Source: Fibrobacter sp. UWT2 (GTDB taxonomy: Bacteria > Fibrobacterota > Fibrobacteria > Fibrobacterales > Fibrobacteraceae). From it: 64,000 nt of DNA. Within the stretch, counting starts at the first letter, position 1. The number at the start of each line of letters is the position of its first letter. Where the stretch lies: NCBI RefSeq assembly GCF_900142545.1, contig NZ_FRBF01000009.1, positions 1-64,000 on the forward strand, given 5' to 3'. The notes below the pieces were generated by a model. The model had not been told where the DNA came from, searched no databases, and saw only the letters and a program-made list of their open reading frames with translations. Made by a program: the position numbers and the translations under genes. Below, piece by piece: positions 1 through 64,000 of this stretch.

Positions 1-45
1 GTCTAGGACCCTCTGCCATTCCTCTTCTGTGTGTATTTTTGTCAT
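1..45 (-). CDS. Partial ORF leaving the left edge; possible IS66-family TnpA
   Basis: Only the first 15 codons are inside the window and read MTKIHTEEEWQRVLD. The ATG (complement of 43-45) is preceded on the minus strand by AGAGG about 6 nt upstream, so initiation is plausible. An early E-W-Q-x-L/V motif is typical of the accessory protein TnpA of IS66-type elements (EWQxLV...SGLSQ). This is a family resemblance from a very short stretch and could be chance. If right, the window begins at the edge of an insertion sequence next to the accessory island. Confidence 0.3.
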   Translation of the reverse strand, partial: MTKIHTEEEWQRVLD

Positions 46-436
46 GCAAACCTCTAAAGTTGTGTCCAACTTTTGGGGTTTACGTCACGCCTAGGGGCTC
101 AGCCCCTAAGACCCCGATAAAACTCTACACCCTATATCGCGCCCTTTTCTCAGCGACGCAAAGTTCTTTTTGTTTGGTACGCTTTGCCTGGATAGGTGCG
201 TCGAAAAAAGGCACTGCTAGGTGAAGGCGTAAGGCGCAAACCGTTGTCCTCCCCAACTTGAGGTGAAAATTGGGGGGGGGCGAAATTAAAGAAAAAAGGC
301 AAAATATGCAAAAATAATCTCTAAAATAGTCCGTTTAAGCCGTATTTTTTATGTTAGGAATGAAAATTGATAAAATATGCAAAAATAATTCCTAGAAAGA
401 GGACGTTCGGTATTATTTCTTGATGGAGCCGAAGAA
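46..436. other. Non-coding stretch with palindrome, G9 tract and an AT-rich direct repeat
   Basis: No convincing gene is seen. It holds a palindrome at 91-107 (TAGGGGCT-C-AGCCCCTA), a run of nine G at 272-280 preceded by a matching CCCCAA at 252-257, and an exact 18-bp direct repeat AAAATATGCAAAAATAAT at 301-318 and 372-389 whose flanks are also similar. Short open frames here lack ribosome-binding sites and family resemblance. Confidence 0.5.
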
Positions 437-465
437 TTGACTAAAATTGACGAAATTTGTATAAA
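437..465 (+). promoter_or_regulatory. Sigma70-like promoter for the DUF4143 ATPase
   Basis: TTGACT (437-442) and TATAAA (460-465) are separated by exactly 17 bp, which predicts transcription from about 472. The transcript would contain the hairpin at 478-501 and the 33-bp repeats before the gene. A second, weaker pair (TTGACA 544-549, TAGTTT 567-572, also 17 bp) lies inside the repeats and would start right at the coding region. Confidence 0.5.
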
Positions 466-477
466 ATCGGCAATTTT

Positions 478-572
478 GCACTTTTTCGTGCGAAAAAGTG
501 CGCTTTTGGTACGCTAATTCGGTTGGAAAAGTGCAGTTTGTTATTGACAATCCGGTCGGAAAAGTGTAGTTT
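478..572 (+). repeat. Three tandem 33-bp repeats with a leading hairpin, upstream of the ATPase
   Basis: The core GAAAAGTGyrgTTT recurs with an exact 33-nt period: the GTG falls at 498, 531 and 564. The first unit is also the right arm of a perfect 11-bp inverted repeat, GCACTTTTTCG-TG-CGAAAAAGTGC (478-501). Because 33 nt is 11 codons the array stays open in one frame, reading repeated EKCS-like words, but there is no clear start signal. The array ends directly at the TTG/ATG of the downstream gene. Confidence 0.65.
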
Positions 573-1916
573 TTGGATATGTTCAAGAGAAAAATCCTTA
601 AAGAATTCGAAAATTGGAAGATTTCGGGGGGCAAAAAGAAGGCCCTGGTTGTCAAGGGAATGCGCCAAATCGGCAAGACATCCAGTGTCCTGGAATTCGC
701 CCGCAGCAACTACGAGAGCGTCGTCTATATCAACTTTAAGGAAAATGAAAATGCGAAGAAGGTTTTCGAGGGAGACCTGAACGTCAATAGGATTACTATA
801 GACCTTTCCGCGCTTTTTCCTAATGTGCATTTTGTCGAAAACAAGACCGTCATCATCTTCGATGAAATTCAGGAATGTGCAAACGCCCGCGCAAGCATCA
901 AGCCTTTTATGGAAGACGGTCGCTACGATGTCATCTGTACTGGCTCCCTGCTTGGTATTAAGGGGTACAACCGTAAAAAGGGAAAAGGCGTCCCAACCGG
1001 TTTTGAAAGAATAATTTATATGAAACCCATGGATTTCGAGGAATTTCTGTGGGCGAAGGGTATCGGCGAAAATGTCATCAGTTACCTGAAGGAATGCTTC
1101 GCGAAAAAGGAACCCGTAAGCGAGGCGACGCATAACGCCATGCTCCGCTATTTCAAGGAATACCTTTGTGTAGGCGGGCTCCCTTATGTCGTTTCTCGAT
1201 TTGTCGAGACGAACGACATGAACATCGTTTGGCAGGAACAGCAAGACATTCTTGAAGAATACAAGGACGACTTTGGCAAGCACCTTGACGAGAACGAAAA
1301 CGAGGAAATCGACCGCACGCTTCTTGGCCGCATCAATCGCGTCTTTGATTCAATTCCCGCCCAACTTGCGAAGGAAAACAACAAATTTGTTTATTCGCAA
1401 CTAGAAAAGAAGGGTCGTTCCGAAAATTACCAAACCGCAATCCAATGGCTCTACGACTGCGGCATCATTAACATCTGCTACAACCTGACCAACATCGCAG
1501 AACCCCTTGAAGGCTACAAGATCGAGAATACGTTTAAAATTTATGTGCAGGATTCCGGCCTGTTTGTCGCCATGCTGGAACGCGGCACCGCGGCCAAGAT
1601 TCTAAGCGGAGATTTGGGATTCTATAAAGGAGCCATCTACGAGAACATCATCGCAGATTGTTTCTCTAAACAAGGCCGCAAGCTGTTCTACTTCCGCAAA
1701 GATACGGGGCTAGAAATTGACTTTGTAGAAAATGTCGGTGGCGAGCTCGCCATTATTGAAGTCAAGGCGACATCGGGACGTTCCAAGTCGGCAAAGACTG
1801 TTCTGAGTAATGACAACTATGCTGCCAAGGTTTGCTACAAGCTTTCCGAAAACAACATCGGTGTTGCAGGCAAAATGGTTACACTGCCGTACTACATGGC
1901 AATGTTTTTGGAGTGA
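573..1916 (+). CDS. AAA ATPase, AAA_14/DUF4143 family
   Basis: A 447-residue ATPase of the widespread AAA_14 plus DUF4143 type, common in accessory regions and of no settled function. The Walker A is GMRQIGKT (about residues 29-36), Walker B IIFDEIQE (about 92-99) and a sensor-like CTGSLLG follows. The C-terminal part carries the DUF4143 region and a PD-(D/E)xK-like signature (G-AIYEN, D-T-G-LEIDFV, then AIIEVKA). The listed start is TTG; the ATG at 579 is equally possible since neither has a strong ribosome-binding site. Its last 38 bp overlap the convergent DUF4417 gene. The gene sits behind a promoter and 33-bp repeats. A role in defence or in a toxin-antitoxin-like module is inference only. 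Confidence 0.85.
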   Translation: MDMFKRKILKEFENWKISGGKKKALVVKGMRQIGKTSSVLEFARSNYESVVYINFKENENAKKVFEGDLNVNRITIDLSALFPNVHFVENKTVIIFDEIQECANARASIKPFMEDGRYDVICTGSLLGIKGYNRKKGKGVPTGFERIIYMKPMDFEEFLWAKGIGENVISYLKECFAKKEPVSEATHNAMLRYFKEYLCVGGLPYVVSRFVETNDMNIVWQEQQDILEEYKDDFGKHLDENENEEIDRTLLGRINRVFDSIPAQLAKENNKFVYSQLEKKGRSENYQTAIQWLYDCGIINICYNLTNIAEPLEGYKIENTFKIYVQDSGLFVAMLERGTAAKILSGDLGFYKGAIYENIIADCFSKQGRKLFYFRKDTGLEIDFVENVGGELAIIEVKATSGRSKSAKTVLSNDNYAAKVCYKLSENNIGVAGKMVTLPYYMAMFLE

Positions 1917-2526
1917 AAAACTTTTTAGCATGAGCCAACTCGCATTGACTAGGGTAACGAACAAGAGAGATTTCTTGTCTTTCACATTCGTTTTGAATTC
2001 TCTTGTCCGCGCTTCCGTAAACAAGTAAAACACGAGGATCTTTCCTTTTTATTAATTCCATCGTTCCTGCAAATTGAACCATTTTGTAATCAGCATACCG
2101 TTGCGTTCCCTGGTTTCCGATAAACAGCATTGCATTTTGCGGGACATTTCGAAAACAAAAATGATACGACTTTTTGTCTCCAAAGCGCACATTGATTATG
2201 TTCGGAATATTGTTAGCCTCGAATAATTCTCGACTATGCTTATTCAAATTGTCAGAATCCTTTTGAACGTCTATATGGTCGCACCATCCGATACTTCTAT
2301 CAAGTGTGAGACTTCCAGAAAATTTTTTGATATGTCCAAGATACGGCGAGAGACCATCTGTATAGGCTTTACAGAGTTCCTCTTCTTCGTAGTAATGGAG
2401 CCATGCGCCATAATCAGGATATGTAAGCGACATCGAAAAGGACTGAACACGTTTAGGAATTTCCTTTTCATCGAAGTCCTTGCCCCTATACAAAATTTCG
2501 TATGGGCTTGAATACTGTTCGTTCAT
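1879..2526 (-). CDS. DUF4417-domain protein
   Basis: A 215-residue protein with the DUF4417 pattern: an N-terminal region ending in L-GHIKKF-G-LT-D, then NIINVRFGDKKSYHFCF, P-NAMLFIGNQGT and a late KRKDPRVLLVYG. This family occurs in phages and mobile regions and its biochemical role is unknown. The start is supported by AGAGG about 6 nt before the ATG. The 3' end overlaps the convergent ATPase gene by 38 bp, so the two transcripts are antisense at their ends. A length of about 215 residues suits the family. Confidence 0.7.
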   Translation of the reverse strand: MNEQYSSPYEILYRGKDFDEKEIPKRVQSFSMSLTYPDYGAWLHYYEEEELCKAYTDGLSPYLGHIKKFSGSLTLDRSIGWCDHIDVQKDSDNLNKHSRELFEANNIPNIINVRFGDKKSYHFCFRNVPQNAMLFIGNQGTQRYADYKMVQFAGTMELIKRKDPRVLLVYGSADKRIQNECERQEISLVRYPSQCELAHAKKFFTPKTLPCSTAV

Positions 2527-2604
2527 TTTTACCTCTTGGAATATGAGTGTAAACTGCGGAACCTAAACGGGGTACCGCAATTTGCAGAGCAATATTGATT
2601 TGGC

Positions 2605-2970
2605 CTAAATTTCGCCCTTGGCTTTCTGTTCCTTAAACTTGTCGCGGGCAGCAATCCATTCGTCAATCAATCGTTTGAGTTCAGATGTCTCGACGGTGAT
2701 TTCCGAAGAATCTCCCTCATTTGCGAAATTGTCGACGATTAGGGTTTCTTTGAGGCCAATATTCCAATAACACTCGTTGCCGGAGCACTCAATATGTCTT
2801 TTCTTCTTGGAAAGAACCTGTTCGATTTGCTCTAGGATAGTTTTGTAGAAATTCACAACCTCTCCAGTGAAGAAGTTCGTGAGTATTCCTGTTTCTTCTT
2901 CAAAGGCAAAGTATAGAAAGTCCTTTTTTCCTTCAAATTCAAGGTATTTAATTGCGTAATTGTAATTCAT
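2605..2970 (-). CDS. Presumptive immunity protein for the EndoU-type toxin
   Basis: A 121-residue acidic cytosolic protein with no signal peptide or membrane segment. Its ATG overlaps the stop of the upstream toxin gene in the arrangement TAATG, which implies translational coupling and fits a toxin-immunity pair. I cannot assign a sequence family with confidence. The mid-region SGNECYWNIG and the C-terminal helix ELKRLIDEWIAARDKF faintly recall YacL-like immunity proteins. Function is inferred from position, size and acidity. The two other neighbours (DUF4417, Type III R-M) give no alternative explanation. Confidence 0.6.
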   Translation of the reverse strand: MNYNYAIKYLEFEGKKDFLYFAFEEETGILTNFFTGEVVNFYKTILEQIEQVLSKKKRHIECSGNECYWNIGLKETLIVDNFANEGDSSEITVETSELKRLIDEWIAARDKFKEQKAKGEI

Positions 2971-3665
2971 TAGTTTTCCTCCATAATCGGAAATGCACTT
3001 GAGATTTTTCCATTTGGGCTAATTCGCATTTTTATTTTCACACCTTCCTTTGAATATCCATAAAATATTTTACCAGAAGGATCTATTGCGCTTTTACCTT
3101 TGTACGCCTCGTTTATCGCATTCACGATATGTTGCGGTGACCAGTGTTCGGGGAAGAATGTTGACATTCCGCCCATTGTGCGTTTTCGGACTCCGTTGAC
3201 CTTGACTTTACCTTGATATACTCCTTTGGTATCTGGGGATGATTTTGTCCCGGGAATAATTTGTCCTTCAGCATTCTTGATTACCTCGGTATGGTAACCC
3301 GTCGCCTCCAATCGTTTCTTCCCTTTGCCCGCAGAAGCGAGTTTGACCTCCCCATTAAATATATGTTTTATTAGGCCAGATTCAAAGTGTTCCGTCTGCT
3401 TTAGCCCTTCTAAATCACCCTTGAAGTATTTTAATGGTGAATTATTCGGGACCTCGGTCTGATAAAGTTCCGGACGATTCTGCTTTGCGAGTTCCTCTTC
3501 AGGAAAAAGCGTTGTTTGAATGTACTTTTGCGGGAGCTCGTTCAACAAATGCTGATACTCCTTTGGCAATTCCGGTAGTTTGTAAACAACCCCCGGCTGG
3601 GTTGAGGCTTTTTCACCCATGATTTTTTTCTCCGTGCCTTGCGGCGGAAAATGTGAAATCTTCAT
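2970..3665 (-). CDS. EndoU-family bacterial RNase toxin
   Basis: A 231-residue protein whose residues from about 95 to the end match the bacterial EndoU nuclease toxin domain: HIFNGEV (His101), GYHTE (His125), PDTKGVYQGKVKVNGVRK, STFFPEHWSPQHIVNAINEAY. The paired histidines followed by K-x-T/S and the FP-x-W-S motif are the catalytic and fold signatures of this RNase family. The N-terminal ~90 residues are Pro/Glu-rich and carry no Rhs, CDI, signal-peptide or membrane feature. An internal ATG at 3618-3620 with GGAG about 10 nt upstream may be the true start, giving 216 residues. The downstream overlapping gene is the likely immunity partner. How the toxin leaves the cell is not visible. Confidence 0.8.
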   Translation of the reverse strand: MKISHFPPQGTEKKIMGEKASTQPGVVYKLPELPKEYQHLLNELPQKYIQTTLFPEEELAKQNRPELYQTEVPNNSPLKYFKGDLEGLKQTEHFESGLIKHIFNGEVKLASAGKGKKRLEATGYHTEVIKNAEGQIIPGTKSSPDTKGVYQGKVKVNGVRKRTMGGMSTFFPEHWSPQHIVNAINEAYKGKSAIDPSGKIFYGYSKEGVKIKMRISPNGKISSAFPIMEEN

Positions 3666-4007
3666 GATTCGCTGCCCGAAGGCAACAATCCAAAACCCAT
3701 TAGACAGTCACAGCCTAATAGTTGATTGATTACTCTTTTAATTTCAGTTTATGTCGCTATTTTTGCTTTACACCTCCTTTTTTGTTATCGGAACATACGT
3801 GCCAAGAAAGCTGCCTGTTTTTTTGAGCGCCTTCCCAATACAATATTTAGTCGTCAAAACTTAAAATCAGCATTTTCAGTCTCATTATTTTTGTTTAGCC
3901 CCTTCACCCTGTAAACTACACGGAAGAATTCAACCCATTTGTATATTTTACACTCTTTAGACCTTTGTTAGGTCCTTTTTGACACAAGTTTTTTTTATGA
4001 ATAAAAA
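3666..4007. other. Intergenic region with a plus-strand terminator-like hairpin
   Basis: No convincing gene. A 62-codon frame from a TTG at 3726 has no ribosome-binding site. At 3958-3980 AGACCT-TTGTT-AGGTC is followed by CTTTTT, an intrinsic-terminator-like hairpin on the plus strand, although no plus-strand gene is apparent upstream. Confidence 0.45.
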
Positions 4008-4181
4008 GGCGTGGTGTCGAATGCACTTACTCAATCGAGGCTCTGGCAAGCCCATAACGCAATAAGCACAAACGACCCACGCCCAAAGGGGTGCGGCAAG
4101 AGTCTGTCCATTGCGTTATTTTTTGAAATCTGCCAGAATTTCGATCAATTAAACAAGGACTCTGTCAAAAGTCTATGTCAA
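4008..4181 (-). ncRNA. Covarying pseudoknot-like element, copy A, downstream of res
   Basis: It shares long conserved blocks with copy B at 8890-9094: GTCGAATGCACTTACT, GAGGCTCTGG, AATAAGCACAAACGACCCAC and CTATGTCAA. Between the blocks the sequences differ but stay complementary. In this copy TCTGGCA (4042-4048) pairs TGCCAGA (4131-4137), ATAACGCAAT (4054-4063) pairs ATTGCGTTAT (4110-4119), and ATCGA (4034-4038) pairs TCGAT (4141-4145). GGCGTGG (4008-4014) pairs CCACGCC (4077-4083), which lies in the loop of the first helix, so the fold is a pseudoknot. Read on the minus strand the last stem arm is followed by TTTTT, like an intrinsic terminator. It could be a small RNA or a folded recombination site; I cannot name a family. 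Confidence 0.65.
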
Positions 4182-4239
4182 ATACAATTATCTAAAGTAT
4201 TGATTGTCTCCTTAAGCTATTTCAGCATTTGTATAGCCA

Positions 4240-7020
4240 TTACCCTTGCATCAATTTCCAACCTTCAGCAAGGTTGCCCTTTTCATCCTTGTAACGATAT
4301 TTTTCGGCACTGTTGCAATACCACAGTTTATTTTCACGAACACACAAGCCGCCAACAAATTTTTCTGTGCCGGCAAGAGCATTCAAATCACGCAACTTTT
4401 TCGAAAGGGCTTCTGCGCGTCCTTCAGGATTGGCGGCAGTAAACCCACTCTTAGTATCAAAAATACCGATGCGGCCATCCAAAAATTTTACAATCCAGTC
4501 GGGATAGAAGAGCCGTTCTCGATTTTCGGTGGTGTTGAAATACTTGAGTGCGTAAAAATCCTTGCCGTCATCATTCTGCTTAAACCACCATTCTACTGTA
4601 ACTAGGTTTTCAAGAAACTCGATAAAAGCGATTTCGTTATCGCGTCCTGAATATTCTGCTTTAAGTTTGAATGGACGAAGCATACTCTTCTTGCTAGCGT
4701 TATAATCAACATAATCGCTCGAATACGCATAAGATGTCTTGACCTTGAACGGCAAGGCTTCCTGCATTTCCTGTTTGCGACGTTCGGCAACAAACGCATC
4801 GCGAATGGGTCTGTAATCCTTGAGAGCCTGAGTAATAGCTTTGCGGAATACACTTGCAGAATTCTTGAATAAGTCCTTCAAGAAAATTTTGTAGCGACCG
4901 ACATTATCAATGTTCGTCATTGAATAGCGTTCAAACCATTGGCGAAGAGCTTCTTTGAAGGGTCCCCAAGAACGAGCTATGTTGCCATATTTAGCATCGG
5001 GTTCGGTCTGTTCTTCCAAAATGTTGTAGCAAGCATTCATGAAGTTCTTTTCGACTTCATTGTCGCTCATCTCATGCTCTACATTCTTGCCTAAATCGTT
5101 GGTCCCTGCAAAAGTTGCATTCGCCAAGACTTCGGTTGAAAGTGTCTGAGACATATCTATGCCAAATTTTTCAAGAACGCCCTCTTGAGCAAACGGATTG
5201 TTATAAACATTTTCGTTAATTCCAAAATAGTTGTTCATCGACTTGACAAATGAACTCTGGAAACTACTTGCCTTACCAATATCACCATAGTCTGCACGGC
5301 TAATGAAATCGCTCTTCAAAAGTGGATCAACGATGAATGAAGACTGCTGTTTTTGAACGAGCGTTTCTGCAAAATCGCGGGTAGCCTCAGCGACAATTTC
5401 GGTAGCCTTATTTGCAACGCTCTCTCCGAAATGTTCCGTCAATATAGCCTTGACATTTCGAGTTGCCGTTTCAACAATTTGTTCTGTCTTTTGAATTTTT
5501 GATGCTGGAGAATCAATTTCGCCAAAAAGATTCAATTCGGGATGATTATCGGACAATATTCCCGGGTTTGTCGATAATTCAGGAGCAACCTGTTTAACAG
5601 CTTCTTTTAACGCAGCTTCAATTTTAGGCGCAACATCTGAAATAGGCTTATCTGAGCCATTTGCAACCAATTTATCAAACATAGAACTTTTCAGTTCTTG
5701 TAAGACATTGTGCGTTGCTTCTTGCGTAGCAAACCTTCCGAAGAGATGCGGTGCAAGATTTGTCACTTCTGTTTTAGGTTTATTTTCAACAGTATCGGGA
5801 ATGTCGGAGATTTCATTTTTGCGGTAGTTCGTGTAAAGGAATCCTTCGCGAAGTTCGGGGAACGCCGTCAAATCAATTTTAGGAACAGGGTTGCGTAAAA
5901 TTCTTCCGAGAGTCTGTGTTTTGAATGTTGGCGATTCTATTTCACGGAACATCACGATAACATGAGCTCGAGGGCAATCCCACCCCGTTCCAGCCGCATA
6001 CTTGAAAAGTATAAAATCTACGGGACTATCGGCATCTGAAATATGCTCAAGATTTTCTTTCTTGTTGTCAAACCATTTGGCAATTTTATTTGCTGGAACT
6101 TCGCAATTTTCAGTCAAAAACCTTGTGACGAGCTCTTCCTTCGTTTCTACGCCTTGGTCCTTGAGTTTAGAGTCATCGTTTGGCAACTGAATTAGAACGA
6201 GCGGGTTGATATTTTGTCCGAGGCGAGTCCACTGCACTGCCAAAGATTCCCGTTTCTCCTTAGCGAGTCGCAGCAAGGCAAAATCCAAATCTTCACCTTC
6301 AATGGTTCTCAAATCTTCTTCTGTTTGCGAAATAATCTGTTCCTTGATAAGACCTGCAGCCACAACATCGGAGCGTTTGACTTCAACATAGCCTGCACGC
6401 AGATTTTGCACATCGCTAATGTTGGGGATTTTTTCAGGTGTCGCGGAAACATTCAATATGATTCGTGGATTAAGTGGCGTAATAACATCACGATAAGCCG
6501 ATGCAGTCACGTTCTTGTGGCTTTCATCGATAATCATCACAATTTCGCGACCTTCTTTCTTTGTATTTTCCGCGATATCTTCAAAGTAGAATCCCTGTTC
6601 TTTTTGCAACTCAACTTCATCGGGGCGACGCAACAAACGTTTTTTTGCATCTTTTGCCACCAACTTTTGCCAATTCAAAAACAGGATATCGTCTTTATGC
6701 AAAACCCCTTCGGAAAAATCCGCAATGGTCAAGAGACTTCGCCCGATATTTGGGAAAAAGTAATCGTAAAACTTGTCGCGGCTTTGCATCGCAAGATCGT
6801 CTGAGAAAGTAATCCAAACGAAAGCGACATCGTCATTAAAAGCGGGATCATTCTGCAGTTCACGAACAAAATTTGACACCATGAAAGTCTTGCCAGAACC
6901 AGTCGGAGACTTGAATGTAATATCGAGATTATGGTCGCCTGTTTGCCAAAGTTTCTTGAATGTCTCTACGAGACCGTTCGTGCCGAGGACCGCGTTTTCT
7001 TGGAAAGGAAGCATCTGCAT
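4240..7020 (-). CDS. res: Type III restriction enzyme, Res (helicase-endonuclease) subunit
   Basis: A 926-residue Res subunit that forms the ATP-dependent Type III restriction enzyme with Mod. SF2 helicase motifs are visible: Walker A SPTGSGKTF (residues 38-46), DESH (165-168), SATPEKIP, and the late GTGWDCP...TLGRILRNP block (motifs V-VI). The C-terminal nuclease has the PD...D-x-K pattern in YPDWIVKFLDGRIGIFDTKSG (from about residue 839). Length is normal for Res and the frame is intact, so the enzyme is probably active. It starts 4 nt after the mod stop, which implies one operon. The region is AT-richer than the core genes and is bounded on both sides by copies of the same folded element. 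Confidence 0.95.
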   Translation of the reverse strand: MQMLPFQENAVLGTNGLVETFKKLWQTGDHNLDITFKSPTGSGKTFMVSNFVRELQNDPAFNDDVAFVWITFSDDLAMQSRDKFYDYFFPNIGRSLLTIADFSEGVLHKDDILFLNWQKLVAKDAKKRLLRRPDEVELQKEQGFYFEDIAENTKKEGREIVMIIDESHKNVTASAYRDVITPLNPRIILNVSATPEKIPNISDVQNLRAGYVEVKRSDVVAAGLIKEQIISQTEEDLRTIEGEDLDFALLRLAKEKRESLAVQWTRLGQNINPLVLIQLPNDDSKLKDQGVETKEELVTRFLTENCEVPANKIAKWFDNKKENLEHISDADSPVDFILFKYAAGTGWDCPRAHVIVMFREIESPTFKTQTLGRILRNPVPKIDLTAFPELREGFLYTNYRKNEISDIPDTVENKPKTEVTNLAPHLFGRFATQEATHNVLQELKSSMFDKLVANGSDKPISDVAPKIEAALKEAVKQVAPELSTNPGILSDNHPELNLFGEIDSPASKIQKTEQIVETATRNVKAILTEHFGESVANKATEIVAEATRDFAETLVQKQQSSFIVDPLLKSDFISRADYGDIGKASSFQSSFVKSMNNYFGINENVYNNPFAQEGVLEKFGIDMSQTLSTEVLANATFAGTNDLGKNVEHEMSDNEVEKNFMNACYNILEEQTEPDAKYGNIARSWGPFKEALRQWFERYSMTNIDNVGRYKIFLKDLFKNSASVFRKAITQALKDYRPIRDAFVAERRKQEMQEALPFKVKTSYAYSSDYVDYNASKKSMLRPFKLKAEYSGRDNEIAFIEFLENLVTVEWWFKQNDDGKDFYALKYFNTTENRERLFYPDWIVKFLDGRIGIFDTKSGFTAANPEGRAEALSKKLRDLNALAGTEKFVGGLCVRENKLWYCNSAEKYRYKDEKGNLAEGWKLMQG

Positions 7021-7024
7021 ATTG

Positions 7025-8821
7025 TTACCCGTTCAAAGCCTTGTAGATTTCGAGAATCGGTTTGGGAATCGCCTTGATTTCGATGTTTTTCAAATCATCG
7101 AATTCGTTTTCAAAGAAGTCAGGAGAATTCCAGCTGAATACATAAACCGTAAATTTTGACTTTTTATCAGTAGCACGTAATTCATCGATTTTTGCAACAA
7201 AATCAGGAACTTTACCATAATCGCCATTATGGTAAATACAGGTATAGCGCTTTTTCTTTTCTGCATTATCAGAATAGATTTGCCAGAAGCCCTTTGCGGC
7301 CTTGGGGACCTTGATTGTTTCCAAGGTGTTTTCTGCTAGTGCGATAAGGCAACCTGCTTTTTCAGCAAGTTCCACCTTGTCTGCATCATTGGCATTTTTG
7401 CTCTGATGCTTGCCGACGAAGCCAGTCTTGTAGTATTTAAGAGAACCACCTAAACCATCGACGCTTTCCCCCTTTGCGTTTGTGTAGCCACACATTACAC
7501 GACGATTACGCTCGTATGTAACATTTTCACAGATGTTGTTGTCGCCTTCTGACTGCTGAACAAGAATGCATTGGCGAATACCATCATCCTCTTTATTAAG
7601 ATTGAGTGTGGCATGTAGAGTCGTGCCAGAGCCTGCGAAGAAGTCAAGAATGGTTATATTTTTCCGAATCGAGCTCATGCGAATAATTCTGTCTATCAAG
7701 TCTACAGGTTTGGGATAGCTAAAATCATCGTTTTGAAGAATTTCTTTTAGCAATGAAGCTCCTGTAGAATTATCAATATCATCTATCCAACTTGAATAGG
7801 GCTTTGTACTTTCTTCATTTGGATTATCATAGATCCTTTCATATGGAATCCATTCACCTTTTCTGTTTTTTTGTATTTCAACAAGTCCTTTATGAAAAGC
7901 ATCTTCCATTGTACTTTTGCCCCATCGCCAGCGTCCTTCATTATCCGAATCAAGCATTGGATATATTTCCAAAGAATTCTTCGATTTAGATAGGCTAAAC
8001 TCATTGGTAGAATTGTTGTAATAAATTGGATAAAATAAATTTGGACGATTTTCTCTTTTACTATTATCACCCCATTTCCGGAGTAATTGAGTTTTATAAT
8101 GGAGCTTTTTAGATTCGTCAAATAAAGGGAAATTTTTTCCTTTAATCATTCTTCCTGATTCAAACTTATCTAACCTCTTTGCATATCCTTGAATATATTC
8201 GTGAACTATTGCATAGTATTTGCTATCCTGACGTCCACCAATTCCCTTTCGTGGGAAAGCCGTTAGTAAATTTCCTTCCCCAAATACTTTATCACACAAC
8301 AACTTTAAATTCGCTTGTTCGTTATCATCAATACTGATGAAAATCACCCCCTTATCACTCAGCAAATTCTTTGCCAACTTCAAACGCTTTTCCATAAACG
8401 AAAGCCAATAGCTATGGCGAAGCGGATGTTCCTTAGGAACTTTTTGACCATCGGGAAATTCTGTCAAGAAACGTTTGTCCTTGTAAGTAAATCCATCCGA
8501 ACCCGTGTTATACGGCGGATCAATGTAGATGACATCAATTTTGCCACGGTGAGTGTAATTCAAGCAAGTGAGTGCGTGGTAGTTGTCGCCTTCGATAATC
8601 ACATGAGGAGGTTTTCCTGTCAACGGACCTTCCGCATCTACGGCCTTTTCGGCGACTTCTTCGAGAATTGGAATTTTGTCTTCGGAATCCTTGTCAAAGG
8701 CTTCAGGAACGTCCATCCAGTTGAGCCCATAGCGGACACTCTTGACCTGAGACTTCCAGCGTTCGACTTCTTTTTCCAATTCGCGGATGCGAATCTTGAG
8801 ACCATCCAATGTTTCTGCCAC
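7025..8821 (-). CDS. mod: Type III DNA adenine methyltransferase, Mod subunit
   Basis: A 598-residue N6-adenine methyltransferase that also supplies sequence specificity for the Type III complex. The catalytic motif DPPY is at residues 101-104 (IYIDPPYNTGSDGF) and the AdoMet-binding FAGSGT at about 395-400, so motif IV precedes motif I as in beta-class enzymes. The roughly 290 residues between them form the target-recognition region. The GTG start (8819-8821) is chosen because GAGG lies 5-6 nt before it on the minus strand. There is no simple-sequence tract in the 5' part, so phase variation of the kind known for mod genes of pathogens is not evident. It lies directly upstream of res. Confidence 0.95.
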   Translation of the reverse strand: MAETLDGLKIRIRELEKEVERWKSQVKSVRYGLNWMDVPEAFDKDSEDKIPILEEVAEKAVDAEGPLTGKPPHVIIEGDNYHALTCLNYTHRGKIDVIYIDPPYNTGSDGFTYKDKRFLTEFPDGQKVPKEHPLRHSYWLSFMEKRLKLAKNLLSDKGVIFISIDDNEQANLKLLCDKVFGEGNLLTAFPRKGIGGRQDSKYYAIVHEYIQGYAKRLDKFESGRMIKGKNFPLFDESKKLHYKTQLLRKWGDNSKRENRPNLFYPIYYNNSTNEFSLSKSKNSLEIYPMLDSDNEGRWRWGKSTMEDAFHKGLVEIQKNRKGEWIPYERIYDNPNEESTKPYSSWIDDIDNSTGASLLKEILQNDDFSYPKPVDLIDRIIRMSSIRKNITILDFFAGSGTTLHATLNLNKEDDGIRQCILVQQSEGDNNICENVTYERNRRVMCGYTNAKGESVDGLGGSLKYYKTGFVGKHQSKNANDADKVELAEKAGCLIALAENTLETIKVPKAAKGFWQIYSDNAEKKKRYTCIYHNGDYGKVPDFVAKIDELRATDKKSKFTVYVFSWNSPDFFENEFDDLKNIEIKAIPKPILEIYKALNG

Positions 8822-8889
8822 GTGAACCTCACGGCTAAGGGTGCACGCCCTTATTTAGTGCTGTTCGCGTCACAGCTTTAAATAAAAAA

Positions 8890-9094
8890 GCGTGGCGTCG
8901 AATGCACTTACTGAAGTGGAGGCTCTGGAAAACCTATCTATAAATAAGCACAAACGACCCACGCCCATTGCTGGACGTGAGCGCTCGCCTTATTCTCAAT
9001 AGATTTTGAAATTTTCCAGATTTCCACTTCGAGAATAAGAGCTAACTCTACGTTAAACTCGTGCCCTGCACCACGAGGTGCAGAGCTATGTCAA
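8890..9094 (-). ncRNA. Covarying pseudoknot-like element, copy B, upstream of mod
   Basis: Second copy of the element at 4008-4181, in the same orientation. Conserved blocks are kept while the helices change on both sides. GAAGTGGA (8913-8920) pairs TCCACTTC (9023-9030), TCTGGAAAA (8924-8932) pairs TTTTCCAGA (9012-9020), ATCTAT (8936-8941) pairs ATAGAT (8999-9004), and AATAAG (8943-8948) pairs CTTATT (8989-8994). GCGTGG (8890-8895) pairs CCACGC (8959-8964) in the loop. An extra hairpin CTGCACC-ACGA-GGTGCAG (9066-9083) is present only here. On the minus strand the element ends in a U-run about 65 nt before the mod start. Confidence 0.65.
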
Positions 9095-9127
9095 TGGGAA
9101 ATATAAATAATTGGAAGAGAAAAGGAG

Positions 9128-9148
9128 ATGCCGAGTCAAACCCGGCAT
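9128..9148. repeat. Short palindromic dispersed-type repeat
   Basis: ATGCCG (9128-9133) and CGGCAT (9143-9148) flank AGTCAAACC. The wording GATGCCGnGTCAAnCCCGGCATGACA resembles a small intergenic palindrome that recurs in many bacterial genomes. Only one clear copy is seen in this window. Confidence 0.4.
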
Positions 9149-9197
9149 GACAATTTTAGGGGCTTTTTTTTCGTTGCCGCAATAAATAAGATATCCC

Positions 9198-9226
9198 TTG
9201 ACGCTGACAATCTATTTGTATATATT
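9198..9226 (+). promoter_or_regulatory. Strong sigma70-like promoter for the structured RNA at 9233
   Basis: TTGACG (9198-9203) and TATATT (9221-9226) with exactly 17 bp between them. The predicted start is about 9233, well before the next coding region at 9558. The first roughly 300 nt of the transcript are therefore untranslated. Confidence 0.65.
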
Positions 9227-9232
9227 GTAGCT

Positions 9233-9536
9233 GATATTCGATAATCCTCGTGACAGTCGACATAGACCTTCGGGTCCGTACGTGCATTCGCGGCGGGGCC
9301 CATCAACCTTCTTGATGGTTCTGTTGGATAGCTGGTAGGAACACGACCTACTCGAGTTCACTCGAAAGAGTGGCAAGTAACGCCGGGGAAAGCCCCCGCC
9401 AACAGAATCGCAAGATCATCCCATTCCGCGCAAGGCGTGGAAAATTTCAATACATAACAAGTAAGCAAGGGCATGTTGTGCGCTGTTTTTCGGCGTAATC
9501 GCAACGGCCAGCCAAATTGTCGCCCAATGGCGACGG
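9233..9536 (+). ncRNA. Unassigned highly structured RNA or long leader upstream of an AlbA_2 regulator
   Basis: The stretch is packed with stable elements: GACC-TTCG-GGTC (9266-9277), CCATCAA-CCTTC-TTGATGG (9299-9317), and a closing helix CTGTTGG (9320-9326) with CCAACAG (9399-9405) enclosing three hairpins (GTAGG...CCTAC, CACTC-GAAA-GAGTG, GGGG-AAAG-CCCC). UUCG and GNRA tetraloops are typical of folded RNAs. A last hairpin GTCGCC-CAAT-GGCGAC (9519-9534) followed by GGTTTT resembles a weak terminator or attenuator just before the next gene. I do not recognise the family. The start follows from the promoter at 9198-9226; the 3' end is a guess. Confidence 0.55.
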
Positions 9537-9557
9537 TTTTAATAGCGAGGCAATTCG

Positions 9558-10991
9558 ATGACTTTGGAAGAACTCAAAAAACTGATTTCTAAAGATGAAA
9601 CGAAGAATATTGAACTGAAAAAATCTACCGGCGAACTCCGGGAGGGCATGCATACGGCATGCGCCTTCCTGAATTCCGATGGCGGCGTTCTCGTTTTCGG
9701 TGTCACGCCTTCCTTGAGTATTGTTGGGCAAATCGTTTCTGAATCTACCCGTCGCGATATCGCGCAAGCGTTAGCGGGAATAGAACCTGCGGTCACCCCT
9801 GTTATTGAATATGTAGACATTCCCGGCAAGGACAACCATCAAGTAATCGTACTGAGGTTCAATCCGTGGGTCTATGGGAATGACCCGTACACATTTCATG
9901 GAAGACCATACTATAGACTGGAAAGTGTCACTAAAGCAATGCCTAGGGATATGTTTGATGCTAGAATTCGGATCAACATGCCGCACAAATATTCGTGGGA
10001 AATGAGGGTGGCTGAGGGGTATTCTATAAAAGACCTTGATGTCAGCACAATTCGTGGCGTAGTCCGTCTCGGAGTCGAAGAAAAACGAATTCCGGTGGGG
10101 TCACTCAATGAGTCAATTAAAGTAATATTGAAAAAATGGAACCTGTTGGATGGCGACAATTTGCGGAACGCCGCTGTGTTTCTTTTTTCTAAGAGATTTT
10201 CGTATGATTATGAAATTCGAATGGCTCGTTTTAGAGGAATGGACAAAAATTACTTTATCGACAACCAGCAGGCTCATGGCAATTTCTTTGAACTGCTTGA
10301 TGCGGGCATGTCGTTCTTTTTCAAGCATCTTTCTCTTAGCGGAGAAATCAAGGGGTTTAAAAGGGAAGAACACCTTGATGTTCCTGCAACGGCATTGCGC
10401 GAGGCACTGATTAACGCCCTTTGCCATAGGGATTATGACATTTACCAGTGCTCTATCGGCATTGCCATATATGACGACCGTATAGAAATTGAAAGCCCGG
10501 GCTTGTTACCCCGCGAATTAACTCCCAAAACTATTAAGCGGTCGCATAAGTCATATCCACGAAACGAGATTGCTGCGACGGTTCTCTATCAAATAACATA
10601 CTTAGAAAAATGGGGCTCGGGAATAAAGCGCATAATGGATGCTTGCAAAGCTGAAGGTTCTCCACAACCCTTTTGGAGTGAAGAGGGTGGCTATACCGTG
10701 GTGACGTTCCCGATGAACAAACTGAACGGTAGGATTGTCACCCCAAATGAACCTCAAAATGTCACCCAAAATGTCACTCAAAATGTCACTCAAAATGACA
10801 TTCCGAGAGCAGAAAAAGTGGAGCAGGTTGTTGTGGAAAATTCCATGATATCAAAGGATGATTTAGCTAAAAGGTTCAATGTTTCAAGTAAGACTATTTT
10901 GAGGGACCTCAAAAAGCTTGGCTATGCTTGGGAAGGTGCATCGAAAAATGGGCGTTGGGTAAAAAAGGAACCTACGTCCACAAACTTGTAA
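9558..10991 (+). CDS. AlbA_2 / HATPase_c_4 / wHTH putative regulator
   Basis: A 477-residue protein of the COG2865 type (AlbA_2 or Schlafen-like N-terminal domain). Residues ~10-130 form the AlbA_2 part (NIELKKS, then LNSDGGVLVFGV). Residues ~270-385 form an ATPase-like HATPase_c_4 domain (ALREALINALCHRDY, IEIESPGLLP, EKWGSGIKRIMDAC). Residues ~430-470 form a winged helix (ISKDDLAKRFNVSSKTILRDLKKLGY). Between them is a linker of repeated Q-N-V-T words encoded by a 12-bp tandem repeat. GAGG lies 9 nt before the ATG. Such proteins are usually annotated as transcriptional regulators and are frequent in defence islands. Its position behind a long structured transcript suggests control of its own expression, which is inference. 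Confidence 0.8.
   Translation: MTLEELKKLISKDETKNIELKKSTGELREGMHTACAFLNSDGGVLVFGVTPSLSIVGQIVSESTRRDIAQALAGIEPAVTPVIEYVDIPGKDNHQVIVLRFNPWVYGNDPYTFHGRPYYRLESVTKAMPRDMFDARIRINMPHKYSWEMRVAEGYSIKDLDVSTIRGVVRLGVEEKRIPVGSLNESIKVILKKWNLLDGDNLRNAAVFLFSKRFSYDYEIRMARFRGMDKNYFIDNQQAHGNFFELLDAGMSFFFKHLSLSGEIKGFKREEHLDVPATALREALINALCHRDYDIYQCSIGIAIYDDRIEIESPGLLPRELTPKTIKRSHKSYPRNEIAATVLYQITYLEKWGSGIKRIMDACKAEGSPQPFWSEEGGYTVVTFPMNKLNGRIVTPNEPQNVTQNVTQNVTQNDIPRAEKVEQVVVENSMISKDDLAKRFNVSSKTILRDLKKLGYAWEGASKNGRWVKKEPTSTNL
10755..10802 (+). repeat. 12-bp tandem repeat encoding QNVT
   Basis: Four consecutive 12-nt units (CAAAATGTCACC, CAAAATGTCACT twice, then a degenerate CAAAATGACATT) lie inside the AlbA_2 gene. 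The unit is a multiple of three, so copy-number change would lengthen the linker between the ATPase-like and winged-helix domains without a frameshift. Confidence 0.8.
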
Positions 10992-11376
10992 TAAACATCG
11001 GGCTCGCATCGTCGGCTTTCTTGAAGCCGCAATGTTCGTAGAAGGAGAGTTCTTCGTTGTAGGCGACTACGACTACGCGCAGGTAATCCTTATAGATTTC
11101 CTTGACACGTTCCACGAGTTCCTTGCCGATGCTTTGGCCCTGGTATTCGGGGCGCACAAGCAGGTAATGCACGTAGGCGTTCATGATGCCGTCATCCATG
11201 GCGCAGATCATGCCGACGAGCTTTTCGCCGTCCCAGGCCGAGATGACGGTCTTGAAGTTTTTCATCGCGACTACGAGCTTGTCGGGGAAATGTCCCGAGG
11301 ACCATTCGACGGAGAGGAAGAGGTCTTTTAAATCTTGTTCCGAGAAATCGTGGATGTCTTTGTATTCAATGGCCAT
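10972..11376 (-). CDS. GNAT family N-acetyltransferase
   Basis: A 134-residue GNAT enzyme that would transfer an acetyl group from acetyl-CoA to an unknown amine. The acetyl-CoA loop is visible in LVRPEYQGQSIGKELVERV (R/Q-x-x-G-x-G/A type), followed by the C-terminal SFYEHCGFKKAD typical of the fold. The substrate is not predictable. It begins 3 nt after the stop of the upstream BASS transporter and is probably co-transcribed with it. Its 3' end overlaps the convergent AlbA_2 gene by 20 bp. Confidence 0.85.
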   Translation of the reverse strand: MAIEYKDIHDFSEQDLKDLFLSVEWSSGHFPDKLVVAMKNFKTVISAWDGEKLVGMICAMDDGIMNAYVHYLLVRPEYQGQSIGKELVERVKEIYKDYLRVVVVAYNEELSFYEHCGFKKADDASPMFITSLWT

Positions 11377-11379
11377 GTT

Positions 11380-12315
11380 TTATTTTTCCCACCTGCGGTA
11401 AACGTTCGCGAGTATCGCACCCGAAATGTTGTGCCACACGGAGAATATGGCGCCGGGGACGGTCGCCATCGCAAGGCCCGAGAACGCGGTCGCAGCAAGG
11501 CTTGTAGCGAGTCCGGAATTCTGCATGCCGATTTCGATGGAAAGCGCCTTCGTCTTGGGGGTCGAGAATTTCAGCAACTTTCCGAGGCCAAAACCGCAGC
11601 CGTAGCCGAGCAGGTTGTGGAGAATCACCACGGCAAACACGATAGCGCCCGTGGAGAGAATCTTCGATGCATTGTGCGAGACGACTGCGGCTACAATCAT
11701 CGCAATCGCAATCACCGAGACGAGCGGTAGCACCTTCACGGCGCGGGCAGTCCATTTGCCGAAGAACTTGTTGATAACAAACCCGAGCGCAATCGGCACG
11801 ATGACGACCTTCACGATAGAAAGGAACATCGCCATCACGTCCACGTTTACGGTGGTGCGCAAAAGCAGATAGGTGATTGTCGGCGTCAATACGGGTGCGA
11901 GCAGCGTATTCACGCTCGTCATGCCCACGGAAAGCGCCACGTCGCCTTTCGATAGGTATGTAATCACGTTGCTGGAAGTCCCGCCGGGACAGGTGCCTAC
12001 GAGAACCACGCCCGCCATGAGGGCGGCATCGAGCCCGAACGCCTTGGAAAGTGCAAACGCGAGTGCCGGCATCACGATAAACTGTGCCGCACATCCGATA
12101 GTAATTTCCTTCGGACGTGCAAATACAAGTGCAAAATCGGTCAGCTTGAGTGTAAGCCCCATGCCGAACATCACGACCATCAGCAGGTAATTCACCCACG
12201 AGAGTTCAATCCAGAGTGTCGATTTCGGGACGAACAACGAGAGCGCCGCGATGGCCAAAACGACAACCGCCATCCACTTGCCCACAAATTCACTGATCTT
12301 TTCAAGAAAATGCAT
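11380..12315 (-). CDS. BASS family (bile acid:Na+ symporter-like) transporter
   Basis: A 311-residue integral membrane protein with about ten hydrophobic segments across nearly the whole length. It carries the BASS signature GTCPGGTSSNVITYLSKGDVALSVGMT (about residues 102-128), the discontinuous-helix Na+/substrate region of these symporters. Bacterial members transport organic acids such as pantoate or keto acids rather than bile acids; the substrate here is unknown. The next gene, a GNAT acetyltransferase, follows after 3 nt. Length and topology are normal. Confidence 0.85.
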   Translation of the reverse strand: MHFLEKISEFVGKWMAVVVLAIAALSLFVPKSTLWIELSWVNYLLMVVMFGMGLTLKLTDFALVFARPKEITIGCAAQFIVMPALAFALSKAFGLDAALMAGVVLVGTCPGGTSSNVITYLSKGDVALSVGMTSVNTLLAPVLTPTITYLLLRTTVNVDVMAMFLSIVKVVIVPIALGFVINKFFGKWTARAVKVLPLVSVIAIAMIVAAVVSHNASKILSTGAIVFAVVILHNLLGYGCGFGLGKLLKFSTPKTKALSIEIGMQNSGLATSLAATAFSGLAMATVPGAIFSVWHNISGAILANVYRRWEK

Positions 12316-12368
12316 TTTACAACCTTCTTAAATCAACGAAAAAGATAATCTATTTTCTAGCCGGTGAC

Positions 12369-12809
12369 CTAAATCTCGATGCTTTCTTCGTCGCTAGTGA
12401 TGAATGCCTTCAGGCGTTCAATGGTACGGTCGAAATCGTTCTTGATGGAGCATTCCCACACAGTGGCGACGCGGTAGCCTTGTAGCGAAAGCTTCCAGTT
12501 TGTCTTGACGTCACGCACGACATTGTTCGTGAACTTTTCGTTCCAGAATTCGGGATTGCTTTTGGGGCGGCTTGTGAACTTGCAGCCGTGTTGGTGCCAG
12601 AAACAGCCGTTTATAAAAATGACCACGCCATGCTTAAGAATATACAGGTCTGGCGTGCCTGGCAAATCGCGGCGGTGGAGCCTATAGCGCAGCCCCGCTT
12701 TAAAAAGCGCTCGGCGTACTAAAATTTCTGGTTTCGTATCTACGGAATGAACCGCCTGCATCATCTGCGAGCGGTTCATTGGAAGACGTTTTTTCTGGCG
12801 ACGTTTCAT
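12369..12809 (-). CDS. vsr: Very short patch repair endonuclease (Vsr)
   Basis: A 146-residue Vsr-like nuclease, which nicks DNA at T:G mismatches produced by deamination of 5-methylcytosine. Motifs: MNRSQMMQAVHSVDTKPE at the N-terminus, RYRLHRRDLPGTPDLYI (the catalytic Asp lies in GTPDL), VVIFINGCFWHQHGCK and GYRVATVWEC. A second possible start, the Met of MNRSQMM at 12776, fits the family length better. No cytosine-5 methyltransferase gene is near it in the window, although vsr usually sits beside dcm. It lies at the inner edge of the accessory island. Confidence 0.9.
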   Translation of the reverse strand: MKRRQKKRLPMNRSQMMQAVHSVDTKPEILVRRALFKAGLRYRLHRRDLPGTPDLYILKHGVVIFINGCFWHQHGCKFTSRPKSNPEFWNEKFTNNVVRDVKTNWKLSLQGYRVATVWECSIKNDFDRTIERLKAFITSDEESIEI

Positions 12810-12842
12810 TTGAGTAAATGTCGCTGTCAGTTTGTCAGATTG

Positions 12843-14252
12843 TTATCCGAAAATCTTAGCGCAGAGTTCCGGTGCAAACTTGGAGAGGTAGCCCTGAATC
12901 AGGAGGATCGAAACGAGTGCCGGCAAAATCCACTTGAAGTAGATTCTGAATGCGGCGTTGTACGGAATCTTGTAACCCTTACCGGCGTTCATTTCGGTAA
13001 AGAACTTTTCCTGACCCCAACCGTAGCGGCTAGAGCAGAAGATGGCGATGAACATGCCACCTGCCGGGAGCATGGTGTTGCTCACGATAAAGTCTTCGAG
13101 GTCCAGAACGCAGCTGCCGGGGCCGAAGGGTTCAAAGCTCGAAAGCATGTTGAAGCCGAGAGCGCAGGGAAGCGAAAGCAGGAATACGATCAGAATGTTC
13201 CAGTAGGCGACCTTGCGACGCTTGAATCCCTTGAGGTCCATCCAGAAAGAAACCAGGTTTTCGAAAACGGCAATCAAGGTGGACATGGCCGCAAACGACA
13301 TGAACAGGAAGAATGCGGCTCCGAAGAATCTACCGGCAGGCATCATGGCGAACACGTTGGAAAGCGTCACGAAAATGAGGCCCGGGCCCTGACCAGGAGA
13401 CTGGTTGAAGGCAAAGCAGCTAGGAATCACGATAATACCTGCGACCAAAGCGACGACGGTATCCAGAATGCAGACGCTCGTGGCTTCTTTGGCCAAGGAA
13501 TGATTCTTTCCGATGTAGCTACCGAAAATGGCCATGCTACCGATACCGAGGCTCAAGGTAAAGAAGGCGTGTGCAAAGGCGGCAAAGATAGCCTCGCCCA
13601 GACCCTTGCCCGATTGCGTAAGGCGTTCCAAGGACGGCAACAGGTAGAATTCTAGGCCAGCCGTAGAACCGGGGAGCGTCACGGCGCGAATTGCAAGGAT
13701 TACCATAATGACAAGCAAACAAATCATCATGGTCTTGGTGATGCGTTCCACACCCTTCTGGAGGCCAAGCGACACAATAAAGAGGCCGATGACAATGGCA
13801 ACCGTCATCCAGAAAATCATGAGGCCCGGGTTTCCGAGCATTTCGCCGAAACCGGCCGCAATCTCATCAGGAGTGCCCAAGAGGAACTTGGGATCGGTCA
13901 CCATCTTGTAGAAGTAATAGAACATCCATCCGGTCACCACCGAGTAGAAGGCCATCAATATGTAGTTGGCCGAAATCAGCGGGAACTTGGCCCAATGCCA
14001 CTTGGTACCCGGTTTTTCCAGGTTGTCGAATGCGCGAGCGATACCGCTCTTACCGCCACGACCCAAGGCAAGTTCTGCCATTAAAATGGGCAGGCCCAGG
14101 AAAAGCAGGAAGCCGAGGTACGGGAGCACAAAGGCCGCTCCACCGTACTGACCAGCAATGTAAGGGAAGCGCCACACGTTGCCCAGGCCAATGGCGCAAC
14201 CGGCGGCAATGAGGATAAATCCGAGTCTTGATTTAAAGGTTTCGCGTTCCAT
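12843..14252 (-). CDS. Neurotransmitter:sodium symporter (NSS/SLC6) family transporter
   Basis: A 469-residue Na+-coupled amino-acid-type transporter with about twelve membrane segments. The signature GCAIGLGNVWRFPYIAGQYGG (about residues 18-38) is the Na+/substrate-binding first unwound helix of the LeuT fold, preceded by SRLGF. Later blocks such as FFTLSLGIGSMAIFGSY also fit helix 6 of the family. The substrate, probably an amino acid, cannot be told from sequence. It follows batE by 16 nt and may be read through from that transcript. Confidence 0.9.
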   Translation of the reverse strand: MERETFKSRLGFILIAAGCAIGLGNVWRFPYIAGQYGGAAFVLPYLGFLLFLGLPILMAELALGRGGKSGIARAFDNLEKPGTKWHWAKFPLISANYILMAFYSVVTGWMFYYFYKMVTDPKFLLGTPDEIAAGFGEMLGNPGLMIFWMTVAIVIGLFIVSLGLQKGVERITKTMMICLLVIMVILAIRAVTLPGSTAGLEFYLLPSLERLTQSGKGLGEAIFAAFAHAFFTLSLGIGSMAIFGSYIGKNHSLAKEATSVCILDTVVALVAGIIVIPSCFAFNQSPGQGPGLIFVTLSNVFAMMPAGRFFGAAFFLFMSFAAMSTLIAVFENLVSFWMDLKGFKRRKVAYWNILIVFLLSLPCALGFNMLSSFEPFGPGSCVLDLEDFIVSNTMLPAGGMFIAIFCSSRYGWGQEKFFTEMNAGKGYKIPYNAAFRIYFKWILPALVSILLIQGYLSKFAPELCAKIFG

Positions 14253-14268
14253 AATGAAGAAAAATAGT

Positions 14269-15036
14269 TTATTTCACGATTCCGACATCAGAAAGCTTCA
14301 CAAATCCGCGTATTTTTTCGCCCAAACGGATTTCGGCAAAGTTGTCCTGTTCCGAAAGCACTTCGAACGTGGTGCCTTCAGAAAGCGTGTTCAGCGTTTG
14401 CGACTTGTTGTTCGGGGCGCTTGTCACGTCGGCATCTTTGGCGGTTACGACGCCTTCGATGTTGGTCTCGGCGACAAAAATCTTGTAGCCGGCACTCATC
14501 GCGATAATGCAGAAAACTGCCGACAGCGCGAACATGGCGCCAATCAGTACATTCTTAGTGCGACCGCTGCGGCTGATTCGCCTTGCGATGGCGGCAAGTG
14601 CAATTGCCCAGAAGATTCCAAGCAACACCCACATTTGAGTCCTTAAAGAAAGCGCGTGGTGGGCTTTGAACAGGCCGGAGAGAAGCGGGTTCTCTTCGCC
14701 GTCTTCTTCCACCTTGTCGCGGGTCATGGCCTGCGCGTACTTGAGGTTGTGAATGATGTCGTCGTTGTTGGGGGCGAGGCGGAGGGCCGACTTGTAATAA
14801 TAAATGGCAAAGCCGATCTTGCCTTCCCTAAAGTAGGCATTGCCCAAGTTGTAGTAAAGGTCCGAATTTTCGGTGCCGTTGTCAACGCAAGTACGCCATT
14901 CGTCAATGGCTCGCTCGAACTCACCTTCGTTATAATAGACGACGCCGGATTCAATACCGTTGCAATGATCTGCCGCAAAACAGGCTGTCGCTAAAGCGAC
15001 CATCATGGCGAAAAAGATAAATACTTTCAGTTTCAT
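14269..15036 (-). CDS. batE: BatE-like TPR/SH3 membrane protein
   Basis: A 255-residue envelope protein. It has a signal peptide (residues 1-21, ending CFAAD), two TPR motifs (VYYNEGEFERAIDEW, DLYYNLGNAYFREGKIGFAIYYY), two membrane helices (~130-150 and ~163-185) and a C-terminal bacterial SH3 domain (from ~190, with TFEVLSEQDNFAEIRL). This order matches BatE of the aerotolerance (Bat) operon. It starts 1 nt after the stop of batD, which supports the assignment. BatA, BatB and BatC (VWA-domain partners) are not adjacent here. Confidence 0.75.
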   Translation of the reverse strand: MKLKVFIFFAMMVALATACFAADHCNGIESGVVYYNEGEFERAIDEWRTCVDNGTENSDLYYNLGNAYFREGKIGFAIYYYKSALRLAPNNDDIIHNLKYAQAMTRDKVEEDGEENPLLSGLFKAHHALSLRTQMWVLLGIFWAIALAAIARRISRSGRTKNVLIGAMFALSAVFCIIAMSAGYKIFVAETNIEGVVTAKDADVTSAPNNKSQTLNTLSEGTTFEVLSEQDNFAEIRLGEKIRGFVKLSDVGIVK

Positions 15037-15037
15037 A

Positions 15038-16849
15038 TTATACCTTCAATCCTTCGCACAATTTTTCGACATCTTTCAACATTTGTTCCTGTTCGTCCTT
15101 AGTCGGATTTACCGGGGTAAATCGGGCGAAAGCACACTTTTCAAGCCAGCTGTCAATGGCGGTAATCGTTTCGTCCTTGATGCCAAGCTTTGCAAGTTCC
15201 TCCTTCATCTGCGGGCGAGTCATGCCCTTGAATTCCAGATTGGTCTTGTCGCTTAGGTAATCGATGAGGCCGTTTTCGAGGGCTGCATAAAGCGCCTTGG
15301 CGTCGCCCTTCTTTAAGGCTTCGCGGGCGTTTGCAAATCGGACCTTGAGCATCTTGTCGGCCTTGCCCTTACGCACCAGAGCGGCGTCACTGTTGTGCTT
15401 GCGGCGGCTGCGCACGGCGAAGGTGACAATCAGGTAGAACGGAATCGCGGCGGCGAAAATCACCCAGTAAAGAATGCTCTTGTAAGGGGCGGTGTTGTTT
15501 GCGGCGTCGCGGACCTTGTGAATAAAGCGGATGTCGCTACCGAGCGATTCAATTTCTTGCTTCTGCACGGCGGCGGGGCCTTGAGCAACCGGAGCCTGGA
15601 AGATGGCTTCGGCGGCGGCTTCGCCCTTTTCTACGACGACGTTCCAGGGGCCGGCCTTGGCAGTTTCGTAAGTCTTTTTGTTCGGGTTGAACCAAGAGTA
15701 AGTGATTTCGGGAATGGTGAATTCGCCCTTCTTTTTGGGGTACAGGAACACGCGAATGTTCTTGGTGGTAATCACCTTGTTCCCGGTAATCTTCTTGTTG
15801 ATTTCGTTTTCAGGCGGTACCGAACGGAACTCGCCGAAGTCGGGGAGCTTGGGGTCGGTAATGGATCCCGGCAGACCGTCGCCCTTGATGTTGATGGTGA
15901 GGGTCATGGCTTCGCCGACCTTGAGGTTGGTGCGGTCGAAGTCCGCGCTAAAGCTATAGTTACCGACCATGCCGCTGAAGTCGGCAGGCTTGCCTTCGGT
16001 GGGGAGCGGCTTTACAGTAATATTAATAGTGGGGGTCTGCGTCTCGGTTTCAACAGATTCTTGCTTGACACTTCTGCTAGAGAAAGTCATACCGCCCATT
16101 TGCTTGTTTTCTTCGACAACCTTGGGCTCGCCGCGTTTGGTGTACTTGAACTTGAACGGAGGAATTTGCATGTTGCCGCTTTTGGTGGCGCTGAGCCAAG
16201 CGAACTTGGCGCTGGCCTGCATTTCGCGGCGGGTTCCTTCGACGGGTTCGAATTTCATGTTGGCGAGGTCGCTGCGGTGCACGATGAAGTCGTCACCGGT
16301 GTTCATGTCGGTTGCCTGCAGACCACCTTCGAAGTGCTCGTAGGTGTGGAAACCCAAGGTAACGCTGAACTGTTCGCCTTCATAGACGGATTTTTTGCTC
16401 GGCGTGAGGCTGACGGCAAGGGCGTCGTCGGTGTAGGCACGCTGAATCGTAATTGGAATATCGCCCGTGAGGTTACGCTTTTGACCATCAATGGTCATGA
16501 AAATCTGACCTACGCTAAAGCGACCTGTCTTTTTCGGGGCTTTCAGGTTGAAGGTGTAGACGCGGGCCTTGTAACCGCCACGGTTACGACCTCCGCCAAA
16601 GAAAGAATTGAACATATCCTCGATATCGGGGCGAATTACCTGGTCGGCACTGTCCAATCCTGCAAGGGAAAATCCATTTGCCGTTTCGATAAGCAAATCG
16701 CTGCGGTTTTCGGGAAGTTCGTTTAAAGGAAATACAAGCTGAAGCCCAAAGGTCTTGCCCGATTCGATGCGTTCCCGATCCACTTGCAGGGACGGCCGTG
16801 CAGATGCGCACAGGGCAGCGGCTAGGCAGAATAAAATAATTCGTTTCAT
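15038..16849 (-). CDS. batD: BatD-like envelope protein
   Basis: A 603-residue protein of the BatD (oxygen tolerance) family. It has a signal peptide (RIILFCLAAALCASA), several extracytoplasmic beta domains (residues ~20-430), one membrane helix near 455-480 (ILYWVIFAAAIPFYLIVTFAV) and a cytoplasmic C-terminal helical tail. PRIIN-like DUF11 features are absent, but the segment FPKKKGEFTIPEITYSWFNPNKKTY (here with YPKKK) is typical. Next to batE, its usual partner. The Bat proteins are linked to stress tolerance with MoxR/VWA proteins; the mechanism is unknown. A TAAATTTG box ends 4 nt before the ATG and suggests a leaderless mRNA. Confidence 0.8.
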   Translation of the reverse strand: MKRIILFCLAAALCASARPSLQVDRERIESGKTFGLQLVFPLNELPENRSDLLIETANGFSLAGLDSADQVIRPDIEDMFNSFFGGGRNRGGYKARVYTFNLKAPKKTGRFSVGQIFMTIDGQKRNLTGDIPITIQRAYTDDALAVSLTPSKKSVYEGEQFSVTLGFHTYEHFEGGLQATDMNTGDDFIVHRSDLANMKFEPVEGTRREMQASAKFAWLSATKSGNMQIPPFKFKYTKRGEPKVVEENKQMGGMTFSSRSVKQESVETETQTPTINITVKPLPTEGKPADFSGMVGNYSFSADFDRTNLKVGEAMTLTINIKGDGLPGSITDPKLPDFGEFRSVPPENEINKKITGNKVITTKNIRVFLYPKKKGEFTIPEITYSWFNPNKKTYETAKAGPWNVVVEKGEAAAEAIFQAPVAQGPAAVQKQEIESLGSDIRFIHKVRDAANNTAPYKSILYWVIFAAAIPFYLIVTFAVRSRRKHNSDAALVRKGKADKMLKVRFANAREALKKGDAKALYAALENGLIDYLSDKTNLEFKGMTRPQMKEELAKLGIKDETITAIDSWLEKCAFARFTPVNPTKDEQEQMLKDVEKLCEGLKV

Positions 16850-16853
16850 ACCC

Positions 16854-16861
16854 CAAATTTA
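16854..16861 (-). promoter_or_regulatory. TAAATTTG box 4 nt upstream of batD
   Basis: A Bacteroidota-like -7 box (TAnnTTTG) sits 4 nt before the start codon, leaving no room for a ribosome-binding site. It predicts transcription starting at or next to the ATG. Confidence 0.45.
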
Positions 16862-16987
16862 CCAATTTCTGCAGAAAATGACCACGGCGGGGTAGGGCTT
16901 CATGAGCCTGCTTCGGACTTGATCCGGGGCAACTGCCCAGGAAGTGAAATTTTTCGAAAAAAGTCGCTGAATATATACTTTTTCCCC

Positions 16988-17018
16988 TTGACGCGTTAGT
17001 AAATTTTTGTTAAATTTG
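16988..17018 (+). promoter_or_regulatory. Promoter of the 20-codon gene
   Basis: TTGACG (16988-16993), 17-bp spacer, then TAAATTTG (17011-17018). It combines a good -35 with the local -7 box and predicts a start near 17023, about 50 nt before the small ORF. Confidence 0.55.
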
Positions 17019-17073
17019 GCGCGCTGTTAAAAAATGGCGATAAAACGTCAAAATTAAAGGATGGAAGGATAAT

Positions 17074-17136
17074 ATGTACTGCATTCTCGCTGCCCTGCTG
17101 GTCAAGAGCTTCAAGAAGTACGCCAAGCGCGCATAA
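17074..17136 (+). CDS. Small protein of 20 residues, hydrophobic then basic
   Basis: ATG to TAA encodes MYCILAALLVKSFKKYAKRA. The ATG is preceded by GGAAGG 5-10 nt upstream and by a good promoter at 16988-17018, and a run of eight T (17151-17158) after a short GCC-GCCT-GGC hairpin could end the transcript, giving a unit of about 140 nt. The peptide has a hydrophobic first half and a lysine-rich amphipathic second half, like small membrane-active or membrane-regulator peptides. No family is recognised. It lies alone between batD and the MqnC-like gene. Codon use (CTG, AAG, GCC, CGC) resembles that of the core genes. Confidence 0.5.
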   Translation: MYCILAALLVKSFKKYAKRA

Positions 17137-17222
17137 TTCGCCGCCTGGCTATTTTTTTTAGATTTCTCTCTCTGGTGATTACCGGTTTAGCTGAACAGGC
17201 TGATCGGTATTTTTTTTATGCC

Positions 17223-18257
17223 TTAATCAAAGTTAAGACTACGGCGGTAGGGGGTAAAACCGGCGTTTTTGATGAAATTTTCGGCTTGTTCGATGGTCGT
17301 GAGGCCGTGATTCTGGAGCACGTTTTCTTCGATGACGATGCTATTGATGTCGTCGGCGCCGCAGTGCAGCCCGAGTTCACCCAAAGAAAGCCCCATGCCG
17401 AGGAGCGAAACTTCGATATGCGGGATATTGTCGAGGTACAGGCGCGAAAGTGCCAGGAGCTTGAGGTATTCGTCGCCGCGTACGTGGCGGATCGGGAACT
17501 TGTCGGTCTGCGGCTGGAAAGTCCACACCACAAAGCTCTTGAATCCGTGTGCGATGTCTTGCGTCTTGCGCACGTATTCCAGGTGCTCGATGATTTCTTC
17601 GGGCGTTTCGACGCTTCCGAAAACGATGTTTGCGCTGCCGGGGAGCCCTTTCTTGTGGCAGGCGGCAAGCGTGTCGCACCAGACTTGGGCGGGCAGCTTT
17701 TTCGGGCTCAGGATTTGACGCATACGGTCGGAGAGTATCTCGGCGCCGGCACCCGGCACAGAACTCAGGCCCGCCTCTTTAAGAATATCTAGCAGCTCGT
17801 CGAGCGTGATTCCGTTGAATACGGCAATGCGCACGAGTTCCACCGGCGAAAATCCGCGAACCTTCACGCCGAGTTCTTGCGTGAGCATTTTCAGCACGTC
17901 GGTATAATAGCTGAGCGGAATGTTTTGGTTCACGCCACCTTGCAAAAAAATCTGGTCGGCGCCTTTGGCCTTGGCCTCCAGCGTCTTCTGGCGGATTTCG
18001 TCCAAATTAAGCACGTAGGCTTCGGGACTGTGCGCGGGCCTGCAAAAACTACAGAAACTGCAAGTGATCTCGCAAACATTCGTGTAGTTGATGATGCGGA
18101 AAGCCGTATAGCCCACCTTGTTGCCCGGATTGATCCGGTGGCGTACGGTATTGGCTGCCTGGGCGACCTCGGTCCACGGGGCGTTCTTCAAAATGTCCAG
18201 CGCCTCGGCCGGAGAAAGGCGAACGCCATCCACAGATTTTTGCAACAACGGATTCAT
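17223..18257 (-). CDS. mqnC: Radical SAM enzyme, MqnC-like (futalosine menaquinone pathway)
   Basis: A 344-residue radical SAM protein. The [4Fe-4S]/AdoMet motif C-x3-C-x2-C is in YTNVCEITCSFCSFCRP (about residues 58-74), followed by DQIFLQGGVNQNIPLSYY, VRGFSPVEL, SSVPGAGAEILSDRMRQ and VFGSVETPEEIIEHLE. These blocks match the MqnC/MqnE/CofH group, and the SPKK and FQP words favour cyclic dehypoxanthinyl futalosine synthase. Other menaquinone (futalosine) genes are not in the window, so a related function such as MqnE cannot be excluded. Length is normal. Confidence 0.75.
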   Translation of the reverse strand: MNPLLQKSVDGVRLSPAEALDILKNAPWTEVAQAANTVRHRINPGNKVGYTAFRIINYTNVCEITCSFCSFCRPAHSPEAYVLNLDEIRQKTLEAKAKGADQIFLQGGVNQNIPLSYYTDVLKMLTQELGVKVRGFSPVELVRIAVFNGITLDELLDILKEAGLSSVPGAGAEILSDRMRQILSPKKLPAQVWCDTLAACHKKGLPGSANIVFGSVETPEEIIEHLEYVRKTQDIAHGFKSFVVWTFQPQTDKFPIRHVRGDEYLKLLALSRLYLDNIPHIEVSLLGMGLSLGELGLHCGADDINSIVIEENVLQNHGLTTIEQAENFIKNAGFTPYRRSLNFD

Positions 18258-18379
18258 TGGCCTGAAAATAGCTTTTTTTACGTTTGAAGCGTGCCAAAAT
18301 GCCCCCGATAATTGTATTTTTCTTTCGGTACCGAACGATACCTTTAAAAATGCACAAATTGCAAAAAAAGGTGAATACT

Positions 18380-19414
18380 ATGCAAGTTGATTTGAACACT
18401 GTCGATTGGAAGACGCTCCCCTTCGGTTATTATGACACCGATTACAATGTACGCTGCTACTACCGCAATGGTCAGTGGGGCAAGATCGAACTGTCTTCTT
18501 CCAAGGACATTAGCATCCACATGGCCGCTACTTGCTTGCATTACGGCCAGGAAGGTTTTGAAGGCCTCAAGGCTTACACGGGCAAGGACGGCAAGGTCCG
18601 TATTTTCCGCGTCGACGAAAACGCCAAGCGCATGCAGAACACTGCTAACCGCGTACTCATGGCTGTTCCGCCTGTTGAATTGTTCCGCGAAATGGTCCAC
18701 ACTGTGGTGAAGGCCAACAAGCGCTTTGTGCCGCCGTATGGCTACGGTGCAACGCTTTACATCCGTCCGCTCCTCATCGGTATGAGCCCGGAAGTCGGTG
18801 TGAAGCCCGCTGACGAATACCTGCTCATGATGTTCGTGACTCCGGTGGGTCCGTACTTCAAGGACGGTTTCAAGCCCGTGGACATGATGATTAGCCGCAA
18901 CTTCGACCGCGCCGCTCCTCAGGGTACGGGTACGGTGAAGGTCGGCGGTAACTACGCTGCCAGCTTGCTCTCCCTTGCAGAAGCCAAGAAGCTCGGCTAC
19001 TCCAGCACCATTTACCTGGACGCAAAGGAAAAGAAGTACATCGACGAATGCGGTCCGGCAAACTTCTTCGGCATCAAGGGCAAGACCTACGTGACCCCGA
19101 AGTCCGAATCCATTCTGCCGTCTATCACCAACAAGAGCTTGCAGCAGTTGGCTGAATACCTCGGCTACACTGTGGAACGCCGCCAGGTTCCGTTCGAAGA
19201 ACTCGCTGAATTCTCCGAAACTGCCGAATGCGGTACCGCCGCCGTGATTACCCCGATCAAGAAGATCGTGGATCCGGTTGCCGGCAAGGAATTCACCTAC
19301 GGTGACGGCAAGAATCCGGGCCCGGTCTGCACGGAACTCTTCACGAAGTACACGGCTATCCAGTTCGGTGAAGCGGAAGACCCGTTCGGCTGGACTGAAG
19401 TCGTAGACCTATAA
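18380..19414 (+). CDS. ilvE: Branched-chain amino acid aminotransferase
   Basis: A 344-residue fold-type IV PLP aminotransferase that interconverts Leu, Ile and Val with their keto acids. Diagnostic parts are HYGQEGFEGLKAY, LYIRPLLIG, GTVKVGGNYAASL (catalytic Lys in VKVGGNYA), DECGPANFFGI and the late GTAAVITPI. I choose the ATG at 18380 because AAGGTG lies 8 nt before it. A longer open frame reaching 18284 has a poorly conserved start region. The long eukaryote-like class II BCAT length fits. It is followed by two inverted repeats and an intrinsic terminator. Confidence 0.92.
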   Translation: MQVDLNTVDWKTLPFGYYDTDYNVRCYYRNGQWGKIELSSSKDISIHMAATCLHYGQEGFEGLKAYTGKDGKVRIFRVDENAKRMQNTANRVLMAVPPVELFREMVHTVVKANKRFVPPYGYGATLYIRPLLIGMSPEVGVKPADEYLLMMFVTPVGPYFKDGFKPVDMMISRNFDRAAPQGTGTVKVGGNYAASLLSLAEAKKLGYSSTIYLDAKEKKYIDECGPANFFGIKGKTYVTPKSESILPSITNKSLQQLAEYLGYTVERRQVPFEELAEFSETAECGTAAVITPIKKIVDPVAGKEFTYGDGKNPGPVCTELFTKYTAIQFGEAEDPFGWTEVVDL

Positions 19415-19422
19415 AAAATGGT

Positions 19423-19471
19423 GCTCGCAAACGATGTTTGCGAGCGGCTACACAAACTTTGTTTGTGTAGC
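19423..19471. repeat. Two adjacent perfect inverted repeats after ilvE
   Basis: GCTCGCAAAC-GAT-GTTTGCGAGC (19423-19445) is followed at once by GCTACACAAAC-TTT-GTTTGTGTAGC (19447-19471). Both arms are perfect, and the two hairpins share the centre word CAAAC/GTTTG. They have no U-run of their own. Confidence 0.75.
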
Positions 19472-19488
19472 ATAATATCGTAGATTTT

Positions 19489-19520
19489 CCCGCGGAGAAA
19501 TTCGCGGGATTTTTTATTTT
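19489..19520 (+). terminator. Intrinsic terminator of ilvE
   Basis: CCCGCG (19489-19494), loop GAGAAATT, CGCGGG (19503-19508), then ATTTTTTATTTT. Confidence 0.8.
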
Positions 19521-19560
19521 GACGGTTGAAAAAACTGGATAATTAATAGTGGAATGAGTA

Positions 19561-20301
19561 ATGAAAATGATTAAGGAAATCGGTTTAGTGTGTGTGGTCA
19601 CGTTTGTGATGTTCGCACTTTTGGCTTGCAATGATTCGGCGTCCAGTTGTGATTCTTCGATTTATGTGGATCCATTGACTGTTGTTAAGAGTTTCATGAC
19701 CGATGAACGAGATGGCCAGACTTATAAGACTGTTACTATAGGCACGCAGACATGGATGGCAGAGAATTTGAACTTAGAAACGGACTACAGCTACTGCTAC
19801 AATGATTCTGCTGAATATTGCGACAAATATGGTCGCTTTTACACTTGGGCTGCCGCGATGGACAGCGTGGGCACATGGTCTACGAATGGCAAGGGCTGCG
19901 GCTACGGCAATGTTTGTTCAGCGACATATCCTGTGCGTGGAGTATGCCCCGAGGGTTGGCATCTGCCCAGTCATGAAGATTGGTGGATCCTGTTAAGAGC
20001 GGTGGGGACTGATGGTGGTTATGTCGGTTTAACATCTGGCAAGGCTCTCAAGTCCAAGACAGGATGGAACGATAATGGCAACGGGGATGACGCTTTCGGG
20101 TTTGCTGCGTTGCCTGCCGGCCATAGGGGGGTCCGTGACGGCTTCCATTGGATTGGCGAATCCGCGCGCTTCTGGAGCTCTTCGGGGGGCGATACATATG
20201 CATACTATGTGTATATGAATATGGATGGTGATATTGCGAACCTGGATAATCTCAGTCCAAAGTTCGGTTATTCAGTCCGTTGCATCAAGGACTCCGAATA
20301 G
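19561..20301 (+). CDS. Lipoprotein with Fibrobacter succinogenes major paralogous domain
   Basis: A 246-residue lipoprotein: signal peptide with lipobox LLAC (Cys at about residue 23), then the domain named after F. succinogenes (TIGR02145 type). Diagnostic words are DGQTYKTVTIGTQTWMAENLN, YCDKYGRFYTWAAAM, CPEGWHLPS and SARFWSSS...GYSVRCIKD. The fold is C-type-lectin-like in related proteins. The function of this very large paralogous family is not established; surface exposure is likely. The domain is the best taxonomic marker in the window. It is monocistronic and faces the convergent recD2 gene. Confidence 0.92.
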   Translation: MKMIKEIGLVCVVTFVMFALLACNDSASSCDSSIYVDPLTVVKSFMTDERDGQTYKTVTIGTQTWMAENLNLETDYSYCYNDSAEYCDKYGRFYTWAAAMDSVGTWSTNGKGCGYGNVCSATYPVRGVCPEGWHLPSHEDWWILLRAVGTDGGYVGLTSGKALKSKTGWNDNGNGDDAFGFAALPAGHRGVRDGFHWIGESARFWSSSGGDTYAYYVYMNMDGDIANLDNLSPKFGYSVRCIKDSE

Positions 20302-20318
20302 GTTCGGGGTGCGCTCGT

Positions 20319-22460
20319 TTAGCCGAGTCGTTCCTTAAGGCGCGTGTAGCGGCGGGTGCTGCGGTTATTGCGGACTGCCTGGTGGAAGGCACCGGGGGCA
20401 GAGAGAATCCACGAGTGGCCTTTGGCGCGGGTGATGGCGGTGTAGATTAAGTTGCGTTGCAGCATCACGTAGTGGCTGGAATCGAGAATCACGATGACGG
20501 CGGGGTATTCGCTGCCCTGGCTTTTGTGAATGGTGCAGGCGTAGGCGAGTTGCAGTTCGTCGAGTTCGTCATCTTGGTAGGTGATAAGCTTGTCGTCGAA
20601 GAAGACGGCGATTTTTCGCTTTTCCTTGTAGATGCTGTAGACGATTCCGACGTCGCCGTTGAACACGTTCTTGTCGTAGTTGTTCTTGATTTGCATGACG
20701 CGGTCGCCCACGCTCCAGCCGATGCCGACCATCTTGTGGCGAGGAACGCCTGGATTCAGCAGGTCTTGCAGGAACGGGTTCAGCTCGATGATGCCGAGGG
20801 GGCCCTTGCGCATCGGGACAAGAATCTGCAAGTCGGTTTTGAGATCGATATCGATTTTGCTGCGGACGCCCGTCGCGATCAGTTGCTGTAAGTGGAGCTT
20901 GGCCTCTTCGGGTGTCTCGAACGGAACGAAGTGAAAGTTCGGGCCTTCGATCGGGGCGGGCGTGATTCCCTGATTGATGCGTGCGGCTTTGTCGGCGATG
21001 TCGTTGCCGCCGGATTGCCTAAAGATGTGCTGCAGGCGGACGCTTGGAATGCGCGGACATTGCAGCAGATCGTTGAGAACGTTGCCGGGGCCTACGCTCG
21101 GAAGCTGATCGGCGTCGCCTACGAATACGATGCGGGCTGTTTCAGGAACGGCGTCCAACAGCGAGGCCGCCAGCCAGGTGTCCACCATACTGAATTCGTC
21201 GACAATCAGCAGGTTGCAATCGAGCTTGTTGAACTCGTTCTTGTTGAATTTCTTGGTGACGGGGTCGACTTCGAGCAGGCGGTGGATGGTGTAGGCCTTA
21301 TCGCCGCAGCAGTCGCCCATGCGCTTTGCGGCGCGGCCCGTAGGGGCGGCGAGCAGAATGTTTTCGCCCATTTTGCGGGCAAGGTGCAGGATCCCCTTGA
21401 GGATCGTCGTTTTGCCAGTGCCTGGGCCGCCAGTGATGATGCAGATCTTGTGCGCGGTGGCAAGGCGAATCGCCTCACGTTGCACTGGGTGAAAGCTGAA
21501 TTTGTGTTCGCGTTCCCAGTCGACGAGTTCGCGCTCGAAACCGTAAGTGGGCAATTCGTTTTCGTTGAGTCTGCGCTTGATGATTTCGGCGATTTTTTGT
21601 TCCGCGTTATCGAGCGGCGGGAAAAAGCAATCGTCGCCGTGGCGCTTGATGCGGCCCGCTTCGCAAATTCGCTTGAACTGCTCCAGCAGATTCTGGATGG
21701 CGTCATCATCGGTGACGTCGATGCGGAGATTCTTGAGCGTGCGGCCGATTAAATCGTTGCTTGGTAAATAGCAGTGGCCGTCCGAAAGCGATGCCTCTTG
21801 CAGTGAGTAAAGAAGTGCTTCTTGCAGGCGCATGGGGCTGTCTTTCGGAATGCCGACCTTCATGGCAATTTCGTCGGCTTTCAAGAATCCGATTCCCCAG
21901 ATTTCTTCGCAAAGAATGTAGGGATTCTCGCGAATCTTGCTGATGGTGTCTTGCCCGAATTTCATCCACAGCTTCTTGGCGACAGAACCTGTGATGTCGT
22001 GATTGTACAGGAACAATAGCGTTTCGCGGCTGTGGCGGTTCTCTTGCCAGCTGGCGAGGAACTGCTCTACCTTGGCGGCCGAAAGTCCCTTGATTTTCTT
22101 CGCACGGAAACGGTCGGGCTCATAGTCGAGAATGTCGCGCAGCTCGTCGCCAAAGGCGTCGACGATGGCTTGGGCTGTCTTGGGGCCGATTCCCGGGAAA
22201 AGTCCGCTGCCGAGGTAGGCTGCTAAATTGTTGTTTTGCGTTTCGACGATTTCAAAGTGTATGGCTTTGAATTGTTCGCCGAATTTGGGGTGACGCCCCC
22301 ATTCGCCTTCAAAACGCAGGTTCTCGCCTACGGAAAGTTCGGGTAAGGTTCCCGTAACGACGACCACCTTCTTGGTGCTACTATCAATAATCCGCAGGAC
22401 GGTGAATCCGTTCTGCGGACTGTGAAAGGTAATCGATTTGACGGTTCCTTCGAGAATCAC
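20319..22460 (-). CDS. recD2: SF1B helicase RecD2
   Basis: A 713-residue 5'-3' DNA helicase of the RecD2 type, which acts without RecBC. The N-terminal region has the OB-like start TVKSITFHSPQNGFTVLRI and the helix-hairpin-helix segments LGSGLFPGIGPKTAQAIVDAFG and IWGIGFLKADEIA. The ATPase core has Walker A ITGGPGTGKTT (about residue 335), LLIVDEFSMVD, FVGDADQLPSVGPG and the late LAYACTIHKSQGSEYPAVIV. Length is normal for RecD2. Its start is 5 nt downstream of the cstA stop, so it is likely in an operon with cstA. Confidence 0.95.
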   Translation of the reverse strand: MILEGTVKSITFHSPQNGFTVLRIIDSSTKKVVVVTGTLPELSVGENLRFEGEWGRHPKFGEQFKAIHFEIVETQNNNLAAYLGSGLFPGIGPKTAQAIVDAFGDELRDILDYEPDRFRAKKIKGLSAAKVEQFLASWQENRHSRETLLFLYNHDITGSVAKKLWMKFGQDTISKIRENPYILCEEIWGIGFLKADEIAMKVGIPKDSPMRLQEALLYSLQEASLSDGHCYLPSNDLIGRTLKNLRIDVTDDDAIQNLLEQFKRICEAGRIKRHGDDCFFPPLDNAEQKIAEIIKRRLNENELPTYGFERELVDWEREHKFSFHPVQREAIRLATAHKICIITGGPGTGKTTILKGILHLARKMGENILLAAPTGRAAKRMGDCCGDKAYTIHRLLEVDPVTKKFNKNEFNKLDCNLLIVDEFSMVDTWLAASLLDAVPETARIVFVGDADQLPSVGPGNVLNDLLQCPRIPSVRLQHIFRQSGGNDIADKAARINQGITPAPIEGPNFHFVPFETPEEAKLHLQQLIATGVRSKIDIDLKTDLQILVPMRKGPLGIIELNPFLQDLLNPGVPRHKMVGIGWSVGDRVMQIKNNYDKNVFNGDVGIVYSIYKEKRKIAVFFDDKLITYQDDELDELQLAYACTIHKSQGSEYPAVIVILDSSHYVMLQRNLIYTAITRAKGHSWILSAPGAFHQAVRNNRSTRRYTRLKERLG

Positions 22461-22465
22461 GCGAA

Positions 22466-24001
22466 TTATCGTGCCTTGGGGACTTTACCTTCGTCTAGAT
22501 CCGGATTCCAGCGGTCGGGATCAAAACCTTCCATCTTGGTAAGCGTCTTGCCGCGAGTGCAAAGCAGGAATCCGAGAATGGCAGCATCGTGCAGGGCAAT
22601 CACAAGGGCGGTCTTGTAGTCGAGACCGAAACCGAGCGGAGCGCCCTTCAGGTTTTCGGGGCTGACCCACAGGATGTAATCGCTGGTAATGAAGGTCATG
22701 AACATGCACGGAATAAGTGCAATCCAGAAGTTCTTCTTTTTGCTGCGCAGGTAAACCGTGGCCACGCAAAGGCTGCACACGGCCATGAGCTGGTTGCTCC
22801 AGCTAAAGTAATTCCACAGGATGTTGAAGCCTTCAGGGTTCAGGTTGCTCCAGAAAATGATGGCTGCGCAGATGGCGAACATCGGCACGGTAAGGAGCAA
22901 GCGGTTACGCACGGAGGTCTGTTCCATTCCGGTGAGTTCGGCAATCGTAAGGCGGAGGCTGCGGAGGCTCGTATCACCGCTAGTAATAGCAAGAACGATC
23001 ACGCCTACGACAACGAGAATCGAAATCGGAGCCCAAGGAATCACGGTAGAAACAAGAATGCTCAATACCTTCACGCCCGAAGCGCCGGTCAAGAGTTCCG
23101 GCATCTGGTGGTAAATGAACATGCCGCCGGCGGCCCAAATCATACCAATCAGGCCTTCGATAATCATCATGCCGTAGAAAGTCTGGCGACCGGTCTTTTC
23201 GGTAACTTCAGTGCGGGCGACGAGCGGGCTTTGCGTGCTGTGGAAGCCGCTAATGATACCGCAAGCAATGGTTACAAAGAGCATCGGGATAATCGGCTGT
23301 CCGGCCGGATGCTTGTGGAAGTTGCTCATGATGTCGTTGAAGCAGAAGTTATCGAGAACGTTCAGGTTCGGGATGATTCCCACGAAAATGGCGAGAGAGG
23401 CAAGAATCAGGAGCGCGCCGAAAATCGGGTAGATGCGGCCGATAATCTTGTCAATGGGGAAGAAGGTGCTGGCAAAGTAATAGGCGAAAATGCAGGCGAC
23501 TGCGACCCAGAACAAGGTGGGAGACACGTGGCTACCGACGAGAATCGGTGTGTTTACGAGGGCGGCCGGAGTCGTGGTGAAGACGGCTCCCACCAAAATC
23601 AGGGCAACCGAGATAAGCGTCATCACTATCTTTGCCGGACCCTTGCCCAGGAACTTGCGGGAAAGTGCCGGAACATTGTAGCCGTTGTTGCGCATGCTGA
23701 TCATGCCACTAAAGTAGTCGTGCACGGCGCCGCCAAGCACGTTACCGATAGGCAGCAAAATAAAGACGATGGCGCCGAACTTGATGCCGAGAATCACGCC
23801 AATCACAGGACCGATACCTGCAATGTTCAAAAGCTGGATGAGGACGTTTTTCCAGTGTGCCATGGGAACACGGTCAACGCCATCCGGGTTTTCGAGGGCG
23901 GGTGTCTTGCGGTCGTCGGGGCCGAAGACACGTTCAACGAATTTTCCGTAAGTGAAGTATCCGCCGACAAGAATCGCGATACCAATCAGGAATGTAATCA
24001 T
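22466..24001 (-). CDS. cstA: CstA-family carbon starvation / peptide or pyruvate transporter
   Basis: A 511-residue membrane protein of the CstA family, imported substrates of which are peptides or pyruvate in studied bacteria. Family features are the N-terminal GGYFTYGKFVERVFGPDDRKTPA, the block MAHWKNVLIQLLNIAGIGPVIG and GFHSTQSPLVARTE, with about 13 membrane segments. It is a short-form CstA compared with the 700-residue E. coli protein. AAGG lies about 6 nt before the ATG. The recD2 gene follows after 5 nt. Confidence 0.9.
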   Translation of the reverse strand: MITFLIGIAILVGGYFTYGKFVERVFGPDDRKTPALENPDGVDRVPMAHWKNVLIQLLNIAGIGPVIGVILGIKFGAIVFILLPIGNVLGGAVHDYFSGMISMRNNGYNVPALSRKFLGKGPAKIVMTLISVALILVGAVFTTTPAALVNTPILVGSHVSPTLFWVAVACIFAYYFASTFFPIDKIIGRIYPIFGALLILASLAIFVGIIPNLNVLDNFCFNDIMSNFHKHPAGQPIIPMLFVTIACGIISGFHSTQSPLVARTEVTEKTGRQTFYGMMIIEGLIGMIWAAGGMFIYHQMPELLTGASGVKVLSILVSTVIPWAPISILVVVGVIVLAITSGDTSLRSLRLTIAELTGMEQTSVRNRLLLTVPMFAICAAIIFWSNLNPEGFNILWNYFSWSNQLMAVCSLCVATVYLRSKKKNFWIALIPCMFMTFITSDYILWVSPENLKGAPLGFGLDYKTALVIALHDAAILGFLLCTRGKTLTKMEGFDPDRWNPDLDEGKVPKAR

Positions 24002-24034
24002 GTTATGCCTTCTTTTTAAGGTTTGTTTTTAATT

Positions 24035-25171
24035 TTAAAAATCTTCTTCAGCTGCAGGGGCTTCCGCTTCTTCTACTGTGGGTGCTTCCGGTGCATCTAC
24101 AGGTTCTTCTGCGGGAACTTCGGTGGCATTTGCCTCGCTGGATTCTTCTGCCGGAGCCTCGGCTTTTTCGGACTCGGTTTTCTCGTTTGCACCACGGACG
24201 TAACCCTTGTCTTTAGCGATTTCGTCGGGAGTCTTGTCTTTGCCGAATTGCTGTCTAAAGTAGAGTACGTTAGTCGTGAAGCTGGACTTGCCTGCGTAAT
24301 CGTAACCGAGAACCGGGTGCAGCGAACTAATCTGCAGAGCAATTGCAATGCCGAAACGGAATCCGTTGTTACCCTTGACGGTAATGTCGGGGTAGATTTC
24401 GTTCTTTCTGAAAATGTCGTAAGGGTCTTGTTGGTAGAGCTCGCCGTAAGACATCATTTCGGCGCTCTGGTAGCCAAGCGACATCATGACTTCGAAGAAG
24501 TTGACGGGCTTGTAACCGAAAACGAACGAAAAATTGTGAGTGGAAATATCAAGACCCAGCTTGCCGTCGAATTCGTCGGGGCGGTAGCCGATGGTGCTGG
24601 AGTTGTAACCGTAAACAATGCTCACGTCAAACGGTTGTGCAGCCTTGGGGAGCATGTACTGGAAAAAGTGACCGAAACTGTACTGGAATCCGATACCGAA
24701 CAGGCTGAACTTGCGAAGTTCGCTGATGGAAGGCAGGTACATCATGCGGAGTACGGCTCTGAAGTGGTAGAAGCTTGCGCCCATCTGCAGGTAGGGATAG
24801 GTGAATACGCCGAGGCCATTCAGGGTCTTGTTACCGTAAATGGTGTCGGAGGGAGCTTCCGGATTGCCGTGGTCGCCAAAAATGGTCGGCTTGCCGCCAT
24901 CGTAGCTTCTGTCGTCATCGCCAATGGGGATGAGTGAAATGGGGAGACCCGCTTCAAAGGTGAAGCTTTGAGGAACCGAGGCGCTCACATACCAGTTGCT
25001 GTTGAGAACGTTGCCCAGGTTGTCGATGATGGGCTTGACGTAACCGGAACGATTGCCAAGTTGGCTATCGAACGCGGACATGGATTCGTATTCAGTGGCC
25101 CAGCCGCCTTCTTCCATAGCGGATACTGCGGCGGCCCCCATTAAAAATGCTGCTAGAAATAACTTTTTCAT
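24035..25171 (-). CDS. Outer-membrane beta-barrel-like protein with acidic Ala/Pro/Glu tail
   Basis: A 378-residue exported protein. The ATG at 25171 is chosen because the signal peptide MKKLFLAAFLMGAAAVSA follows it directly; the frame stays open further upstream but without signal features. The middle consists of alternating aromatic and glycine segments, such as FSLFGIGFQYSFGHFFQY and FSFVFGYKPVNFFEVMMSLGY, as in outer-membrane barrels. The last ~60 residues are a low-complexity Glu/Ala/Pro tail of unknown use. A TATATTTG box ends 7 nt before the ATG. I do not recognise a named family; some features recall DUF6588 proteins. Confidence 0.75.
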   Translation of the reverse strand: MKKLFLAAFLMGAAAVSAMEEGGWATEYESMSAFDSQLGNRSGYVKPIIDNLGNVLNSNWYVSASVPQSFTFEAGLPISLIPIGDDDRSYDGGKPTIFGDHGNPEAPSDTIYGNKTLNGLGVFTYPYLQMGASFYHFRAVLRMMYLPSISELRKFSLFGIGFQYSFGHFFQYMLPKAAQPFDVSIVYGYNSSTIGYRPDEFDGKLGLDISTHNFSFVFGYKPVNFFEVMMSLGYQSAEMMSYGELYQQDPYDIFRKNEIYPDITVKGNNGFRFGIAIALQISSLHPVLGYDYAGKSSFTTNVLYFRQQFGKDKTPDEIAKDKGYVRGANEKTESEKAEAPAEESSEANATEVPAEEPVDAPEAPTVEEAEAPAAEEDF

Positions 25172-25178
25172 ACCGCGC

Positions 25179-25186
25179 CAAATATA
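25179..25186 (-). promoter_or_regulatory. TATATTTG box 7 nt upstream of the barrel protein gene
   Basis: Same -7-like box as at batD and nadA, 7 nt before the ATG at 25171. It also argues for that start over any upstream one. Confidence 0.45.
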
Positions 25187-25235
25187 GAAAAAGCGCCTTT
25201 GATGCTTGTAAATAAGGCGGGGGAACTGCCCTAAA

Positions 25236-25907
25236 TTAGAATTGGTATTGCACCGAAACCGTGGCCAGAACGAATGACTGCCACAGGTAGGGATCAAGAT
25301 CGTTGGTTTCTACGCGAGAACAGTGGACGTTCTTGAACCATGCTTCATAAATCTTGATGGCGGGAACCATGGAAATGTTGTCGGTAATATAGTAATGGAT
25401 ATTTGCTATAAAGGCAACAGCCGATCCCATGAATTCGGCGTCGTAAGTGTCGGGTGAGAATATGGCGATGTCGTCACTCTTGACGCTATTGTAAGAGTAT
25501 CCGAGGCCAAAACCCACCTGGAAAAAGTCGGGGTAGAATAAGTTGTATGTAGCCTCGAGGCCAAATCTCCAGATACGGGTATCTTGCTTGTAGGATTCAT
25601 CCGGAAAATCGGCAATGACTTGTTCGGAAGTCCAGTACTGGAAACTCATTGCAAAGGAGAATGCTCCGAGATTCACACCCAGCATAAGGTCCGGTGTGGC
25701 GACAAATTCCAGTGCGGGCGGATGAATGTAGCCCTTGACTCCGGCGGAGTCTTTTCCCGAAATGGCACGTTCGTTAAAGTCGCCCTTTGAAACTTGGGCG
25801 CCCATACCGAGACTTGCAAAATAGGAACGAGGCCAATGGTATTCTTCAGCAAATGTAAAACTTGCACAAAGACAAATAAGCAATGCGATGATTTTCAACT
25901 TTTTCAT
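25236..25907 (-). CDS. Predicted outer-membrane beta-barrel protein
   Basis: A 223-residue exported protein: signal peptide KLKIIALLICLCASFTFA, then alternating beta segments rich in aromatic residues, ending in SVQYQF. A terminal Phe preceded by alternating hydrophobic residues is the usual C-terminal beta-signal of outer-membrane barrels. It may be a small porin-like or OmpW/OmpX-like protein. The next gene downstream is another barrel protein, 64 bp away, and nadA lies 26 bp upstream in the same direction, so these genes may share transcripts. Confidence 0.7.
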   Translation of the reverse strand: MKKLKIIALLICLCASFTFAEEYHWPRSYFASLGMGAQVSKGDFNERAISGKDSAGVKGYIHPPALEFVATPDLMLGVNLGAFSFAMSFQYWTSEQVIADFPDESYKQDTRIWRFGLEATYNLFYPDFFQVGFGLGYSYNSVKSDDIAIFSPDTYDAEFMGSAVAFIANIHYYITDNISMVPAIKIYEAWFKNVHCSRVETNDLDPYLWQSFVLATVSVQYQF

Positions 25908-25933
25908 TTTTTTTAACCCCTAACCAACATCCC

Positions 25934-26950
25934 CTACTTAGCTGCGTAATAGAACATCGCGTCGATGCACTTCTTGGCGGCAACGCGAACGCTTTCGTCG
26001 AGTTCCACGTGCTGAGCCTTTTCCGGATGACGCAAGGTCTCCAAAATGTTTTCGAGCGAGTTCGACTTCATGTACTTGCACATGCTGCAGCTGCCGATAA
26101 AGGTCTTTTTCGGGAATTCGTACTGCATGCGTGCGTTCAGACCGCATTCGGTGAGCAGGAGGAACGGGGTGCCTTCGGGCTGTTCCTTGATGTAGTTCAC
26201 CATCTGGCCGGTGCTGCCCACGTAGTCGCTCAAAAGGGCAACGCCCGGGTGACATTCGGGGTGGCTGACCACCTTGAGGCCCGGGTTCTGGCTGCGGAAG
26301 AAGTTGATGAGCTCGGAATCGTAGGTTTCGTGCACGTAGCAGCAGCCGCTGTGGAGCACGATTTCTTTCTTGATGCCGCGCTTCTGCATTTCGTCGATGA
26401 GGTTCTGGCCCATGAGACCATCCGGCACGAACACGATCTTGTCGTTTTCGAGGCTGGAGACAATCTTCATCACGTTGCTGCTGGTGACGCACACGTCGCA
26501 GTTCGCCTTCACGTCGGCGGTGGTGTTGATGTAGCACACGAAGGTGTGGTCGGGGTACTTTTCGCGGAGAGCCTTGACCTCAGCACCGGTAATGGAGTCG
26601 GCGAGGCTGCAACCCGTGAGCGGACCCGGAATGAGCACATCCTTGGTCGGATTCAAAATCTTGGCGGTTTCGCCCATAAAGCGTACTGCAGAGAACACGA
26701 TGGTCTTGGCGCTCACCTTGGTGGCGTCCTGGCTCAGCTTGAAGCTGTCGCCATCGTAGTCGGCAACGCCCAGGATGATTTCGGGGGCCACATAGCTGTG
26801 GGCGAGGATCACGGCGTCGCGTTCCTTTTTGAGTTCGTTGATTTCGTTGATGAGCGGGAGCATCTGTTCGCATTTTTCCATGGAATAGGTGCAAAGCACG
26901 GCGCCCGGCTGGATAGAGCTAAGACGTTTATAGAGTTCTTCTGCAGTCAT
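25934..26950 (-). CDS. nadA: Quinolinate synthase A
   Basis: A 338-residue enzyme that condenses iminoaspartate with dihydroxyacetone phosphate to quinolinate for NAD synthesis, using a [4Fe-4S] cluster. Typical sequences are DAVILAHSYVAPEIILGVADYDGDS, VFSAVRFMGETAKILNP, ANCDVCVTSSN, FVPDGLMGQNL, SHPECHPGV, TECGLNARM and SCSMCKYMK; the three cluster cysteines lie in the NCDVC, TECG and CSMC segments. The ATG at 26950 is chosen on homology. A TATATTTA box ends 5 nt before it, so the mRNA may be leaderless. nadB and nadC are not in the window. Confidence 0.95.
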   Translation of the reverse strand: MTAEELYKRLSSIQPGAVLCTYSMEKCEQMLPLINEINELKKERDAVILAHSYVAPEIILGVADYDGDSFKLSQDATKVSAKTIVFSAVRFMGETAKILNPTKDVLIPGPLTGCSLADSITGAEVKALREKYPDHTFVCYINTTADVKANCDVCVTSSNVMKIVSSLENDKIVFVPDGLMGQNLIDEMQKRGIKKEIVLHSGCCYVHETYDSELINFFRSQNPGLKVVSHPECHPGVALLSDYVGSTGQMVNYIKEQPEGTPFLLLTECGLNARMQYEFPKKTFIGSCSMCKYMKSNSLENILETLRHPEKAQHVELDESVRVAAKKCIDAMFYYAAK

Positions 26951-26955
26951 GCCCC

Positions 26956-26963
26956 TAAATATA
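26956..26963 (-). promoter_or_regulatory. TATATTTA box 5 nt upstream of nadA
   Basis: -7-like box 5 nt before the nadA ATG, with only GGGGC between. It supports a leaderless start. Confidence 0.45.
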
Positions 26964-26983
26964 GCAAATTGTAAAAAAATTTC

Positions 26984-26991
26984 TATATTTG
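26984..26991 (+). promoter_or_regulatory. TATATTTG box for the cobalamin riboswitch transcript
   Basis: TATATTTG about 30 nt before the first recognisable riboswitch helix, back to back with the nadA box. No clear -35 is visible. Confidence 0.45.
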
Positions 26992-27014
26992 GACGAAGAA
27001 AGTTTCCTGTGCCC

Positions 27015-27178
27015 TGAAAAGCCCATGTGGGAGCCCTACTGGGAGGCCTGCAAGGAGAGAATCCCGTGAAAACCGGGAGCGGTCGCGCCGCTGTAAGGGA
27101 GGACGAAACCGGCATAAACCAATGTCTATATAGATGTGAAGGAGCCGGAAGTAGATGGATCCCCGAGCCAGAAGAACT
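27015..27178 (+). promoter_or_regulatory. Cobalamin riboswitch
   Basis: The diagnostic core is present: GAATCCCGTGAAAACCGGGA (starting about 27058), then GCGGTCGCGCCGCTGTAAG (about 27078-27096) and a distal AGCCAGAAGAACTG (about 27167-27180) corresponding to the B12-box helix. The GCCGG/CCGGC words around 27108 and 27143 form a peripheral helix. It lies about 25 nt before the start of a TonB-dependent receptor. The ribosome-binding GAGGAACG follows directly, which suggests control of translation by adenosylcobalamin-type ligands, known for this family. Confidence 0.9.
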
Positions 27179-27202
27179 GTGGGAAACGCTTTTTGAGGAA
27201 CG

Positions 27203-29224
27203 ATGCGAACGACGTCATTCTACAAAGCCGCTTTCGGAGCGGTGCTTCTGTGCTGTGCTTGGGGAACCGCCTTTGCGCAGGCGGTTGATAATGCTGCCCC
27301 GGTACAGGATCTTGGTGTATCCGAGGTTGAAGGTGGCGTAGAATATTTACCCGCAAATGACGTTAGTTATACCGAAATCAAGTCGGCGGCCTGGGAAGGC
27401 AAGTCGCTTACCGCAGCGGATTTGCTGTCCACTTTACCGGGAATCCAATCGTACAAGCAGGGTGGGTTGGGGAGTTTTCAGACCGTTTCGATTCGTGGAA
27501 TTGCGGCCCGAAACATTTTGATTTGTGTAGACGGCGTGCCCCTGAACGACGCTAGTGGTGGCGCGGTGAATTTGGCGTCTGTAGACTTGAACCAGATGGA
27601 AAAGATTGAGGTCTACAAGAACAATGTACCAGCGAAGTTCGGTGTATCGGGCTTGGGTGGCGCCATCAATTTCGTGACGAAAAACGCCGTGAAAAAAGGC
27701 GGGCGAGTTTTGGCAGCCTACGGTAACCACAATACGTGGGAGGGCTCGTTCCAAGTAGCGGCACCTGTGACCGACAGCATCATGTTCGCGTCGTCTTTTG
27801 CAACAAGGCATTCCGATAACGACTACGAGTACCTGAACCGTAACGGCACGCAATACAATGACGATGACGACTACATGGCGACTCGTGAAAACGCTCAGTA
27901 TACCGATGTGTCTGGAAACGTTCAGTTCCGTATTCTGCACGGAAACGGTTACTTTTCAACTTTGTCTGTAACGGCTTCTCGCTTTGAAGGGGGAAACCCC
28001 GGAAAAGAAGAACAGCAAACGAAAGTGGCTAAGTTTGTAGGAGAATCGGCGCTCATTCGTTACGGCCTTGAATCGGACAGCTACTTTGACGATAGACTTT
28101 TCTTGTATGGAGGCATTTCGGCGCGATTTGACAAGAATTTGTCGAGTGCCTATTATCCGTTAGACCGTATCGGTTACGGCAACAACCGTTTTATGGAATA
28201 TGGCGCCGCCACTTATAAAATTGTTCCTGAAATTTCGGCTGATTTTACGCCTGTAAAACGCTTGAAAGGCTCTGCTCGGATTGCAGGGGAGTGGGAACGA
28301 GCCGAGGCCCGTGGCGATTCTAAGGAATGGTCGCTGGATCGGTGGACTTTGATGGGCTCCGGTGATTTGTATTACCAAATATTTAAGTATGGTGGCCTGG
28401 GCGGCGAAGGCTCAGTTCAATTCTTGAAGGATAACTTGAATGATGGCGTCTTTGTGCAGCCTTCCGGGTCGCATATTCTAGAAGATGCGACTGACCGTGA
28501 TGCTACTTTTGCGGGTAGGCTTTATACGCGCTTAGGGGCTTCCGAATCGCCTTTGGCAGGTGAAGTTTCGATAGGTCGCTTTTACCAGCAGCCTGCCCTG
28601 ATGGAACTTTATGGAACTTTCCCCGGTGCACTTTCGAATCCGAACCTCAAACGAGAAAAGGCGACGAAGTTTGAAGCTGCAGGACTTTATAAATTCCCCG
28701 GAAAACATACGACGCTTCGTGCTGCGTATTTTGAGTCGCATATACATGATGGAATTTGCTGGGTCATTTCGGTGGAACTTTTGCGTGCCGAAAACGTGGC
28801 GCGCTCGCTTGTACGCGGTGCAGAATTTGAACTTAATAGCAGTCCTTCAAAATTCTTGGATGTACTGTTGCGTGTGACCTTCCAAAAAACAGAAGACCGG
28901 AGTAATTCCAATACGTACCATGGCAATATGCTTCCTGGTGAACCTGCTCGCGACTATCTCGCCGAGGCGACGCTCCATTTGCCGTTGCATTTTGATTTTA
29001 CCTGGACTTCGCAGTGGCGAAGCGTAATCTATAGCGATCGAGCGAATAAGATGGACCAGCCCGCCGTGGCGACGCACCGTGCAAACCTTGCGTATTTCCC
29101 GTTCGATAAAACGCGTTTGACTTTTACCGTGGATAATATTACCGACGAAAAGTATCGAAATTTCTATACGCCCTTCCCTATGCCTGGGCGAGAATACAAG
29201 TTCACAATCATACAGGGGTTCTAG
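27203..29224 (+). CDS. btuB: TonB-dependent receptor, BtuB-like (cobalamin uptake)
   Basis: A 673-residue outer-membrane receptor with a signal peptide (residues 1-24), an N-terminal plug (LSTLPGIQSYKQGGLGSFQTVSIRGI, VDGVPLND, GVSGLGGAINFVTK) and a C-terminal 22-strand-type barrel ending NFYTPFPMPGREYKFTIIQGF. The terminal Phe and GREY-x-F words are typical. The preceding cobalamin riboswitch gives the substrate assignment: corrinoid import driven by TonB. The start is supported by GAGG 5 nt upstream. A beta-propeller lipoprotein follows 38 nt later and probably forms the surface lid or capture protein. Confidence 0.88.
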   Translation: MRTTSFYKAAFGAVLLCCAWGTAFAQAVDNAAPVQDLGVSEVEGGVEYLPANDVSYTEIKSAAWEGKSLTAADLLSTLPGIQSYKQGGLGSFQTVSIRGIAARNILICVDGVPLNDASGGAVNLASVDLNQMEKIEVYKNNVPAKFGVSGLGGAINFVTKNAVKKGGRVLAAYGNHNTWEGSFQVAAPVTDSIMFASSFATRHSDNDYEYLNRNGTQYNDDDDYMATRENAQYTDVSGNVQFRILHGNGYFSTLSVTASRFEGGNPGKEEQQTKVAKFVGESALIRYGLESDSYFDDRLFLYGGISARFDKNLSSAYYPLDRIGYGNNRFMEYGAATYKIVPEISADFTPVKRLKGSARIAGEWERAEARGDSKEWSLDRWTLMGSGDLYYQIFKYGGLGGEGSVQFLKDNLNDGVFVQPSGSHILEDATDRDATFAGRLYTRLGASESPLAGEVSIGRFYQQPALMELYGTFPGALSNPNLKREKATKFEAAGLYKFPGKHTTLRAAYFESHIHDGICWVISVELLRAENVARSLVRGAEFELNSSPSKFLDVLLRVTFQKTEDRSNSNTYHGNMLPGEPARDYLAEATLHLPLHFDFTWTSQWRSVIYSDRANKMDQPAVATHRANLAYFPFDKTRLTFTVDNITDEKYRNFYTPFPMPGREYKFTIIQGF

Positions 29225-29262
29225 CCCCCGCGCTTAAAGCGTAAAGCCAGAAAAGGAAAAAC

Positions 29263-30459
29263 ATGAAACAGATGAAAAATAAACTTATTGCGGGCGCCGC
29301 TTTGGCTAGCCTTGCATTCGGTCTCGTGGCTTGCGGTGACGATTCTAGCTCTACGGTGCTGGTCGTCGGCGGCGACGATACGGAACTCAGCTCTTCGTCC
29401 AACGACGATGCAAGCAGCTCTTCTGTGGCTGAAGAAAGCTCTTCTTCTGTCGAAAATACTGTAACGGCGGCTGTGTTTGGCTCTGACTACAAGACCGGCG
29501 AACTCCGTTGGATTGACAAGGATGGCAAGCTTTCTAAAAAGAGCATTGCGTTCTTCCAGGATTCCAAGGTGATTGCAAACGGTTCCGATTTGTATGTTCT
29601 CGAACGCATGAAGGCGGACAATATCACGAAGTTGAATTCCAAGGAACTTGAAGAAAAGGGTGCAGAAGCTGTTGTCTGGCAGATTTCGCTGGACGATAAC
29701 GCAAACCCGACCGACATGGTCTTCAGTGGTGAAAATGCTTGGGTGGCTCTCCAGAATGCAGACTCCCTGGTGATGATTTCTACTAAGGACGGCAAGATTT
29801 CTAAGTCTATCAAGACGACGGAATTTGCTTACGAAGGCGAAACCTCTCCGTATGTCGCAGACATTGAGCTCAACGATGGCAAACTCTATGTGTTGATGCA
29901 GCGCTACACGATGGATCCGACTACTTGGGCAACGACCTATCCGGAAGGCCTCCTCGCCATTTACGATGCTTCTACCGGTGCCCTGAAGGATACCGTGCAG
30001 TTGCTGAAGAAGAATCCCACTGCCATGACGTTCTTTGATGGCAACCTTTATGTGGCAAGCCAGGGCGAATACAATGCTGCTTATGGCACCGATGCCGATG
30101 AAGAACGTGGTATTGAAAAGGTGAACCTTGCCGAAAAGAAGTCTGAACTGGTTGTGTCCGGCAAGACTCTCGGTGGTGGTATTTATGCCTTTGTCGCCGA
30201 AGATGGAATTGCCTACGCCGCCGTTTACAAGGCCTATGGCAATGTGCCTCTTGCCAAGGTTGATCTTGCTGCAAAGAAGGCCTCTACGGTTGAAGGCATT
30301 GCTGATGCTGAAGGCTCCCTCGCAGTGAAGGGTGGCGTTGTTTATGTGGGTGACCGCAGCTATGGTGCCGAAAAGATCTTTGTTGTCAAGGATGGCAAGG
30401 CTACGGCTGTTGAATCTGTGGAAGGCGCACTCGCCCCGTACAGCATTACGCTGCTTTAA
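29263..30459 (+). CDS. Surface lipoprotein, beta-propeller, BtuG-like
   Basis: A 398-residue lipoprotein: signal peptide with lipobox GLVAC, a Ser/Asp-rich linker (residues ~25-70, many S-S-S-S runs), then repeated blades of about 45 residues (VFGSDYKTGELRWID, IANGSDLYVLERM, SGENAWVALQNADSLVMIS, DGKLYVLMQRY, DGNLYVASQGEY, GGVVYVGDRSYG). In Bacteroidota the lipoprotein BtuG, a seven-bladed propeller, binds cobalamin with BtuB. Here the same architecture sits directly behind a B12-riboswitch-controlled btuB. The homology is by architecture and context; I cannot show ligand residues. Confidence 0.75.
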   Translation: MKQMKNKLIAGAALASLAFGLVACGDDSSSTVLVVGGDDTELSSSSNDDASSSSVAEESSSSVENTVTAAVFGSDYKTGELRWIDKDGKLSKKSIAFFQDSKVIANGSDLYVLERMKADNITKLNSKELEEKGAEAVVWQISLDDNANPTDMVFSGENAWVALQNADSLVMISTKDGKISKSIKTTEFAYEGETSPYVADIELNDGKLYVLMQRYTMDPTTWATTYPEGLLAIYDASTGALKDTVQLLKKNPTAMTFFDGNLYVASQGEYNAAYGTDADEERGIEKVNLAEKKSELVVSGKTLGGGIYAFVAEDGIAYAAVYKAYGNVPLAKVDLAAKKASTVEGIADAEGSLAVKGGVVYVGDRSYGAEKIFVVKDGKATAVESVEGALAPYSITLL

Positions 30460-30462
30460 TGA

Positions 30463-30527
30463 AGAACCTTAAGGTTCTGTAACCAAGTCCATTGCCCTGC
30501 GGATCAGTTCCGCGGGGCTTTTTGTTT
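30463..30527 (+). terminator. Terminator of the btuB operon, inside the 3' end of dusA
   Basis: A palindrome AGAACCTTAAGGTTCT (30463-30478) is followed by GCCCTGCGG-ATCAGTT-CCGCGGGGC (30494-30518) and TTTTTGTTTT. The second hairpin with its T-run is a good intrinsic terminator for the plus strand. It lies within the last codons of the convergent dusA gene. Confidence 0.7.
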
Positions 30528-31452
30528 TGGGGGCGTTTTCGCCGAGATACTGGCGGTATTTGCGGGCGCCGGGTTTGCCGTTAAAGAGGCCGTACAGGTG
30601 ACGCACCAAAATGGTGGCGGGCGTTCCGCGGGCCGCTTCCATTTCCACATAGGGGAGGTAGGCTTCGAGCAGCGCTTTGCGACTTTCGGGCTTTTTTGCG
30701 GAAGTGTCGTTGAAAATTCTTTCGTCGGCATCGCGCAGGAACCACGGATTTTCGTAGGCTTCGCGACCGACCATCACTCCGTCTAAATCTTGGAGCTGTT
30801 CAAGCGTCTGGTCAAGCGTCTTGATGCCGCCATTGATTGAAATGTTCAACTGCGGCATTTCTGCCTTGAGGCGGTGTACGGTATCGTAGTTCAGCGGAGG
30901 CACTTCGCGGTTTTCTTTAGGGCTTAAGCCCTTGAGCCATGCCTTGCGGGCGTGAACAATGAACACGCGGCAGCCGGCGTCGGCAATGGTGCCGATAAAG
31001 TCGCGGAAGAATTCCCAAGAGTCCAATTCGTCGACACCGATACGGCACTTGATGGACACCGGAATGCTCACGGCGTCTTGCATGGCCTTAAAGCAGTCGG
31101 CAACTAGGTTCTTGTCTTTCATGAGGCAAGCGCCAAAGTTCCCGTTCTGCACTCGGTCCGAAGGGCATCCGCAATTCAGGTTGACTTCCTGAAAGCCGGA
31201 TTCTTCGATCATCTTGCTGCATTTGGCCAAATCGGACGGATTCGAACCGCCCAGTTGCAAAACAGCGGGGTATTCGAATTCCTGATGACGCAGGAACATA
31301 TCCGGGTCGGTATGCAGCAGCGCGTTGGTCGTGACCATTTCGCTGTATAACAAGATGTGCTTTGACAATAACCGCAAAAAATACCGTTCGTGACGGTCGG
31401 TGCAGTCAAGCATCGGGGCAATCGAAAGTCTGCGGTTAAAGTCGATATTCAT
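30469..31452 (-). CDS. dusA: tRNA-dihydrouridine synthase, DusA type
   Basis: A 327-residue FMN enzyme that reduces uridines in the tRNA D-loop. Typical parts: LSIAPMLDCTDRHERYFLRLLS, LYSEMVTTNALL, VLQLGGSNP, EVNLNCGCPSDRVQNGNFGACLM (catalytic Cys), SIKCRIGVD and FIVHARKAWLKGLSPKENR, the last being characteristic of DusA. SINGGIKT and DGVMVGREAYENPW bind FMN phosphate. It starts with a 1-nt overlap with the stop of the upstream CnoX-like gene (TAATG), so both are one operon. Its 3' coding end contains the terminator of the convergent btuB operon. Confidence 0.93.
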   Translation of the reverse strand: MNIDFNRRLSIAPMLDCTDRHERYFLRLLSKHILLYSEMVTTNALLHTDPDMFLRHQEFEYPAVLQLGGSNPSDLAKCSKMIEESGFQEVNLNCGCPSDRVQNGNFGACLMKDKNLVADCFKAMQDAVSIPVSIKCRIGVDELDSWEFFRDFIGTIADAGCRVFIVHARKAWLKGLSPKENREVPPLNYDTVHRLKAEMPQLNISINGGIKTLDQTLEQLQDLDGVMVGREAYENPWFLRDADERIFNDTSAKKPESRKALLEAYLPYVEMEAARGTPATILVRHLYGLFNGKPGARKYRQYLGENAPKTKSPAELIRRAMDLVTEP

Positions 31453-32276
31453 TAGATAAACATCATCGTGTTGAGTTTGGCACGGTACTTCCAGGTGAGT
31501 TCATGCTTCGGACCGAGAACTCCGAACAAAGTAAGCATTGCCTTCTTGGCGGCGCCGTCGTTCCATTCGGGAGATTCTACGTACAGGTTCAAGAATGCCT
31601 GCAATGCGCTTTCAAAGTCTTCAGCGCAAGCGAGCTTGCATGCTTCGTGGTACACAATCGCTTCTTTGCCTTGCACGTCCTTCTTGGCGGCTTCGGCGTG
31701 GAAGTCGAGAAGTTCCAGCAGCGATTTTGCTTCGCGGTACTGGTCGTCGGCTTCGGTAAACTTGGCGAGTACGGACTTTGCCTTTTCAGTGTCGCCCATG
31801 CCGAGGCTTGCCTTTGCCCACAAGAGCTGCAGCTTCTTGTCGTCAGGGGTCTTGGCGAGCGCTTCGTCGAGCATCGGGAGCGCTTGGTCAAAATTCTTTT
31901 GGGCAATAGCGTCTTCGAGAGCTGCCTGGAAACGGGCTTCGTCGCTTACGAAGAACTTTTCGAGACGTTTCTTGAGGTCTGCTTCGGGGAGCACGCCCTG
32001 GATAACATCTGCAATCTGGCCTTTTTCAACGATGTGGACTTCGGGCACCGAGCGTACGCGGAATGCCTGAATCAGCTGCATATTTTCGCGTTCGTCGCAG
32101 CTTACGACACCGAGCGTAAAGTCCATGCTGGTGGAAAGCTGTCCCAACAATTGGGAATAGGGTGCGCAGTCGGGGTATTCTGCGGAAGAGAAAAGCACCG
32201 CTACGGCGCGGGTTTCAGAGGCCTGTGCGACCTCGGTCTCAAAATTTTCAGCGGTAATCTGTACTACTTTAGCCAT
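31452..32276 (-). CDS. cnoX: CnoX/YbbN-like thioredoxin-TPR chaperone
   Basis: A 274-residue protein: an N-terminal thioredoxin fold (residues 1-110; AVLFSSAEYPDCAPYSQLL, VVSCDERENMQLIQAFRVRSVPEVHIV) followed by a TPR-like helical region (FQAALEDAIAQKNFDQALPMLDEAL...). The usual CxxC is replaced by a single cysteine (PDCAPY), as in CnoX-type holdases that protect proteins and pass them to GroEL. A redox role by the classic dithiol is thus excluded. A TATATTTG box ends 4 nt before the ATG. The ATG is only 30 bp from that of the divergent zinc-ribbon gene. Confidence 0.75.
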   Translation of the reverse strand: MAKVVQITAENFETEVAQASETRAVAVLFSSAEYPDCAPYSQLLGQLSTSMDFTLGVVSCDERENMQLIQAFRVRSVPEVHIVEKGQIADVIQGVLPEADLKKRLEKFFVSDEARFQAALEDAIAQKNFDQALPMLDEALAKTPDDKKLQLLWAKASLGMGDTEKAKSVLAKFTEADDQYREAKSLLELLDFHAEAAKKDVQGKEAIVYHEACKLACAEDFESALQAFLNLYVESPEWNDGAAKKAMLTLFGVLGPKHELTWKYRAKLNTMMFI

Positions 32277-32280
32277 GCCA

Positions 32281-32288
32281 CAAATATA
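32281..32288 (-). promoter_or_regulatory. TATATTTG box 4 nt upstream of cnoX
   Basis: -7-like box within the 30-bp divergent intergenic region; with only TGGC before the ATG the transcript is predicted to be leaderless. Confidence 0.5.
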
Positions 32289-32293
32289 GTTAT

Positions 32294-32301
32294 TATATTA
32301 G
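32294..32301 (+). promoter_or_regulatory. TATATTAG box 5 nt upstream of the zinc-ribbon gene
   Basis: -10-like TATATT (32294-32299) 7 nt before the ATG at 32307. The matching -35 region would lie inside the divergent cnoX coding region. Confidence 0.4.
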
Positions 32302-32306
32302 GGTAT

Positions 32307-32825
32307 ATGAGTACATGCCCTTATTGTAAATCAGAGGTGGCAGAAATCAAGTTCCAACATTTGGACTTGCGTATTTGCCCTAAGTGCTATTCGACGTTTT
32401 TCCCGTGCGACCAGACTATGGCCTTCCGCAGCGACTTGACGGACAAGTCCCGCGAACTCTGGCTCAAGGCTTTGCTGGCCAAGAACGTGCAGGACCCGGT
32501 TTGCGAAAATGTCTGCTGTATCGATCACGGCGAACAACTCATGGATGGAAAGCTCCCTGATTATGGTTACGATGGCAAGGTCACCACTTGCTGCAAGATG
32601 TTCCACATGCCGCCCTCTATGACCATTACGCTTTTGAAGCGAACCTTGGAACACCCGTTCCAGCAGGTGACAAAAGAGGGCAAGCATCATTTCTTCTTTA
32701 TCCGTGCTCTTGATGCCTTGATTAATAAGCTCTTTGGCGAGAAAATGCCTGATGAAGATCCCCTGGACTTGGTGCAGTATAGCCTTCATTTGAAACCGAT
32801 TCTGGAACCCGATTCCAATGACTAA
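32307..32825 (+). CDS. Zinc-ribbon protein of unknown function
   Basis: A 172-residue protein starting MSTCPYCKSEVAEIKFQH and continuing LRICPKCYSTFFPCDQ: two C-P-x-C knuckles spaced as in a zinc ribbon. More cysteines follow (PVCENVCCIDHG, TTCCKMFHMPP), so a second metal site is possible. The rest is helical. I do not recognise a family. A longer frame exists upstream but antisense to cnoX; the start at 32307 is chosen because the ribbon begins directly there. It overlaps the next gene by 8 bp, so it is the first gene of an operon with two membrane sensor-like proteins and a PerM-type exporter. Confidence 0.7.
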   Translation: MSTCPYCKSEVAEIKFQHLDLRICPKCYSTFFPCDQTMAFRSDLTDKSRELWLKALLAKNVQDPVCENVCCIDHGEQLMDGKLPDYGYDGKVTTCCKMFHMPPSMTITLLKRTLEHPFQQVTKEGKHHFFFIRALDALINKLFGEKMPDEDPLDLVQYSLHLKPILEPDSND

Positions 32826-33567
32826 AACCTATATCATTATTGTGGCGATTGCCGCCGCGGTTATTGCGGTGTACCTCGCCTTGCCCGACAGGCATTTTGC
32901 CGATAACGTGTTCCCGCTGCACGACGGAGCCACCGTCTTTGAATATGATGACAAAGCCGACGGCGGTTTTTCTGAAACGTCCTTTGCACTTTCTGATTCA
33001 ACCTTGGACTTCAGCTGCATGCTGGGAACCGACACAACAAAAAGCGCTTGGTGCGGTCTTCTGTTTGATTTGAGCCGCGGCGAAGAAGCTCTGTACCGCA
33101 ACTGGACTTTCGTGGATTCCCTGATTTTCGATTTGGAATCTAGCGGCGCCGACGAAATCCTCGTGAAGGTTTGGACTTTTGATCCGGATGTTACCGACAT
33201 CAAGAAGCCGCGTACTTTCCGCCTGCTCATGAAGGAGATCCCGCTGACTAAGGGTCGCCAGCGCATCGCTATGCCTTTTGAACAGTTCTACACGCCGGAT
33301 TTCTGGTTTGATGACGAACATGTGGACCGTACGCTGAACCGCCGTCATCAAGAAACGGTGGCTCGCGTCGAATTCGCTCCTGGCTGGAATCAACCGCGTG
33401 GTAAAAAGTTCTCGCTCAAGTTGTATTCCGTAACGGCCAAGGGTGTCAGCAATTTTGCCTTTGGCGTCGTGATGTTCATTATGCTTGGGCTTATGATCGT
33501 GGCCATTGGCCGCACGCATTCCTACAACAAGGAACACGAAGAAAAATCGGCGGAGCCTCGTAAATGA
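32818..33567 (+). CDS. Membrane protein with periplasmic carbohydrate-binding-like domain
   Basis: A 249-residue protein with an N-terminal membrane helix (residues 5-21), a periplasmic beta-rich domain (about 30-205) and a second helix (~213-232) followed by a short charged tail. The domain has the pattern FEYDDKADGGFSETS, DSLIFDLESSGADEILVKVWTFDPDVTD, RTFRLLMKEIPLTKGRQRIAMPFEQFYTPDFWF and ARVEFAPGWNQPRGKKFSLKL, like galactose-binding or jelly-roll modules of carbohydrate-active proteins. It lacks any DNA-binding part. It overlaps the gene before by 8 bp and the paralogue-like gene after by 4 bp. Confidence 0.7.
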   Translation: MTKTYIIIVAIAAAVIAVYLALPDRHFADNVFPLHDGATVFEYDDKADGGFSETSFALSDSTLDFSCMLGTDTTKSAWCGLLFDLSRGEEALYRNWTFVDSLIFDLESSGADEILVKVWTFDPDVTDIKKPRTFRLLMKEIPLTKGRQRIAMPFEQFYTPDFWFDDEHVDRTLNRRHQETVARVEFAPGWNQPRGKKFSLKLYSVTAKGVSNFAFGVVMFIMLGLMIVAIGRTHSYNKEHEEKSAEPRK

Positions 33568-34502
33568 AAAAGATTGCCATTGCGACTGCCGCCTTCGTAG
33601 TTGTACTCGTTGTTTGGCTTGTATTGTTCGTTAAGTTCAGCGCGTCAGAACAGGTGCTGTTCCCGGGTGGAACTTACCAGGTGTATGCCGTGTCCGATGC
33701 GAATGTGGGCGGCTTCTCGACGGTAGAACTTTCTAATCAGGATTCCGTAATTTCGGCTCGCGTGAACATTCGTTCGGGAATGGCTTACCCTTATGCTGGC
33801 GTGGGAATCAATCTGCTTTCGGTGAATAACCGTCCTGCAAAAGGGTTCTTTGATTTTTCGGATTTCGATTCGCTAGTCATCGATGTCGAAACGGGACGCA
33901 TGCGTAGAGTCGGCATCAAAATTTTGAACGATGATCCGGTGTACAGTAAAAAGAATGTGTACCAGAGCTATCGCCCTATGGTGGCTCAGGCGCCGGTGCA
34001 AATTCGTGGCAAAGTCAGTAGCGCCTCTGTATCGATGATGGATTTTAAGGTGCCTGAATGGTGGCTTGCCATGCAAGGCCTCGATGAAGACGATGGCCTG
34101 CGTTACATGAACCGCGGCATGTTCTTTGAAATCTGCAATGGCGAAGGAACAATGTTGGGTATTCCTGATGACATTGTCATACGTTCCATCAAATTGTGGG
34201 GTGAAAATCGCACCTTCAAGGCCCTGATGTATGTAGCCTTGTTTGTGGTGGTCTTGGCGTATGCCGGTGTGGTATCCCTTGTGGTGCGTAATTCCAAAGG
34301 CCGTGTTGCGAAACGCCAGAAAAACCAGGAAGACTTAAAGTCCCGAATGGATAAGGCTGCCGGTATTCTAAAGAATACGGACAAGTCTATTGCCGAGGTG
34401 GCTCTTGCCGTAGGTGAAAAAAATTCCGGGGCATTCGAAAAAAATTTTGCCAAGGTCTATGGCGTGAAGCCTTTGGAATACAGAAAGAAGAATGGTAAGT
34501 AA
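33564..34502 (+). CDS. Membrane-tethered sensor with C-terminal AraC-type half DNA-binding domain
   Basis: A 312-residue protein with the same layout as its upstream neighbour: N-terminal helix (4-25), a periplasmic beta domain (30-215; YAVSDANVGGFSTVELS, DFDSLVIDVETGRMRRVGIKI), a second helix (~222-242) and a cytoplasmic tail. The tail (from ~265) reads MDKAAGILKNTDKSIAEVALAVGEKNSGAFEKNFAKVYGVKPLEYRKK, the second helix-turn-helix of an AraC domain. A full AraC domain of ~100 residues with two HTH units is not present. The likely role is one-component transmembrane signalling, perhaps with the neighbour as partner and polysaccharide-derived signals; this is inference. Confidence 0.75.
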   Translation: MKKIAIATAAFVVVLVVWLVLFVKFSASEQVLFPGGTYQVYAVSDANVGGFSTVELSNQDSVISARVNIRSGMAYPYAGVGINLLSVNNRPAKGFFDFSDFDSLVIDVETGRMRRVGIKILNDDPVYSKKNVYQSYRPMVAQAPVQIRGKVSSASVSMMDFKVPEWWLAMQGLDEDDGLRYMNRGMFFEICNGEGTMLGIPDDIVIRSIKLWGENRTFKALMYVALFVVVLAYAGVVSLVVRNSKGRVAKRQKNQEDLKSRMDKAAGILKNTDKSIAEVALAVGEKNSGAFEKNFAKVYGVKPLEYRKKNGK

Positions 34503-34503
34503 A

Positions 34504-35631
34504 ATGCGTAGAATATGGACTGTGGACCGCGTGATGCGGTTCTTGATTATGGCTGCAGGTGTAGGCATTCTGCTTTGGGTGCTGCACTATTTGAGCGGCG
34601 TGCTGGCGCCGTTCTTTGCGGCGTTCCTCATTGCCTATATCTTTGATCCGCTGGTTACAAAAATCCAGAGCAAGGTCAAGTATCGCATTATCGCAGTCGT
34701 TGCCGTAATCACGCTTATGGTTCTTGTGGTGGGTGGCGCCTTGTGGCTTTTTGTTCCGATGGTGGTCGGCGAAATCAGACACTTGGGCGAACTGATTCCA
34801 AAACTGTTTAACGATTCTACATGGGCTGAACGTTTGTCGATGTTCGTGCCGAAAAACTTGTGGCAAGAAATAAAGACCTTCATTTCTTGGAACAAAGTCG
34901 CTGTCGCCATGCAGACTCTCGACTTCTGGAATGCCGCGCAGTCTGTGGCCGGAAAGGTTTTGCCGAGTGCGTGGAATGTCTTGGCCAAGACTTCTAATTT
35001 GTTTGTATGGCTCTCGGGAGCTATACTCATTTTCATGTACCTCGTGTTCATTATGCTTGATATGCCTAAGCTTCGCGGCGGTATTAAGAAGTTGTTCCCG
35101 ACAAGGTATAAAGAGGGTGCATCTGAATTTGCAAAGAAGATGGATGTGTTCATGGGCAGCTATTTCCGCGCTCAATCCTTGGTCGCATTGACGGTTGGTA
35201 TTTTGTATGCAATCGGCTTCGGAATCATCGGACTGCCTATGGGAGTCGCCTTTGGTCTTGTGTCTGGTGCGCTCAACATGGTGCCGTATTTGCAGCTGGC
35301 CACGATTCCTGTAGCTCTACTGCTAGCGGTGGTCTATGCTCTCGACAAGGGAATGCCCTTCTGGGAAGTTGCGGTGATTGTCTGCGTGATTTATTTGATT
35401 GTGCAAATCATCGAAGACATGTTCCTGGTCCCGAAGATTGTGGGATCGTCGATGGACTTGCCGCCTGTAGGAATTTTGCTTTCGCTTTCTATCTGGGGAA
35501 AGCTCCTCGGTTTCCTCGGCTTGATAGTCGCAATTCCCTTTACTTGCTTGTGTCTAGTTTATCTTGATAAAATTCAGAAGAAGGCGGACTCTATGGTAGA
35601 CGCAGAAGTCGATCCACCGCCCGAAGCTTGA
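34504..35631 (+). CDS. AI-2E/PerM family exporter
   Basis: A 375-residue integral membrane protein of the PerM/TqsA group (AI-2E transporter family), whose members export signal molecules or work as Na+(Li+)/H+ antiporters. Family features: an N-terminal helical pair (LSGVLAPFFAAFLIAYIFDPLV), the amphipathic middle and a C-terminal block GFGIIGLPMGVAFGLVSGALNMVPYLQ and IIEDMFLVPKIVGSSMDLPP. The ATG at 34504 with GGTAAG upstream is preferred; ATG 34492 overlaps the previous gene. It ends a four-gene operon starting at 32307. Confidence 0.85.
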   Translation: MRRIWTVDRVMRFLIMAAGVGILLWVLHYLSGVLAPFFAAFLIAYIFDPLVTKIQSKVKYRIIAVVAVITLMVLVVGGALWLFVPMVVGEIRHLGELIPKLFNDSTWAERLSMFVPKNLWQEIKTFISWNKVAVAMQTLDFWNAAQSVAGKVLPSAWNVLAKTSNLFVWLSGAILIFMYLVFIMLDMPKLRGGIKKLFPTRYKEGASEFAKKMDVFMGSYFRAQSLVALTVGILYAIGFGIIGLPMGVAFGLVSGALNMVPYLQLATIPVALLLAVVYALDKGMPFWEVAVIVCVIYLIVQIIEDMFLVPKIVGSSMDLPPVGILLSLSIWGKLLGFLGLIVAIPFTCLCLVYLDKIQKKADSMVDAEVDPPPEA

Positions 35632-35639
35632 TTTTATAA

Positions 35640-35697
35640 GGATTTTTCAAAAATTTTTCAAAAAAAGTGTGCCGCGACGCAAAAAAAAAAGTATAAT
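35640..35697 (+). promoter_or_regulatory. HU promoter with A/T tracts
   Basis: TATAAT (35692-35697) preceded by an A-run, and by two phased A/T tracts (about 35642-35666, GATTTTTCAAAAATTTTTCA) placed like an UP element. The -35 is not canonical. This suits a highly expressed nucleoid protein gene. Confidence 0.5.
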
Positions 35698-35737
35698 ATC
35701 ACTATAAAATTCTTAACCTACTCAAGGAGTTAATAAA

Positions 35738-36040
35738 ATGAATAAGCAAGATCTCATCGACGCCATCCTCGCTAACAAGGAAGCAGGCATTGAATCCAAG
35801 GCTGCCGCTGGCCGCGCTGTTGACGCTGTTCTCGACGGCATCACCGCTGGTATCAAGAAGGACGGTCTCGTTCAGTTGATCGGTTTCGGTACCTTCACTG
35901 TTAAGGAACGTGCTGCCCGTACCGGCCGCAATCCGCAGACTGGCGCTACCATCAAGATCAAGGCTTCCAAGACCGTGTCCTTCAAGGTCGGTGCTGCTCT
36001 TAAGGAAACCGCCAAGAAGACCAAGACTGCTAAGAAGTAA
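35738..36040 (+). CDS. hup: HU-family DNA-binding protein
   Basis: A 100-residue nucleoid protein. The HU/IHF pattern is clear: MNKQDLIDAILANKEAGIESKAAAGRAVDAVLDGITAGI, LIGFGTFTVKERAARTGRNPQTGATIKIKASKTVSFKVGAALKE, and a Lys-rich tail. GRNPQTG is the DNA-intercalating arm signature. It binds and bends DNA as a dimer. AAGGAG lies 8 nt before the ATG, and the gene has its own promoter and terminator, so it is monocistronic. Codon use is strongly biased as in highly expressed genes. Confidence 0.95.
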   Translation: MNKQDLIDAILANKEAGIESKAAAGRAVDAVLDGITAGIKKDGLVQLIGFGTFTVKERAARTGRNPQTGATIKIKASKTVSFKVGAALKETAKKTKTAKK

Positions 36041-36063
36041 TCTGTCTTTAAAAAAGCGTTTTT

Positions 36064-36092
36064 GCACCTGGGTTTTCCCGGGTGCTTTTTTT
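36064..36092 (+). terminator. Intrinsic terminator of the HU gene
   Basis: GCACCTGGG-TTTT-CCCGGGTGC followed by seven T. Confidence 0.9.
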
Positions 36093-36137
36093 ATCCTTTA
36101 ATCCTAACTCCTAATCACTAATCACTGTCTACTGTTT

Positions 36138-36165
36138 ACTTCCTACTTCCTACTTCCTACTTCCT
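36138..36165. repeat. Four tandem ACTTCCT heptamers
   Basis: Exact ACTTCCT units at 36138, 36145, 36152 and 36159, within a longer stretch of CTA/TCAC/TTAC words (36107-36178). A related array in reverse orientation follows recF at about 55227-55268. Confidence 0.75.
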
Positions 36166-36217
36166 ACTATTTACTATATTCTATCTCGTTGAACATCAAA
36201 TGTTTAGGAGAAAACTT

Positions 36218-36382
36218 ATGATTCGTAAGTTGATCGGTTTCGTCTCTGTTTTGGCTTTGGCCCTTTCTTTTGCCGGCTGCGGCACGGCAAGCACTGAATC
36301 GGATGACCACTGCACTGTGGATCCGAATGCTCCGGATTGCGCTAAGGAAGAACCGGCTGATAATCCGGCAGATCCCAGCTAA
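36218..36382 (+). CDS. Small lipoprotein, 54 residues
   Basis: MIRKLIGFVSVLALALSFAGC is a lipoprotein signal peptide with lipobox SFAGC; the mature part is about 34 residues, acidic and Pro-rich, with two further cysteines (DDHCTVDPNAPDCAKEE) that could form a disulphide. AGGAG lies 8 nt before the ATG at 36218, which is preferred over the ATG at 36200. No family is recognised. It lies alone between the HU gene and the carB leader. Confidence 0.75.
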   Translation: MIRKLIGFVSVLALALSFAGCGTASTESDDHCTVDPNAPDCAKEEPADNPADPS

Positions 36383-36733
36383 TATTTTTCATTTTTTGGC
36401 TTTTACCATTGCAGGATTTACAATTTTTGTCTATATTTGCACAAGTTTAAACCTTGTGCAATTTAGACGAAAAGATGAACCAAAATATTGCAATGCCCTT
36501 GCCCCCGTGCAATGCAAAGTGCGCAATCCACTGCGCAACCGCAATTGGTTTTTCCAAGGTTAATTGTTTTTCTGATTTTATTTATGCTGGACTTTTTAGT
36601 TCAGCGTTTCTTTTTTCTACGAAAAAAGTTGATCTATCGGCTCGGTCATGCCCAAACAAGTTTGGTCGCGACGCTCGCCTCATGATCAATTTTTTACCCG
36701 AGTTTAAATAATTAGTCATACGGAGAAAACAAA
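36383..36733 (+). promoter_or_regulatory. Long leader region of carB with promoter box and hairpins
   Basis: About 350 bp without a convincing gene. A TATATTTG box (36432-36439) predicts a start near 36445 and a leader of nearly 290 nt. A perfect hairpin TTGCACAAG-TTTAAAC-CTTGTGCAA (36437-36461) overlaps the predicted start. Later words GTGCAATGCA, GTGCGCAATCCACTGCGCAAC and a weak CTGGAC...GTTCAG hairpin suggest more structure. A short frame starting ATGAACCAAAATATT (36475) lacks a ribosome-binding site. Confidence 0.45.
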
Positions 36734-39700
36734 ATGAAGATTGAAGGCATCGACAAAGTCCTTATCATCGGTTCTGGCCCGATCGTAATCGGTCAGGCTT
36801 GCGAATTCGACTATTCCGGCACCCAGGCTTGCAAGGCCCTGCGCGAACAGGGTTACAAGATTGTGCTCGTGAACTCTAACCCGGCTACCATCATGACCGA
36901 CCCGGTCATGGCCGATGCCACCTACATCGAACCGCTGAACGTCGCCCGCCTCACCCAGATTATCGAAAAGGAACGCCCGCAGGCCCTCCTCCCGAACTTG
37001 GGCGGTCAGACCGGCTTGAACCTCGCCTCTGCTTTGAGCAAGGCTGGCGTGCTGGACAAGTACGGCGTGAAGGTCATCGGTGTGAACCTCGACGCTATCG
37101 AACGCGGCGAAGACCGTGAAATCTTCAAGGAAACCATGCAGAAGCTCGGCATCGATACTCCGCGCTCCGGCATTTGCCACTCCGTGGAAGAAGCCGAAAA
37201 GATCGTTTCCGAAATCGGCTACCCGGTGGTGGTTCGCCCGGCATACACCATGGGTGGTGCAGGCGGCGGTTTCTGCTACAACGTGGAAGAACTCCGCACC
37301 ATTTGCTCTAACGGTCTTGAACTCTCGATGACGCACCAGTGCCTCATCGAGGAATCCATTCTCGGTTGGGAAGAGCTGGAAGTTGAAGTGGTTCGCGATT
37401 CCAAGAACCAGATGATCGCCATCTGCTTCATCGAAAACATTGACCCGGTGGGCGTGCATACCGGCGACTCCTTCTGCGCAGCCCCGTTCCTCACCATCGA
37501 CAAGAAGCTCGAAGAAGAACTGAAGGAAAAGGCCTTCAAGATTGTGGAATCCATCGGCGTGATTGGCGGTACCAACGTGCAGTTCGCTCACGACCCGAAG
37601 ACCGGCCGCGTGGTGATTATCGAAATCAACCCGCGTACCAGCCGCTCTTCTGCCCTTGCTTCCAAGGCTACCGGCTTCCCGATCGCCCTCATTTCTGCAA
37701 AGCTCGCCGCAGGCCTTACCCTCGACCAGATTCCGTACTGGCGCGACGGAAGCCTCGAAAAGTACACCCCGAGCGGTGACTACGTGGTGCTCAAGTTCGC
37801 TCGCTGGGCATTCGAAAAGTTCCGCGGCGTCGATGACTGCCTCGGCACCCAGATGAAGGCTGTGGGCGAAGTCATGGCTATCGGCAAGACCTACAAGGAA
37901 ACCCTCCAGAAGGCTATCCGCGGCCTCGAAAACGGTCGCTCCGGCCTCGGCTTTGCGAAGGACTTCAACAAGAAGAGCAAGGAAGAACTCCTTGAAATGA
38001 TGAAGACCGCTTCTTCCGAACGCCACTTCCAGATGTACGAAGCCATCCGCAAGGGCGCAACCGACGAAGAAATCTTCGCCGCCACCTACGAAAAGGCTTA
38101 CTTCGTGCAGCAGATGCGCGAACTCGTGGAACTCGAAGAAGAAATGCTCAAGACTCCGGGTCGCCTGCCTTCTGACGAGCTCCTCATCAAGGCCAAGAAA
38201 GACGGCTTCAGCGACAAGTATATTGCCAAGATTCTCGGTATCCGCGAAAAGGACGTGCGCAAGAAGCGCACCGAACTCGGCGTGGTCGAAGGCTGGTGTG
38301 CAGTGCCGGTGAGCGGCGTGAAGGACCAGTACTACTACTACAGCACCTACAACTGCAAGGACGAATCTACCGCCAGCACGAACCCGAAGAAGATCATGAT
38401 CCTCGGCGGTGGCCCGAACAGAATCGGCCAGGGCATCGAATTCGACTACTGCTGCTGCCACGCTGCCATGGCTCTCCGCGAAATGGGTTACGAAACCATC
38501 ATGGTCAACTGCAACCCCGAAACGGTCTCTACCGACTACGATACTTCCGACAAGCTGTACTTCGAACCGGTCAGCCTCGAAGACGTTCTCCAGATTTACC
38601 ACAAGGAAAAGCCGGCTGGCGTGATCGTGCAGTTCGGTGGTCAGACTCCGCTGAACATTGCCCGCGCCCTGAGCGACGAAGGCGTCAAGATTCTCGGTAC
38701 GAGCATCGACTCCATCGACATCGCCGAAGACCGCGACCTGTTCCGCAAGATGATGGACCAGCTCGGCATCCCGATGCCGGAAAGCGGCATGGCCACGAAC
38801 ATCGACGAAGCCCTCGCTTGCGTCAAGCAGATCGGTGGCTACCCGGTGATGATCCGCCCGAGCTTCGTGCTTGGCGGCCGCGGCATGGAAGTCATCTACG
38901 ACGAAAACATGCTCCGCGAATACGTTGCCAAGGCTGTCGGCGTGACCCCGGACCGTCCGCTCCTCATCGACCGCTTCCTCCACAACGCTTTGGAATGCGA
39001 AGCCGACGCCCTCTCTGACGGCGAACATGTTTACATCCCGTCCGTGATGGAACACGTCGAACTTGCCGGTGTCCACTCCGGTGACTCCGCTTGCATTATC
39101 CCGCCGGTGACCATCACTAAGGAAAACTTGGCAACCATCAAGGATTACACCAGGAAGATTGCTGAAGCTCTCCACGTTTGCGGCCTCATGAACATGCAGT
39201 ACGCTATCGAAGACGGCAAGGTGTTCGTTCTCGAAGCCAACCCGCGTGCATCCCGCACGGTGCCTCTGGTCTCCAAGGTTTGCAACACGCAGATGGCCCG
39301 CCTCGCGACCCGCCTGATGCTCGGTGCCAAGCTCGAAGACTTGAAGCTCAAGGACAAGAAGTTCAACCATCACGGCGCCAAGGAAGCAGTGTTCCCGTTC
39401 GACAAGTTCCCGAAGGTGGATCCGGTTCTCGGCCCCGAAATGCGCTCCACTGGTGAAGTGCTCGGCCTTTCCGACGACTACGCCCTCGCTTACTACAAGA
39501 GCCAGGAAGCAGCCGGTTCCTTCCTCCCGTCCGAAGGCGCTGTGCTCATCAGCCTTTCTGACAAGGTGAACCTCTCCGAACAGGCTATTGAAATCGGTAA
39601 GGAATTCCAGAAGCTCGGCTTCAAGATTTACGCTACCGAAGGTACCGCCAAGTTCTACGAAGCCGCCGGTGTCAAGTGCGAAGTGGTGAACAAGATTGCT

Positions 39701-39952
39701 GAAGGCCGCCCGAACGTTCTCGATATCATCCTGAACAAGCAGGTGAACCTCATCATCAACACGCCGTGGGCAAAGCGCGACGCCATCAAGGACGAAAGCG
39801 CCATCCGCAAGGCCGCCATCAAGTACAAGGTTCCGTACATCACGACCCTCGCCGGTGCCTACAACACCGTCAAGGGCATCGCCGCTGCTCGTAACGGCCA
39901 CGGTGCCGTGAAGAGCCTCCAGGAATACCACGCAAGCATCGAAGAGGTGTAA
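36734..39952 (+). CDS. carB: Carbamoyl-phosphate synthase large subunit
   Basis: A 1072-residue ammonia-dependent synthase of carbamoyl phosphate for arginine and pyrimidine synthesis. Two ATP-grasp halves are evident: the first starts DKVLIIGSGPIVIGQACEFDYSGTQACKAL and includes RPAYTMGGAGGGFCYN, the second starts KKIMILGGGPNRIGQGIEFDYCCCHA and includes RPSFVLGGRGMEV. The C-terminal MGS-like regulatory domain (from ~935) contains GFKIYATEGTAKFYEAAGV and VNLIINTP. Length is normal. carA is not adjacent. ATG preceded by CGGAG. The argF gene for the next arginine step lies 3 kb downstream on the other strand. Confidence 0.97.
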   Translation: MKIEGIDKVLIIGSGPIVIGQACEFDYSGTQACKALREQGYKIVLVNSNPATIMTDPVMADATYIEPLNVARLTQIIEKERPQALLPNLGGQTGLNLASALSKAGVLDKYGVKVIGVNLDAIERGEDREIFKETMQKLGIDTPRSGICHSVEEAEKIVSEIGYPVVVRPAYTMGGAGGGFCYNVEELRTICSNGLELSMTHQCLIEESILGWEELEVEVVRDSKNQMIAICFIENIDPVGVHTGDSFCAAPFLTIDKKLEEELKEKAFKIVESIGVIGGTNVQFAHDPKTGRVVIIEINPRTSRSSALASKATGFPIALISAKLAAGLTLDQIPYWRDGSLEKYTPSGDYVVLKFARWAFEKFRGVDDCLGTQMKAVGEVMAIGKTYKETLQKAIRGLENGRSGLGFAKDFNKKSKEELLEMMKTASSERHFQMYEAIRKGATDEEIFAATYEKAYFVQQMRELVELEEEMLKTPGRLPSDELLIKAKKDGFSDKYIAKILGIREKDVRKKRTELGVVEGWCAVPVSGVKDQYYYYSTYNCKDESTASTNPKKIMILGGGPNRIGQGIEFDYCCCHAAMALREMGYETIMVNCNPETVSTDYDTSDKLYFEPVSLEDVLQIYHKEKPAGVIVQFGGQTPLNIARALSDEGVKILGTSIDSIDIAEDRDLFRKMMDQLGIPMPESGMATNIDEALACVKQIGGYPVMIRPSFVLGGRGMEVIYDENMLREYVAKAVGVTPDRPLLIDRFLHNALECEADALSDGEHVYIPSVMEHVELAGVHSGDSACIIPPVTITKENLATIKDYTRKIAEALHVCGLMNMQYAIEDGKVFVLEANPRASRTVPLVSKVCNTQMARLATRLMLGAKLEDLKLKDKKFNHHGAKEAVFPFDKFPKVDPVLGPEMRSTGEVLGLSDDYALAYYKSQEAAGSFLPSEGAVLISLSDKVNLSEQAIEIGKEFQKLGFKIYATEGTAKFYEAAGVKCEVVNKIAEGRPNVLDIILNKQVNLIINTPWAKRDAIKDESAIRKAAIKYKVPYITTLAGAYNTVKGIAAARNGHGAVKSLQEYHASIEEV

Positions 39953-40009
39953 TGCGAATGTCATCCTGACCCTGAACTTGTTTCAGGGGAAGGATCTAAA
40001 ACAATTAAA

Positions 40010-40037
40010 GGTCGTAGCAATATGCTACGGCCTTTTT
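40010..40037 (+). terminator. Intrinsic terminator of carB
   Basis: GGTCGTAGCA-AT-ATGCTACGGCC-type hairpin (40010-40031) followed by TTTTTT. Confidence 0.85.
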
Positions 40038-40057
40038 TGATGATGATTTCAGGGTAC

Positions 40058-40160
40058 AAAAAAAGCCGCTCTGGTGGGTCTGTCTCGTCTAGAGACTTGC
40101 GGCTCGCGATTGCTGACTGGAACGGCTGCGATGCCGGCGCTTCTTATCCACCAGAAGGGC
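40058..40160 (-). ncRNA. Unassigned structured RNA downstream of bioB
   Basis: On the minus strand the region 40160-40065 is closed by a 13-position helix: GCCCTTCTGGTGG pairs CCACCAGAGCGGC with only two central non-Watson-Crick positions. The 3' arm is followed directly by seven T (40058-40064), so the closing helix doubles as an intrinsic terminator. Inside are GTCTC-TAGAC-GAGAC, CGGC-ATCGCA-GCCG and GC-rich words. Between it and bioB are two perfect hairpins (40174-40197, TACCACTTT...AAAGTGGTA; 40214-40234, CATATTCC...GGAATATG). It may be a free small RNA or the processed 3' end of the bioB mRNA. The SRP, 6S and tmRNA cores are not found in it. Confidence 0.5.
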
Positions 40161-40235
40161 TCAATCATTAATATACCACTTTATTTCTAAAGTGGTACGA
40201 TTTTCTTTATAAATCATATTCCAAGTTGGAATATG

Positions 40236-41207
40236 TTAGCCGATGAATCCGTGCGGGGTGAAGCCGAGGCCTTTAACGAGCTCGAAGTCTTTGCAGCTGT
40301 TGACGCCTGCGGTGGTGAGCATGTCGTCGGTGATGGCAGCGTTCGCGCCGCTCTTGAAGGCACGCTTGCCGTCGTCGCCGAGAACGCCGCGGCCGCCTGC
40401 GAGGCGGATGAATGCCTTCGGGTTGATGAACCTGTAAATTGCCACGATGCGGCAGAATTCATCGTTCGTGAGTTTCGGGAGGTTTTCGTAAGGCGTGCCC
40501 GGGATGGCGTTCAGCACGTTCACCGGTGTAGACTTGACTCCGAGTTTGCGGAGATCCAGGCACATGTCGATTCGGTCTTCCATGGTTTCGCCGAGCCCCA
40601 TGATGCCACCGCTGCAGATTTCAAGGCCTGCGGCAAGGGCGTTTTGCAAAGCGCCAATCTTGTCGTCGTAGGTGTGCGTGGTGCACACGTCGGGAAAGTG
40701 CCTGCGGTAAGTTTCCAGGTTGTTGTGGAAGCGGGTGAGGCCAGCTTCTTTCAACTTGTCGAGCTGTTCTCTGTTCAAGAGCCCTGCCGAAAGGCATACG
40801 GAAAGCTTTGTTTCTTTCTTGAGGCGGCGAATGGCTTCGCTAATCTGTTCTACGTCGCGGTTCGAGAGCGTGCGGCCCGAGGTCACGATGGAGTAACGCG
40901 GAATGCCTGCGGCTTCCTTCTTTTTGGCGTCGGCTACGATTTCGTCGGCGCTGAGGAGCTTGTATTCGGGTGCGCCGGTGTGGTAGTAGCTGCTCTGGGC
41001 GCAGTACTTGCAGTTTTCGGAGCAACGCCCGCTGCGTGCGTTCACGATGGAGCAGAAGTCAAAGTCGTTACCGTGGAATTTTTCGCGGATTTCGTTGGCG
41101 GCATCGCAGAGTTCCTGCAAGTCTTCACTCAAAAGCTGGATTGCCTCTTCGCGGGTAATTTCGTAGCCGCCCAATACTTTTTCTTTAAGTTCCTGGATAA
41201 AAGACAT
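40236..41207 (-). CDS. bioB: Biotin synthase
   Basis: A 323-residue radical SAM enzyme that inserts sulphur into dethiobiotin. The cluster motif C-x3-C-x2-C is in RSGRCSENCKYCAQSSYY (about residues 59-76), followed by SIVTSGRTLS, HNLETYR (here NNLETYRRHFP), CSGGIMGLGET and a late RLAGGRGVLGDDGKRAFKSGANAAITDDMLTT. These match BioB along the whole length. AAGGAG lies about 6 nt before the ATG. A TATATTTG box is at 41236-41243, about 28 nt upstream, so this gene has a normal leader. No other bio genes are nearby. Confidence 0.95.
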   Translation of the reverse strand: MSFIQELKEKVLGGYEITREEAIQLLSEDLQELCDAANEIREKFHGNDFDFCSIVNARSGRCSENCKYCAQSSYYHTGAPEYKLLSADEIVADAKKKEAAGIPRYSIVTSGRTLSNRDVEQISEAIRRLKKETKLSVCLSAGLLNREQLDKLKEAGLTRFHNNLETYRRHFPDVCTTHTYDDKIGALQNALAAGLEICSGGIMGLGETMEDRIDMCLDLRKLGVKSTPVNVLNAIPGTPYENLPKLTNDEFCRIVAIYRFINPKAFIRLAGGRGVLGDDGKRAFKSGANAAITDDMLTTAGVNSCKDFELVKGLGFTPHGFIG

Positions 41208-41297
41208 TTCTTACTCCTTGAACATTTTTCGCGTGCAAATATAGAAAAGATATGTTATATTAAGAAGGCAAATACTTATTCCATAAAAGGGGAATTT

Positions 41298-42266
41298 ATG
41301 CTCAAAAAACTATTCTTGTCCGCCGCAGTGGTGGCTCTTGTCTTTACCGCTTGCGATTCCGATAGCTCTACGTCGCCGAAAAACGATGACCAGCCTAAGG
41401 GAAATAGTACGGAACAGTCTGGTGTGGAACAGTCTGGTCCGACAAACAATAGTACCGCTGAGATCAAAGAGACGGTTGCTACGGATGCTGGTGCCGAAGT
41501 TCCTTGTTCTGTAGAGAAACTTTCCGCAAACTCCTTTCTCATGACAATGAAAGAGGACGGTGCAGTATCAAGGATTACGACTACAATTGTCGGTGACCAG
41601 GCGGAAATTGATTATGTGACCGAATATGGTGAATCTGTGCCGACGGCAACGATTCAAGCGCTGTGTGAATCGAATAAGCAAGAAGCTCTCACCAAGAATG
41701 CGACCGTGACATGCGATGGCCGTACCATGACAATTCACGAAGTCGATGGTGCCGAAATTGGCTTTGATGGAGCTTTGGAATCTGCTAAACAGGTTTGTAA
41801 ATCGATGAATGCGTATCTGTCGGAAAACAGTTCCGATCCTGAGGAACCGGACCAGACCCCCGTTTCAAATCCGGGTGCTTCTGGCAAGGCAACTTGCCAG
41901 GTCGTGGAAAATACGGATACTTTCTTCAAAATGGTTGCTATACAGCCGGACTCGGTTACGATGTCTATTTCCATGGAATATAAGGACGGACTGGTGGTGA
42001 CGACGGGTGAAATTGTTTTCGAAGATACTTTCGCTCAGACCGATGTTGATAAGTATTGCGCCGAGGCCAAGGCCGAAATTGCTGCAGCAGCAGAAGAAGA
42101 AGTGGAATTGGACGTGGTATGTGATGGCAGGAAAATCGTCGAAAGCTATTCGGAAGAATATCCGATGAACATTCTTCCCTATGCTGTCCCGGAAATGAAG
42201 GCTTCTTGCGATGAAATTCAACGGACGGGAGTCATTCCTGATGATGATGAAGAATCCTTGTTCTAA
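41298..42266 (+). CDS. Lipoprotein with two similar Cys-containing halves
   Basis: A 322-residue lipoprotein: signal peptide with lipobox VFTAC, then a Ser/Thr/Asn-rich linker (EQSGVEQSGPTNNS). Two similar segments follow: residues ~80-180 (VPCSVEKLSANSFLMTMKEDG...VTCDGRTM...KQVCKSM) and ~205-310 (ATCQVVENTDTFFKMVAIQPD...VVCDGRKIVE...KASCDEI). Each has the same spacing of cysteines, which suggests an internal duplication stabilised by disulphides. No known family. GGGG lies about 9 nt before the ATG. A longer frame exists upstream but it is antisense to bioB. Confidence 0.8.
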   Translation: MLKKLFLSAAVVALVFTACDSDSSTSPKNDDQPKGNSTEQSGVEQSGPTNNSTAEIKETVATDAGAEVPCSVEKLSANSFLMTMKEDGAVSRITTTIVGDQAEIDYVTEYGESVPTATIQALCESNKQEALTKNATVTCDGRTMTIHEVDGAEIGFDGALESAKQVCKSMNAYLSENSSDPEEPDQTPVSNPGASGKATCQVVENTDTFFKMVAIQPDSVTMSISMEYKDGLVVTTGEIVFEDTFAQTDVDKYCAEAKAEIAAAAEEEVELDVVCDGRKIVESYSEEYPMNILPYAVPEMKASCDEIQRTGVIPDDDEESLF

Positions 42267-42283
42267 AATGCTTTAACAGATAA

Positions 42284-42314
42284 AAAGAAAAGCTCGGCAT
42301 TGCCGAGCTTTTTT
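42284..42314. terminator. Bidirectional terminator between the lipoprotein and argF
   Basis: AGCTCGGCA and TGCCGAGCT are flanked by AAAA on the left and TTTTTT on the right. The hairpin can end both convergent transcripts. Confidence 0.85.
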
Positions 42315-42336
42315 CAATATCGTTTGATAAGTTCGC

Positions 42337-43296
42337 TTACTTGGCGAACGGAGGCATGACCTGCCAGAGGACTGCCTTGTGAGCATGGAGACGATTTTCA
42401 GCTTCTTCGAAGCTCATGTTCACGTCAAGGTTGTCCATCACGGAGTCCGTGATTTCTTCGCCGCGGTGAGCCGGGAGGCAGTGGCTGACCTTGCAGTGAG
42501 CCGGAGCGAGCTTCAGGAGTTCGTCGTTGATCTGGAACGGCAAGAAGTGAGACTGCTTGGTGGCCTTTTCACCTTCCTGGCCCATGGAGACCCACACGTC
42601 GCTATAGAGAATGTCGGCGTCTTTGACGGCTTCCTTCGGATCGTGGAATACGCGGTACTGGCAACCGTGCTTCTTCAGGCCTTCCTGAGCTTCTTCGACC
42701 ACCTTGGCGGGCTGTTCGAAACCCTTCGGGCAGGCGAGCGTGAAGTTCATACCCACCTTAGAGGCGAGAGCGAGGAAGGAATTGGCAACGTTGTTGCCGT
42801 CACCGATGAAGGCAACGGTTTTCGGCTTGCCATCGGCGTTCTTGAAACCGCCGAGGTTTTCGCAAATCATCTGGGCAAATGCGATTGCCTGGCACGGGTG
42901 ATAGTCGTCGGTCAAAGCGTTCACGACCGGCACGCTACCGTATTCGGCAAGCTGTTCCACCAAGTCCTGCTTAAAGCAACGGACGACGATGGCGTTCACC
43001 CAGCGGCTGAGGCAACGGGCAACGTCCTTGACGCTTTCGCGCTTGCCAAGGCCAATGGAATCGGGGGCGAGCAACACGGCGTGACCGCCGAGCTGGTTCA
43101 TACCCACCTGGAAAGTCGTGATAGTTCGCAGCGAGGGCTTTTCGAAGAACATGGCGATGTTCTGGCCGTGCAGACGGTCGGACACCTTGCCGGCGTGAAC
43201 CTCAGCCTTCAGGCGAGAGGCGATTTCGATAGTTTCCAGGATTTTTTCTTCGCTCCAGTCCATGAGGCGGAGGAAGTGCTTGTTGCGATCAATCAT
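42337..43296 (-). CDS. argF: Ornithine carbamoyltransferase
   Basis: A 319-residue transferase making citrulline from ornithine and carbamoyl phosphate. The carbamoyl-phosphate site FEKPSLRT (about residues 52-59) and DDYHPCQA, plus the ornithine-site HCLPAHRGEEI near the C-terminus, identify the family. HCLP separates it from aspartate carbamoyltransferase. The ATG at 43296 is chosen: AAGGA lies about 9 nt upstream and the homology begins there. CarB, the enzyme before it in the pathway, is encoded 3 kb away. Confidence 0.93.
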   Translation of the reverse strand: MIDRNKHFLRLMDWSEEKILETIEIASRLKAEVHAGKVSDRLHGQNIAMFFEKPSLRTITTFQVGMNQLGGHAVLLAPDSIGLGKRESVKDVARCLSRWVNAIVVRCFKQDLVEQLAEYGSVPVVNALTDDYHPCQAIAFAQMICENLGGFKNADGKPKTVAFIGDGNNVANSFLALASKVGMNFTLACPKGFEQPAKVVEEAQEGLKKHGCQYRVFHDPKEAVKDADILYSDVWVSMGQEGEKATKQSHFLPFQINDELLKLAPAHCKVSHCLPAHRGEEITDSVMDNLDVNMSFEEAENRLHAHKAVLWQVMPPFAK

Positions 43297-43398
43297 TTTT
43301 TGATTCCTTTGGGCAAGCCCGTAAAACAAAAAAAATTAAAAAACGGAGCTTTTACACTCCGTCTTTAACAGGAAATCACAATAGAATGCTAACGGATA

Positions 43399-43494
43399 TT
43401 AGCGAAGTTTCTTTTTGTGACGGTCACGACGACGGCGCTTCTTACGCTTGTGAGTCGCAATCTTCCTGCGCTTTCTTTTCTTTCCGCAAGGCAT
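43399..43494 (-). CDS. 31-residue Lys/Arg-rich protein, bS22/mS38 (AURKAIP1/COX24)-like
   Basis: Reads MPCGKKRKRRKIATHKRKKR followed by eleven more residues ending HKKKLR. About two thirds are Lys or Arg. The pattern KKRKRRKIATHKRKKRRRRDRHKK matches the AURKAIP1/COX24 motif of small ribosomal proteins (bacterial bS22, mitochondrial mS38), which sit on the small subunit; this is family knowledge. GGAG lies about 10 nt before the ATG, and a CTATTTGG box is further upstream (about 43540). The gene is too short for usual gene finders and lies alone between argF and the CE15 gene. Confidence 0.8.
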   Translation of the reverse strand: MPCGKKRKRRKIATHKRKKRRRRDRHKKKLR

Positions 43495-43610
43495 GTTGTT
43501 TCTCCGTTAAGGGTTAAACTTAAAAATGTGCCTCCAAATAGAGAAATTTTTAGGGGTTTTGTCAAGGCTTAATGGGGCAAAACGCATAAAAATATGCAAA
43601 AAAAGCCTGC

Positions 43611-43643
43611 AAAAAAGGCCCCCAGCTTGCGCCGGGGGTCTTT
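43611..43643 (-). terminator. Intrinsic terminator of the CE15 gene
   Basis: On the minus strand ACCCCCGGCGCAAGCTGGGGG is followed by CCTTTTTTG. Confidence 0.8.
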
Positions 43644-43670
43644 CGAGGTGTTTGGTCTTCTAGAGGAAGC

Positions 43671-45305
43671 TTAGTTTAAAGTGGGCGTTTCCCAGTCAAT
43701 CCACTCGCTCTTGCTGAAGTTGATTGTCTGGGTATTCTTGCTGTAATCAATCTTACCCGTTTTGGCGTCCTTGCCGAGCAGGAACTTATTGATGAAGTCC
43801 TTGACTTCGTCGAACTGTCCGTTCGGGAGCGAACAGTGCGCGTGGCCGCCTTCCTGGCTATAGGTGTAATTTTCCGTCACGCCGAGAGCCTTGTAGGTTT
43901 CGAGAGAAGCCTGGCCGCAGTAGTTCGACGGAACTTCGCCCAGCCATTCCTGGCCCGCGTTGTCGATGATGAGGAGCGGACGCGGGGCGACCATGCTCAC
44001 AAGCATGTGTTGGTCGAACGGAAGCGTATTTTCCTTGCCATCGTAGTTCTTGAACGACTTGATCATCCAGTTGCCTTCGGAACCCGCGCTATTCAGACCC
44101 TGCACAAACTGCTTGCCCTTCTGCTTGTTGACCTGGGCGCCTACACGCCAAAGCGATGCGCCGCCCGAACCGGATTCCTGCGGAATGGTGAGCGCGATGC
44201 GTTCGTCAAAAGCGCCGATGGCGAGGGCTGCCTTACCCAGGCGGGAACAACCGCTAACAGCCAGGTGCTTGACATCGATGCCTGCATCGGGGTCTTTTTC
44301 CAAAGCGTCGATCAGACGGCTTACGCCCCATGCCCAGGCGATAATGGTGCCCTGGCCGCCGTTGTAAAGCTGGAAGAACTTGCCGCCACCGCTTTCGGGA
44401 GCGACATTGTTCGTATTGAAGGTTATCATGGCGATGTCCAAGCCGTTGGTCGAGGCGCCGAGGCTTCCGCATGAGCCAAATCCCTGGTCCAGGCCGATGA
44501 GGGCCGGCTTCGGCTTGTCCTTGGTGCCGGCGCTGTTGATGGTGACGTCGAAGGAGGCGGACTTGCCCTTGTCGGTAACGGTGACGGTGTACTTGTTGCC
44601 GGACTTCTTGCCCTCGACCTTTTCGGGATTGCGCGGCTTTTCGCCGAACATTAGTTTTTCGTACATGGCGCCGATTTCTTCGCGACGGCACTTCCAATCG
44701 GCCTTGCTAGAAATACGCTTGCCGTCAAGACCCTTGAACGGGTCGGGAAGTTTCGCGTTATCCACGCTTGTAGGAATGTTGCCAATCTGACATTCGCTGC
44801 GGTGATCTTCCACGAAGTCGTTGCCGGGTGTTGGCGGAATGACATCTTCTTCGCTGGAGCTGGATTCGACGGGGTTCACGTCGCCGACAGAGCTGCTAGA
44901 AGAGCGGTGATGATGGTGTCCGCTGCTCGAAGATGCAGCAACGGGTTCTGAGGTCAAAGAACTTGAAGATGTGTAAGAATTATTTGGAATAGAGTCGTTT
45001 TGAACGTCAACGGGGTTGCCTGTTTGGTTGGAATCTTGCGGTGTTGTGCCCGGTTCCTGGGAGGTTGCTCCCGAAGAGTCTGACGGAACGTCAATCACGT
45101 TCGGCCCTTCGTTGATTTCAAAGTCAATTGTCTCGATAGGCGTCTGCTGATTGGCTAAATTTGCCGAATCTGCGTTAAATTCGCCATATTTGTCAATGAG
45201 ACACTGCTCTGTGGTACATTCGGTAGCGGTCGTGTTCTCGTCGCCGCATGCCCAAAAACCGGTGGCGATAATTGCCACTGGCAACAAGTATTTATATTTC
45301 TTCAT
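43671..45305 (-). CDS. CE15 glucuronoyl esterase-like lipoprotein
   Basis: A 544-residue lipoprotein (lipobox GFWAC) with a long Ser/Thr/Pro linker (residues ~25-160, including HHHH and poly-Ser) and a C-terminal alpha/beta-hydrolase of the CE15 family. Nucleophile motif GCSRLGKAALAIGAFDERI, downstream IPQESGSGGASLWR, FDQHMLVSMVAPRPLLI and EGGHAHCSLP (catalytic His) fit. CE15 enzymes cleave ester bonds between lignin and glucuronoxylan, consistent with a plant-cell-wall degrader. The enzyme is probably anchored on the cell surface. No other hydrolase gene is adjacent. Length without the linker is normal. Confidence 0.88.
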   Translation of the reverse strand: MKKYKYLLPVAIIATGFWACGDENTTATECTTEQCLIDKYGEFNADSANLANQQTPIETIDFEINEGPNVIDVPSDSSGATSQEPGTTPQDSNQTGNPVDVQNDSIPNNSYTSSSSLTSEPVAASSSSGHHHHRSSSSSVGDVNPVESSSSEEDVIPPTPGNDFVEDHRSECQIGNIPTSVDNAKLPDPFKGLDGKRISSKADWKCRREEIGAMYEKLMFGEKPRNPEKVEGKKSGNKYTVTVTDKGKSASFDVTINSAGTKDKPKPALIGLDQGFGSCGSLGASTNGLDIAMITFNTNNVAPESGGGKFFQLYNGGQGTIIAWAWGVSRLIDALEKDPDAGIDVKHLAVSGCSRLGKAALAIGAFDERIALTIPQESGSGGASLWRVGAQVNKQKGKQFVQGLNSAGSEGNWMIKSFKNYDGKENTLPFDQHMLVSMVAPRPLLIIDNAGQEWLGEVPSNYCGQASLETYKALGVTENYTYSQEGGHAHCSLPNGQFDEVKDFINKFLLGKDAKTGKIDYSKNTQTINFSKSEWIDWETPTLN

Positions 45306-45442
45306 ACATCCAATCCCAATTAGAGTGTAGTGAATTCTGCACTCGTAAATGTGTAAATAAAATATATTCTTTTTTTAAAAGTGGAAACTTTTGTTCCGAT
45401 TTTTTACGTTAATTTTTGTCAACGAGGCGCGGCGCTTGCTTT

Positions 45443-46348
45443 TTAGCGCCTAATTTGTGCGAAAACGATAGCGACCATCATGATGGCGCAACCGCAGATT
45501 TCGCGGGCCGAAAGCTTTTCCCCTAGAATGGCCCAGCCCGCAAATACGGCGAATACCGATTCTAGACTCATCGTAAGCGAGGCGATGGTTGGTTTTACTT
45601 TGTCTTGAGCAACAATCTGTAACGTGTAGGCGATTTCGCTAGAACAGAACGCGGCAAAGCAGAGTCCCGCAACTGCTCTTGGATTGACAAGCGCGGCAGC
45701 AATCGTGCTAAAGTCCATAACAGGGAATTTCATGTCGAAAACAATCATGAGCGGTGCCGTCAAAACGCCGATAGTGAGGAACTGAATCGCCGAAACTCGA
45801 ATCGGGTCGACTTTGTTCACGAACTTGTCGATGACCAAAATATGGATTGAAAAGGCGAGAGCGCACAGCAGCGAAACGCCATCCGAAAGTTCCAGCGAAA
45901 AACCGTCCTTGATGCAGAGCAGGTAAAGCCCGAAGGTCGTGATGACGACGCAAGCCCACGTCTTTGCCGAAATGCGATGACCGAGGATTAATCTTACAAC
46001 GGGCACAAGTACGATGTAGCATGCAGTGAGAAATCCGGACTTTCCGGCGGAGGTGCCGAGATACATTCCCAGCTGTTGCAAGTTCATGGCCGTGCATAAG
46101 GCGAGCCCGCAAAAGAATCCGGCTTTCCAGTGTAGAAACCGCTCTTCGCGGTTGTGTGGCCTGCGCGGACTTTTGCCGAAAATATCAAGAATCTTGAAAA
46201 TCAGGGCCAAAAAGGCGGCCGCGATAAAACAGCGTATGCACGAAAAGGTGAACGGCCCGAAGGCGTTGCCCTCAATTTGGGCTACAAAGCCCGACCCCCA
46301 GATGGCGGCGGTTAGAACGAGTAAAAGAGTGTAACCGAAGCTTGCCAA
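45443..46348 (-). CDS. EamA/DMT family transporter
   Basis: A 301-residue membrane protein with ten predicted helices in two EamA repeats. The typical start is LTAAIWGSGFVAQ and the second repeat ends SLESVFAVFAGWAILGEKLSAREICGCAIMMVAIV. A short hydrophilic loop with Arg-rich HNREERFLHWK lies between helices 2 and 3. The substrate is unknown (metabolite or amino acid export is common). Its start lies 7 nt after the stop of the GT5-like gene upstream, so both are probably co-transcribed. Confidence 0.85.
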   Translation of the reverse strand: MASFGYTLLLVLTAAIWGSGFVAQIEGNAFGPFTFSCIRCFIAAAFLALIFKILDIFGKSPRRPHNREERFLHWKAGFFCGLALCTAMNLQQLGMYLGTSAGKSGFLTACYIVLVPVVRLILGHRISAKTWACVVITTFGLYLLCIKDGFSLELSDGVSLLCALAFSIHILVIDKFVNKVDPIRVSAIQFLTIGVLTAPLMIVFDMKFPVMDFSTIAAALVNPRAVAGLCFAAFCSSEIAYTLQIVAQDKVKPTIASLTMSLESVFAVFAGWAILGEKLSAREICGCAIMMVAIVFAQIRR

Positions 46349-46355
46349 AAGAGAC

Positions 46356-47786
46356 CTAAAGTCCCAATTCGCCGAAAATGAGCAGGTATTTGGAGATAGT
46401 CCTGCACCATTCGTAATGGAATCCGCTGTATGCGTTTACGACGCACTTGTCCCAGTCGGCCACTTCGGTCTTGTAGACGTTTACGGCGTCTTTTACACAA
46501 CGCAGCATTTGGTGAGGAGCGTTGGCGTCGTCGGCCAAGAATGCGTTTGCTTCACCGGCGGTTTCCAGGGAATAGTGGGTGAGCATCGTAGATACGCCTA
46601 CGGTGCGTCCGGTAATGGGAAGCGTGCCCGCAGCCATGGCTTTAAGGATGATGGAAGACGATGGTTCGCGGAGGTTCGCGGCAAAGAGAGCATCGGAGCC
46701 GGCGAGAGTGTCGCGCAGCTGTATGGTGCTGTCTTGCAGTTCGGAATCCAAATCCTGTACGTACATGACGTCAGGGTACTGCTTGGCAAAATCCTGGTAG
46801 TAGGTCCATTCGCCGCTTCTGGACGAAATGCCTACGATGATGAAAATGTCGAGACGTGCAATATCCGAAAGGATGGTGGCCAAGGTTTCGGAGGTGTTGC
46901 CCGCTTCTTCGTCCAGGTGGACGTAAAGGACCAACTTGCCGTCGAAGTCTACGCCCAGCTGAGATTGCAATTGGGCACGGGCCTTTGCCTTGGCTTCCTT
47001 GATGGGGAGGTTATCCTTGTTGAAGTCCCAGACCTGGTAGCTAACGCCGAATTGCACACCGATGAGTTTGTCGGCGTTTCTGTTCAAGAATCCGCTGATG
47101 CCGCCGGGCAGGTTGGTGTTCAGCATGGCGTCGCGGTAACCGGGAGACGGGAACAGCACCTTGGTGGCGTACAGAATTCCCACCTTGAGCAGGCTGACTT
47201 TACCCCAGAACTCGTAGCCGTCCATATTGTAATCCTTGCGGGGAAGACCGATCTTTTCGATTTCGCTGGAAGGAATATGGAAGTCGTAGGTGATGTTGTG
47301 GACGGTAAAGAAGAATGGGATCTTGCTTGCGAAGGCCTGGTAGGTGGTCTTTGCGAGGGCACCGGCGAGGGCTCCACCCCATTCGTGGCCAAGGATGGCG
47401 TTGCATTCAAATTTTGTCTCTTCGGCATAGGCTAGAGCGGCCGACGCAAGGAATGCGAACCGGATATGGTTGTCCGAATACGGAGCGCTCTGGGGAGGCC
47501 CATAAACATAGGGCCTGCCGAAGTATTCTTCATTGTAGATATAGGTGTGGAGGGGGTCCTTTTCGGAAACCCAGATTTCGTAGGGCTTGCCCTGCAGCTT
47601 TTCGACGCCGCTGTAAACGCAGCTGTAGCTGTCTACGTCAACCATGAGGTTCCTGAAGAACGGAGAACAGGTAAGAACCGTAGTTCCGGCGCTTGCAAAA
47701 GCGTCGGTCATGCGGTTAACCGCAGTTGCCAAAGGACTGGTTTTTCGCCAGTTTCCGGCCTCGGGGCTTACGACAAGGATGTTCAT
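46356..47786 (-). CDS. Divergent glycogen/starch synthase-like (GT5) protein
   Basis: A 476-residue protein with the layout of GlgA: N-terminal Rossmann half (ILVVSPEAGNWRKTSPLATAVNRMTDAF), the block ILGHEWGGALAGALAK, VHNITYDF, and a C-terminal half with LREPSSSIILKAMAAGTLPITGRTVG. In classical GlgA the first motif reads KTGGLxDV and the late one FEPCGLTQ-YAM-YG-PI-R-TGGL. Here the Lys and Glu remain but the glycines of KTGGL and the CGLTQ word are lost. It may be a variant synthase, use another sugar nucleotide, or be non-catalytic. It is followed by an EamA transporter 7 nt downstream. No other glycogen genes are near. Confidence 0.7.
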   Translation of the reverse strand: MNILVVSPEAGNWRKTSPLATAVNRMTDAFASAGTTVLTCSPFFRNLMVDVDSYSCVYSGVEKLQGKPYEIWVSEKDPLHTYIYNEEYFGRPYVYGPPQSAPYSDNHIRFAFLASAALAYAEETKFECNAILGHEWGGALAGALAKTTYQAFASKIPFFFTVHNITYDFHIPSSEIEKIGLPRKDYNMDGYEFWGKVSLLKVGILYATKVLFPSPGYRDAMLNTNLPGGISGFLNRNADKLIGVQFGVSYQVWDFNKDNLPIKEAKAKARAQLQSQLGVDFDGKLVLYVHLDEEAGNTSETLATILSDIARLDIFIIVGISSRSGEWTYYQDFAKQYPDVMYVQDLDSELQDSTIQLRDTLAGSDALFAANLREPSSSIILKAMAAGTLPITGRTVGVSTMLTHYSLETAGEANAFLADDANAPHQMLRCVKDAVNVYKTEVADWDKCVVNAYSGFHYEWCRTISKYLLIFGELGL

Positions 47787-47938
47787 TCCTGCTCAATACT
47801 CCAAATAAAAATTTACCTATAGATAAAGTATAACATAAATTTATTTAATTATTTTTAGAAAGAATAATCCTCGGAATTAAATTCCTAGGAAAAAAGGTAT
47901 TATTACAAAACAAAATCACTCAGTTGAAGGAAAATCAA

Positions 47939-48991
47939 ATGAAAAAACTCTTTATTGCCTCTCTGGCTGCCGCCGTCGCATTCACGATGGTCGGCTGTAA
48001 GGGTACTAACGAAAAGCGCGGTGACGAACACCTTAAGGAAGGTCGTTATCGCAACGCTATCAATTCTTACCTTGAGGCTAAGAAGAAGGGTAGCATGTCC
48101 GATGAATTCTATGATAACTTCACGCTCGCTCTGGTTCGCGCCGCCGAAACTGAAGCCAAGAAGGATTTGAACAGCGACCTTATCAACGGTTACTTCGACA
48201 AGGCTTCCGTGAACATGGCTGAAGTCCAGAATGCAGATGTTGTCCAGGAATACGTGACGACGCTTGCCAACATCGGTAAGATGCAGGCCTCTCAGGAAGG
48301 CATGGATTACGGCACGATCGTGAACGCTTTCGCAAAGATCGATACCGCTTTGGTGACTGCAAAGGCCAAGGGTGCTGGTGAAGCTGCCGTGAAGGCTATC
48401 CGCACCGAAGCTGAAAATGCTTACGTTGCCAAGAACCTCTCCGAAGCCGTGGGCGAATCTGACCCGGTGGTGAGCGAATACCAGATTATGAAGATTGCCG
48501 AAATGGCACCGGAAAATGCTGACGTGAAGGCCGCTTTGAACAAGAGCCGTAAGGGCACTCGCGGTTACTTCCTGATCTTCGGTGAACAGATTGGCGAACC
48601 GGTCAGCCGCCGCGTGGACAAGTGGGGCTACGTGATGGCCATGCCGACCCTCAAGATGGCTCCGGGTTCTCTCTCTGCAGAACTCCAGTTCTGGGCTTCT
48701 ACGGGTAACAACACTGAACTCGACCCCTCCAAGATCAAGCTCGTTTCTACCTCTGGCGAAGAAGTCTTTGCCAAGGGCAACAGCGGCTGGTGCGAAGCTG
48801 AAGTGCTCGTAGGCAAGAAGGGTCAGGAAAAGATCGAAAAGAAGAAGCAGAGCTTCAAGGGCAAGGGCAAGCTGATGAACGAATTCCAGTGCTCTGTGAA
48901 CGTGAGCTTCTCTTACGCCAAGTCCTTCGTACCGGACTACATCGAATATAAGGATGAATTCGGTATCGGCCGTAAGTACCTCGGTCAGTAA
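47939..48991 (+). CDS. Lipoprotein with TPR-like helical domain
   Basis: A 350-residue lipoprotein: signal peptide with lipobox TMVGC. Residues 25-60 read like a TPR (EKRGDEHLKEGRYRNAINSYLEAKKKGSMSDEFYDNF), followed by more helical repeats to ~195 and a C-terminal beta domain (from ~205: GYFLIFGEQIGEPVSRRVDKWGYVMAMPTLKM...). No family recognised. AAGGAAAA lies 7 nt before the ATG at 47939; a TTG at 47924 is unlikely. It may be an envelope assembly or stress protein, but nothing in the neighbourhood says so. Codon use suggests good expression. Confidence 0.75.
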   Translation: MKKLFIASLAAAVAFTMVGCKGTNEKRGDEHLKEGRYRNAINSYLEAKKKGSMSDEFYDNFTLALVRAAETEAKKDLNSDLINGYFDKASVNMAEVQNADVVQEYVTTLANIGKMQASQEGMDYGTIVNAFAKIDTALVTAKAKGAGEAAVKAIRTEAENAYVAKNLSEAVGESDPVVSEYQIMKIAEMAPENADVKAALNKSRKGTRGYFLIFGEQIGEPVSRRVDKWGYVMAMPTLKMAPGSLSAELQFWASTGNNTELDPSKIKLVSTSGEEVFAKGNSGWCEAEVLVGKKGQEKIEKKKQSFKGKGKLMNEFQCSVNVSFSYAKSFVPDYIEYKDEFGIGRKYLGQ

Positions 48992-49161
48992 CAAGACCGG
49001 AACGGCTAGAAATAAGCAGTTTCTTACTCTACGGCCGTTCCTCTCGCCAACGCGACACGCTTACACTGTGTCGCTTATGGCTCACAAGACAAGCTTTGGG
49101 GTCGCGCTAAGCGCTCTGAGCATTGAGCTGTGAGCGCTCGGATAAAACCTTAAATTTTTTG
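48992..49161. other. Intergenic stretch with several inverted repeats
   Basis: Includes GGAACGGC...GCCGTTCC (about 48997-49045), GCGACAC-GCTTACACT-GTGTCGC (about 49059-49081) and AGCGCTC...GAGCGCT-type repeats (about 49107-49139). No gene is visible. The words resemble dispersed intergenic repeat debris rather than a known RNA. Confidence 0.45.
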
Positions 49162-49192
49162 AAAGGCGAGAGAAATCTCGCCTTTCTTTTTA
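49162..49192 (+). terminator. Intrinsic terminator after the TPR lipoprotein
   Basis: AAAGGCGAGA-GAAA-TCTCGCCTTT followed by CTTTTTATTT. Confidence 0.9.
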
Positions 49193-49211
49193 TTTGTAGG
49201 AGGGAAAATAA

Positions 49212-49286
49212 ATGAAGGCTAGTTTAGGTAAGATTCACAGGTTCTATAGCCGGGTGTTACGGGCTGGCGTCTACAGAAACCCATGA
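49212..49286 (+). CDS. Possible 24-residue basic peptide
   Basis: An ATG frame starting MKASLGKIHRFYSRVLRAGV with a near-perfect ribosome-binding site (AGGAGGG ending 7 nt upstream). No promoter is clear, and a terminator lies directly before it. The peptide has seven positively charged residues including its His. There is no family match. The frame overlaps a region that can also fold (ACGGGCT...AGCCCGT, 49259 with about 49342). It could be a real small protein or a fortuitous frame in structured repeat DNA. Confidence 0.3.
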   Translation: MKASLGKIHRFYSRVLRAGVYRNP

Positions 49287-49513
49287 CGCTCGGTCATAGC
49301 CATGCAAGCATGGCTGCGACTCTCGCTTACTGGGTTTTGAAGCCCGTTAGAAGGGGTGTTGAAGACCTCTGCGAAAGTCTGTCCGCTAAGGGGTTCTTTT
49401 ACGATTGGATATGCGTTTTCCCGTGAGTAACAAACGCCTCGTATTAACGAGGCGTGGTTACGAGAGCGAGCGCTCTGGGTACGTACTTTTATGATTGGGC
49501 GCGAGCGGTCTTG
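49287..49513. other. Structured, repeat-like intergenic region
   Basis: Contains AGCCATG-CAAG-CATGGCT (about 49297-49314), arms of a long imperfect hairpin (GAAACCCA near 49275 with TGGGTTTT near 49332; ACGGGCT with AGCCCGT), CGCCTCGT-ATTA-ACGAGGCG (about 49435-49454), and a short direct repeat (TTCTTTTACGATTGG at about 49394 and TACTTTTATGATTGG at about 49484). A 38-codon frame at 49310-49426 has no ribosome-binding site. No identified RNA family. Confidence 0.4.
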
Positions 49514-50647
49514 TTAGAAACTCGCCTTGCCGCTCAAACCGAGGGAAAACCTTGCCTTGCCAAACGGAGTTTTGTCGGTGTCGGTGAAGTTATAACCGTA
49601 CCAGATAACGATTTCCGTATTCATGGTGGGGTAGAGGTAGTGGTTCATGCCCAGGAACTGGAAGTCGTCTTCGTGTACTTCGCGGTCCGGATCGTGGTAT
49701 TCGTAAGAAACACCCAGGGTGTACTTCTTATGAATGTTGAAGCTGGGTTCGACGGCGAACAGCATCTGGTCGTCGGTCATGAGCTGTTCTGCGGCAGGAT
49801 AATCCTTGTCCGTAATGGCGTAGAAGAACGTGGCGCCCAGATTGAAAATGGCGTAGTTCATGCTGGGTTCCAGCAAGAAGGAGTGGGTGCCCTTGCCCTT
49901 GTACGGGTGGAGTCCCCAAACGGCGTAGATACCGTAGTTGAACTTTTCGAAGCTCTTGGAGTAGTCTACTTCGGTACCCAGAACGTAGGTGTAGGGGCGA
50001 CCGATGTCCTGACCGAACACCCAGTCGAGGCTCGGCTTGATAATCAAGTGTTCGTCGGTGTGGTTCAAGAGCGGGAAGGCGTAGGTGGCGAACATGGAAA
50101 CCGTGTGGTCCGTGTCGTCGGAGGCGCCCAAGTAGAAAGCGCCCTGGCCATACTTTTCGTTGCCCACTTCGGCACCGAAACCGCGGAGGCTTTCTTCGCG
50201 GGTGATGACGGCGTAGCGGGAAGCGTCGCGCCAGAAGTAATAGTTGAATGTACCGGCGCTGTAGGTCATGTCACCGAAAATAAGGGTAACCTGGTGGCTC
50301 ACATCCCAGCGGAACTGGACACCGTCAAAATCGAAGGAGTTGTAGCGGCCATCCGAACCCATGGCGGTGGAACGAGCGAGACCGTGGCGGACTTCAGATT
50401 CTTCCAGGTCGCCGTTTTCGTTTACAAAAGTGCTATGGGTGGTTCCCATGACGATAACGGAAATGTTTTCGTCGAGGTGGGCGTGCAGGGCGAGGTCAAT
50501 GTCCTGGTTGCCGGCGTTGGTCGGGTCAAAATCGCTGTCAAAATAGCTGGCGTAGTCCATGTTCACATCGCCGTGGACTTGAATGTCGGCGGCGAGGGCC
50601 AATGTGGCGGCAGAGGAAATAGCCAGTGGCATAATCAATTTGCGCAT
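49514..50647 (-). CDS. Outer-membrane beta-barrel (porin-like) protein
   Basis: A 377-residue exported protein. The ATG at 50647 is chosen since it begins the signal peptide MRKLIMPLAISSAATLALA. The rest alternates beta strands rich in aromatic and charged residues (DIQVHGDVNMDYASYFD, VQFRWDVSHQVTLIFGDMTYSAGTFNYYFWRD) and ends FGKARFSLGLSGKASF, with a C-terminal Phe typical of barrels. It resembles trimeric-porin-like or DUF3373-type outer-membrane proteins, but I cannot assign a family. It stands alone, divergent from lolA. Confidence 0.75.
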   Translation of the reverse strand: MRKLIMPLAISSAATLALAADIQVHGDVNMDYASYFDSDFDPTNAGNQDIDLALHAHLDENISVIVMGTTHSTFVNENGDLEESEVRHGLARSTAMGSDGRYNSFDFDGVQFRWDVSHQVTLIFGDMTYSAGTFNYYFWRDASRYAVITREESLRGFGAEVGNEKYGQGAFYLGASDDTDHTVSMFATYAFPLLNHTDEHLIIKPSLDWVFGQDIGRPYTYVLGTEVDYSKSFEKFNYGIYAVWGLHPYKGKGTHSFLLEPSMNYAIFNLGATFFYAITDKDYPAAEQLMTDDQMLFAVEPSFNIHKKYTLGVSYEYHDPDREVHEDDFQFLGMNHYLYPTMNTEIVIWYGYNFTDTDKTPFGKARFSLGLSGKASF

Positions 50648-50769
50648 ATCAGTTTCCAATATGATTTGAAATTTCTTGTGCAAAGATAGAAATATCCGAA
50701 GGAAAAAGCCAATTCAAGGCCGTACGATTTTTGTAAATTTGCCCATATTCCTATTCATGAGGTCCCTAG

Positions 50770-51411
50770 ATGTTCAATCGCGTTAGGTTTATTAGGCTGT
50801 TTGTAATTTGTGTCCTGCTGGCTTTGCAGAGCGCTTTCGCTATTTCGGCTGATGAAGCCATGGAAAAATCCAAGGCTTGGTTCAAGTCGGGCAAGGCTTG
50901 GAATCTTGAATTTAAGGTTCAGGTTTTTTATGCGGATTCCCCGGACATCGCTTCCCAAAATGGAAAGCTCCTGGTCGCTGAAGGAGACCGTTTTGTGCTG
51001 GATATGGCGGGTATCAAGTTTTACAGCGATGGCGAAGACTTGTGGCAGCACAATGTGGAACAGAAACAGGTGCTGATCAAGTCGGTGGAAGATTTGTCCA
51101 GTTCACTGCACCCTTCGGAACTCTTGTTCAAGTACCTGAACTGCAAGGCGAAAGAAATTGCAGAAGGCGAATTCAACAAGCAGAAAATGTGGGTGCTGAA
51201 GCTTGACCCGTCCAAGTATGCCGGGCAGTTTACCCAGATGGAAGTGTGGCTTTCGAAAAAGGATTTCTCCCCGAAGCGTCTTTATACGGTCGATCCTACC
51301 GGAAACGGTTCCTGGTACAATATCGTGAACCTCTCGGTAGTCAAGTCCTGGAAACCGGAAGACTTCAAGTACAAGCCTATCAAGGGCGTTGACGAAATTG
51401 ACATGCGGTAA
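50770..51411 (+). CDS. lolA: LolA-like outer-membrane lipoprotein carrier
   Basis: A 213-residue periplasmic protein with signal peptide (FIRLFVICVLLALQSAFA) and the LolA/LolB beta fold: SKAWFKSGKAWNLEFKVQVF, GKLLVAEGDRFVLDMAGIKFYSDGEDLWQHNVEQKQVLI, SPKRLYTVDPTGNGSWYNIVNLSVVK. LolA carries lipoproteins from the inner membrane to LolB or the outer membrane. It is the first gene of a cluster with a propeller protein 3 nt later, a PorV-like barrel and recF. A TAAATTTG box (50734-50741) is 28 nt upstream. Confidence 0.8.
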   Translation: MFNRVRFIRLFVICVLLALQSAFAISADEAMEKSKAWFKSGKAWNLEFKVQVFYADSPDIASQNGKLLVAEGDRFVLDMAGIKFYSDGEDLWQHNVEQKQVLIKSVEDLSSSLHPSELLFKYLNCKAKEIAEGEFNKQKMWVLKLDPSKYAGQFTQMEVWLSKKDFSPKRLYTVDPTGNGSWYNIVNLSVVKSWKPEDFKYKPIKGVDEIDMR

Positions 51412-51414
51412 TTT

Positions 51415-53016
51415 ATGAAGCAGATTTTAAGAAAATGCATGTGGCTTGCGCTGGCGGCGCTCCCGGCCTTTGCTGCAGAAACATTGTTCAGCAACTATGC
51501 GCTGAACGTGAACTCAACGGGTAAAGCGGGAAGCCTTTGGGTGTTTTCCCGCGGCGACCTTTATAGCGGCGTGACCTTGTTGGACCTGAAGGTGGGTGCA
51601 ACGGGTGTGCAGGTGGCTGAATCCAAGCAGGAACAAGTTTCGGATTCCATGACGGCCGTGCAGGCGGGGATCTTTAGCGATGTTCTTGCTGAACATCGCC
51701 GTACGCCATCGATTTATGCGGGCAAGCTTGGCTATGTGCTTCCGATGTTTGGACAAGATGACGACGGTTACTCGCTTATGCCTGCAGGATTCTTCTCGGT
51801 TCGCGGGATAGACAACTTGATTGAAACGCCTATCGCCACTCCCGAGGCATTGCAGGATATAGATACGGCTATGTACTATGCCGTTAGCGGTTTTGCTTTT
51901 GATTCTTCCAATAAACAACTTTGGTTTGCCCGCGGTGCCGCTGGCCTTGGACTTTACGACGTCTCGGGCGGTAGCCCCAAGCAGGGAACGTTCCAATTGA
52001 ATTTGAAGACCGGTTCTCTTGATACCGCCAAGGTGAATTACAAGTGGAAAAACGATGTGAATCCTCGCATCTTTGACGTGAAGCAACATCCGACTACCGG
52101 TGACCTCTGGCTTGCGACTTCCAAGGGACTCTGGAAGCGCTCTGTCGATGGCAAGGTGTCCAAGCCTTCTACGGCGTTAGATACCAACGCCCGTGTCACG
52201 GGACTTTGGATGGGTGGCAATCCGCTGACGATTGTTGCCGAAACATCGCGCATGGAAAAGGAATCGATGAAGGGCGCCTTGTGGGTGCTGCGTGAAAATG
52301 CCAAGGATTTTGCGAAGGTGGATTTCTTGGATACGGCTGGTAAAAAGCAGAAGAAAGATGTGTACGACGATGGTGACTATACGGTTAGTAGCGTTGCCTT
52401 TATCGCGAATGTGGCTTATGTGGCTGTCCTTGGCCCGGGTGGAGGCGTGAGTGGCTACTTCAAGCTTGATTCTGCTGGAGTTCGCGCCTGGGACATGGAC
52501 GAAGACGGTAAGAACCAGTGGCTGTACGGTTATGCTACGGGTGCTACCGACCGCGATGCCATCATTACTTCTATTTGCTCCTTCCCGTTGGATAACAAGA
52601 CGGAAGGCCTTGCCATCTCTACTTATGGCAATGGCATTGCAGTTTCGGCGGATTCGGGCAAGTCCTGGAACACGATTTTGAACCGAGCCAAGCTGGGCGG
52701 AAACCTGGGATCCATTCGCATGGTGCCGTCGGTGATTACGGCGGGCGACCAGTCGCTGGTTTCTTACAAGGTGAGCAAGGAATCGAAGATAACTATCGAT
52801 GTGTTTAGTTACGACATGCGAAAGGTTCGCACTATTGTCAAGGATGCTCATCGCGATGCCGATGCTTCGCGCAGCACGAACCCGAAGGAAGATTTCTGGG
52901 ACGGTCGCGACAAGGCCGGCAAGGCCTGCACCATGGGCGTTTACTATGTGCGTGTCAAGGATAACCACGGCCATATCGGCTGGGGCAAGGTGATGACCTT
53001 GGGAGGGCGCCGGTAA
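51415..53016 (+). CDS. Exported beta-propeller-like protein with FlgD-type C-terminal domain
   Basis: A 533-residue secreted protein: signal peptide (MWLALAALPAFA), a long beta-propeller-like part (KQLWFARGAAGLGLYDVSGG, TTGDLWLATSKGLWKRS, TEGLAISTYGNGIAVSADSGKSW) and a C-terminal FlgD-Ig-like domain of about 80 residues (ITIDVFSYDMRKVRTIVKDA... DFWDGRDKAGKACTMGVYYVRVKDNHG). Such C-terminal domains are common sorting or structural modules in Fibrobacterota and related phyla with T9SS-like export. It overlaps the PorV-like gene by 1 nt, which fits a secretion-linked pair. Function otherwise unknown. Confidence 0.75.
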   Translation: MKQILRKCMWLALAALPAFAAETLFSNYALNVNSTGKAGSLWVFSRGDLYSGVTLLDLKVGATGVQVAESKQEQVSDSMTAVQAGIFSDVLAEHRRTPSIYAGKLGYVLPMFGQDDDGYSLMPAGFFSVRGIDNLIETPIATPEALQDIDTAMYYAVSGFAFDSSNKQLWFARGAAGLGLYDVSGGSPKQGTFQLNLKTGSLDTAKVNYKWKNDVNPRIFDVKQHPTTGDLWLATSKGLWKRSVDGKVSKPSTALDTNARVTGLWMGGNPLTIVAETSRMEKESMKGALWVLRENAKDFAKVDFLDTAGKKQKKDVYDDGDYTVSSVAFIANVAYVAVLGPGGGVSGYFKLDSAGVRAWDMDEDGKNQWLYGYATGATDRDAIITSICSFPLDNKTEGLAISTYGNGIAVSADSGKSWNTILNRAKLGGNLGSIRMVPSVITAGDQSLVSYKVSKESKITIDVFSYDMRKVRTIVKDAHRDADASRSTNPKEDFWDGRDKAGKACTMGVYYVRVKDNHGHIGWGKVMTLGGRR

Positions 53017-54041
53017 TGAAAAAGTTGATTATTGCTCTTGCCCTTTTAATGTCGGTATCTGCGGTGGCAGGGAAAAAGGCGACGCTTGGCGGCTTTGACG
53101 GCTTTGTTGAACGTATGGGTGCAGGAACCCGCGAACTGGGCCGTGGCAATACGGGCTCTGCGGATACGGCGTCTATGCCGGCGGCTTACTGGAACCCGGC
53201 TATTCTTGGTTTCCGCGAAAACTTTGTGTACACCTTGAACGCTGAAAAGCGTGACCTGGACCGTATGGGCGGTTCGCTTGGCCTTGAAACCAAGGTGGGG
53301 AAGCGTATGGGCGTGGGCTTTGCCATGCTTTACCGCGGCGACTTGAACTTTGACGTGATTAACGAAGACGATGAAACCATGGGTACGGCGACGCCTTACT
53401 TTACCATGATGTACTTGGGCTTCGCTTACCGTGCCACCCGCCGAGACGCCTTTGGTATTTCTCTGTCCATGAGTTACGACAACATGGATATTTCGGAATA
53501 TTACGAAGGCATTGAACTGGTGGATGATTACCGCAGTCCGGTAACGCTCAACTTGAGCTGGCTGAGACAGTGGAATGACAAGTGGTCCACTTCTGTGGTC
53601 ATCCGTAACTTGAGCTTCAGCGAAAACTTGTCTGCAAAGTGGAGCAAGAATACCAGTACCGATAATTCCGTCGAAAGCACCGATGGCGTGCGCCCGAAGG
53701 TGTTGCAGATTGGTGTGGGTTATCGATCCAAGATTGCAGGCCTGCCTGTTTACGCTTGGATGGAAGCGCTCGATTACCAGATCGCCGACACCTTGTTGGC
53801 CTTTGACCCTGATTTGCATGTGTGGACGGGTCGCGTGGGCTTTGAATGCGAAGTGATTCCCGATGGCACATTGCGTCTGGGTATGGATGACTTGGACTGG
53901 ACCGTAGGTGCAGGCTACAAGTTCCAGATTCGCATCGGCAAGAAGAAGTATCCCTTCGACGTAAACTACGCTTTGATTTATGAAACGGAAGCGGGAATCT
54001 GGACTCCCCTTAGCTTTGGCCTGCGGGGCTCTATTCCGTGA
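53016..54041 (+). CDS. PorV/PorQ-like outer-membrane protein
   Basis: A 341-residue outer-membrane barrel of the PorV/PorQ (UPF0164) type. The signal peptide is followed by the family signature GAGTRELGRGNTGSADTASMPAAYWNPAILGF, then barrel strands (GVGFAMLYRGDLNF, AFGISLSMSYDNMDIS). In Bacteroidota PorV shuttles T9SS cargo to the attachment complex. The preceding gene encodes a FlgD-domain protein with a 1-nt overlap. The 3' end overlaps recF by 4 nt (GTGA). Whether this protein serves a T9SS-like system here is inference. Confidence 0.78.
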   Translation: MKKLIIALALLMSVSAVAGKKATLGGFDGFVERMGAGTRELGRGNTGSADTASMPAAYWNPAILGFRENFVYTLNAEKRDLDRMGGSLGLETKVGKRMGVGFAMLYRGDLNFDVINEDDETMGTATPYFTMMYLGFAYRATRRDAFGISLSMSYDNMDISEYYEGIELVDDYRSPVTLNLSWLRQWNDKWSTSVVIRNLSFSENLSAKWSKNTSTDNSVESTDGVRPKVLQIGVGYRSKIAGLPVYAWMEALDYQIADTLLAFDPDLHVWTGRVGFECEVIPDGTLRLGMDDLDWTVGAGYKFQIRIGKKKYPFDVNYALIYETEAGIWTPLSFGLRGSIP

Positions 54042-55249
54042 TTTCAAAAATCTTTATAGATGGCGTTCGTAGCATTGCCGGGTTTGAAACGGAGTTCGGG
54101 CCCGGCATTACGGTGGTTCATGGCCCTAATGGCTGCGGAAAGACTTCTATACTGGAATCTGTGCATTTGCTTGCCCAGGGTTTTTCTTTCAGGGCGAAAG
54201 ACCTGAAGGAGATGATTGCCTGGAAAGGCGACGAATTGATTTTACGAGGATGCTTTGACGATTCCGGTCAAAGCGTGAATCGTGGAATCCGCGTAGGTCG
54301 CCGGAGTTGCGACGTGCGCGAGAATGGCGAAAGCCTTAAGTCTCCGACGGCATTTTTTGGAAATATTCCGGCGGTTGTGATGCAACCTTCGGATATTGAA
54401 CTTTTGCGTGGTGCTCCTGAAGTGCGCAGGCGCTGGCTTGATGAAATCCTTTGCTACCGTTCGCAGGCGAATGCCTCGGTACTTAAGCGTTACCGCCGCG
54501 TGCTGCAACAGCGCAACCAGTGGCTGCGCCAATACAAGCGCGAGGGAGTTGCTACCGGCGGCGAAGACTTGTTCCATGTACTTACGGAACAGCTGGTGGA
54601 TTTGGGTGCAAAACTCTGGGCGACCCGCATTGAACTCTCCAAGGAAATTTCCCCGATCATTACGGGCTACTACCGCAAACTATCGGGTGGCGTAGATGAA
54701 ATCGCCTGTGCCTACAAGAGCTCTATCCTCAAGGAACTGGACGCTCTCGACGGCGCAGAATTTCTGGATGACTCTGAGCTGGACAAGGCTGCCATGGCGG
54801 CAGACCGGAGCGGTCTTTATATTGCATCGGATTCGGGAGAATCTGAAGATGGCTCTGTCGACGAGAATGCATTGCGCGAAGCCTACCGCCGCAAGCTTGC
54901 TGGCTTGGAATTTGCCGAAAAGATTCAGGGGATTACGCTGTCCGGCCCCCATAAAGATGACTTGGGCGTATGCATTGGCGAAAGCGAAATGCGTTCTGCC
55001 GGTTCTCAGGGCCAGTGCCGTTGCGCTGCTGTTGCCATGCGCTTTGCCGCGGTAGATGTGGCTTCTCGTTACTTGAGCAAGCCGATTCTTTTGCTTGACG
55101 ATATTTTTGCTGAACTAGATGTGGACCGTCGCGATGCGGTGGCGACACTCATTCGTGAAAAGTCTTGCCAAGTAATTATTGCGACGCCGCAGCTAGAAGA
55201 ATTGCCGTTTAAGGCAGATGCGGAGATAAAAGTAGGAAGTAGGCAGTAG
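54038..55249 (+). CDS. recF: DNA replication and repair protein RecF
   Basis: A 403-residue SMC-like ATPase that loads RecA at gaps with RecO and RecR. Walker A GPNGCGKTSILES (about residues 28-40), the RecF block SPTAFFGNIPAVVMQPSDIELLRGAPEVRRRWLDEILC, SGPHKDDLG, and the ABC-type SQGQCRC and LLLDDIFAELDVDRR at the end. The start is GTG overlapping the previous stop (GTGA). recF is usually near dnaA-dnaN; here it is in an envelope operon. A short insertion (residues ~245-290, DSGESEDGSVDENA) is unusual. Confidence 0.93.
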   Translation: MISKIFIDGVRSIAGFETEFGPGITVVHGPNGCGKTSILESVHLLAQGFSFRAKDLKEMIAWKGDELILRGCFDDSGQSVNRGIRVGRRSCDVRENGESLKSPTAFFGNIPAVVMQPSDIELLRGAPEVRRRWLDEILCYRSQANASVLKRYRRVLQQRNQWLRQYKREGVATGGEDLFHVLTEQLVDLGAKLWATRIELSKEISPIITGYYRKLSGGVDEIACAYKSSILKELDALDGAEFLDDSELDKAAMAADRSGLYIASDSGESEDGSVDENALREAYRRKLAGLEFAEKIQGITLSGPHKDDLGVCIGESEMRSAGSQGQCRCAAVAMRFAAVDVASRYLSKPILLLDDIFAELDVDRRDAVATLIREKSCQVIIATPQLEELPFKADAEIKVGSRQ

Positions 55250-55268
55250 ACAGTAGGAAGTTGGCTGT
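55227..55268. repeat. AGTAGGAAGTAGGCAGTAGAC-type intergenic repeat after recF
   Basis: Imperfect heptamer-like words AGTAGGA, AGTAGGC, AGTAGAC, AGTAGGA, overlapping the recF stop. This is the reverse-complement type of the ACTTCCT array at 36138-36165. Confidence 0.6.
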
Positions 55269-55288
55269 AGGCGGATAGACGTTTGGGC

Positions 55289-55318
55289 AAAAAAAGGCCC
55301 CGCATTTTAAGCGGGGTC
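55289..55318 (-). terminator. Intrinsic terminator of mscL
   Basis: On the minus strand GACCCCGC-TTAAAAT-GCGGGGCC is followed by seven T. Confidence 0.9.
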
Positions 55319-55354
55319 TCATTAGTCTAGGCTCTAAGTTCTGCCAACTGCCAA

Positions 55355-55798
55355 TTATTTTTTCAGCAAGTCACGGATTTCGGTGAGGAGCTTTTCTTCG
55401 GCAGACGGTTCAGGAGGTGCCGGAGGAGCAGCCGGGGCTTCTTCTTCTTTCTTACGCATGTTCTGCATGAAGCCGAGGAACTTCTTCATGACGATGAACA
55501 CCACGATGGCAACGATGAGGAAGTCGATGATGCCGCCGATGAAGTTACCGTAGGGAATGCTCACGCCTTCGGCAGTCGTGAATGCGAGAGACTTGAGGCC
55601 TTCGCCAGCATCCTTGCCGCCGCCCATGGCGATGATAGCGGTAACGCTCGGCATAACGATGTCGTTAACGAAGGAGGTGACGATTTTGCCGAATGCACCA
55701 CCGATGATCACACCGATAGCCATATCGACGATGTTACCCTTGAACGCGAAGGCTTTGAATTCTTCGAGCAGGGATGATGCTTTACCTTTGATACCCAT
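55355..55798 (-). CDS. mscL: Large-conductance mechanosensitive channel MscL
   Basis: A 147-residue channel that opens under membrane tension to release osmolytes. The family start LLEEFKAFAFKGNIVDMAIGVIIGGAFGKIVTSFVNDIVMP, then a second membrane helix (IGGIIDFLIVAIVVFIVMKKF) and a cytoplasmic helix rich in Glu/Ala/Pro. The ATG at 55798 is chosen; AAAGGAACC lies about 6 nt upstream. It is monocistronic with its own terminator. Length is normal. Confidence 0.95.
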   Translation of the reverse strand: MGIKGKASSLLEEFKAFAFKGNIVDMAIGVIIGGAFGKIVTSFVNDIVMPSVTAIIAMGGGKDAGEGLKSLAFTTAEGVSIPYGNFIGGIIDFLIVAIVVFIVMKKFLGFMQNMRKKEEEAPAAPPAPPEPSAEEKLLTEIRDLLKK

Positions 55799-55865
55799 AT
55801 TGGTTCCTTTTGTTGAAGTTAAGATAAAAATATGTTTAAAATATCGCTTTGGCAAGAGGGTTTTC

Positions 55866-55873
55866 TAAATTTG
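55866..55873 (+). promoter_or_regulatory. TAAATTTG box 7 nt upstream of the EamA gene
   Basis: -7-like box with only AGTTGTT before the ATG at 55881 and no ribosome-binding site. Confidence 0.45.
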
Positions 55874-55880
55874 AGTTGTT

Positions 55881-56750
55881 ATGTCATGGTTTATTCTAGC
55901 CCTTCTTTCGGCGTTCTTTTTGGGGTGTTATGACCTCGCCAAGAAAAAATCGGTGCAAGACAATGCGGTTCGTGTAACCCTGTTCTTTTGCAGTGCCTTT
56001 TATGCTCTTTTTATGAGTCCGTTGCTTTTGACGGGGCATTGCGAATCTTTGCCCCTGCAGAGCCATGTGTATCTTTTTGGAAAGGCGGCCATTGTGGGTG
56101 GCAGCTGGATTTTGACCTATAATGCGTTGGCTCATTTGCCCTTGAGCATTGCGACCACTATTCGTGCCCTCGCTCCTGTATTCACGATTTTTATTGCGGT
56201 TACCTTTATGGGAGAACGCCCCTTTGCGCTCCAGTGGGCGGGTGTTGCCATCTGTATTTGCTCTTATGTGGGGCTGAGCCTTGCGGGCCGTAAAGAAATG
56301 GGGCATTTCTTCAGTAACGGCTGGGTGATTTGTATGGTGCTGGGCACGCTTTTGGCGGCCTGTAGCGGCGTGTACGACAAGTTTATTTTGCAGCGCATGA
56401 ACTTTGACCCCCTTACGGTTCAGGTGTGGTTTAGCATTTATATGATGCTTTGGCAGTTCGTGATTTGTGCGGTTACCTGGTTCCCGACGCGGCACAAGAC
56501 GACTCCCTTTAAATTCCGCTGGTCGATGCTTTTAGTGGCCGTACTCCTGATTATTGCGGACCGTTGCTACTTTGTAGCGGTGAGTGACCCTGATGCCCTT
56601 ATTTCGATTATTACGGTGTTCCGCCGTTCTAGCGTGCTGATTTCGTTCTTTGCAGGACTCATTTTCTTCAAGGAACGCAAGAGCAAGATGAAGTTTATTG
56701 CCTTGCTGGGAGTGATTCTCGGTATTTGCCTGATCGCTCTCGGAAAATAG
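55881..56750 (+). CDS. EamA/DMT family transporter
   Basis: A 289-residue protein with ten membrane helices in two EamA repeats (start FILALLSAFFLGCYDLAKKKSVQ; first repeat ends APVFTIFIAVTFMGERPFALQWAGVAICICSYVGL; second ends RRSSVLISFFAGLIFFKERKSKMKFIALLGVILGICLIAL). The E-R/K motif before the last helix of each repeat is typical. Substrate unknown. No ribosome-binding site is visible before the ATG. coaE follows 26 nt later, with its own box. Confidence 0.85.
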   Translation: MSWFILALLSAFFLGCYDLAKKKSVQDNAVRVTLFFCSAFYALFMSPLLLTGHCESLPLQSHVYLFGKAAIVGGSWILTYNALAHLPLSIATTIRALAPVFTIFIAVTFMGERPFALQWAGVAICICSYVGLSLAGRKEMGHFFSNGWVICMVLGTLLAACSGVYDKFILQRMNFDPLTVQVWFSIYMMLWQFVICAVTWFPTRHKTTPFKFRWSMLLVAVLLIIADRCYFVAVSDPDALISIITVFRRSSVLISFFAGLIFFKERKSKMKFIALLGVILGICLIALGK

Positions 56751-56763
56751 TCTAGCTTTCTAC

Positions 56764-56771
56764 TAAATTTA
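56764..56771 (+). promoter_or_regulatory. TAAATTTA box 5 nt upstream of coaE
   Basis: -7-like box followed by TCGGT and the coaE ATG at 56777. Predicts a leaderless coaE transcript independent of the gene before. Confidence 0.4.
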
Positions 56772-56776
56772 TCGGT

Positions 56777-57343
56777 ATGAAAGGCATTACAGGAACAATT
56801 GGTGCAGGAAAGTCGCTGGTCGGTCGCATTTTGCGGGACCGGAAGATTCGCGTGATTGACGCGGATGTGGCGGTGCATCACCTGTACCGTGACGACAAGG
56901 CTTTGCGAGCTGCCATTGCCAAGGAATTCGGCGAAGATATGCTGACGGAAAAGGGCGTTAGCCGTACCCGTATGGCAAACTTGGTCTTTTGTGATCCGAC
57001 GGCAAGAAAGCGCCTGGAGGCCCTTGTGTATCCGGCTCTCACGCAGTACATTCTACGTGCAAATCCGGCTTTTGTCGAGGCCGCCCTATTTGAAAATGTT
57101 CCTGAACTGGTATCGCGCCTAGATGAAATTTGGGTGGTGAGCGCTGCTCGGGAAGTTCGCAAGAATCGCCTGATTGAAAACCGCGCTTTCAGTGAAGAAG
57201 ATGCGGAACGTCGCATAGAATTGCAATCAGCCAAAGATAGTGAAGAGGAATGGAAACGACTCTTTCCGGGTAAGAAATTGCGATTTATCGATAATTCGGG
57301 CGACGAGGCTCAATTACAGAAAATAATAGAGCAACTTTTGTAG
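56777..57343 (+). CDS. coaE: Dephospho-CoA kinase
   Basis: A 188-residue P-loop kinase for the last step of coenzyme A synthesis. It has Walker A TGTIGAGKS (residues 5-13), the DADVAVHHLY acceptor motif, NLVFCDPTARKRLEALVYPAL, LFEN in place of the common PLLFE, and the lid region with VVSAAREVRKNRLIENRAFSEEDAERRI. These fit CoaE; the PLLFE word is altered (AALFENVPEL). Length is at the low end but normal. A bidirectional terminator follows. Confidence 0.85.
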   Translation: MKGITGTIGAGKSLVGRILRDRKIRVIDADVAVHHLYRDDKALRAAIAKEFGEDMLTEKGVSRTRMANLVFCDPTARKRLEALVYPALTQYILRANPAFVEAALFENVPELVSRLDEIWVVSAAREVRKNRLIENRAFSEEDAERRIELQSAKDSEEEWKRLFPGKKLRFIDNSGDEAQLQKIIEQLL

Positions 57344-57346
57344 AAA

Positions 57347-57383
57347 TTAAAAATGCAGCATCACAGGGGCGCTGCATTTTTAT
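57347..57383. terminator. Bidirectional terminator between coaE and the GH9 gene
   Basis: AAATGCAGC (57351-57359) and GCTGCATTTTT (57371-57381) are flanked by A-run and T-run, so the hairpin works for both convergent transcripts. Confidence 0.85.
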
Positions 57384-57412
57384 TGGGTGGGATTGGGAGG
57401 ATCTTGTTTCAG

Positions 57413-59308
57413 TTAGCGGACTTTCTTGCCGCCGATGCTGAAGTAACTCTTGATTCCGTTTCTGTCGGTGTATTCCACCTGGACCTTCTTGCCGCGCATC
57501 ACGAGACGCTTGCCTTCTTGGGGCTTGGCGAGCTTGATGCGGTTGCGGGCAGCCGGAATAGTGGTCAGTTCGTACTTGGCATTAACCGGAGTCTTGATGT
57601 CGTAGGCGCTGCCAGTAGAAGCAATTGCCTGGATGCTGCCAATAACGTAGGCGAAGGGGGCGTTCCAGTTGATGGCCACTTCGTTGGTGGCGTAGCTACA
57701 AGAATTGTCGTAATAGGACTTGGCAACAGCATTTGCATTGTTGTATTGCTTGGCGCAATCCGTAGCCGAAGCGTTGGCGCCGCCGGCAACCATTCCCGGA
57801 ACAGGGGCTTCGATGCTGTCAGCCTGGCTTATGCGGTGATGCGGATTCATGACCGGGTTGACACCGTAGCCGGTGAGGTATGATTTGTCAATGGGGTTGC
57901 GACCCAAGATGTAGTCCACAATGCTCTGGGCTGCGTTCATGTACTTTTCTTCTTTGGTCAGAATGTAGGCGTGAATCAGAACCATGCCCTTGTTGGCGGC
58001 AACGCCGTTGGATCCCCAGTAGAAGTCGTCTTTATCGAGAGCGATACCGTAGCCGTTGTTGTCGAGGGACTTGATGAAATTGTCGGCCATGTTAATGATG
58101 ATGGCGCTTGCAGAATCCACCATTTCGGGCTCGAAGGCGTCGGGGCTCATAGCGATGGAGAAAATTCCTAACATGTAGTTGTTCTGCCAGCTTTGGAGCC
58201 TGGCCTTCTTGTTATTGATGGGGAGCTTCTTGATGGCGGCTGCAACAGTGGTGTCGCCACTGACGCGGTACATTTCGATGAGAGTCCAAAGTTTGGATGC
58301 CCAGTCGGTAGCTCCTGTATAAGAACCGGTGCCGACATCTTTGGGCTGTTCGTAAATTTCATAGGGGTGAGCAATTGCCCAGTTGTGAGCCTTTTGGGCT
58401 GCAATAATGCATTTTTCTGCAAATTCAGGATCGTAGGGCTTGTAAATTTCGGAAGCAAGCGTAACGACTGCTGCAAAGTCCCAAGTAGCTTCTACAGCTT
58501 TACCGATAGCGTAGCGCTGGGCGGTTGCCTTGGCGGGCATGATGGTGCCGGCGAACTGCTTGGTGGTCAGCTTGTGGAAGACGCCGCCATCGTCATCTTG
58601 CATGGTAAGCATCCAGTCCAGATTCCAGCGGATTTCATCCAGAAGGTCCGGGACTTCGTTCTTGCTTTCGGGAATGTTCAAGTTGAGAGTATCGTAATAG
58701 GCCTTGTTCTGCTGGTAAAGCTGCAGCAAGGTGTATGTCGAAATACCGGAGTTCACAATGTACTTGCCGTAGTCACCAGCATCGTACCAACCCTTGGAGC
58801 CGTTAAAGGTTGCGTCGAGATCGGTCTTGCCGGTGGATTTGTGGTACTTGACGGCAGTATCCGGGTGGCCAGCGGCGCGTGCGTAAATGCCTGCGTATTC
58901 TTCTTCGAGGGCCGTAGAGGCACGCTGGAAATAGAAGAACTTGATGGATGCCTTGCCTGCTTCTTCGAGGGCGTTGTCACCAATAGTGATGGGGTGACCG
59001 ATAGGTTCGTCATCGACATAGGCTTGGTACTTGCCTGCAGTCTGGATTTCAGAGAAATCGACCAAAGAGGCGGCGGTGTCGCCAGCAGGAATCCAGGTTT
59101 GTGCGGCGGGAGCAGTTACCTTGAGAGCTTCTTCGCCACTTTCGGACTTGAAGACGATTTCTTTGCCTTCGGCGCCGATAACGGCCATCTGCTTTTGACC
59201 CTTAGTAAGGAAGCCGACCTGGTTGTGGTAGGCTGTCGCTGCGAACAGGCTGCTTGTACCAAGAGCCGTAATCGCAAGAACCGGGGGAAGAATCTTGTTG
59301 AGCACCAT
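57413..59308 (-). CDS. GH9 endoglucanase (cellulase)
   Basis: A 631-residue secreted cellulase: signal peptide (ending LFA), N-terminal Ig-like CelD_N domain (residues ~25-115, YHNQVGFLTKGQKQMAVI), then the GH9 catalytic domain (~120-575). Catalytic motifs: WYDAGDYGKYIVNSG with the paired Asp, NPHHRISQAD (substrate-binding HHR) and the acid NEVAINWNAPFAY. The last ~50 residues (RIKLAKPQEGKRLVMRGKKVQVEYTDRNGIKSYFSIGGKKVR) are a small basic domain often found at the C-terminus of secreted Fibrobacter enzymes, perhaps an export or surface signal. No cellulose-binding module is present. Confidence 0.95.
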   Translation of the reverse strand: MVLNKILPPVLAITALGTSSLFAATAYHNQVGFLTKGQKQMAVIGAEGKEIVFKSESGEEALKVTAPAAQTWIPAGDTAASLVDFSEIQTAGKYQAYVDDEPIGHPITIGDNALEEAGKASIKFFYFQRASTALEEEYAGIYARAAGHPDTAVKYHKSTGKTDLDATFNGSKGWYDAGDYGKYIVNSGISTYTLLQLYQQNKAYYDTLNLNIPESKNEVPDLLDEIRWNLDWMLTMQDDDGGVFHKLTTKQFAGTIMPAKATAQRYAIGKAVEATWDFAAVVTLASEIYKPYDPEFAEKCIIAAQKAHNWAIAHPYEIYEQPKDVGTGSYTGATDWASKLWTLIEMYRVSGDTTVAAAIKKLPINNKKARLQSWQNNYMLGIFSIAMSPDAFEPEMVDSASAIIINMADNFIKSLDNNGYGIALDKDDFYWGSNGVAANKGMVLIHAYILTKEEKYMNAAQSIVDYILGRNPIDKSYLTGYGVNPVMNPHHRISQADSIEAPVPGMVAGGANASATDCAKQYNNANAVAKSYYDNSCSYATNEVAINWNAPFAYVIGSIQAIASTGSAYDIKTPVNAKYELTTIPAARNRIKLAKPQEGKRLVMRGKKVQVEYTDRNGIKSYFSIGGKKVR

Positions 59309-59412
59309 AAAAACATCCTTGTTTGTTTTTTTATAAATCTAAACCTTTTCGCGACGGCAAGGTAGGGGGAGCGAGGTAGAAAGTGGTTACACTTGAAAAC
59401 TACGCAGTTAGC

Positions 59413-59420
59413 TATATTTG
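59413..59420 (+). promoter_or_regulatory. TATATTTG box 4 nt upstream of the GTG start of the RNA methyltransferase
   Basis: -7-like box followed by TGAT and GTG (59425). It supports the GTG start and a leaderless transcript. Confidence 0.45.
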
Positions 59421-59424
59421 TGAT

Positions 59425-60657
59425 GTGAATTACGAACTCCGCATAGAAAAAATGGTGCAGGGCGGCGAAGGAATGGCCCGCCTGCCCGATGGTCGCGTTT
59501 GCTTTGTGCAGGGGGGCCTGCCGGGTGAATTGTGCAAAGTCGAACTTTCGCAGAACAAGAAAGATTTCACGCGGGGTCGGGTTGTTAAAGTACTTGAAAA
59601 GAGTGCCGATCGCGCGGAACCGAAATGCCCCTTATTTGGCAAGTGCGGCGGCTGTAGCCTGCAACATTTGGCAAGCGAACAGCAGGCGCCGTATTTGGCT
59701 CGTGTAGAACGTGAAAATTTTAGGCGCTTGGCTCATGCGGAATTGCCCGAAGATTTCAAGATTCATGTTGGCCCTGCGTGGGGCTACAGGAATCGTGCCC
59801 GCGTGGTAATTGCCCGTGCAAAAAATGGCAACGTCAGCTTCGGTTTCCGTATGCAAAAAAGCAACGGAATTATCCCCTTTGAAAGTTGCCCAGTATTGAC
59901 GCCTGCGCTCAATGCATTCCTGAAAGAAAATGCGGCGAAGATTTTTGAAGAATCGGTAAAGAACAATAAGCGTCCGCCCAGGAATTTTGAATTGGACGTG
60001 AATCTTTTCGATAATGGAAAGGGCGATGTCAGTTTCTATTACAAGGGAATGACCGCCAAGGATTTTGAAAAGAACGCCGTAAGTGTTGTCGATATTGCGG
60101 GTGCTCAAATCCGCTCGGACGCATCGGTATTTTTCCAGAGCAATTTGGCCCTTTTGCCGGAACTTGTGAGTGCCGTGCAGACTGCCGTTGACGAAGGTAT
60201 TGCAAGCGGCGAGGCCAGTGACGCATGGCTCATTGACTTGTTCAGTGGAGTCGGATTCTTTGCGGCCCTGTTGAAAGACCGCTTTAAAAAGATTACGACG
60301 GTGGAACGTGAAGAAGGCTGCTTGAAACATGCCCGTTTGAATTTAAACGGGGGAGCCGTTCAGAAAAACGTAGAGAATGTCTCGGCTGCGGCTGAAGAAT
60401 GGCTTGTGAAAAATGTGGTGGATGTGCCTGCTACCTTGATTGTGGATCCGCCCCGTACCGGCCTCCCTGTAGAAGCTCTTGACGCCATTGTGAAAAGTTC
60501 TGTTAACAGACTGATCTATGTTTCTTGCGATCCGGTGACCCTTGTCCGTGACTATGCAAAATTTGCGCAGGCGGGGTTTAGCCTCAAAAAGGCGGAAGGA
60601 TTCGCCTTTTATCCCCAGACGCCCCATTTGGAGATGATGTTCATCCTTTCGCGATAG
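59425..60657 (+). CDS. RlmD/TrmA-type RNA (uracil-5-)-methyltransferase
   Basis: A 410-residue class I SAM methyltransferase that methylates C5 of uracil in rRNA or tRNA. It begins with a TRAM domain (ELRIEKMVQGGEGMARLPDGRVCFVQGGLPGE), then a [4Fe-4S] motif C-x5-C-x2-C (CPLFGKCGGCSLQHL) with a fourth Cys in ESCPVL, and the SAM core (FFQSN, LIDLFSGVGFFAALL, VDPPRTGLP, YVSCDPVTLVRD with catalytic Cys). The exact target (U1939-like, U747-like, or tRNA) cannot be told. The GTG at 59425 is chosen over a GTG at 59383, because of the promoter box and TRAM homology. Confidence 0.88.
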   Translation: MNYELRIEKMVQGGEGMARLPDGRVCFVQGGLPGELCKVELSQNKKDFTRGRVVKVLEKSADRAEPKCPLFGKCGGCSLQHLASEQQAPYLARVERENFRRLAHAELPEDFKIHVGPAWGYRNRARVVIARAKNGNVSFGFRMQKSNGIIPFESCPVLTPALNAFLKENAAKIFEESVKNNKRPPRNFELDVNLFDNGKGDVSFYYKGMTAKDFEKNAVSVVDIAGAQIRSDASVFFQSNLALLPELVSAVQTAVDEGIASGEASDAWLIDLFSGVGFFAALLKDRFKKITTVEREEGCLKHARLNLNGGAVQKNVENVSAAAEEWLVKNVVDVPATLIVDPPRTGLPVEALDAIVKSSVNRLIYVSCDPVTLVRDYAKFAQAGFSLKKAEGFAFYPQTPHLEMMFILSR

Positions 60658-60707
60658 CCGAAAAAAAGAGTTTTTTCTAGTTTATTCGGTAAGCAATGGA
60701 GGCGAGT

Positions 60708-61142
60708 ATGAAAAAATGGTTGTTTGCGATAGTGACCGCATGCCTGTTTGCTGGGTGTTCGGTCGAAGAAACCGCAATCGTTTGCGGCAGGGAATGGAAC
60801 CCGGCCCTCGATGTCGTGGCCGATACCATGAGCGAGTTCGAAATGAGAGACCCGCTGATAGTGCAGTTCCGTTACGGAAAGAGCTTTGACTTTTCGATGC
60901 TCAAGACATCCTTCTACGAAGGTACGATTGCCCACAAGGGTGAAAAGATTTGGGATCACGAAGTGGCCGTTAGTGACAAGCAGTGGGTCTACACGCTGCA
61001 GGGCAAGTCCCGCCATCATATGGGTGTGATGACTGCTCGCGAACTATGTCGTAAAAAAGAACCGGGTCCGGTTGTCATTGAAGTCAGTGGCGACGGCAAG
61101 GTGCTTTTGTCTAAACAGATTCTCCTTACTAAAAATCGGTAA
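60708..61142 (+). CDS. Small lipoprotein
   Basis: A 144-residue lipoprotein (MKKWLFAIVTACLFAGC, lipobox LFAGC). The mature protein has the pattern TAIVCGREWNPALDVVADTMSEFEMRDPLIVQFRYGKSFDFSMLKTSFYEGTI and a C-terminal ELCRKKEPGPVVIEVSGDGKVLLSK, which suggests a beta-sandwich. GGAGG lies 6 nt before the ATG at 60708, so the ATG at 60696 is less likely. It forms a tandem with two more lipoprotein genes (gaps 3 and 8 nt). No family recognised. Confidence 0.75.
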   Translation: MKKWLFAIVTACLFAGCSVEETAIVCGREWNPALDVVADTMSEFEMRDPLIVQFRYGKSFDFSMLKTSFYEGTIAHKGEKIWDHEVAVSDKQWVYTLQGKSRHHMGVMTARELCRKKEPGPVVIEVSGDGKVLLSKQILLTKNR

Positions 61143-61145
61143 CAC

Positions 61146-62069
61146 ATGAAGAAAATTTTATGCGCAGTCACAGCTGCCCTTATCCTTGGCGGTTGCGGTG
61201 AATCAAAAGTCAACGTTAGCTACAAGGTGGACGCCCCTGTTACGGTAGAACTTTATGCCGAAGGCTATTTTTCGACGATAGACCTGAAGGGTGAAGAAAA
61301 AATGGGGACGGTGACTGCCGCCTATGCGAACTTGACCTATTCTAATTCGGGCGACACCCTGAAGGTTCACCGCGATTACGTGATGGACAAGTCTCGTGGT
61401 TATCTTAAGAACTACATGCCTTCGGAACTGGCTTGGCGCGTGAAGTCGGTGGACTTGAAGGCTATTGACCGCGAGGTAAAAAGCGTAGATGGCCTCGACA
61501 ATGGCTACGATTCCTTGCTGGCCCGCATTCCCATGCCCGAAGTCTGGCGTAAACAGCTTCTGAACCCGGAATACAAACCGCACTTGAGACGCCTCGAAAA
61601 GCACCGCTGGGAAATGGACCACATGCTGTTGGGCGATGTGCCTGCCAAGGGCAACATTACGCAGATGCTTAAGGATCAGGGTCGTCTGAACTTTGCCTTG
61701 ATTCAGGTGGATTCCGTGGTGGTGAAGGGCTTTGAAAACCGTGATCACCGCCGTTGCCTGGATTACGTCGTGTACTTGTGGGAAATGGAAAGTTTCCCGT
61801 ACTACATCTGGGAACAGCACGTGAATAGCAACATTGTCCCTGAAAAGTTCAAACACTACAATAAGGGACTTAAGGCGGAATACCAGACTCAGTTTGAAGT
61901 GATGATCGACCCGACGACGGGCATCCCCTGTCAGGAACGCGAAGTCAAGGTCGGAACGCACACGATGGTGAACCCTGAAACCAAGGATACTACCACCTTC
62001 AAGAGTCAGATTACCCTTGAACGTCTTTATACCGTGAAGAGACCTGAAGCGGAAGAAGCTAAGGAATAA
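61146..62069 (+). CDS. Lipoprotein of unknown function
   Basis: A 307-residue lipoprotein (lipobox LGGC, signal MKKILCAVTAALILGG). The mature part is mixed alpha/beta: an N-terminal beta segment (KVNVSYKVDAPVTVELYAEGYFSTIDLKGEEKMGTVTAAYANLTYS), a helical middle (MPEVWRKQLLNPEYKPHLRRLEKHRWEMDHML) and a C-terminal beta part (EYQTQFEVMIDPTTGIPCQEREVKV). No family recognised. It lies 3 nt after the previous lipoprotein gene and 8 nt before the next one; the three are probably one operon. Confidence 0.7.
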   Translation: MKKILCAVTAALILGGCGESKVNVSYKVDAPVTVELYAEGYFSTIDLKGEEKMGTVTAAYANLTYSNSGDTLKVHRDYVMDKSRGYLKNYMPSELAWRVKSVDLKAIDREVKSVDGLDNGYDSLLARIPMPEVWRKQLLNPEYKPHLRRLEKHRWEMDHMLLGDVPAKGNITQMLKDQGRLNFALIQVDSVVVKGFENRDHRRCLDYVVYLWEMESFPYYIWEQHVNSNIVPEKFKHYNKGLKAEYQTQFEVMIDPTTGIPCQEREVKVGTHTMVNPETKDTTTFKSQITLERLYTVKRPEAEEAKE

Positions 62070-62077
62070 TTCCGGGC

Positions 62078-62530
62078 ATGATGCGCAGGCTTTTTTATAT
62101 ATCCTTAATTTCTGGCGCGCTCGCTCTTGCGGGCTGCTCCACGCACCCGTCGCCGCAACAGACGATGGTCGATGACCGTTACATGGTCTACAAGGAAATG
62201 GAAAAGGCTTACCGCACGGCGGAAGAAGAATACCTGAACCTGCTCTTTAACATCGAGCGTATGCCTGAAGAAGAAGAGTTGTGGATCATGAAGCGTGACA
62301 AGATGCTTGAGTTAATGCAACTCAAGGAACTTATGCTGAATGCCCGCAACGAACTGGACCAGGCTATGCAGGAGTGGGAACGCCATATGCTGGACCTGCA
62401 GGCCGAACAGAAGAAGGCGCAGGTCAAACAGTATAATCCGAATTTCACTGGACGTGACGCGGAACGCACTAGTCCCGGACAGCTTTTGCCCGGCGAAGTC
62501 AAGCCTAAACAAAAATACGGCGAACTTTAG
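62078..62530 (+). CDS. Small coiled-coil lipoprotein
   Basis: A 150-residue lipoprotein (lipobox ALAGC) with a long helical, probably coiled-coil, region (residues 30-120: KEMEKAYRTAEEEYLNLLFNIERMPEEEELWIMKRDKMLELMQL..., LDQAMQEWERHMLDLQAEQKKAQ). The tail (LLPGEVKPKQKYGEL) is unstructured. It recalls small periplasmic lipoproteins that bridge membranes or peptidoglycan, without a family match. Last gene of the lipoprotein operon; its stop abuts the convergent outer-membrane protein gene. Confidence 0.7.
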   Translation: MMRRLFYISLISGALALAGCSTHPSPQQTMVDDRYMVYKEMEKAYRTAEEEYLNLLFNIERMPEEEELWIMKRDKMLELMQLKELMLNARNELDQAMQEWERHMLDLQAEQKKAQVKQYNPNFTGRDAERTSPGQLLPGEVKPKQKYGEL

Positions 62531-64000
62531 TTACTGCCAACTATTCTGGAACCCCATTCCAATAGAGAACTTGATGCGGGTGGGGGCGATGCTTTCGGGG
62601 ATGCCCGGAACATCGATAGGTGTAAGCTTCCTACCGCCTTCGAGGTTTTCGTCTTCGCCGATGCGGTTCAGACCGCGGGCGAACGTAAGCGAAATGTCAA
62701 ACGGAGTGCCGTAGAAGATGCGGTTGCTCATACGGAAGGATAGACCTACAGAACGGTCCCAGAAGTTGTGGTCGGTCAGCTTGTCGGTATCGATCCACTT
62801 GTTGTTCCAGGCGGCGCCAATCTGGGCAAACCCGTCGATGTAGAAACCGCGTGTCTCAAAAATCCATAAGCTCTTGCGCCAATCGTCATAGACCGGGAAC
62901 AAGTAGTGAAGTTCTGCGATAGCAGTTTTGGTGCCTGCCAGCGTGTAACTTTCGGAGTTGCGCAGGTAGGGGTAGCCTTCGAGGAATATGGGGTCGTAGT
63001 AGTAAGAATCGAGGGTGTCCTGGTCTGCGTCGGTGGACCATTTGAAGATGCCTGCGATTTTTCCGCCGGCCGCTAGGCGGGCGCCGGTAAGCGGGCTTTG
63101 GATGCTTCCGTAAAGGTTGATACCGAATTCGTTGATGTGGAAGTTGCGGTACTTGGGCGTGATTTTGCCGTTAGAGTTGACGGTAAAGCTTTCGGCGAAA
63201 GTGCCGGGGCGGTACAAGTCGGAATTGGAGGTCTGCAAGTAGAGTCGCATTCCGTTGCCTTGACCGTTGATTTCGGAGCCTTCGGCATGGTCCCCGTAGA
63301 GGCCGAGGGCGATGAGCAGGCTTAAGCGTTTTTGATAAGTCCAGTCGAAGTTGTCTTCGTACAGGTTGAAGTTTGCCCAGTCGTAACCCAAGGCCACTTG
63401 CAGTGTGTCGATGCTCTTGAAGACGCTGTAACCTACGCCTGCCATAATGGCCTGCATGGGAATAGCGTAGTGGGTAATGCCGAGGCTATCGCCACCATGA
63501 GCGGCAACGTCTTCGTAGCGCAAAGTATCCTTGCTGGTGTAGTTGGCGTAGGTGTAGCTAAGGGAAAGGTCCAGAGGTGTGCTCTTGTTTTCCCATGCCA
63601 CGAAGAATTCTTTTTCTTGTTCGGGGTTGAGGCCGTCGGTGTTGATGTAGTCGAAGCCTGCGCCTAGTTCTAGCAAGAATCCGATTTGAATGGTGTTCTT
63701 TTTAAGCGGATCCGAAAGGATGGCGGCAAGACCTGCCTTGGCCTTGACCTTTCCATCGCCGAAGACGGTGAGGTCGGGGGCATTTTCGCTGAAGACGACC
63801 ATGGGAACGAACAGGGGAACGAAGGGGATGGGTTTGTAATCCTTTTCGATGCCCGCCAGTTCGATGTCGGTCAGTTCAATGGGCTTTACGATACGTTCGG
63901 GAAGCTTGCCCTGCAGGGTAATGGCTGCAGGGGCGGGCTTTTGCGCAATGGTGCGGGTGGTGTCGCTGACCTTAATGATGGAGTCGCGGAGTGTGACTGC
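62531..64000 (-). CDS. C-terminal part of a large outer-membrane beta-barrel protein (Omp85-like end), 5' end outside
   Basis: The minus-strand frame stays open to the right edge, so the gene is partial: 489 codons are visible and the true start is beyond 64000. The visible part begins with a linker (KPAPAAITLQGKLPERIVKPIELTDIELAG) and continues with barrel strands. The region LEGYPYLRNSESYTLAGTKTAIAELHYLFPVYDDWR followed by FYIDGFAQIGAAWNNKW resembles the RGY...A-x-x-x-E-x-RFP and FxDxGxxW words of Omp85/surface-antigen barrels or of PD40-linked barrels. It ends GMGFQNSWQ. Function unknown; it could be an assembly factor or peptidase-linked barrel. Confidence 0.65.
   Translation of the reverse strand, partial: AVTLRDSIIKVSDTTRTIAQKPAPAAITLQGKLPERIVKPIELTDIELAGIEKDYKPIPFVPLFVPMVVFSENAPDLTVFGDGKVKAKAGLAAILSDPLKKNTIQIGFLLELGAGFDYINTDGLNPEQEKEFFVAWENKSTPLDLSLSYTYANYTSKDTLRYEDVAAHGGDSLGITHYAIPMQAIMAGVGYSVFKSIDTLQVALGYDWANFNLYEDNFDWTYQKRLSLLIALGLYGDHAEGSEINGQGNGMRLYLQTSNSDLYRPGTFAESFTVNSNGKITPKYRNFHINEFGINLYGSIQSPLTGARLAAGGKIAGIFKWSTDADQDTLDSYYYDPIFLEGYPYLRNSESYTLAGTKTAIAELHYLFPVYDDWRKSLWIFETRGFYIDGFAQIGAAWNNKWIDTDKLTDHNFWDRSVGLSFRMSNRIFYGTPFDISLTFARGLNRIGEDENLEGGRKLTPIDVPGIPESIAPTRIKFSIGMGFQNSWQ

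What the first reader, a model, noticed from the sequence alone, without database searches (positions are those of the whole stretch)
4008..9094. Two covarying, pseudoknot-forming elements flank a complete Type III restriction-modification pair
Seen directly: the elements at 4008-4181 and 8890-9094 lie in the same orientation on either side of res-mod. They share long invariant blocks, but the parts between differ and keep pairing. In copy A TCTGGCA/TGCCAGA and ATAACGCAAT/ATTGCGTTAT pair; in copy B TCTGGAAAA/TTTTCCAGA, GAAGTGGA/TCCACTTC and AATAAG/CTTATT pair. This double-sided change is strong evidence for selected secondary structure. A second helix (GGCGTGG with CCACGCC) reaches into the loop of the first, a pseudoknot. 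On the minus strand both end with the stem followed by a U-run. I know of no described family with these blocks. Possible roles: a small RNA that controls the R-M genes, a defence-related RNA, or a folded single-stranded recombination site.
Basis: partly seen in the sequence, partly recalled or inferred. Interest (0 to 1): 0.85.

Follow-up and report, generated by a model that had tools for sequence, protein, structure and literature searches.

The report
RNA switch before Fibrobacter restriction genes
Fibrobacter, gut bacteria that digest plant fibre, carry in front of many of their virus-defence gene sets (mostly DNA-methylating restriction systems) a family of about 200-letter RNA leaders that can fold in two mutually exclusive ways, one of which would stop transcription before the genes, with pairing arms that change very fast yet stay matched.

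Summary
The two minus-strand elements (A 4003-4179, B 8884-9092) belong to an RNA family found in 60 of 61 genomes of the genus (up to 17 copies each) and in none of 40 outside it. No Rfam family matches, and a named-genome scan gives essentially only Fibrobacter. Pairing is proven by covariation: 97% of cells paired, 559 double changes against 140 in shuffles. The elements do not flank res-mod: each is the 5' leader of its own module (79:1 same strand, typically about 60 nt before the gene). B leads mod-res; A leads an EndoU toxin gene. At least 46 of 103 distinct first genes are DNA methyltransferases of every class. The leader holds two mutually exclusive folds: a long hairpin that captures the terminator's 5' strand (minimum-energy state in 78 of 83) and an intrinsic terminator. 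The only promoter-like motif lies upstream. I read it as a cis-acting transcription attenuator for R-M and defence modules; the trigger is unknown. Pairing arms turn over far faster than their surroundings while staying complementary, and 19 of 147 elements carry a second, downstream copy of the 5' arms. A DNA recombination-site role is not supported.

The parts
9100..9105 (-). -10-like hexamer TATATT, 6-7 nt upstream of the RNA start of copy B
   Evidence: TA[TC]NNT at this spacing in 65 of 78 distinct upstream regions; no such enrichment between terminator and gene
8884..9092 (-). Leader RNA B, from GACATAG to the U-run
   Evidence: Covariance hit 159.8 bits; covariation
9063..9086 (-). P0, variable 5' hairpin (GCTCTGCACC/GGTGCAGGGC)
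   Evidence: Compensatory changes in P0 pairs on the MAFFT-only alignment
9031..9041 (-). strand d (CTCTTATTCTC): pairs d' in the terminator fold, h' in the alternative fold
8998..9030 (-). 5' arms a, b, c (hypervariable), complementary to c'b'a'
   Evidence: All 20 pairs with double-sided changes
8973..8997 (-). d' and Y (anti-terminator strand), complementary to X and h
   Evidence: 22-pair helix, 95.1% of cells paired, slid controls at most 57%
8945..8966 (-). X and h, 5' strand of the terminator stem; alternative partner of d'Y
8913..8944 (-). c' b' a', terminator-loop arms
8884..8910 (-). h' and X' (3' strand of the terminator stem) with U-run
   Evidence: X-X' 99% of cells paired, h-h' 95%
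7025..8821 (-). Type III DNA methyltransferase (mod), first gene after leader B
   Evidence: PADLOC MTase_III, E 2.5e-83
4240..7020 (-). Type III restriction subunit (res)
   Evidence: PADLOC REase_III, E 5e-20
4003..4179 (-). Leader RNA A; lacks P0, and its minimum-energy fold already contains the terminator
   Evidence: Covariance hit 81.7 bits; MFE -51.2 with all 11 tested terminator pairs
2970..3665 (-). EndoU-domain toxin-like gene, first gene after leader A
   Evidence: PF14436, E 1.3e-20
2605..2970 (-). 121-aa gene, presumed immunity partner of the EndoU gene
   Evidence: Overlaps the end of the EndoU gene; homologue beside the EndoU gene of L077; function inferred

Best explanation
A Fibrobacter-specific, cis-acting 5' leader that controls R-M and other defence modules by transcription attenuation. 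Transcription starts at about GACATAG. The leader then folds in one of two mutually exclusive ways. In fold 'on', d pairs h', the arms a,b,c pair a',b',c', and d'Y pairs Xh: one long hairpin that holds the terminator's 5' strand, so polymerase reads on into the genes. In fold 'off', d pairs d', h pairs h' and X pairs X', forming an intrinsic terminator before the start codon. Shown: both sets of helices are conserved, they share strands, and the on-fold is the minimum-energy one. Inferred: actual termination, regulation, and a trigger that breaks the abc arms or the d'Y:Xh hairpin (protein, RNA or ligand unknown). In 19 members a second d-abc-d' copy after the terminator can capture c'b'a' from the first copy once transcription has passed.
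For: Downstream gene on the same strand 79:1, typical gap about 60 nt, upstream gene random 33:46. Covariation of both folds. Shared strands (d/h and d'/h' carry the same CTTAT/ATAAG core; X pairs Y or X') explain why these blocks are nearly invariant while the single-partner arms vary. Forcing the terminator costs a median 11.5 kcal/mol; the minimum-energy fold lacks it in 78 of 83. Promoter-like motif only upstream of the RNA. Natural deletion in this genome (C3 near 72,587-72,460, locus L221): promoter and 5' half fused directly to a methyltransferase ORF, terminator half lost, as expected if the gene is transcribed from the leader's promoter. At least 46 of 103 distinct first genes are DNA methyltransferases of N6, N4 and C5 types. 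60 of 61 genus genomes carry the family.
Against: No transcript data. The trigger is unknown. The on-fold is so stable that termination may be rare, and the terminator could be a plain end for an independent RNA. A-type copies lean to the terminated fold. Three of ten testable methyltransferase loci in this genome lack an intact leader (C14, C3:8858, and the truncated C3:72.5k). Some modules are not R-M (acyltransferases, TM2-like and TPR proteins).
Confidence: 0.7

Rival explanations
1. An independent small RNA that acts in trans (for example on the mRNA of its own module through abc2, or as an antitoxin-like RNA), ended by a constitutive terminator; the genes use another promoter.
For: Conserved promoter-like motif, discrete RNA and U-run. 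The tandem class carries a second abc copy in the mRNA leader that is complementary to the RNA's c'b'a' loop and usually has as many or more Watson-Crick pairs with it than abc1.
Against: Nearly every copy sits just 5' of a same-strand gene; no promoter motif in the gap; the terminator strand is sequestered by a conserved competing hairpin; 128 of 147 copies have no second target copy.
Confidence: 0.17
2. A folded single-stranded DNA recombination site or cassette boundary (integron-like), with structure selected at DNA level.
For: Leader plus genes behaves as a module: homology between unrelated loci starts at about GACATAG and ends near the last cargo gene; tandem modules occur.
Against: No sharp 3' end motif. 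No integron integrase above cut-off. Chimeric leaders (L114; L096 at 5187) with mismatched arms show homologous recombination inside the conserved blocks. One-sided changes are mostly G-U on the transcribed strand. Promoter and terminator are conserved.
Confidence: 0.05
3. A guide or toxin-antitoxin RNA that binds the encoded proteins.
For: Always beside defence genes; highly structured; arms hypervariable.
Against: The first genes belong to unrelated families (type I, II, III, ISP, MmeI-like, EcoRI-like, C5, DISARM, EndoU, DUF4417), with no common RNA-binding protein. The variable arms pair internally, so they are not free guides.
Confidence: 0.04

Closest known systems
Attenuator leaders with terminator/anti-terminator exchange (riboswitch-type and protein-gated leaders such as the TRAP-regulated trp leader, and antisense-gated plasmid leaders such as pT181 repC, the last from general knowledge)
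   Same: Promoter, leader, mutually exclusive anti-terminator and intrinsic terminator, gene start soon after
   Different: Controls R-M and defence modules of unrelated families within one genus; four-strand exchange locked by hypervariable arms; no known ligand; a class with a second downstream arm copy
Known R-M control: C proteins, methyltransferase auto-repression, promoter methylation, antisense RNAs of EcoRI and Eco29kI (PMC12707154, PMC3874152)
   Same: Control of R-M expression
   Different: Those act by DNA-binding proteins or antisense transcripts; the 2025 review has no mention of leader, attenuation or riboswitch
STAXI motif (PMC2864571)
   Same: Pseudoknotted RNA motif near genes that handle DNA, including antirestriction genes
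   Different: STAXI is a small tandem pseudoknot; no Rfam family reached its threshold here
ToxIN/AbiF-type defence RNAs (PMC5772629, PMC12373285)
   Same: Structured RNA encoded with a defence gene
   Different: Those are bound to one protein family; here the cargo is unrelated families and the element is a 5' leader

Membership tests
cis-acting transcription attenuator leader | Fixed position 5' of same-strand genes | tested here: met
   79 of 80 downstream genes on the same strand, upstream gene random
cis-acting transcription attenuator leader | Intrinsic terminator before the start codon | tested here: met
   X-X' 99% of cells paired, U-run at the end of nearly all copies; termination itself not measured
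cis-acting transcription attenuator leader | Conserved anti-terminator that excludes the terminator | tested here: met
   d'Y:Xh 95.1% paired; long-hairpin fold found de novo by RNAalifold
cis-acting transcription attenuator leader | Promoter upstream of the leader only | tested here: met
   -10-like motif upstream in 65 of 78; gap comparable to shuffles, 30 against 21 of 147; sequence evidence only
cis-acting transcription attenuator leader | Signal-dependent change in read-through | not testable with these tools
   Needs transcription assays
known Rfam family | Covariance match at the curated threshold | tested here: not met
   only sub-threshold matches
integron attC / folded recombination site | Integron integrase in the genome | tested here: not met
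   TIGR02249: best 77.5 bits against a cut-off of 265
integron attC / folded recombination site | Sharp cassette end at a conserved site on both sides | tested here: not met
   5' boundary at about GACATAG, no shared 3' motif
type III toxin-antitoxin RNA | RNA encoded with a ToxN/AbiF-type toxin | tested here: not met
   Cargo families; no ToxN or Abi_2 family among those shown

The most novel reading that the evidence does not exclude
The hypervariable but always matched arms are a specificity code: each defence module's leader RNA recognises only its own transcript (in cis, and in trans through the second arm copy in the tandem class), so that many R-M modules can be regulated side by side in one cell, and a newly arrived module starts without its own RNA, an RNA-based analogue of C-protein timing and exclusion. 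Not excluded, but my within-genome test was inconclusive (0 of 422 against 9 of 4028 identical arm pairs among unrelated modules; not significant).
Probability: 0.2. Interest if true: 0.92.

Novelty: new variant of a known kind. Interest (0 to 1): 0.78.

Why it matters
R-M expression has been explained by proteins and antisense transcripts; a shared RNA leader put in front of type I, II, III, ISP, MmeI-like, C5 and other defence modules would be a general, transferable control layer. How R-M genes enter and are timed in a new host is an old question, and this makes it testable with leader mutants. The arms are an unusual natural data set: concerted two-sided change (all four variable letters on both sides) between leaders otherwise 99% identical.

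Tried and rejected
Rfam, gathering and permissive thresholds: nothing. Viral contigs: no exact core match. Arm-orthogonality test: not significant. Integron/attC reading: no integrase, no 3' boundary. Upstream ORF in the leader: the ATG in the P0 loop of many copies is absent in others, by eye. The first covariance model mis-registers arm b in some subtypes and misses truncated copies, so copy counts are lower bounds. A5 was fitted to the abc helices; the controls are MAFFT-only alignments A9 and A10. 'Homology ends at the cargo's last stop codon' was checked for a terminal motif; none was seen.

Full report
Observation. Both elements are present as described, lie 4.88 kb apart in one orientation and read as RNA on the minus strand. 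Written 5' to 3', the RNA is: GACATAG - hairpin P0 - d - a b c - d' - Y - X h - c' b' a' - h' X' - UUUUU.

Distribution. A DNA search found more copies in the same genome. A covariance model built from five own-genome copies gives 9 own copies, matches in 60 of 61 genus genomes, and none in 40 genomes outside the genus. A scan of 84,980 named species genomes for the core returns essentially only Fibrobacter; the few contigs under other names look mis-binned. Viral contigs give none. Rfam has no match.

Structure. On 83 aligned copies, six helices hold 97.1% of cells paired; 559 cells have double-sided changes (140 in shuffles) and the covariation score is 0.497 against 0.177, with slid controls at most 0.11. 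That alignment was fitted to helices a-c, so I repeated the test without fitting: on a MAFFT-only alignment of 43 full leaders RNAalifold finds P0, d:h', a:a', c:c' and d'Y:Xh by itself, with 26 of 54 pairs compensated. d'Y:Xh is 95.1% paired, with slid controls at most 57%; Y:X is 94.6% paired. d, d', h, h' and X therefore each have two partners: on-fold d:h', d':h, Y:X; off-fold d:d', h:h', X:X' (terminator). Two partners explain the near-invariance of these blocks, and one partner explains the free variation of a and c. The minimum-energy fold lacks the terminator in 78 of 83; forcing it costs a median 11.5 kcal/mol. The window's A copy differs: its minimum-energy fold contains the terminator.

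Position and cargo. The next gene lies on the same strand in 79 of 80 cases, commonly about 60 nt after the U-run; the upstream gene is random, 33:46. So B leads mod-res and A leads the EndoU gene; they are successive leaders, not flanks. Of 103 distinct first genes at least 46 are DNA methyltransferases (N6_Mtase 20, N6_N4_Mtase 14, C5 9, EcoRI-type 3, counted as non-overlapping; MmeI and Eco57I overlap with these). Others are type ISP, DISARM DrmD, a TPR/MazG/Schlafen-helicase module, DUF4417 and EndoU cassettes, and a few unrelated genes. In the window's genome 7 of 10 testable methyltransferase loci have an intact leader. An eighth (C3 near 72.5 kb) keeps the promoter, P0, d and abc but has lost everything from d' to the U-run and runs directly into the ORF: a natural terminator deletion.

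Promoter. Upstream of GACATAG a TATATT-like hexamer occurs at fixed spacing in 65 of 78 distinct copies. The gap to the gene has only slightly more such sites than shuffles (30 against 21 of 147).

Modules and recombination. The same three-gene cassette (224/139/118 aa) is followed by a second leader and different R-M genes in seven genomes. Homology between loci starts at about GACATAG and ends near the cargo's last stop codon. Leaders L114 and L096 (5187) are chimeras with broken arms, so homologous recombination between leaders moves cargo. No terminal motif or integron integrase was found.

Fast arms. For gene pairs with 95-99% identical cargo the leader outside the arms is 92.0% identical, the a arms 73.5% and the c arms 60.7%. 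L069 (9671) and L070 (7033) have 98.8% identical cargo, 99.2% identical RNA outside the arms, identical c arms, but a arms changed on both sides (43% identical). Whether this serves module specificity is open: identical arms among unrelated modules occur in 0 of 422 within-genome pairs and 9 of 4028 between-genome pairs, not significant.

Second class. Longer leaders with an extra domain of roughly 65 nt between Y and X stand about 250-340 nt before C5, N4/N6 and EcoRI-type methyltransferases. Nineteen of 147 elements (17 long, 2 short) carry a second d-abc-d' copy 42-61 nt after the terminator, with alignment scores of 55-87 against at most 28 in shuffles of those loci. abc2 covaries with c'b'a' on a MAFFT-only alignment (0.416 against 0.186) and usually has as many or more Watson-Crick pairs with it than abc1. 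It can therefore take over c'b'a' after read-through, or bind it in trans.

Conclusion. What is shown: a new structured-RNA family with two competing, selected folds, placed as leader of defence modules. What is inferred: that it attenuates transcription, and that something switches it. By working principle it resembles attenuator leaders; it belongs to no described family I could test.

Noticed in passing
window 26995-27198 (+): Cobalamin riboswitch, 74.5 bits.
   Followed up: no
window 12369-12809 (-): 146-aa ORF that looks like a Vsr mismatch endonuclease, apparently without a neighbouring C5 methyltransferase (from the translation; not searched).
   Followed up: no
L065, L067, L069, L070, L071, L075, L086: A recurrent three-gene cassette (224/139/118 aa; first gene weakly DUF4417) always followed by a second leader and a different R-M system; function unknown.
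   Followed up: partly
L114:7092-7244 and L096:5187-5340: Chimeric leaders whose 5' and 3' halves come from different copies, breaking the arm pairing.
   Followed up: partly
upstream of leaders in L069, L083, L087, L096, L111: A recurring REP-like stretch (CGCGTAGGCGGGGATCTCCCTCTCGCATATTTATATATATTT) ends in the leader's promoter region.
   Followed up: no
L109:3038-3183: Leader with a 13-nt deletion in d'Y; its minimum-energy fold contains the terminator.
   Followed up: partly
L077:8002-10947 and L077:6923-7669: An MmeI-like enzyme and an EndoU gene, each preceded by its own leader, parallel the arrangement in the window.
   Followed up: no

Follow-up and report, generated by a model that had tools for sequence, protein, structure and literature searches.

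The locus at 9198–9557 of the window (the 64,000-nt stretch of DNA analyzed here, from the gut bacterium Fibrobacter sp. UWT2) raises the question of what a promoter-driven, highly structured RNA ahead of an AlbA_2 gene is for. A preliminary description had offered three readings: an ornate non-coding RNA, a riboregulator of the AlbA_2 gene, or an RNA partner in a defence module. To our knowledge, how costly or self-harmful defence genes are silenced before infection is largely unexplained in bacteria, and the controllers of defence genes that we know to have been described are mostly DNA-binding proteins. The RNA, here termed R1, is best read as a new structured RNA family and a shared regulatory leader of candidate phage-defence genes in Fibrobacteraceae; the first of the three readings was right. 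Feature coordinates are collected in Table 1.

Table 1. Features of the R1 locus and its neighbourhood in the window.
Feature	Position	Strand	Description or basis
E2, second window copy	4000–4085	-	
E2	8875–8985	-	~95-nt hairpin ending in a U-run, ahead of a type III mod gene (8821–7025)
R1 leader promoter	9198–9226	+	-35 TTGACG 9198–9203, 17 nt, -10 TATATT 9221–9226
R1 RNA domain, ~190 nt	9232–9423	+	covariance model match, 219.2 bits; covariation; no Rfam match
P1 domain	9246–9298	+	helix 9246–9251/9293–9298 enclosing P1a and P1b
P1a hairpin	9265–9268/9273–9276	+	
P1b hairpin	9281–9284/9289–9292	+	
P2 hairpin	9300–9318	+	CCATCAA/TTGATGG; helix 4, 90.4% paired
Pseudoknot	9310–9415	+	P2 loop strand TCTTG 9310–9314 with tail CAAGA 9411–9415
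P3 domain	9321–9405	+	closing helix CTGTTGG/CCAACAG (9321–9327/9399–9405) around three hairpins
P3a hairpin	9334–9339/9347–9352	+	
P3b hairpin	9358–9361/9370–9373	+	
P3c hairpin	9384–9388/9394–9398	+	
Two accessory hairpins, 3′ of core	9424–9509	+	similarity in related copies
Accessory hairpin 1	9424–9442	+	TTCCGCGC/GCGTGGAA
Accessory hairpin 2	9470–9509	+	U5 loop
Gene-proximal hairpin, short T-run	9513–9541	+	~17 nt 5′ of the start codon; AlbA_2-subfamily specific
Downstream gene	9558–10991	+	477 aa, SLFN_AlbA_2 + HATPase_c_4 + HTH protein (domain matches)

The promoter described earlier (TTGACG-17-TATATT) was found in place, and the transcript is expected to start near 9233. Taken alone, this pattern is no commoner than chance predicts (1 found, 1.0 expected); its position is conserved ahead of other R1 copies, TTGACN-15..19-TAYATT preceding 73 of 114 strong copies, and a -10-like word lying just 5′ of R1 in 101 of the 114. 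The promoters themselves vary, some carrying palindromes across the -35 element and one class lying ~45 nt further upstream. The stretch was confirmed as non-coding, no credible ORF being present before 9558 in the predicted transcript from ~9233, and as strongly structured, none of 100 shuffles of the 9230–9557 segment reaching its folding energy of -123.8 kcal/mol (z -4.2). It had been put at ~300 nt; the structure stands, but the conserved part covers only ~190 nt (about 9232–9423).

Covariation was analyzed across homologous copies and showed a conserved structure of nine helices with 46 pairs, in which 98.2% of 1839 cells were standard pairs and 19 of the 46 pairs had two-sided changes, with no shuffle as good and slid controls of the alignment only 38–57% paired. 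Helices 1–3 of the P1 domain were 98.8–99.6% paired, with two-sided change in 5 pairs, the pseudoknot (helix 5) was paired in 100% of cells, with one pair changing on both sides from U-A to A-U, and the P3 domain (helices 6–9) contained 11 pairs with two-sided changes; its closing helix and three-hairpin junction, noted in the preliminary description, are thus real and conserved. Counting by strand gave 210 G-U against 12 A-C cells within pairs, which indicates that selection acts on the plus-sense RNA and not on a DNA hairpin. Long unpaired stretches, for example GGATAGCTGG, GTAACGCC and ACAGTCGRCATAG, were nearly invariant. P2 is CATCAAC/GTTGATG in most copies; in the window subtype it overlaps the pseudoknot strand, so that the two may, judging from the sequence, be alternative pairings. 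A leader peptide frame from P2 was considered and set aside, since it closes after ~7 codons in the window type and is open only in another subtype. Variants without P3a/P3b were found (L033, L075), and in L073, L074 and L078 an extra ~70-nt structured module lies 3′ of the P3 5′ strand (GGGTGAGCATCAAAGCCC...GGACCGAACGGTC).

A match to a known Rfam family and an unconserved structure in homologues had both been set beforehand as grounds for rejection, and neither was found. Rfam searched at the gathering level gave no match to the R1 region, nor did searches with E up to 10 using the window copy and two divergent copies; the best scores for three diverse copies were at chance level (E 0.64 and weaker), and no Rfam covariance model for ROOL, GOLLD, OLE, HEARO, introns or ribozymes matched R1. 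The sole gathering-level match in the window was a cobalamin riboswitch (26995–27198). ROOL, GOLLD, OLE and HEARO/omega RNA are, like R1, complex conserved bacterial RNAs, with functions that are not known or are RNA-guided, and some are rumen-associated; R1, by contrast, is smaller, stands ahead of host defence-like genes, lacks an Rfam match even at E 10 and, unlike HEARO/omega RNA, was seen with no IscB/TnpB-type partner.

A DNA search found R1 copies elsewhere in the same genome and in many congeners. Using a covariance model built from 41 copies, R1 was detected in 62 of 80 Fibrobacter genomes (~150 copies in total, usually 1–6 per genome; 18 genomes without a detected copy), including 36 of the 40 best assemblies of the genus, and in 67 of 167 genomes of the phylum, all belonging to three genera of one family, Fibrobacteraceae. 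An exact core pattern, run against 84,980 species with a single genome standing for each, matched 81 stretches, every one of which had Fibrobacter, Fibrobacteraceae or Fibrobacterales in its title. Neither phage records nor viral contigs yielded a copy by DNA similarity or by two patterns, giving no sign that sequenced phages carry R1.

For the genes behind R1, 153 copies were located on fetched flanks, and 136 were followed, no more than 700 nt downstream, by the start of an ORF of 70 aa or longer on the same strand, the 5′ position of a predicted leader, as in riboswitches; five copies lacking such an ORF sit at contig ends. Pfam analysis of these 136 first genes gave 41 DUF1016_N, 30 SLFN_AlbA_2 and 29 ORF6N matches, with small numbers of HsdR, Fic, Bro-N, RhuM, HTH_3 and Gp49; most first genes outside the three main families were restriction-modification (RM), Fic, Bro-N or toxin-antitoxin genes. 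A riboregulator of the AlbA_2 gene was the best of the three earlier options but too narrow, since R1 also fronts DUF1016, ORF6N, Bro-N, Fic, HsdR and toxin-antitoxin genes. PADLOC classed DUF1016 as PDC-S02, ORF6N as PDC-S05 and Bro-N as PDC-S13, PDC denoting a phage defence candidate, and AlbA_2 proteins matched a PDC model only weakly; by this database classification, DUF1016, ORF6N and Bro-N are candidate defence families. PDC-S02 and PDC-S05 are reported to be abundant among rumen genomes (PMC13356809). DUF1016, AlbA_2 and ORF6N genes were estimated to make up ~0.4% of genes (~450 three-family matches in 41 genomes, out of some 120,000 genes), yet they account for about three quarters of the genes that follow R1. 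Many DUF1016, ORF6N and AlbA_2 genes lack R1, which is thus not obligatory for them.

Tandem RNA-gene-RNA-gene arrays in a single orientation, mixing DUF1016, ORF6N, AlbA_2 and Bro-N genes, were observed at L050, L060, L116, L144, L167 and L170. Because of such units an integron attC-like site was considered, and it was rejected, the GTTRRRY/RYYYAAC order being inverted and G-U pairs tolerated. Membership of R1 in a mobile or recombining unit, in which a recombinase or transposase acting in trans would recognize its RNA or structured end and spread cassettes of RNA and gene, is improbable. Copies are scattered, in places in tandem, and their cargo is exchanged, but the tolerance of G-U pairs points to selection on a one-strand RNA, promoters and upstream flanks differ and leave no constant outer boundary, no shared recombinase gene was found among the first genes downstream, and homologous recombination between repeated leaders would account for the exchange.

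On a tree of 105 R1 RNAs, the cargo family changed 24 times (minimum 2, shuffled mean 41), the remaining clustering being expected from recent common descent, and identical R1 RNAs were found ahead of a DUF1016 (L060) and an ORF6N (L062) gene. These cargo changes, together with the differing promoters, indicate that R1 is a module independent of both promoter and cargo. They bear directly on the third earlier reading, in which R1, from the same promoter, would neutralize or arm the encoded protein as its cognate partner, in the manner of a type III toxin-antitoxin RNA, an AbiF-like non-coding RNA or a guide. The layout does resemble that of type III loci (ToxIN, CptIN) and of the AbiF system, where a promoter and a pseudoknotted RNA precede a defence protein gene, often a nuclease, and SLFN/AlbA_2 and DUF1016/PDDEXK proteins are nuclease-like. 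Since identical RNAs front unrelated proteins, such a role is nevertheless unlikely, and it is the rival most clearly contradicted: the RNA tree does not follow cargo, near-identical proteins exist without R1 under another leader, and no conserved terminator separates RNA and gene. Type III antitoxin RNAs are tandem repeats specific for their own toxin, whereas R1 is one ~190-nt non-repeated domain (no direct repeats in 9190–9560), common to unrelated families and replaceable by another leader, and no ToxN/CptN-type RNase was present among the 25 commonest of the 30 Pfam families in the 136 first genes.

The other leader, R2, consists of a promoter preceded by a GTAAAATTTTCTTAC-like palindrome. 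Pieces of this leader were found upstream of 13 of 60 R1-less AlbA_2, ORF6N and DUF1016 genes, across all three families; in 8 of the 13 a strong intrinsic terminator (-17 to -21 kcal/mol) follows directly 3′ of the promoter. R2 loci (L272, L287, L298, L310, L315, L325, L326, L330) lie 200–400 nt 5′ of the gene, and the palindrome has the form GTAA..TTAC. Two AlbA_2 proteins of 97% identity were found under R1 (L064) and R2 (L287), and DUF1016 proteins of 92% identity under R1 (L116) and R2 (L325, L326); in these swap pairs, DNA similarity starts only ~10–35 nt before the start codon, placing the leader junction just upstream of the ribosome-binding site (RBS). With a strong terminator directly after the promoter in most R2 leaders, the function exchanged between R1 and R2 is plausibly control after initiation. 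A further promoter segment common to the three families, a TGTCATAATATGACA-like palindrome followed by GAATGTATATTTG, was observed at L277–L280 (AlbA_2), L321 (DUF1016) and L292/L297/L303 (ORF6N).

Between the core and the gene, similarity among closely related R1 copies extends to ~9506, across the two accessory hairpins, which are retained ahead of AlbA_2 as well as DUF1016 genes, and the spacer between R1 and the start codon ranges from about 25 to 330 nt. The hairpin with a T-run previously noted before the AlbA_2 gene is present (~9515–9538, then TTTTAAT), but its T-run is weak, and it is specific to the subfamily and lies outside the conserved RNA. Intrinsic-terminator-like hairpins, this weak one included, occurred in 19 of 104 R1 leaders at no fixed place, and no conserved expression platform was found among the leaders so checked. 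In some families, palindromes close to the gene extend over the RBS region, and those such as GGTCRCAAATTGYGACC beside the RBS may serve as operators or form RBS hairpins. Palindromes GTCGCAAATTGCGAC / GTCACAAATTGTGAC, at times in several copies, were seen just 5′ of the start codon (L053, L060, L064, L116 and others), in the spacer next to DUF1016, ORF6N and AlbA_2 genes, and may have either of these roles.

Downstream of the core, no terminator or other signal for a 3′ end is conserved, which also weighs against R1 being cleaved from the leader as a shared, trans-acting small RNA that many loci produce, the gene merely sharing its promoter. High sequence conservation that includes unpaired stretches, and several near-identical copies per genome, would suit such an RNA; its constant codirectional placement upstream of a few gene families would not be needed for a trans role, and no copy was detected in 18 of the 80 genomes, so that this explanation is unlikely.

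R1 is probably a cis-acting 5′ leader that can be exchanged for others, resembles a riboswitch in its anatomy and controls candidate defence genes; the cis assignment rests on its invariant position, transcript-sense structure, narrow target class and exchange with an attenuator-type leader. With riboswitches and other structured cis leaders (such as the cobalamin riboswitch of the window) it shares the 5′ leader position, a conserved pseudoknotted, aptamer-like fold with covariation, invariant unpaired nucleotides and the placing of one RNA before several genes of related purpose. Riboswitches, however, control metabolic genes, whereas the genes behind R1 are candidate phage-defence genes and R1 matches no Rfam family. 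Structured cis leaders are a known kind, and dedication of one to an exchangeable set of defence genes was not described in the literature searched. RptR, a DNA-binding repressor of promoters, controls defence islands (PMC12255303); there too one dedicated control element is conserved before defence operons, but R1 is RNA, forms part of the transcript itself and holds its place under different promoters.

That R1 regulates, and by what signal, we infer as follows. R1 would form the first ~190 nt of the mRNAs of single-gene defence candidates, namely DUF1016, ORF6N, AlbA_2, Bro-N and some toxin-antitoxin, Fic and HsdR genes, would fold as two domains linked by the loop-tail pseudoknot, and would make expression of the downstream gene conditional. 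Most likely, a common signal (for instance a metabolite, a protein, or stress on translation during infection) would stabilize or break the fold, and the change would alter read-through or translation of the mRNA in the style of a riboswitch or attenuator.

The preliminary description had also noted a word common to 9278–9290 and the elements at 4008 and 8890 and had allowed for chance, which is the probable explanation. Kinship of R1 with these elements, termed E2, through GTGCATTCG was rejected, because the structural contexts differ: in R1 the word spans hairpin P1b, and in E2 it crosses the 3′ side of one long hairpin. E2 (fold z -5.5) is still relevant because it itself leads RM genes: it is multicopy, was found in 75 of 80 Fibrobacter genomes, adjoins type III mod or HsdM methyltransferase genes in 6 of 10 sampled cases, and is a third leader type. 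R1 and E2 are divergent neighbours in the window, and in several genomes E2 was observed divergent to an R1 copy, ~300 nt apart. Downstream of the second E2 copy lies an EndoU-type nuclease gene (PF14436, 2970–3665, minus strand), which may encode a toxin adjacent to the type III RM operon.

A structured RNA reused across unrelated candidate defence families would amount to an RNA-level immune regulon. It is possible, if doubtful, that R1 is an immunity-dedicated riboswitch class or protein-sensing leader, a single sensor of an infection signal serving many unrelated defence genes alongside R2 and E2; if this is true, R1, R2 and E2 would constitute a lineage-wide RNA-level layer of control over the defence arsenal. 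The three leaders could also be used as bait, any gene behind them being a defence candidate in Fibrobacter.
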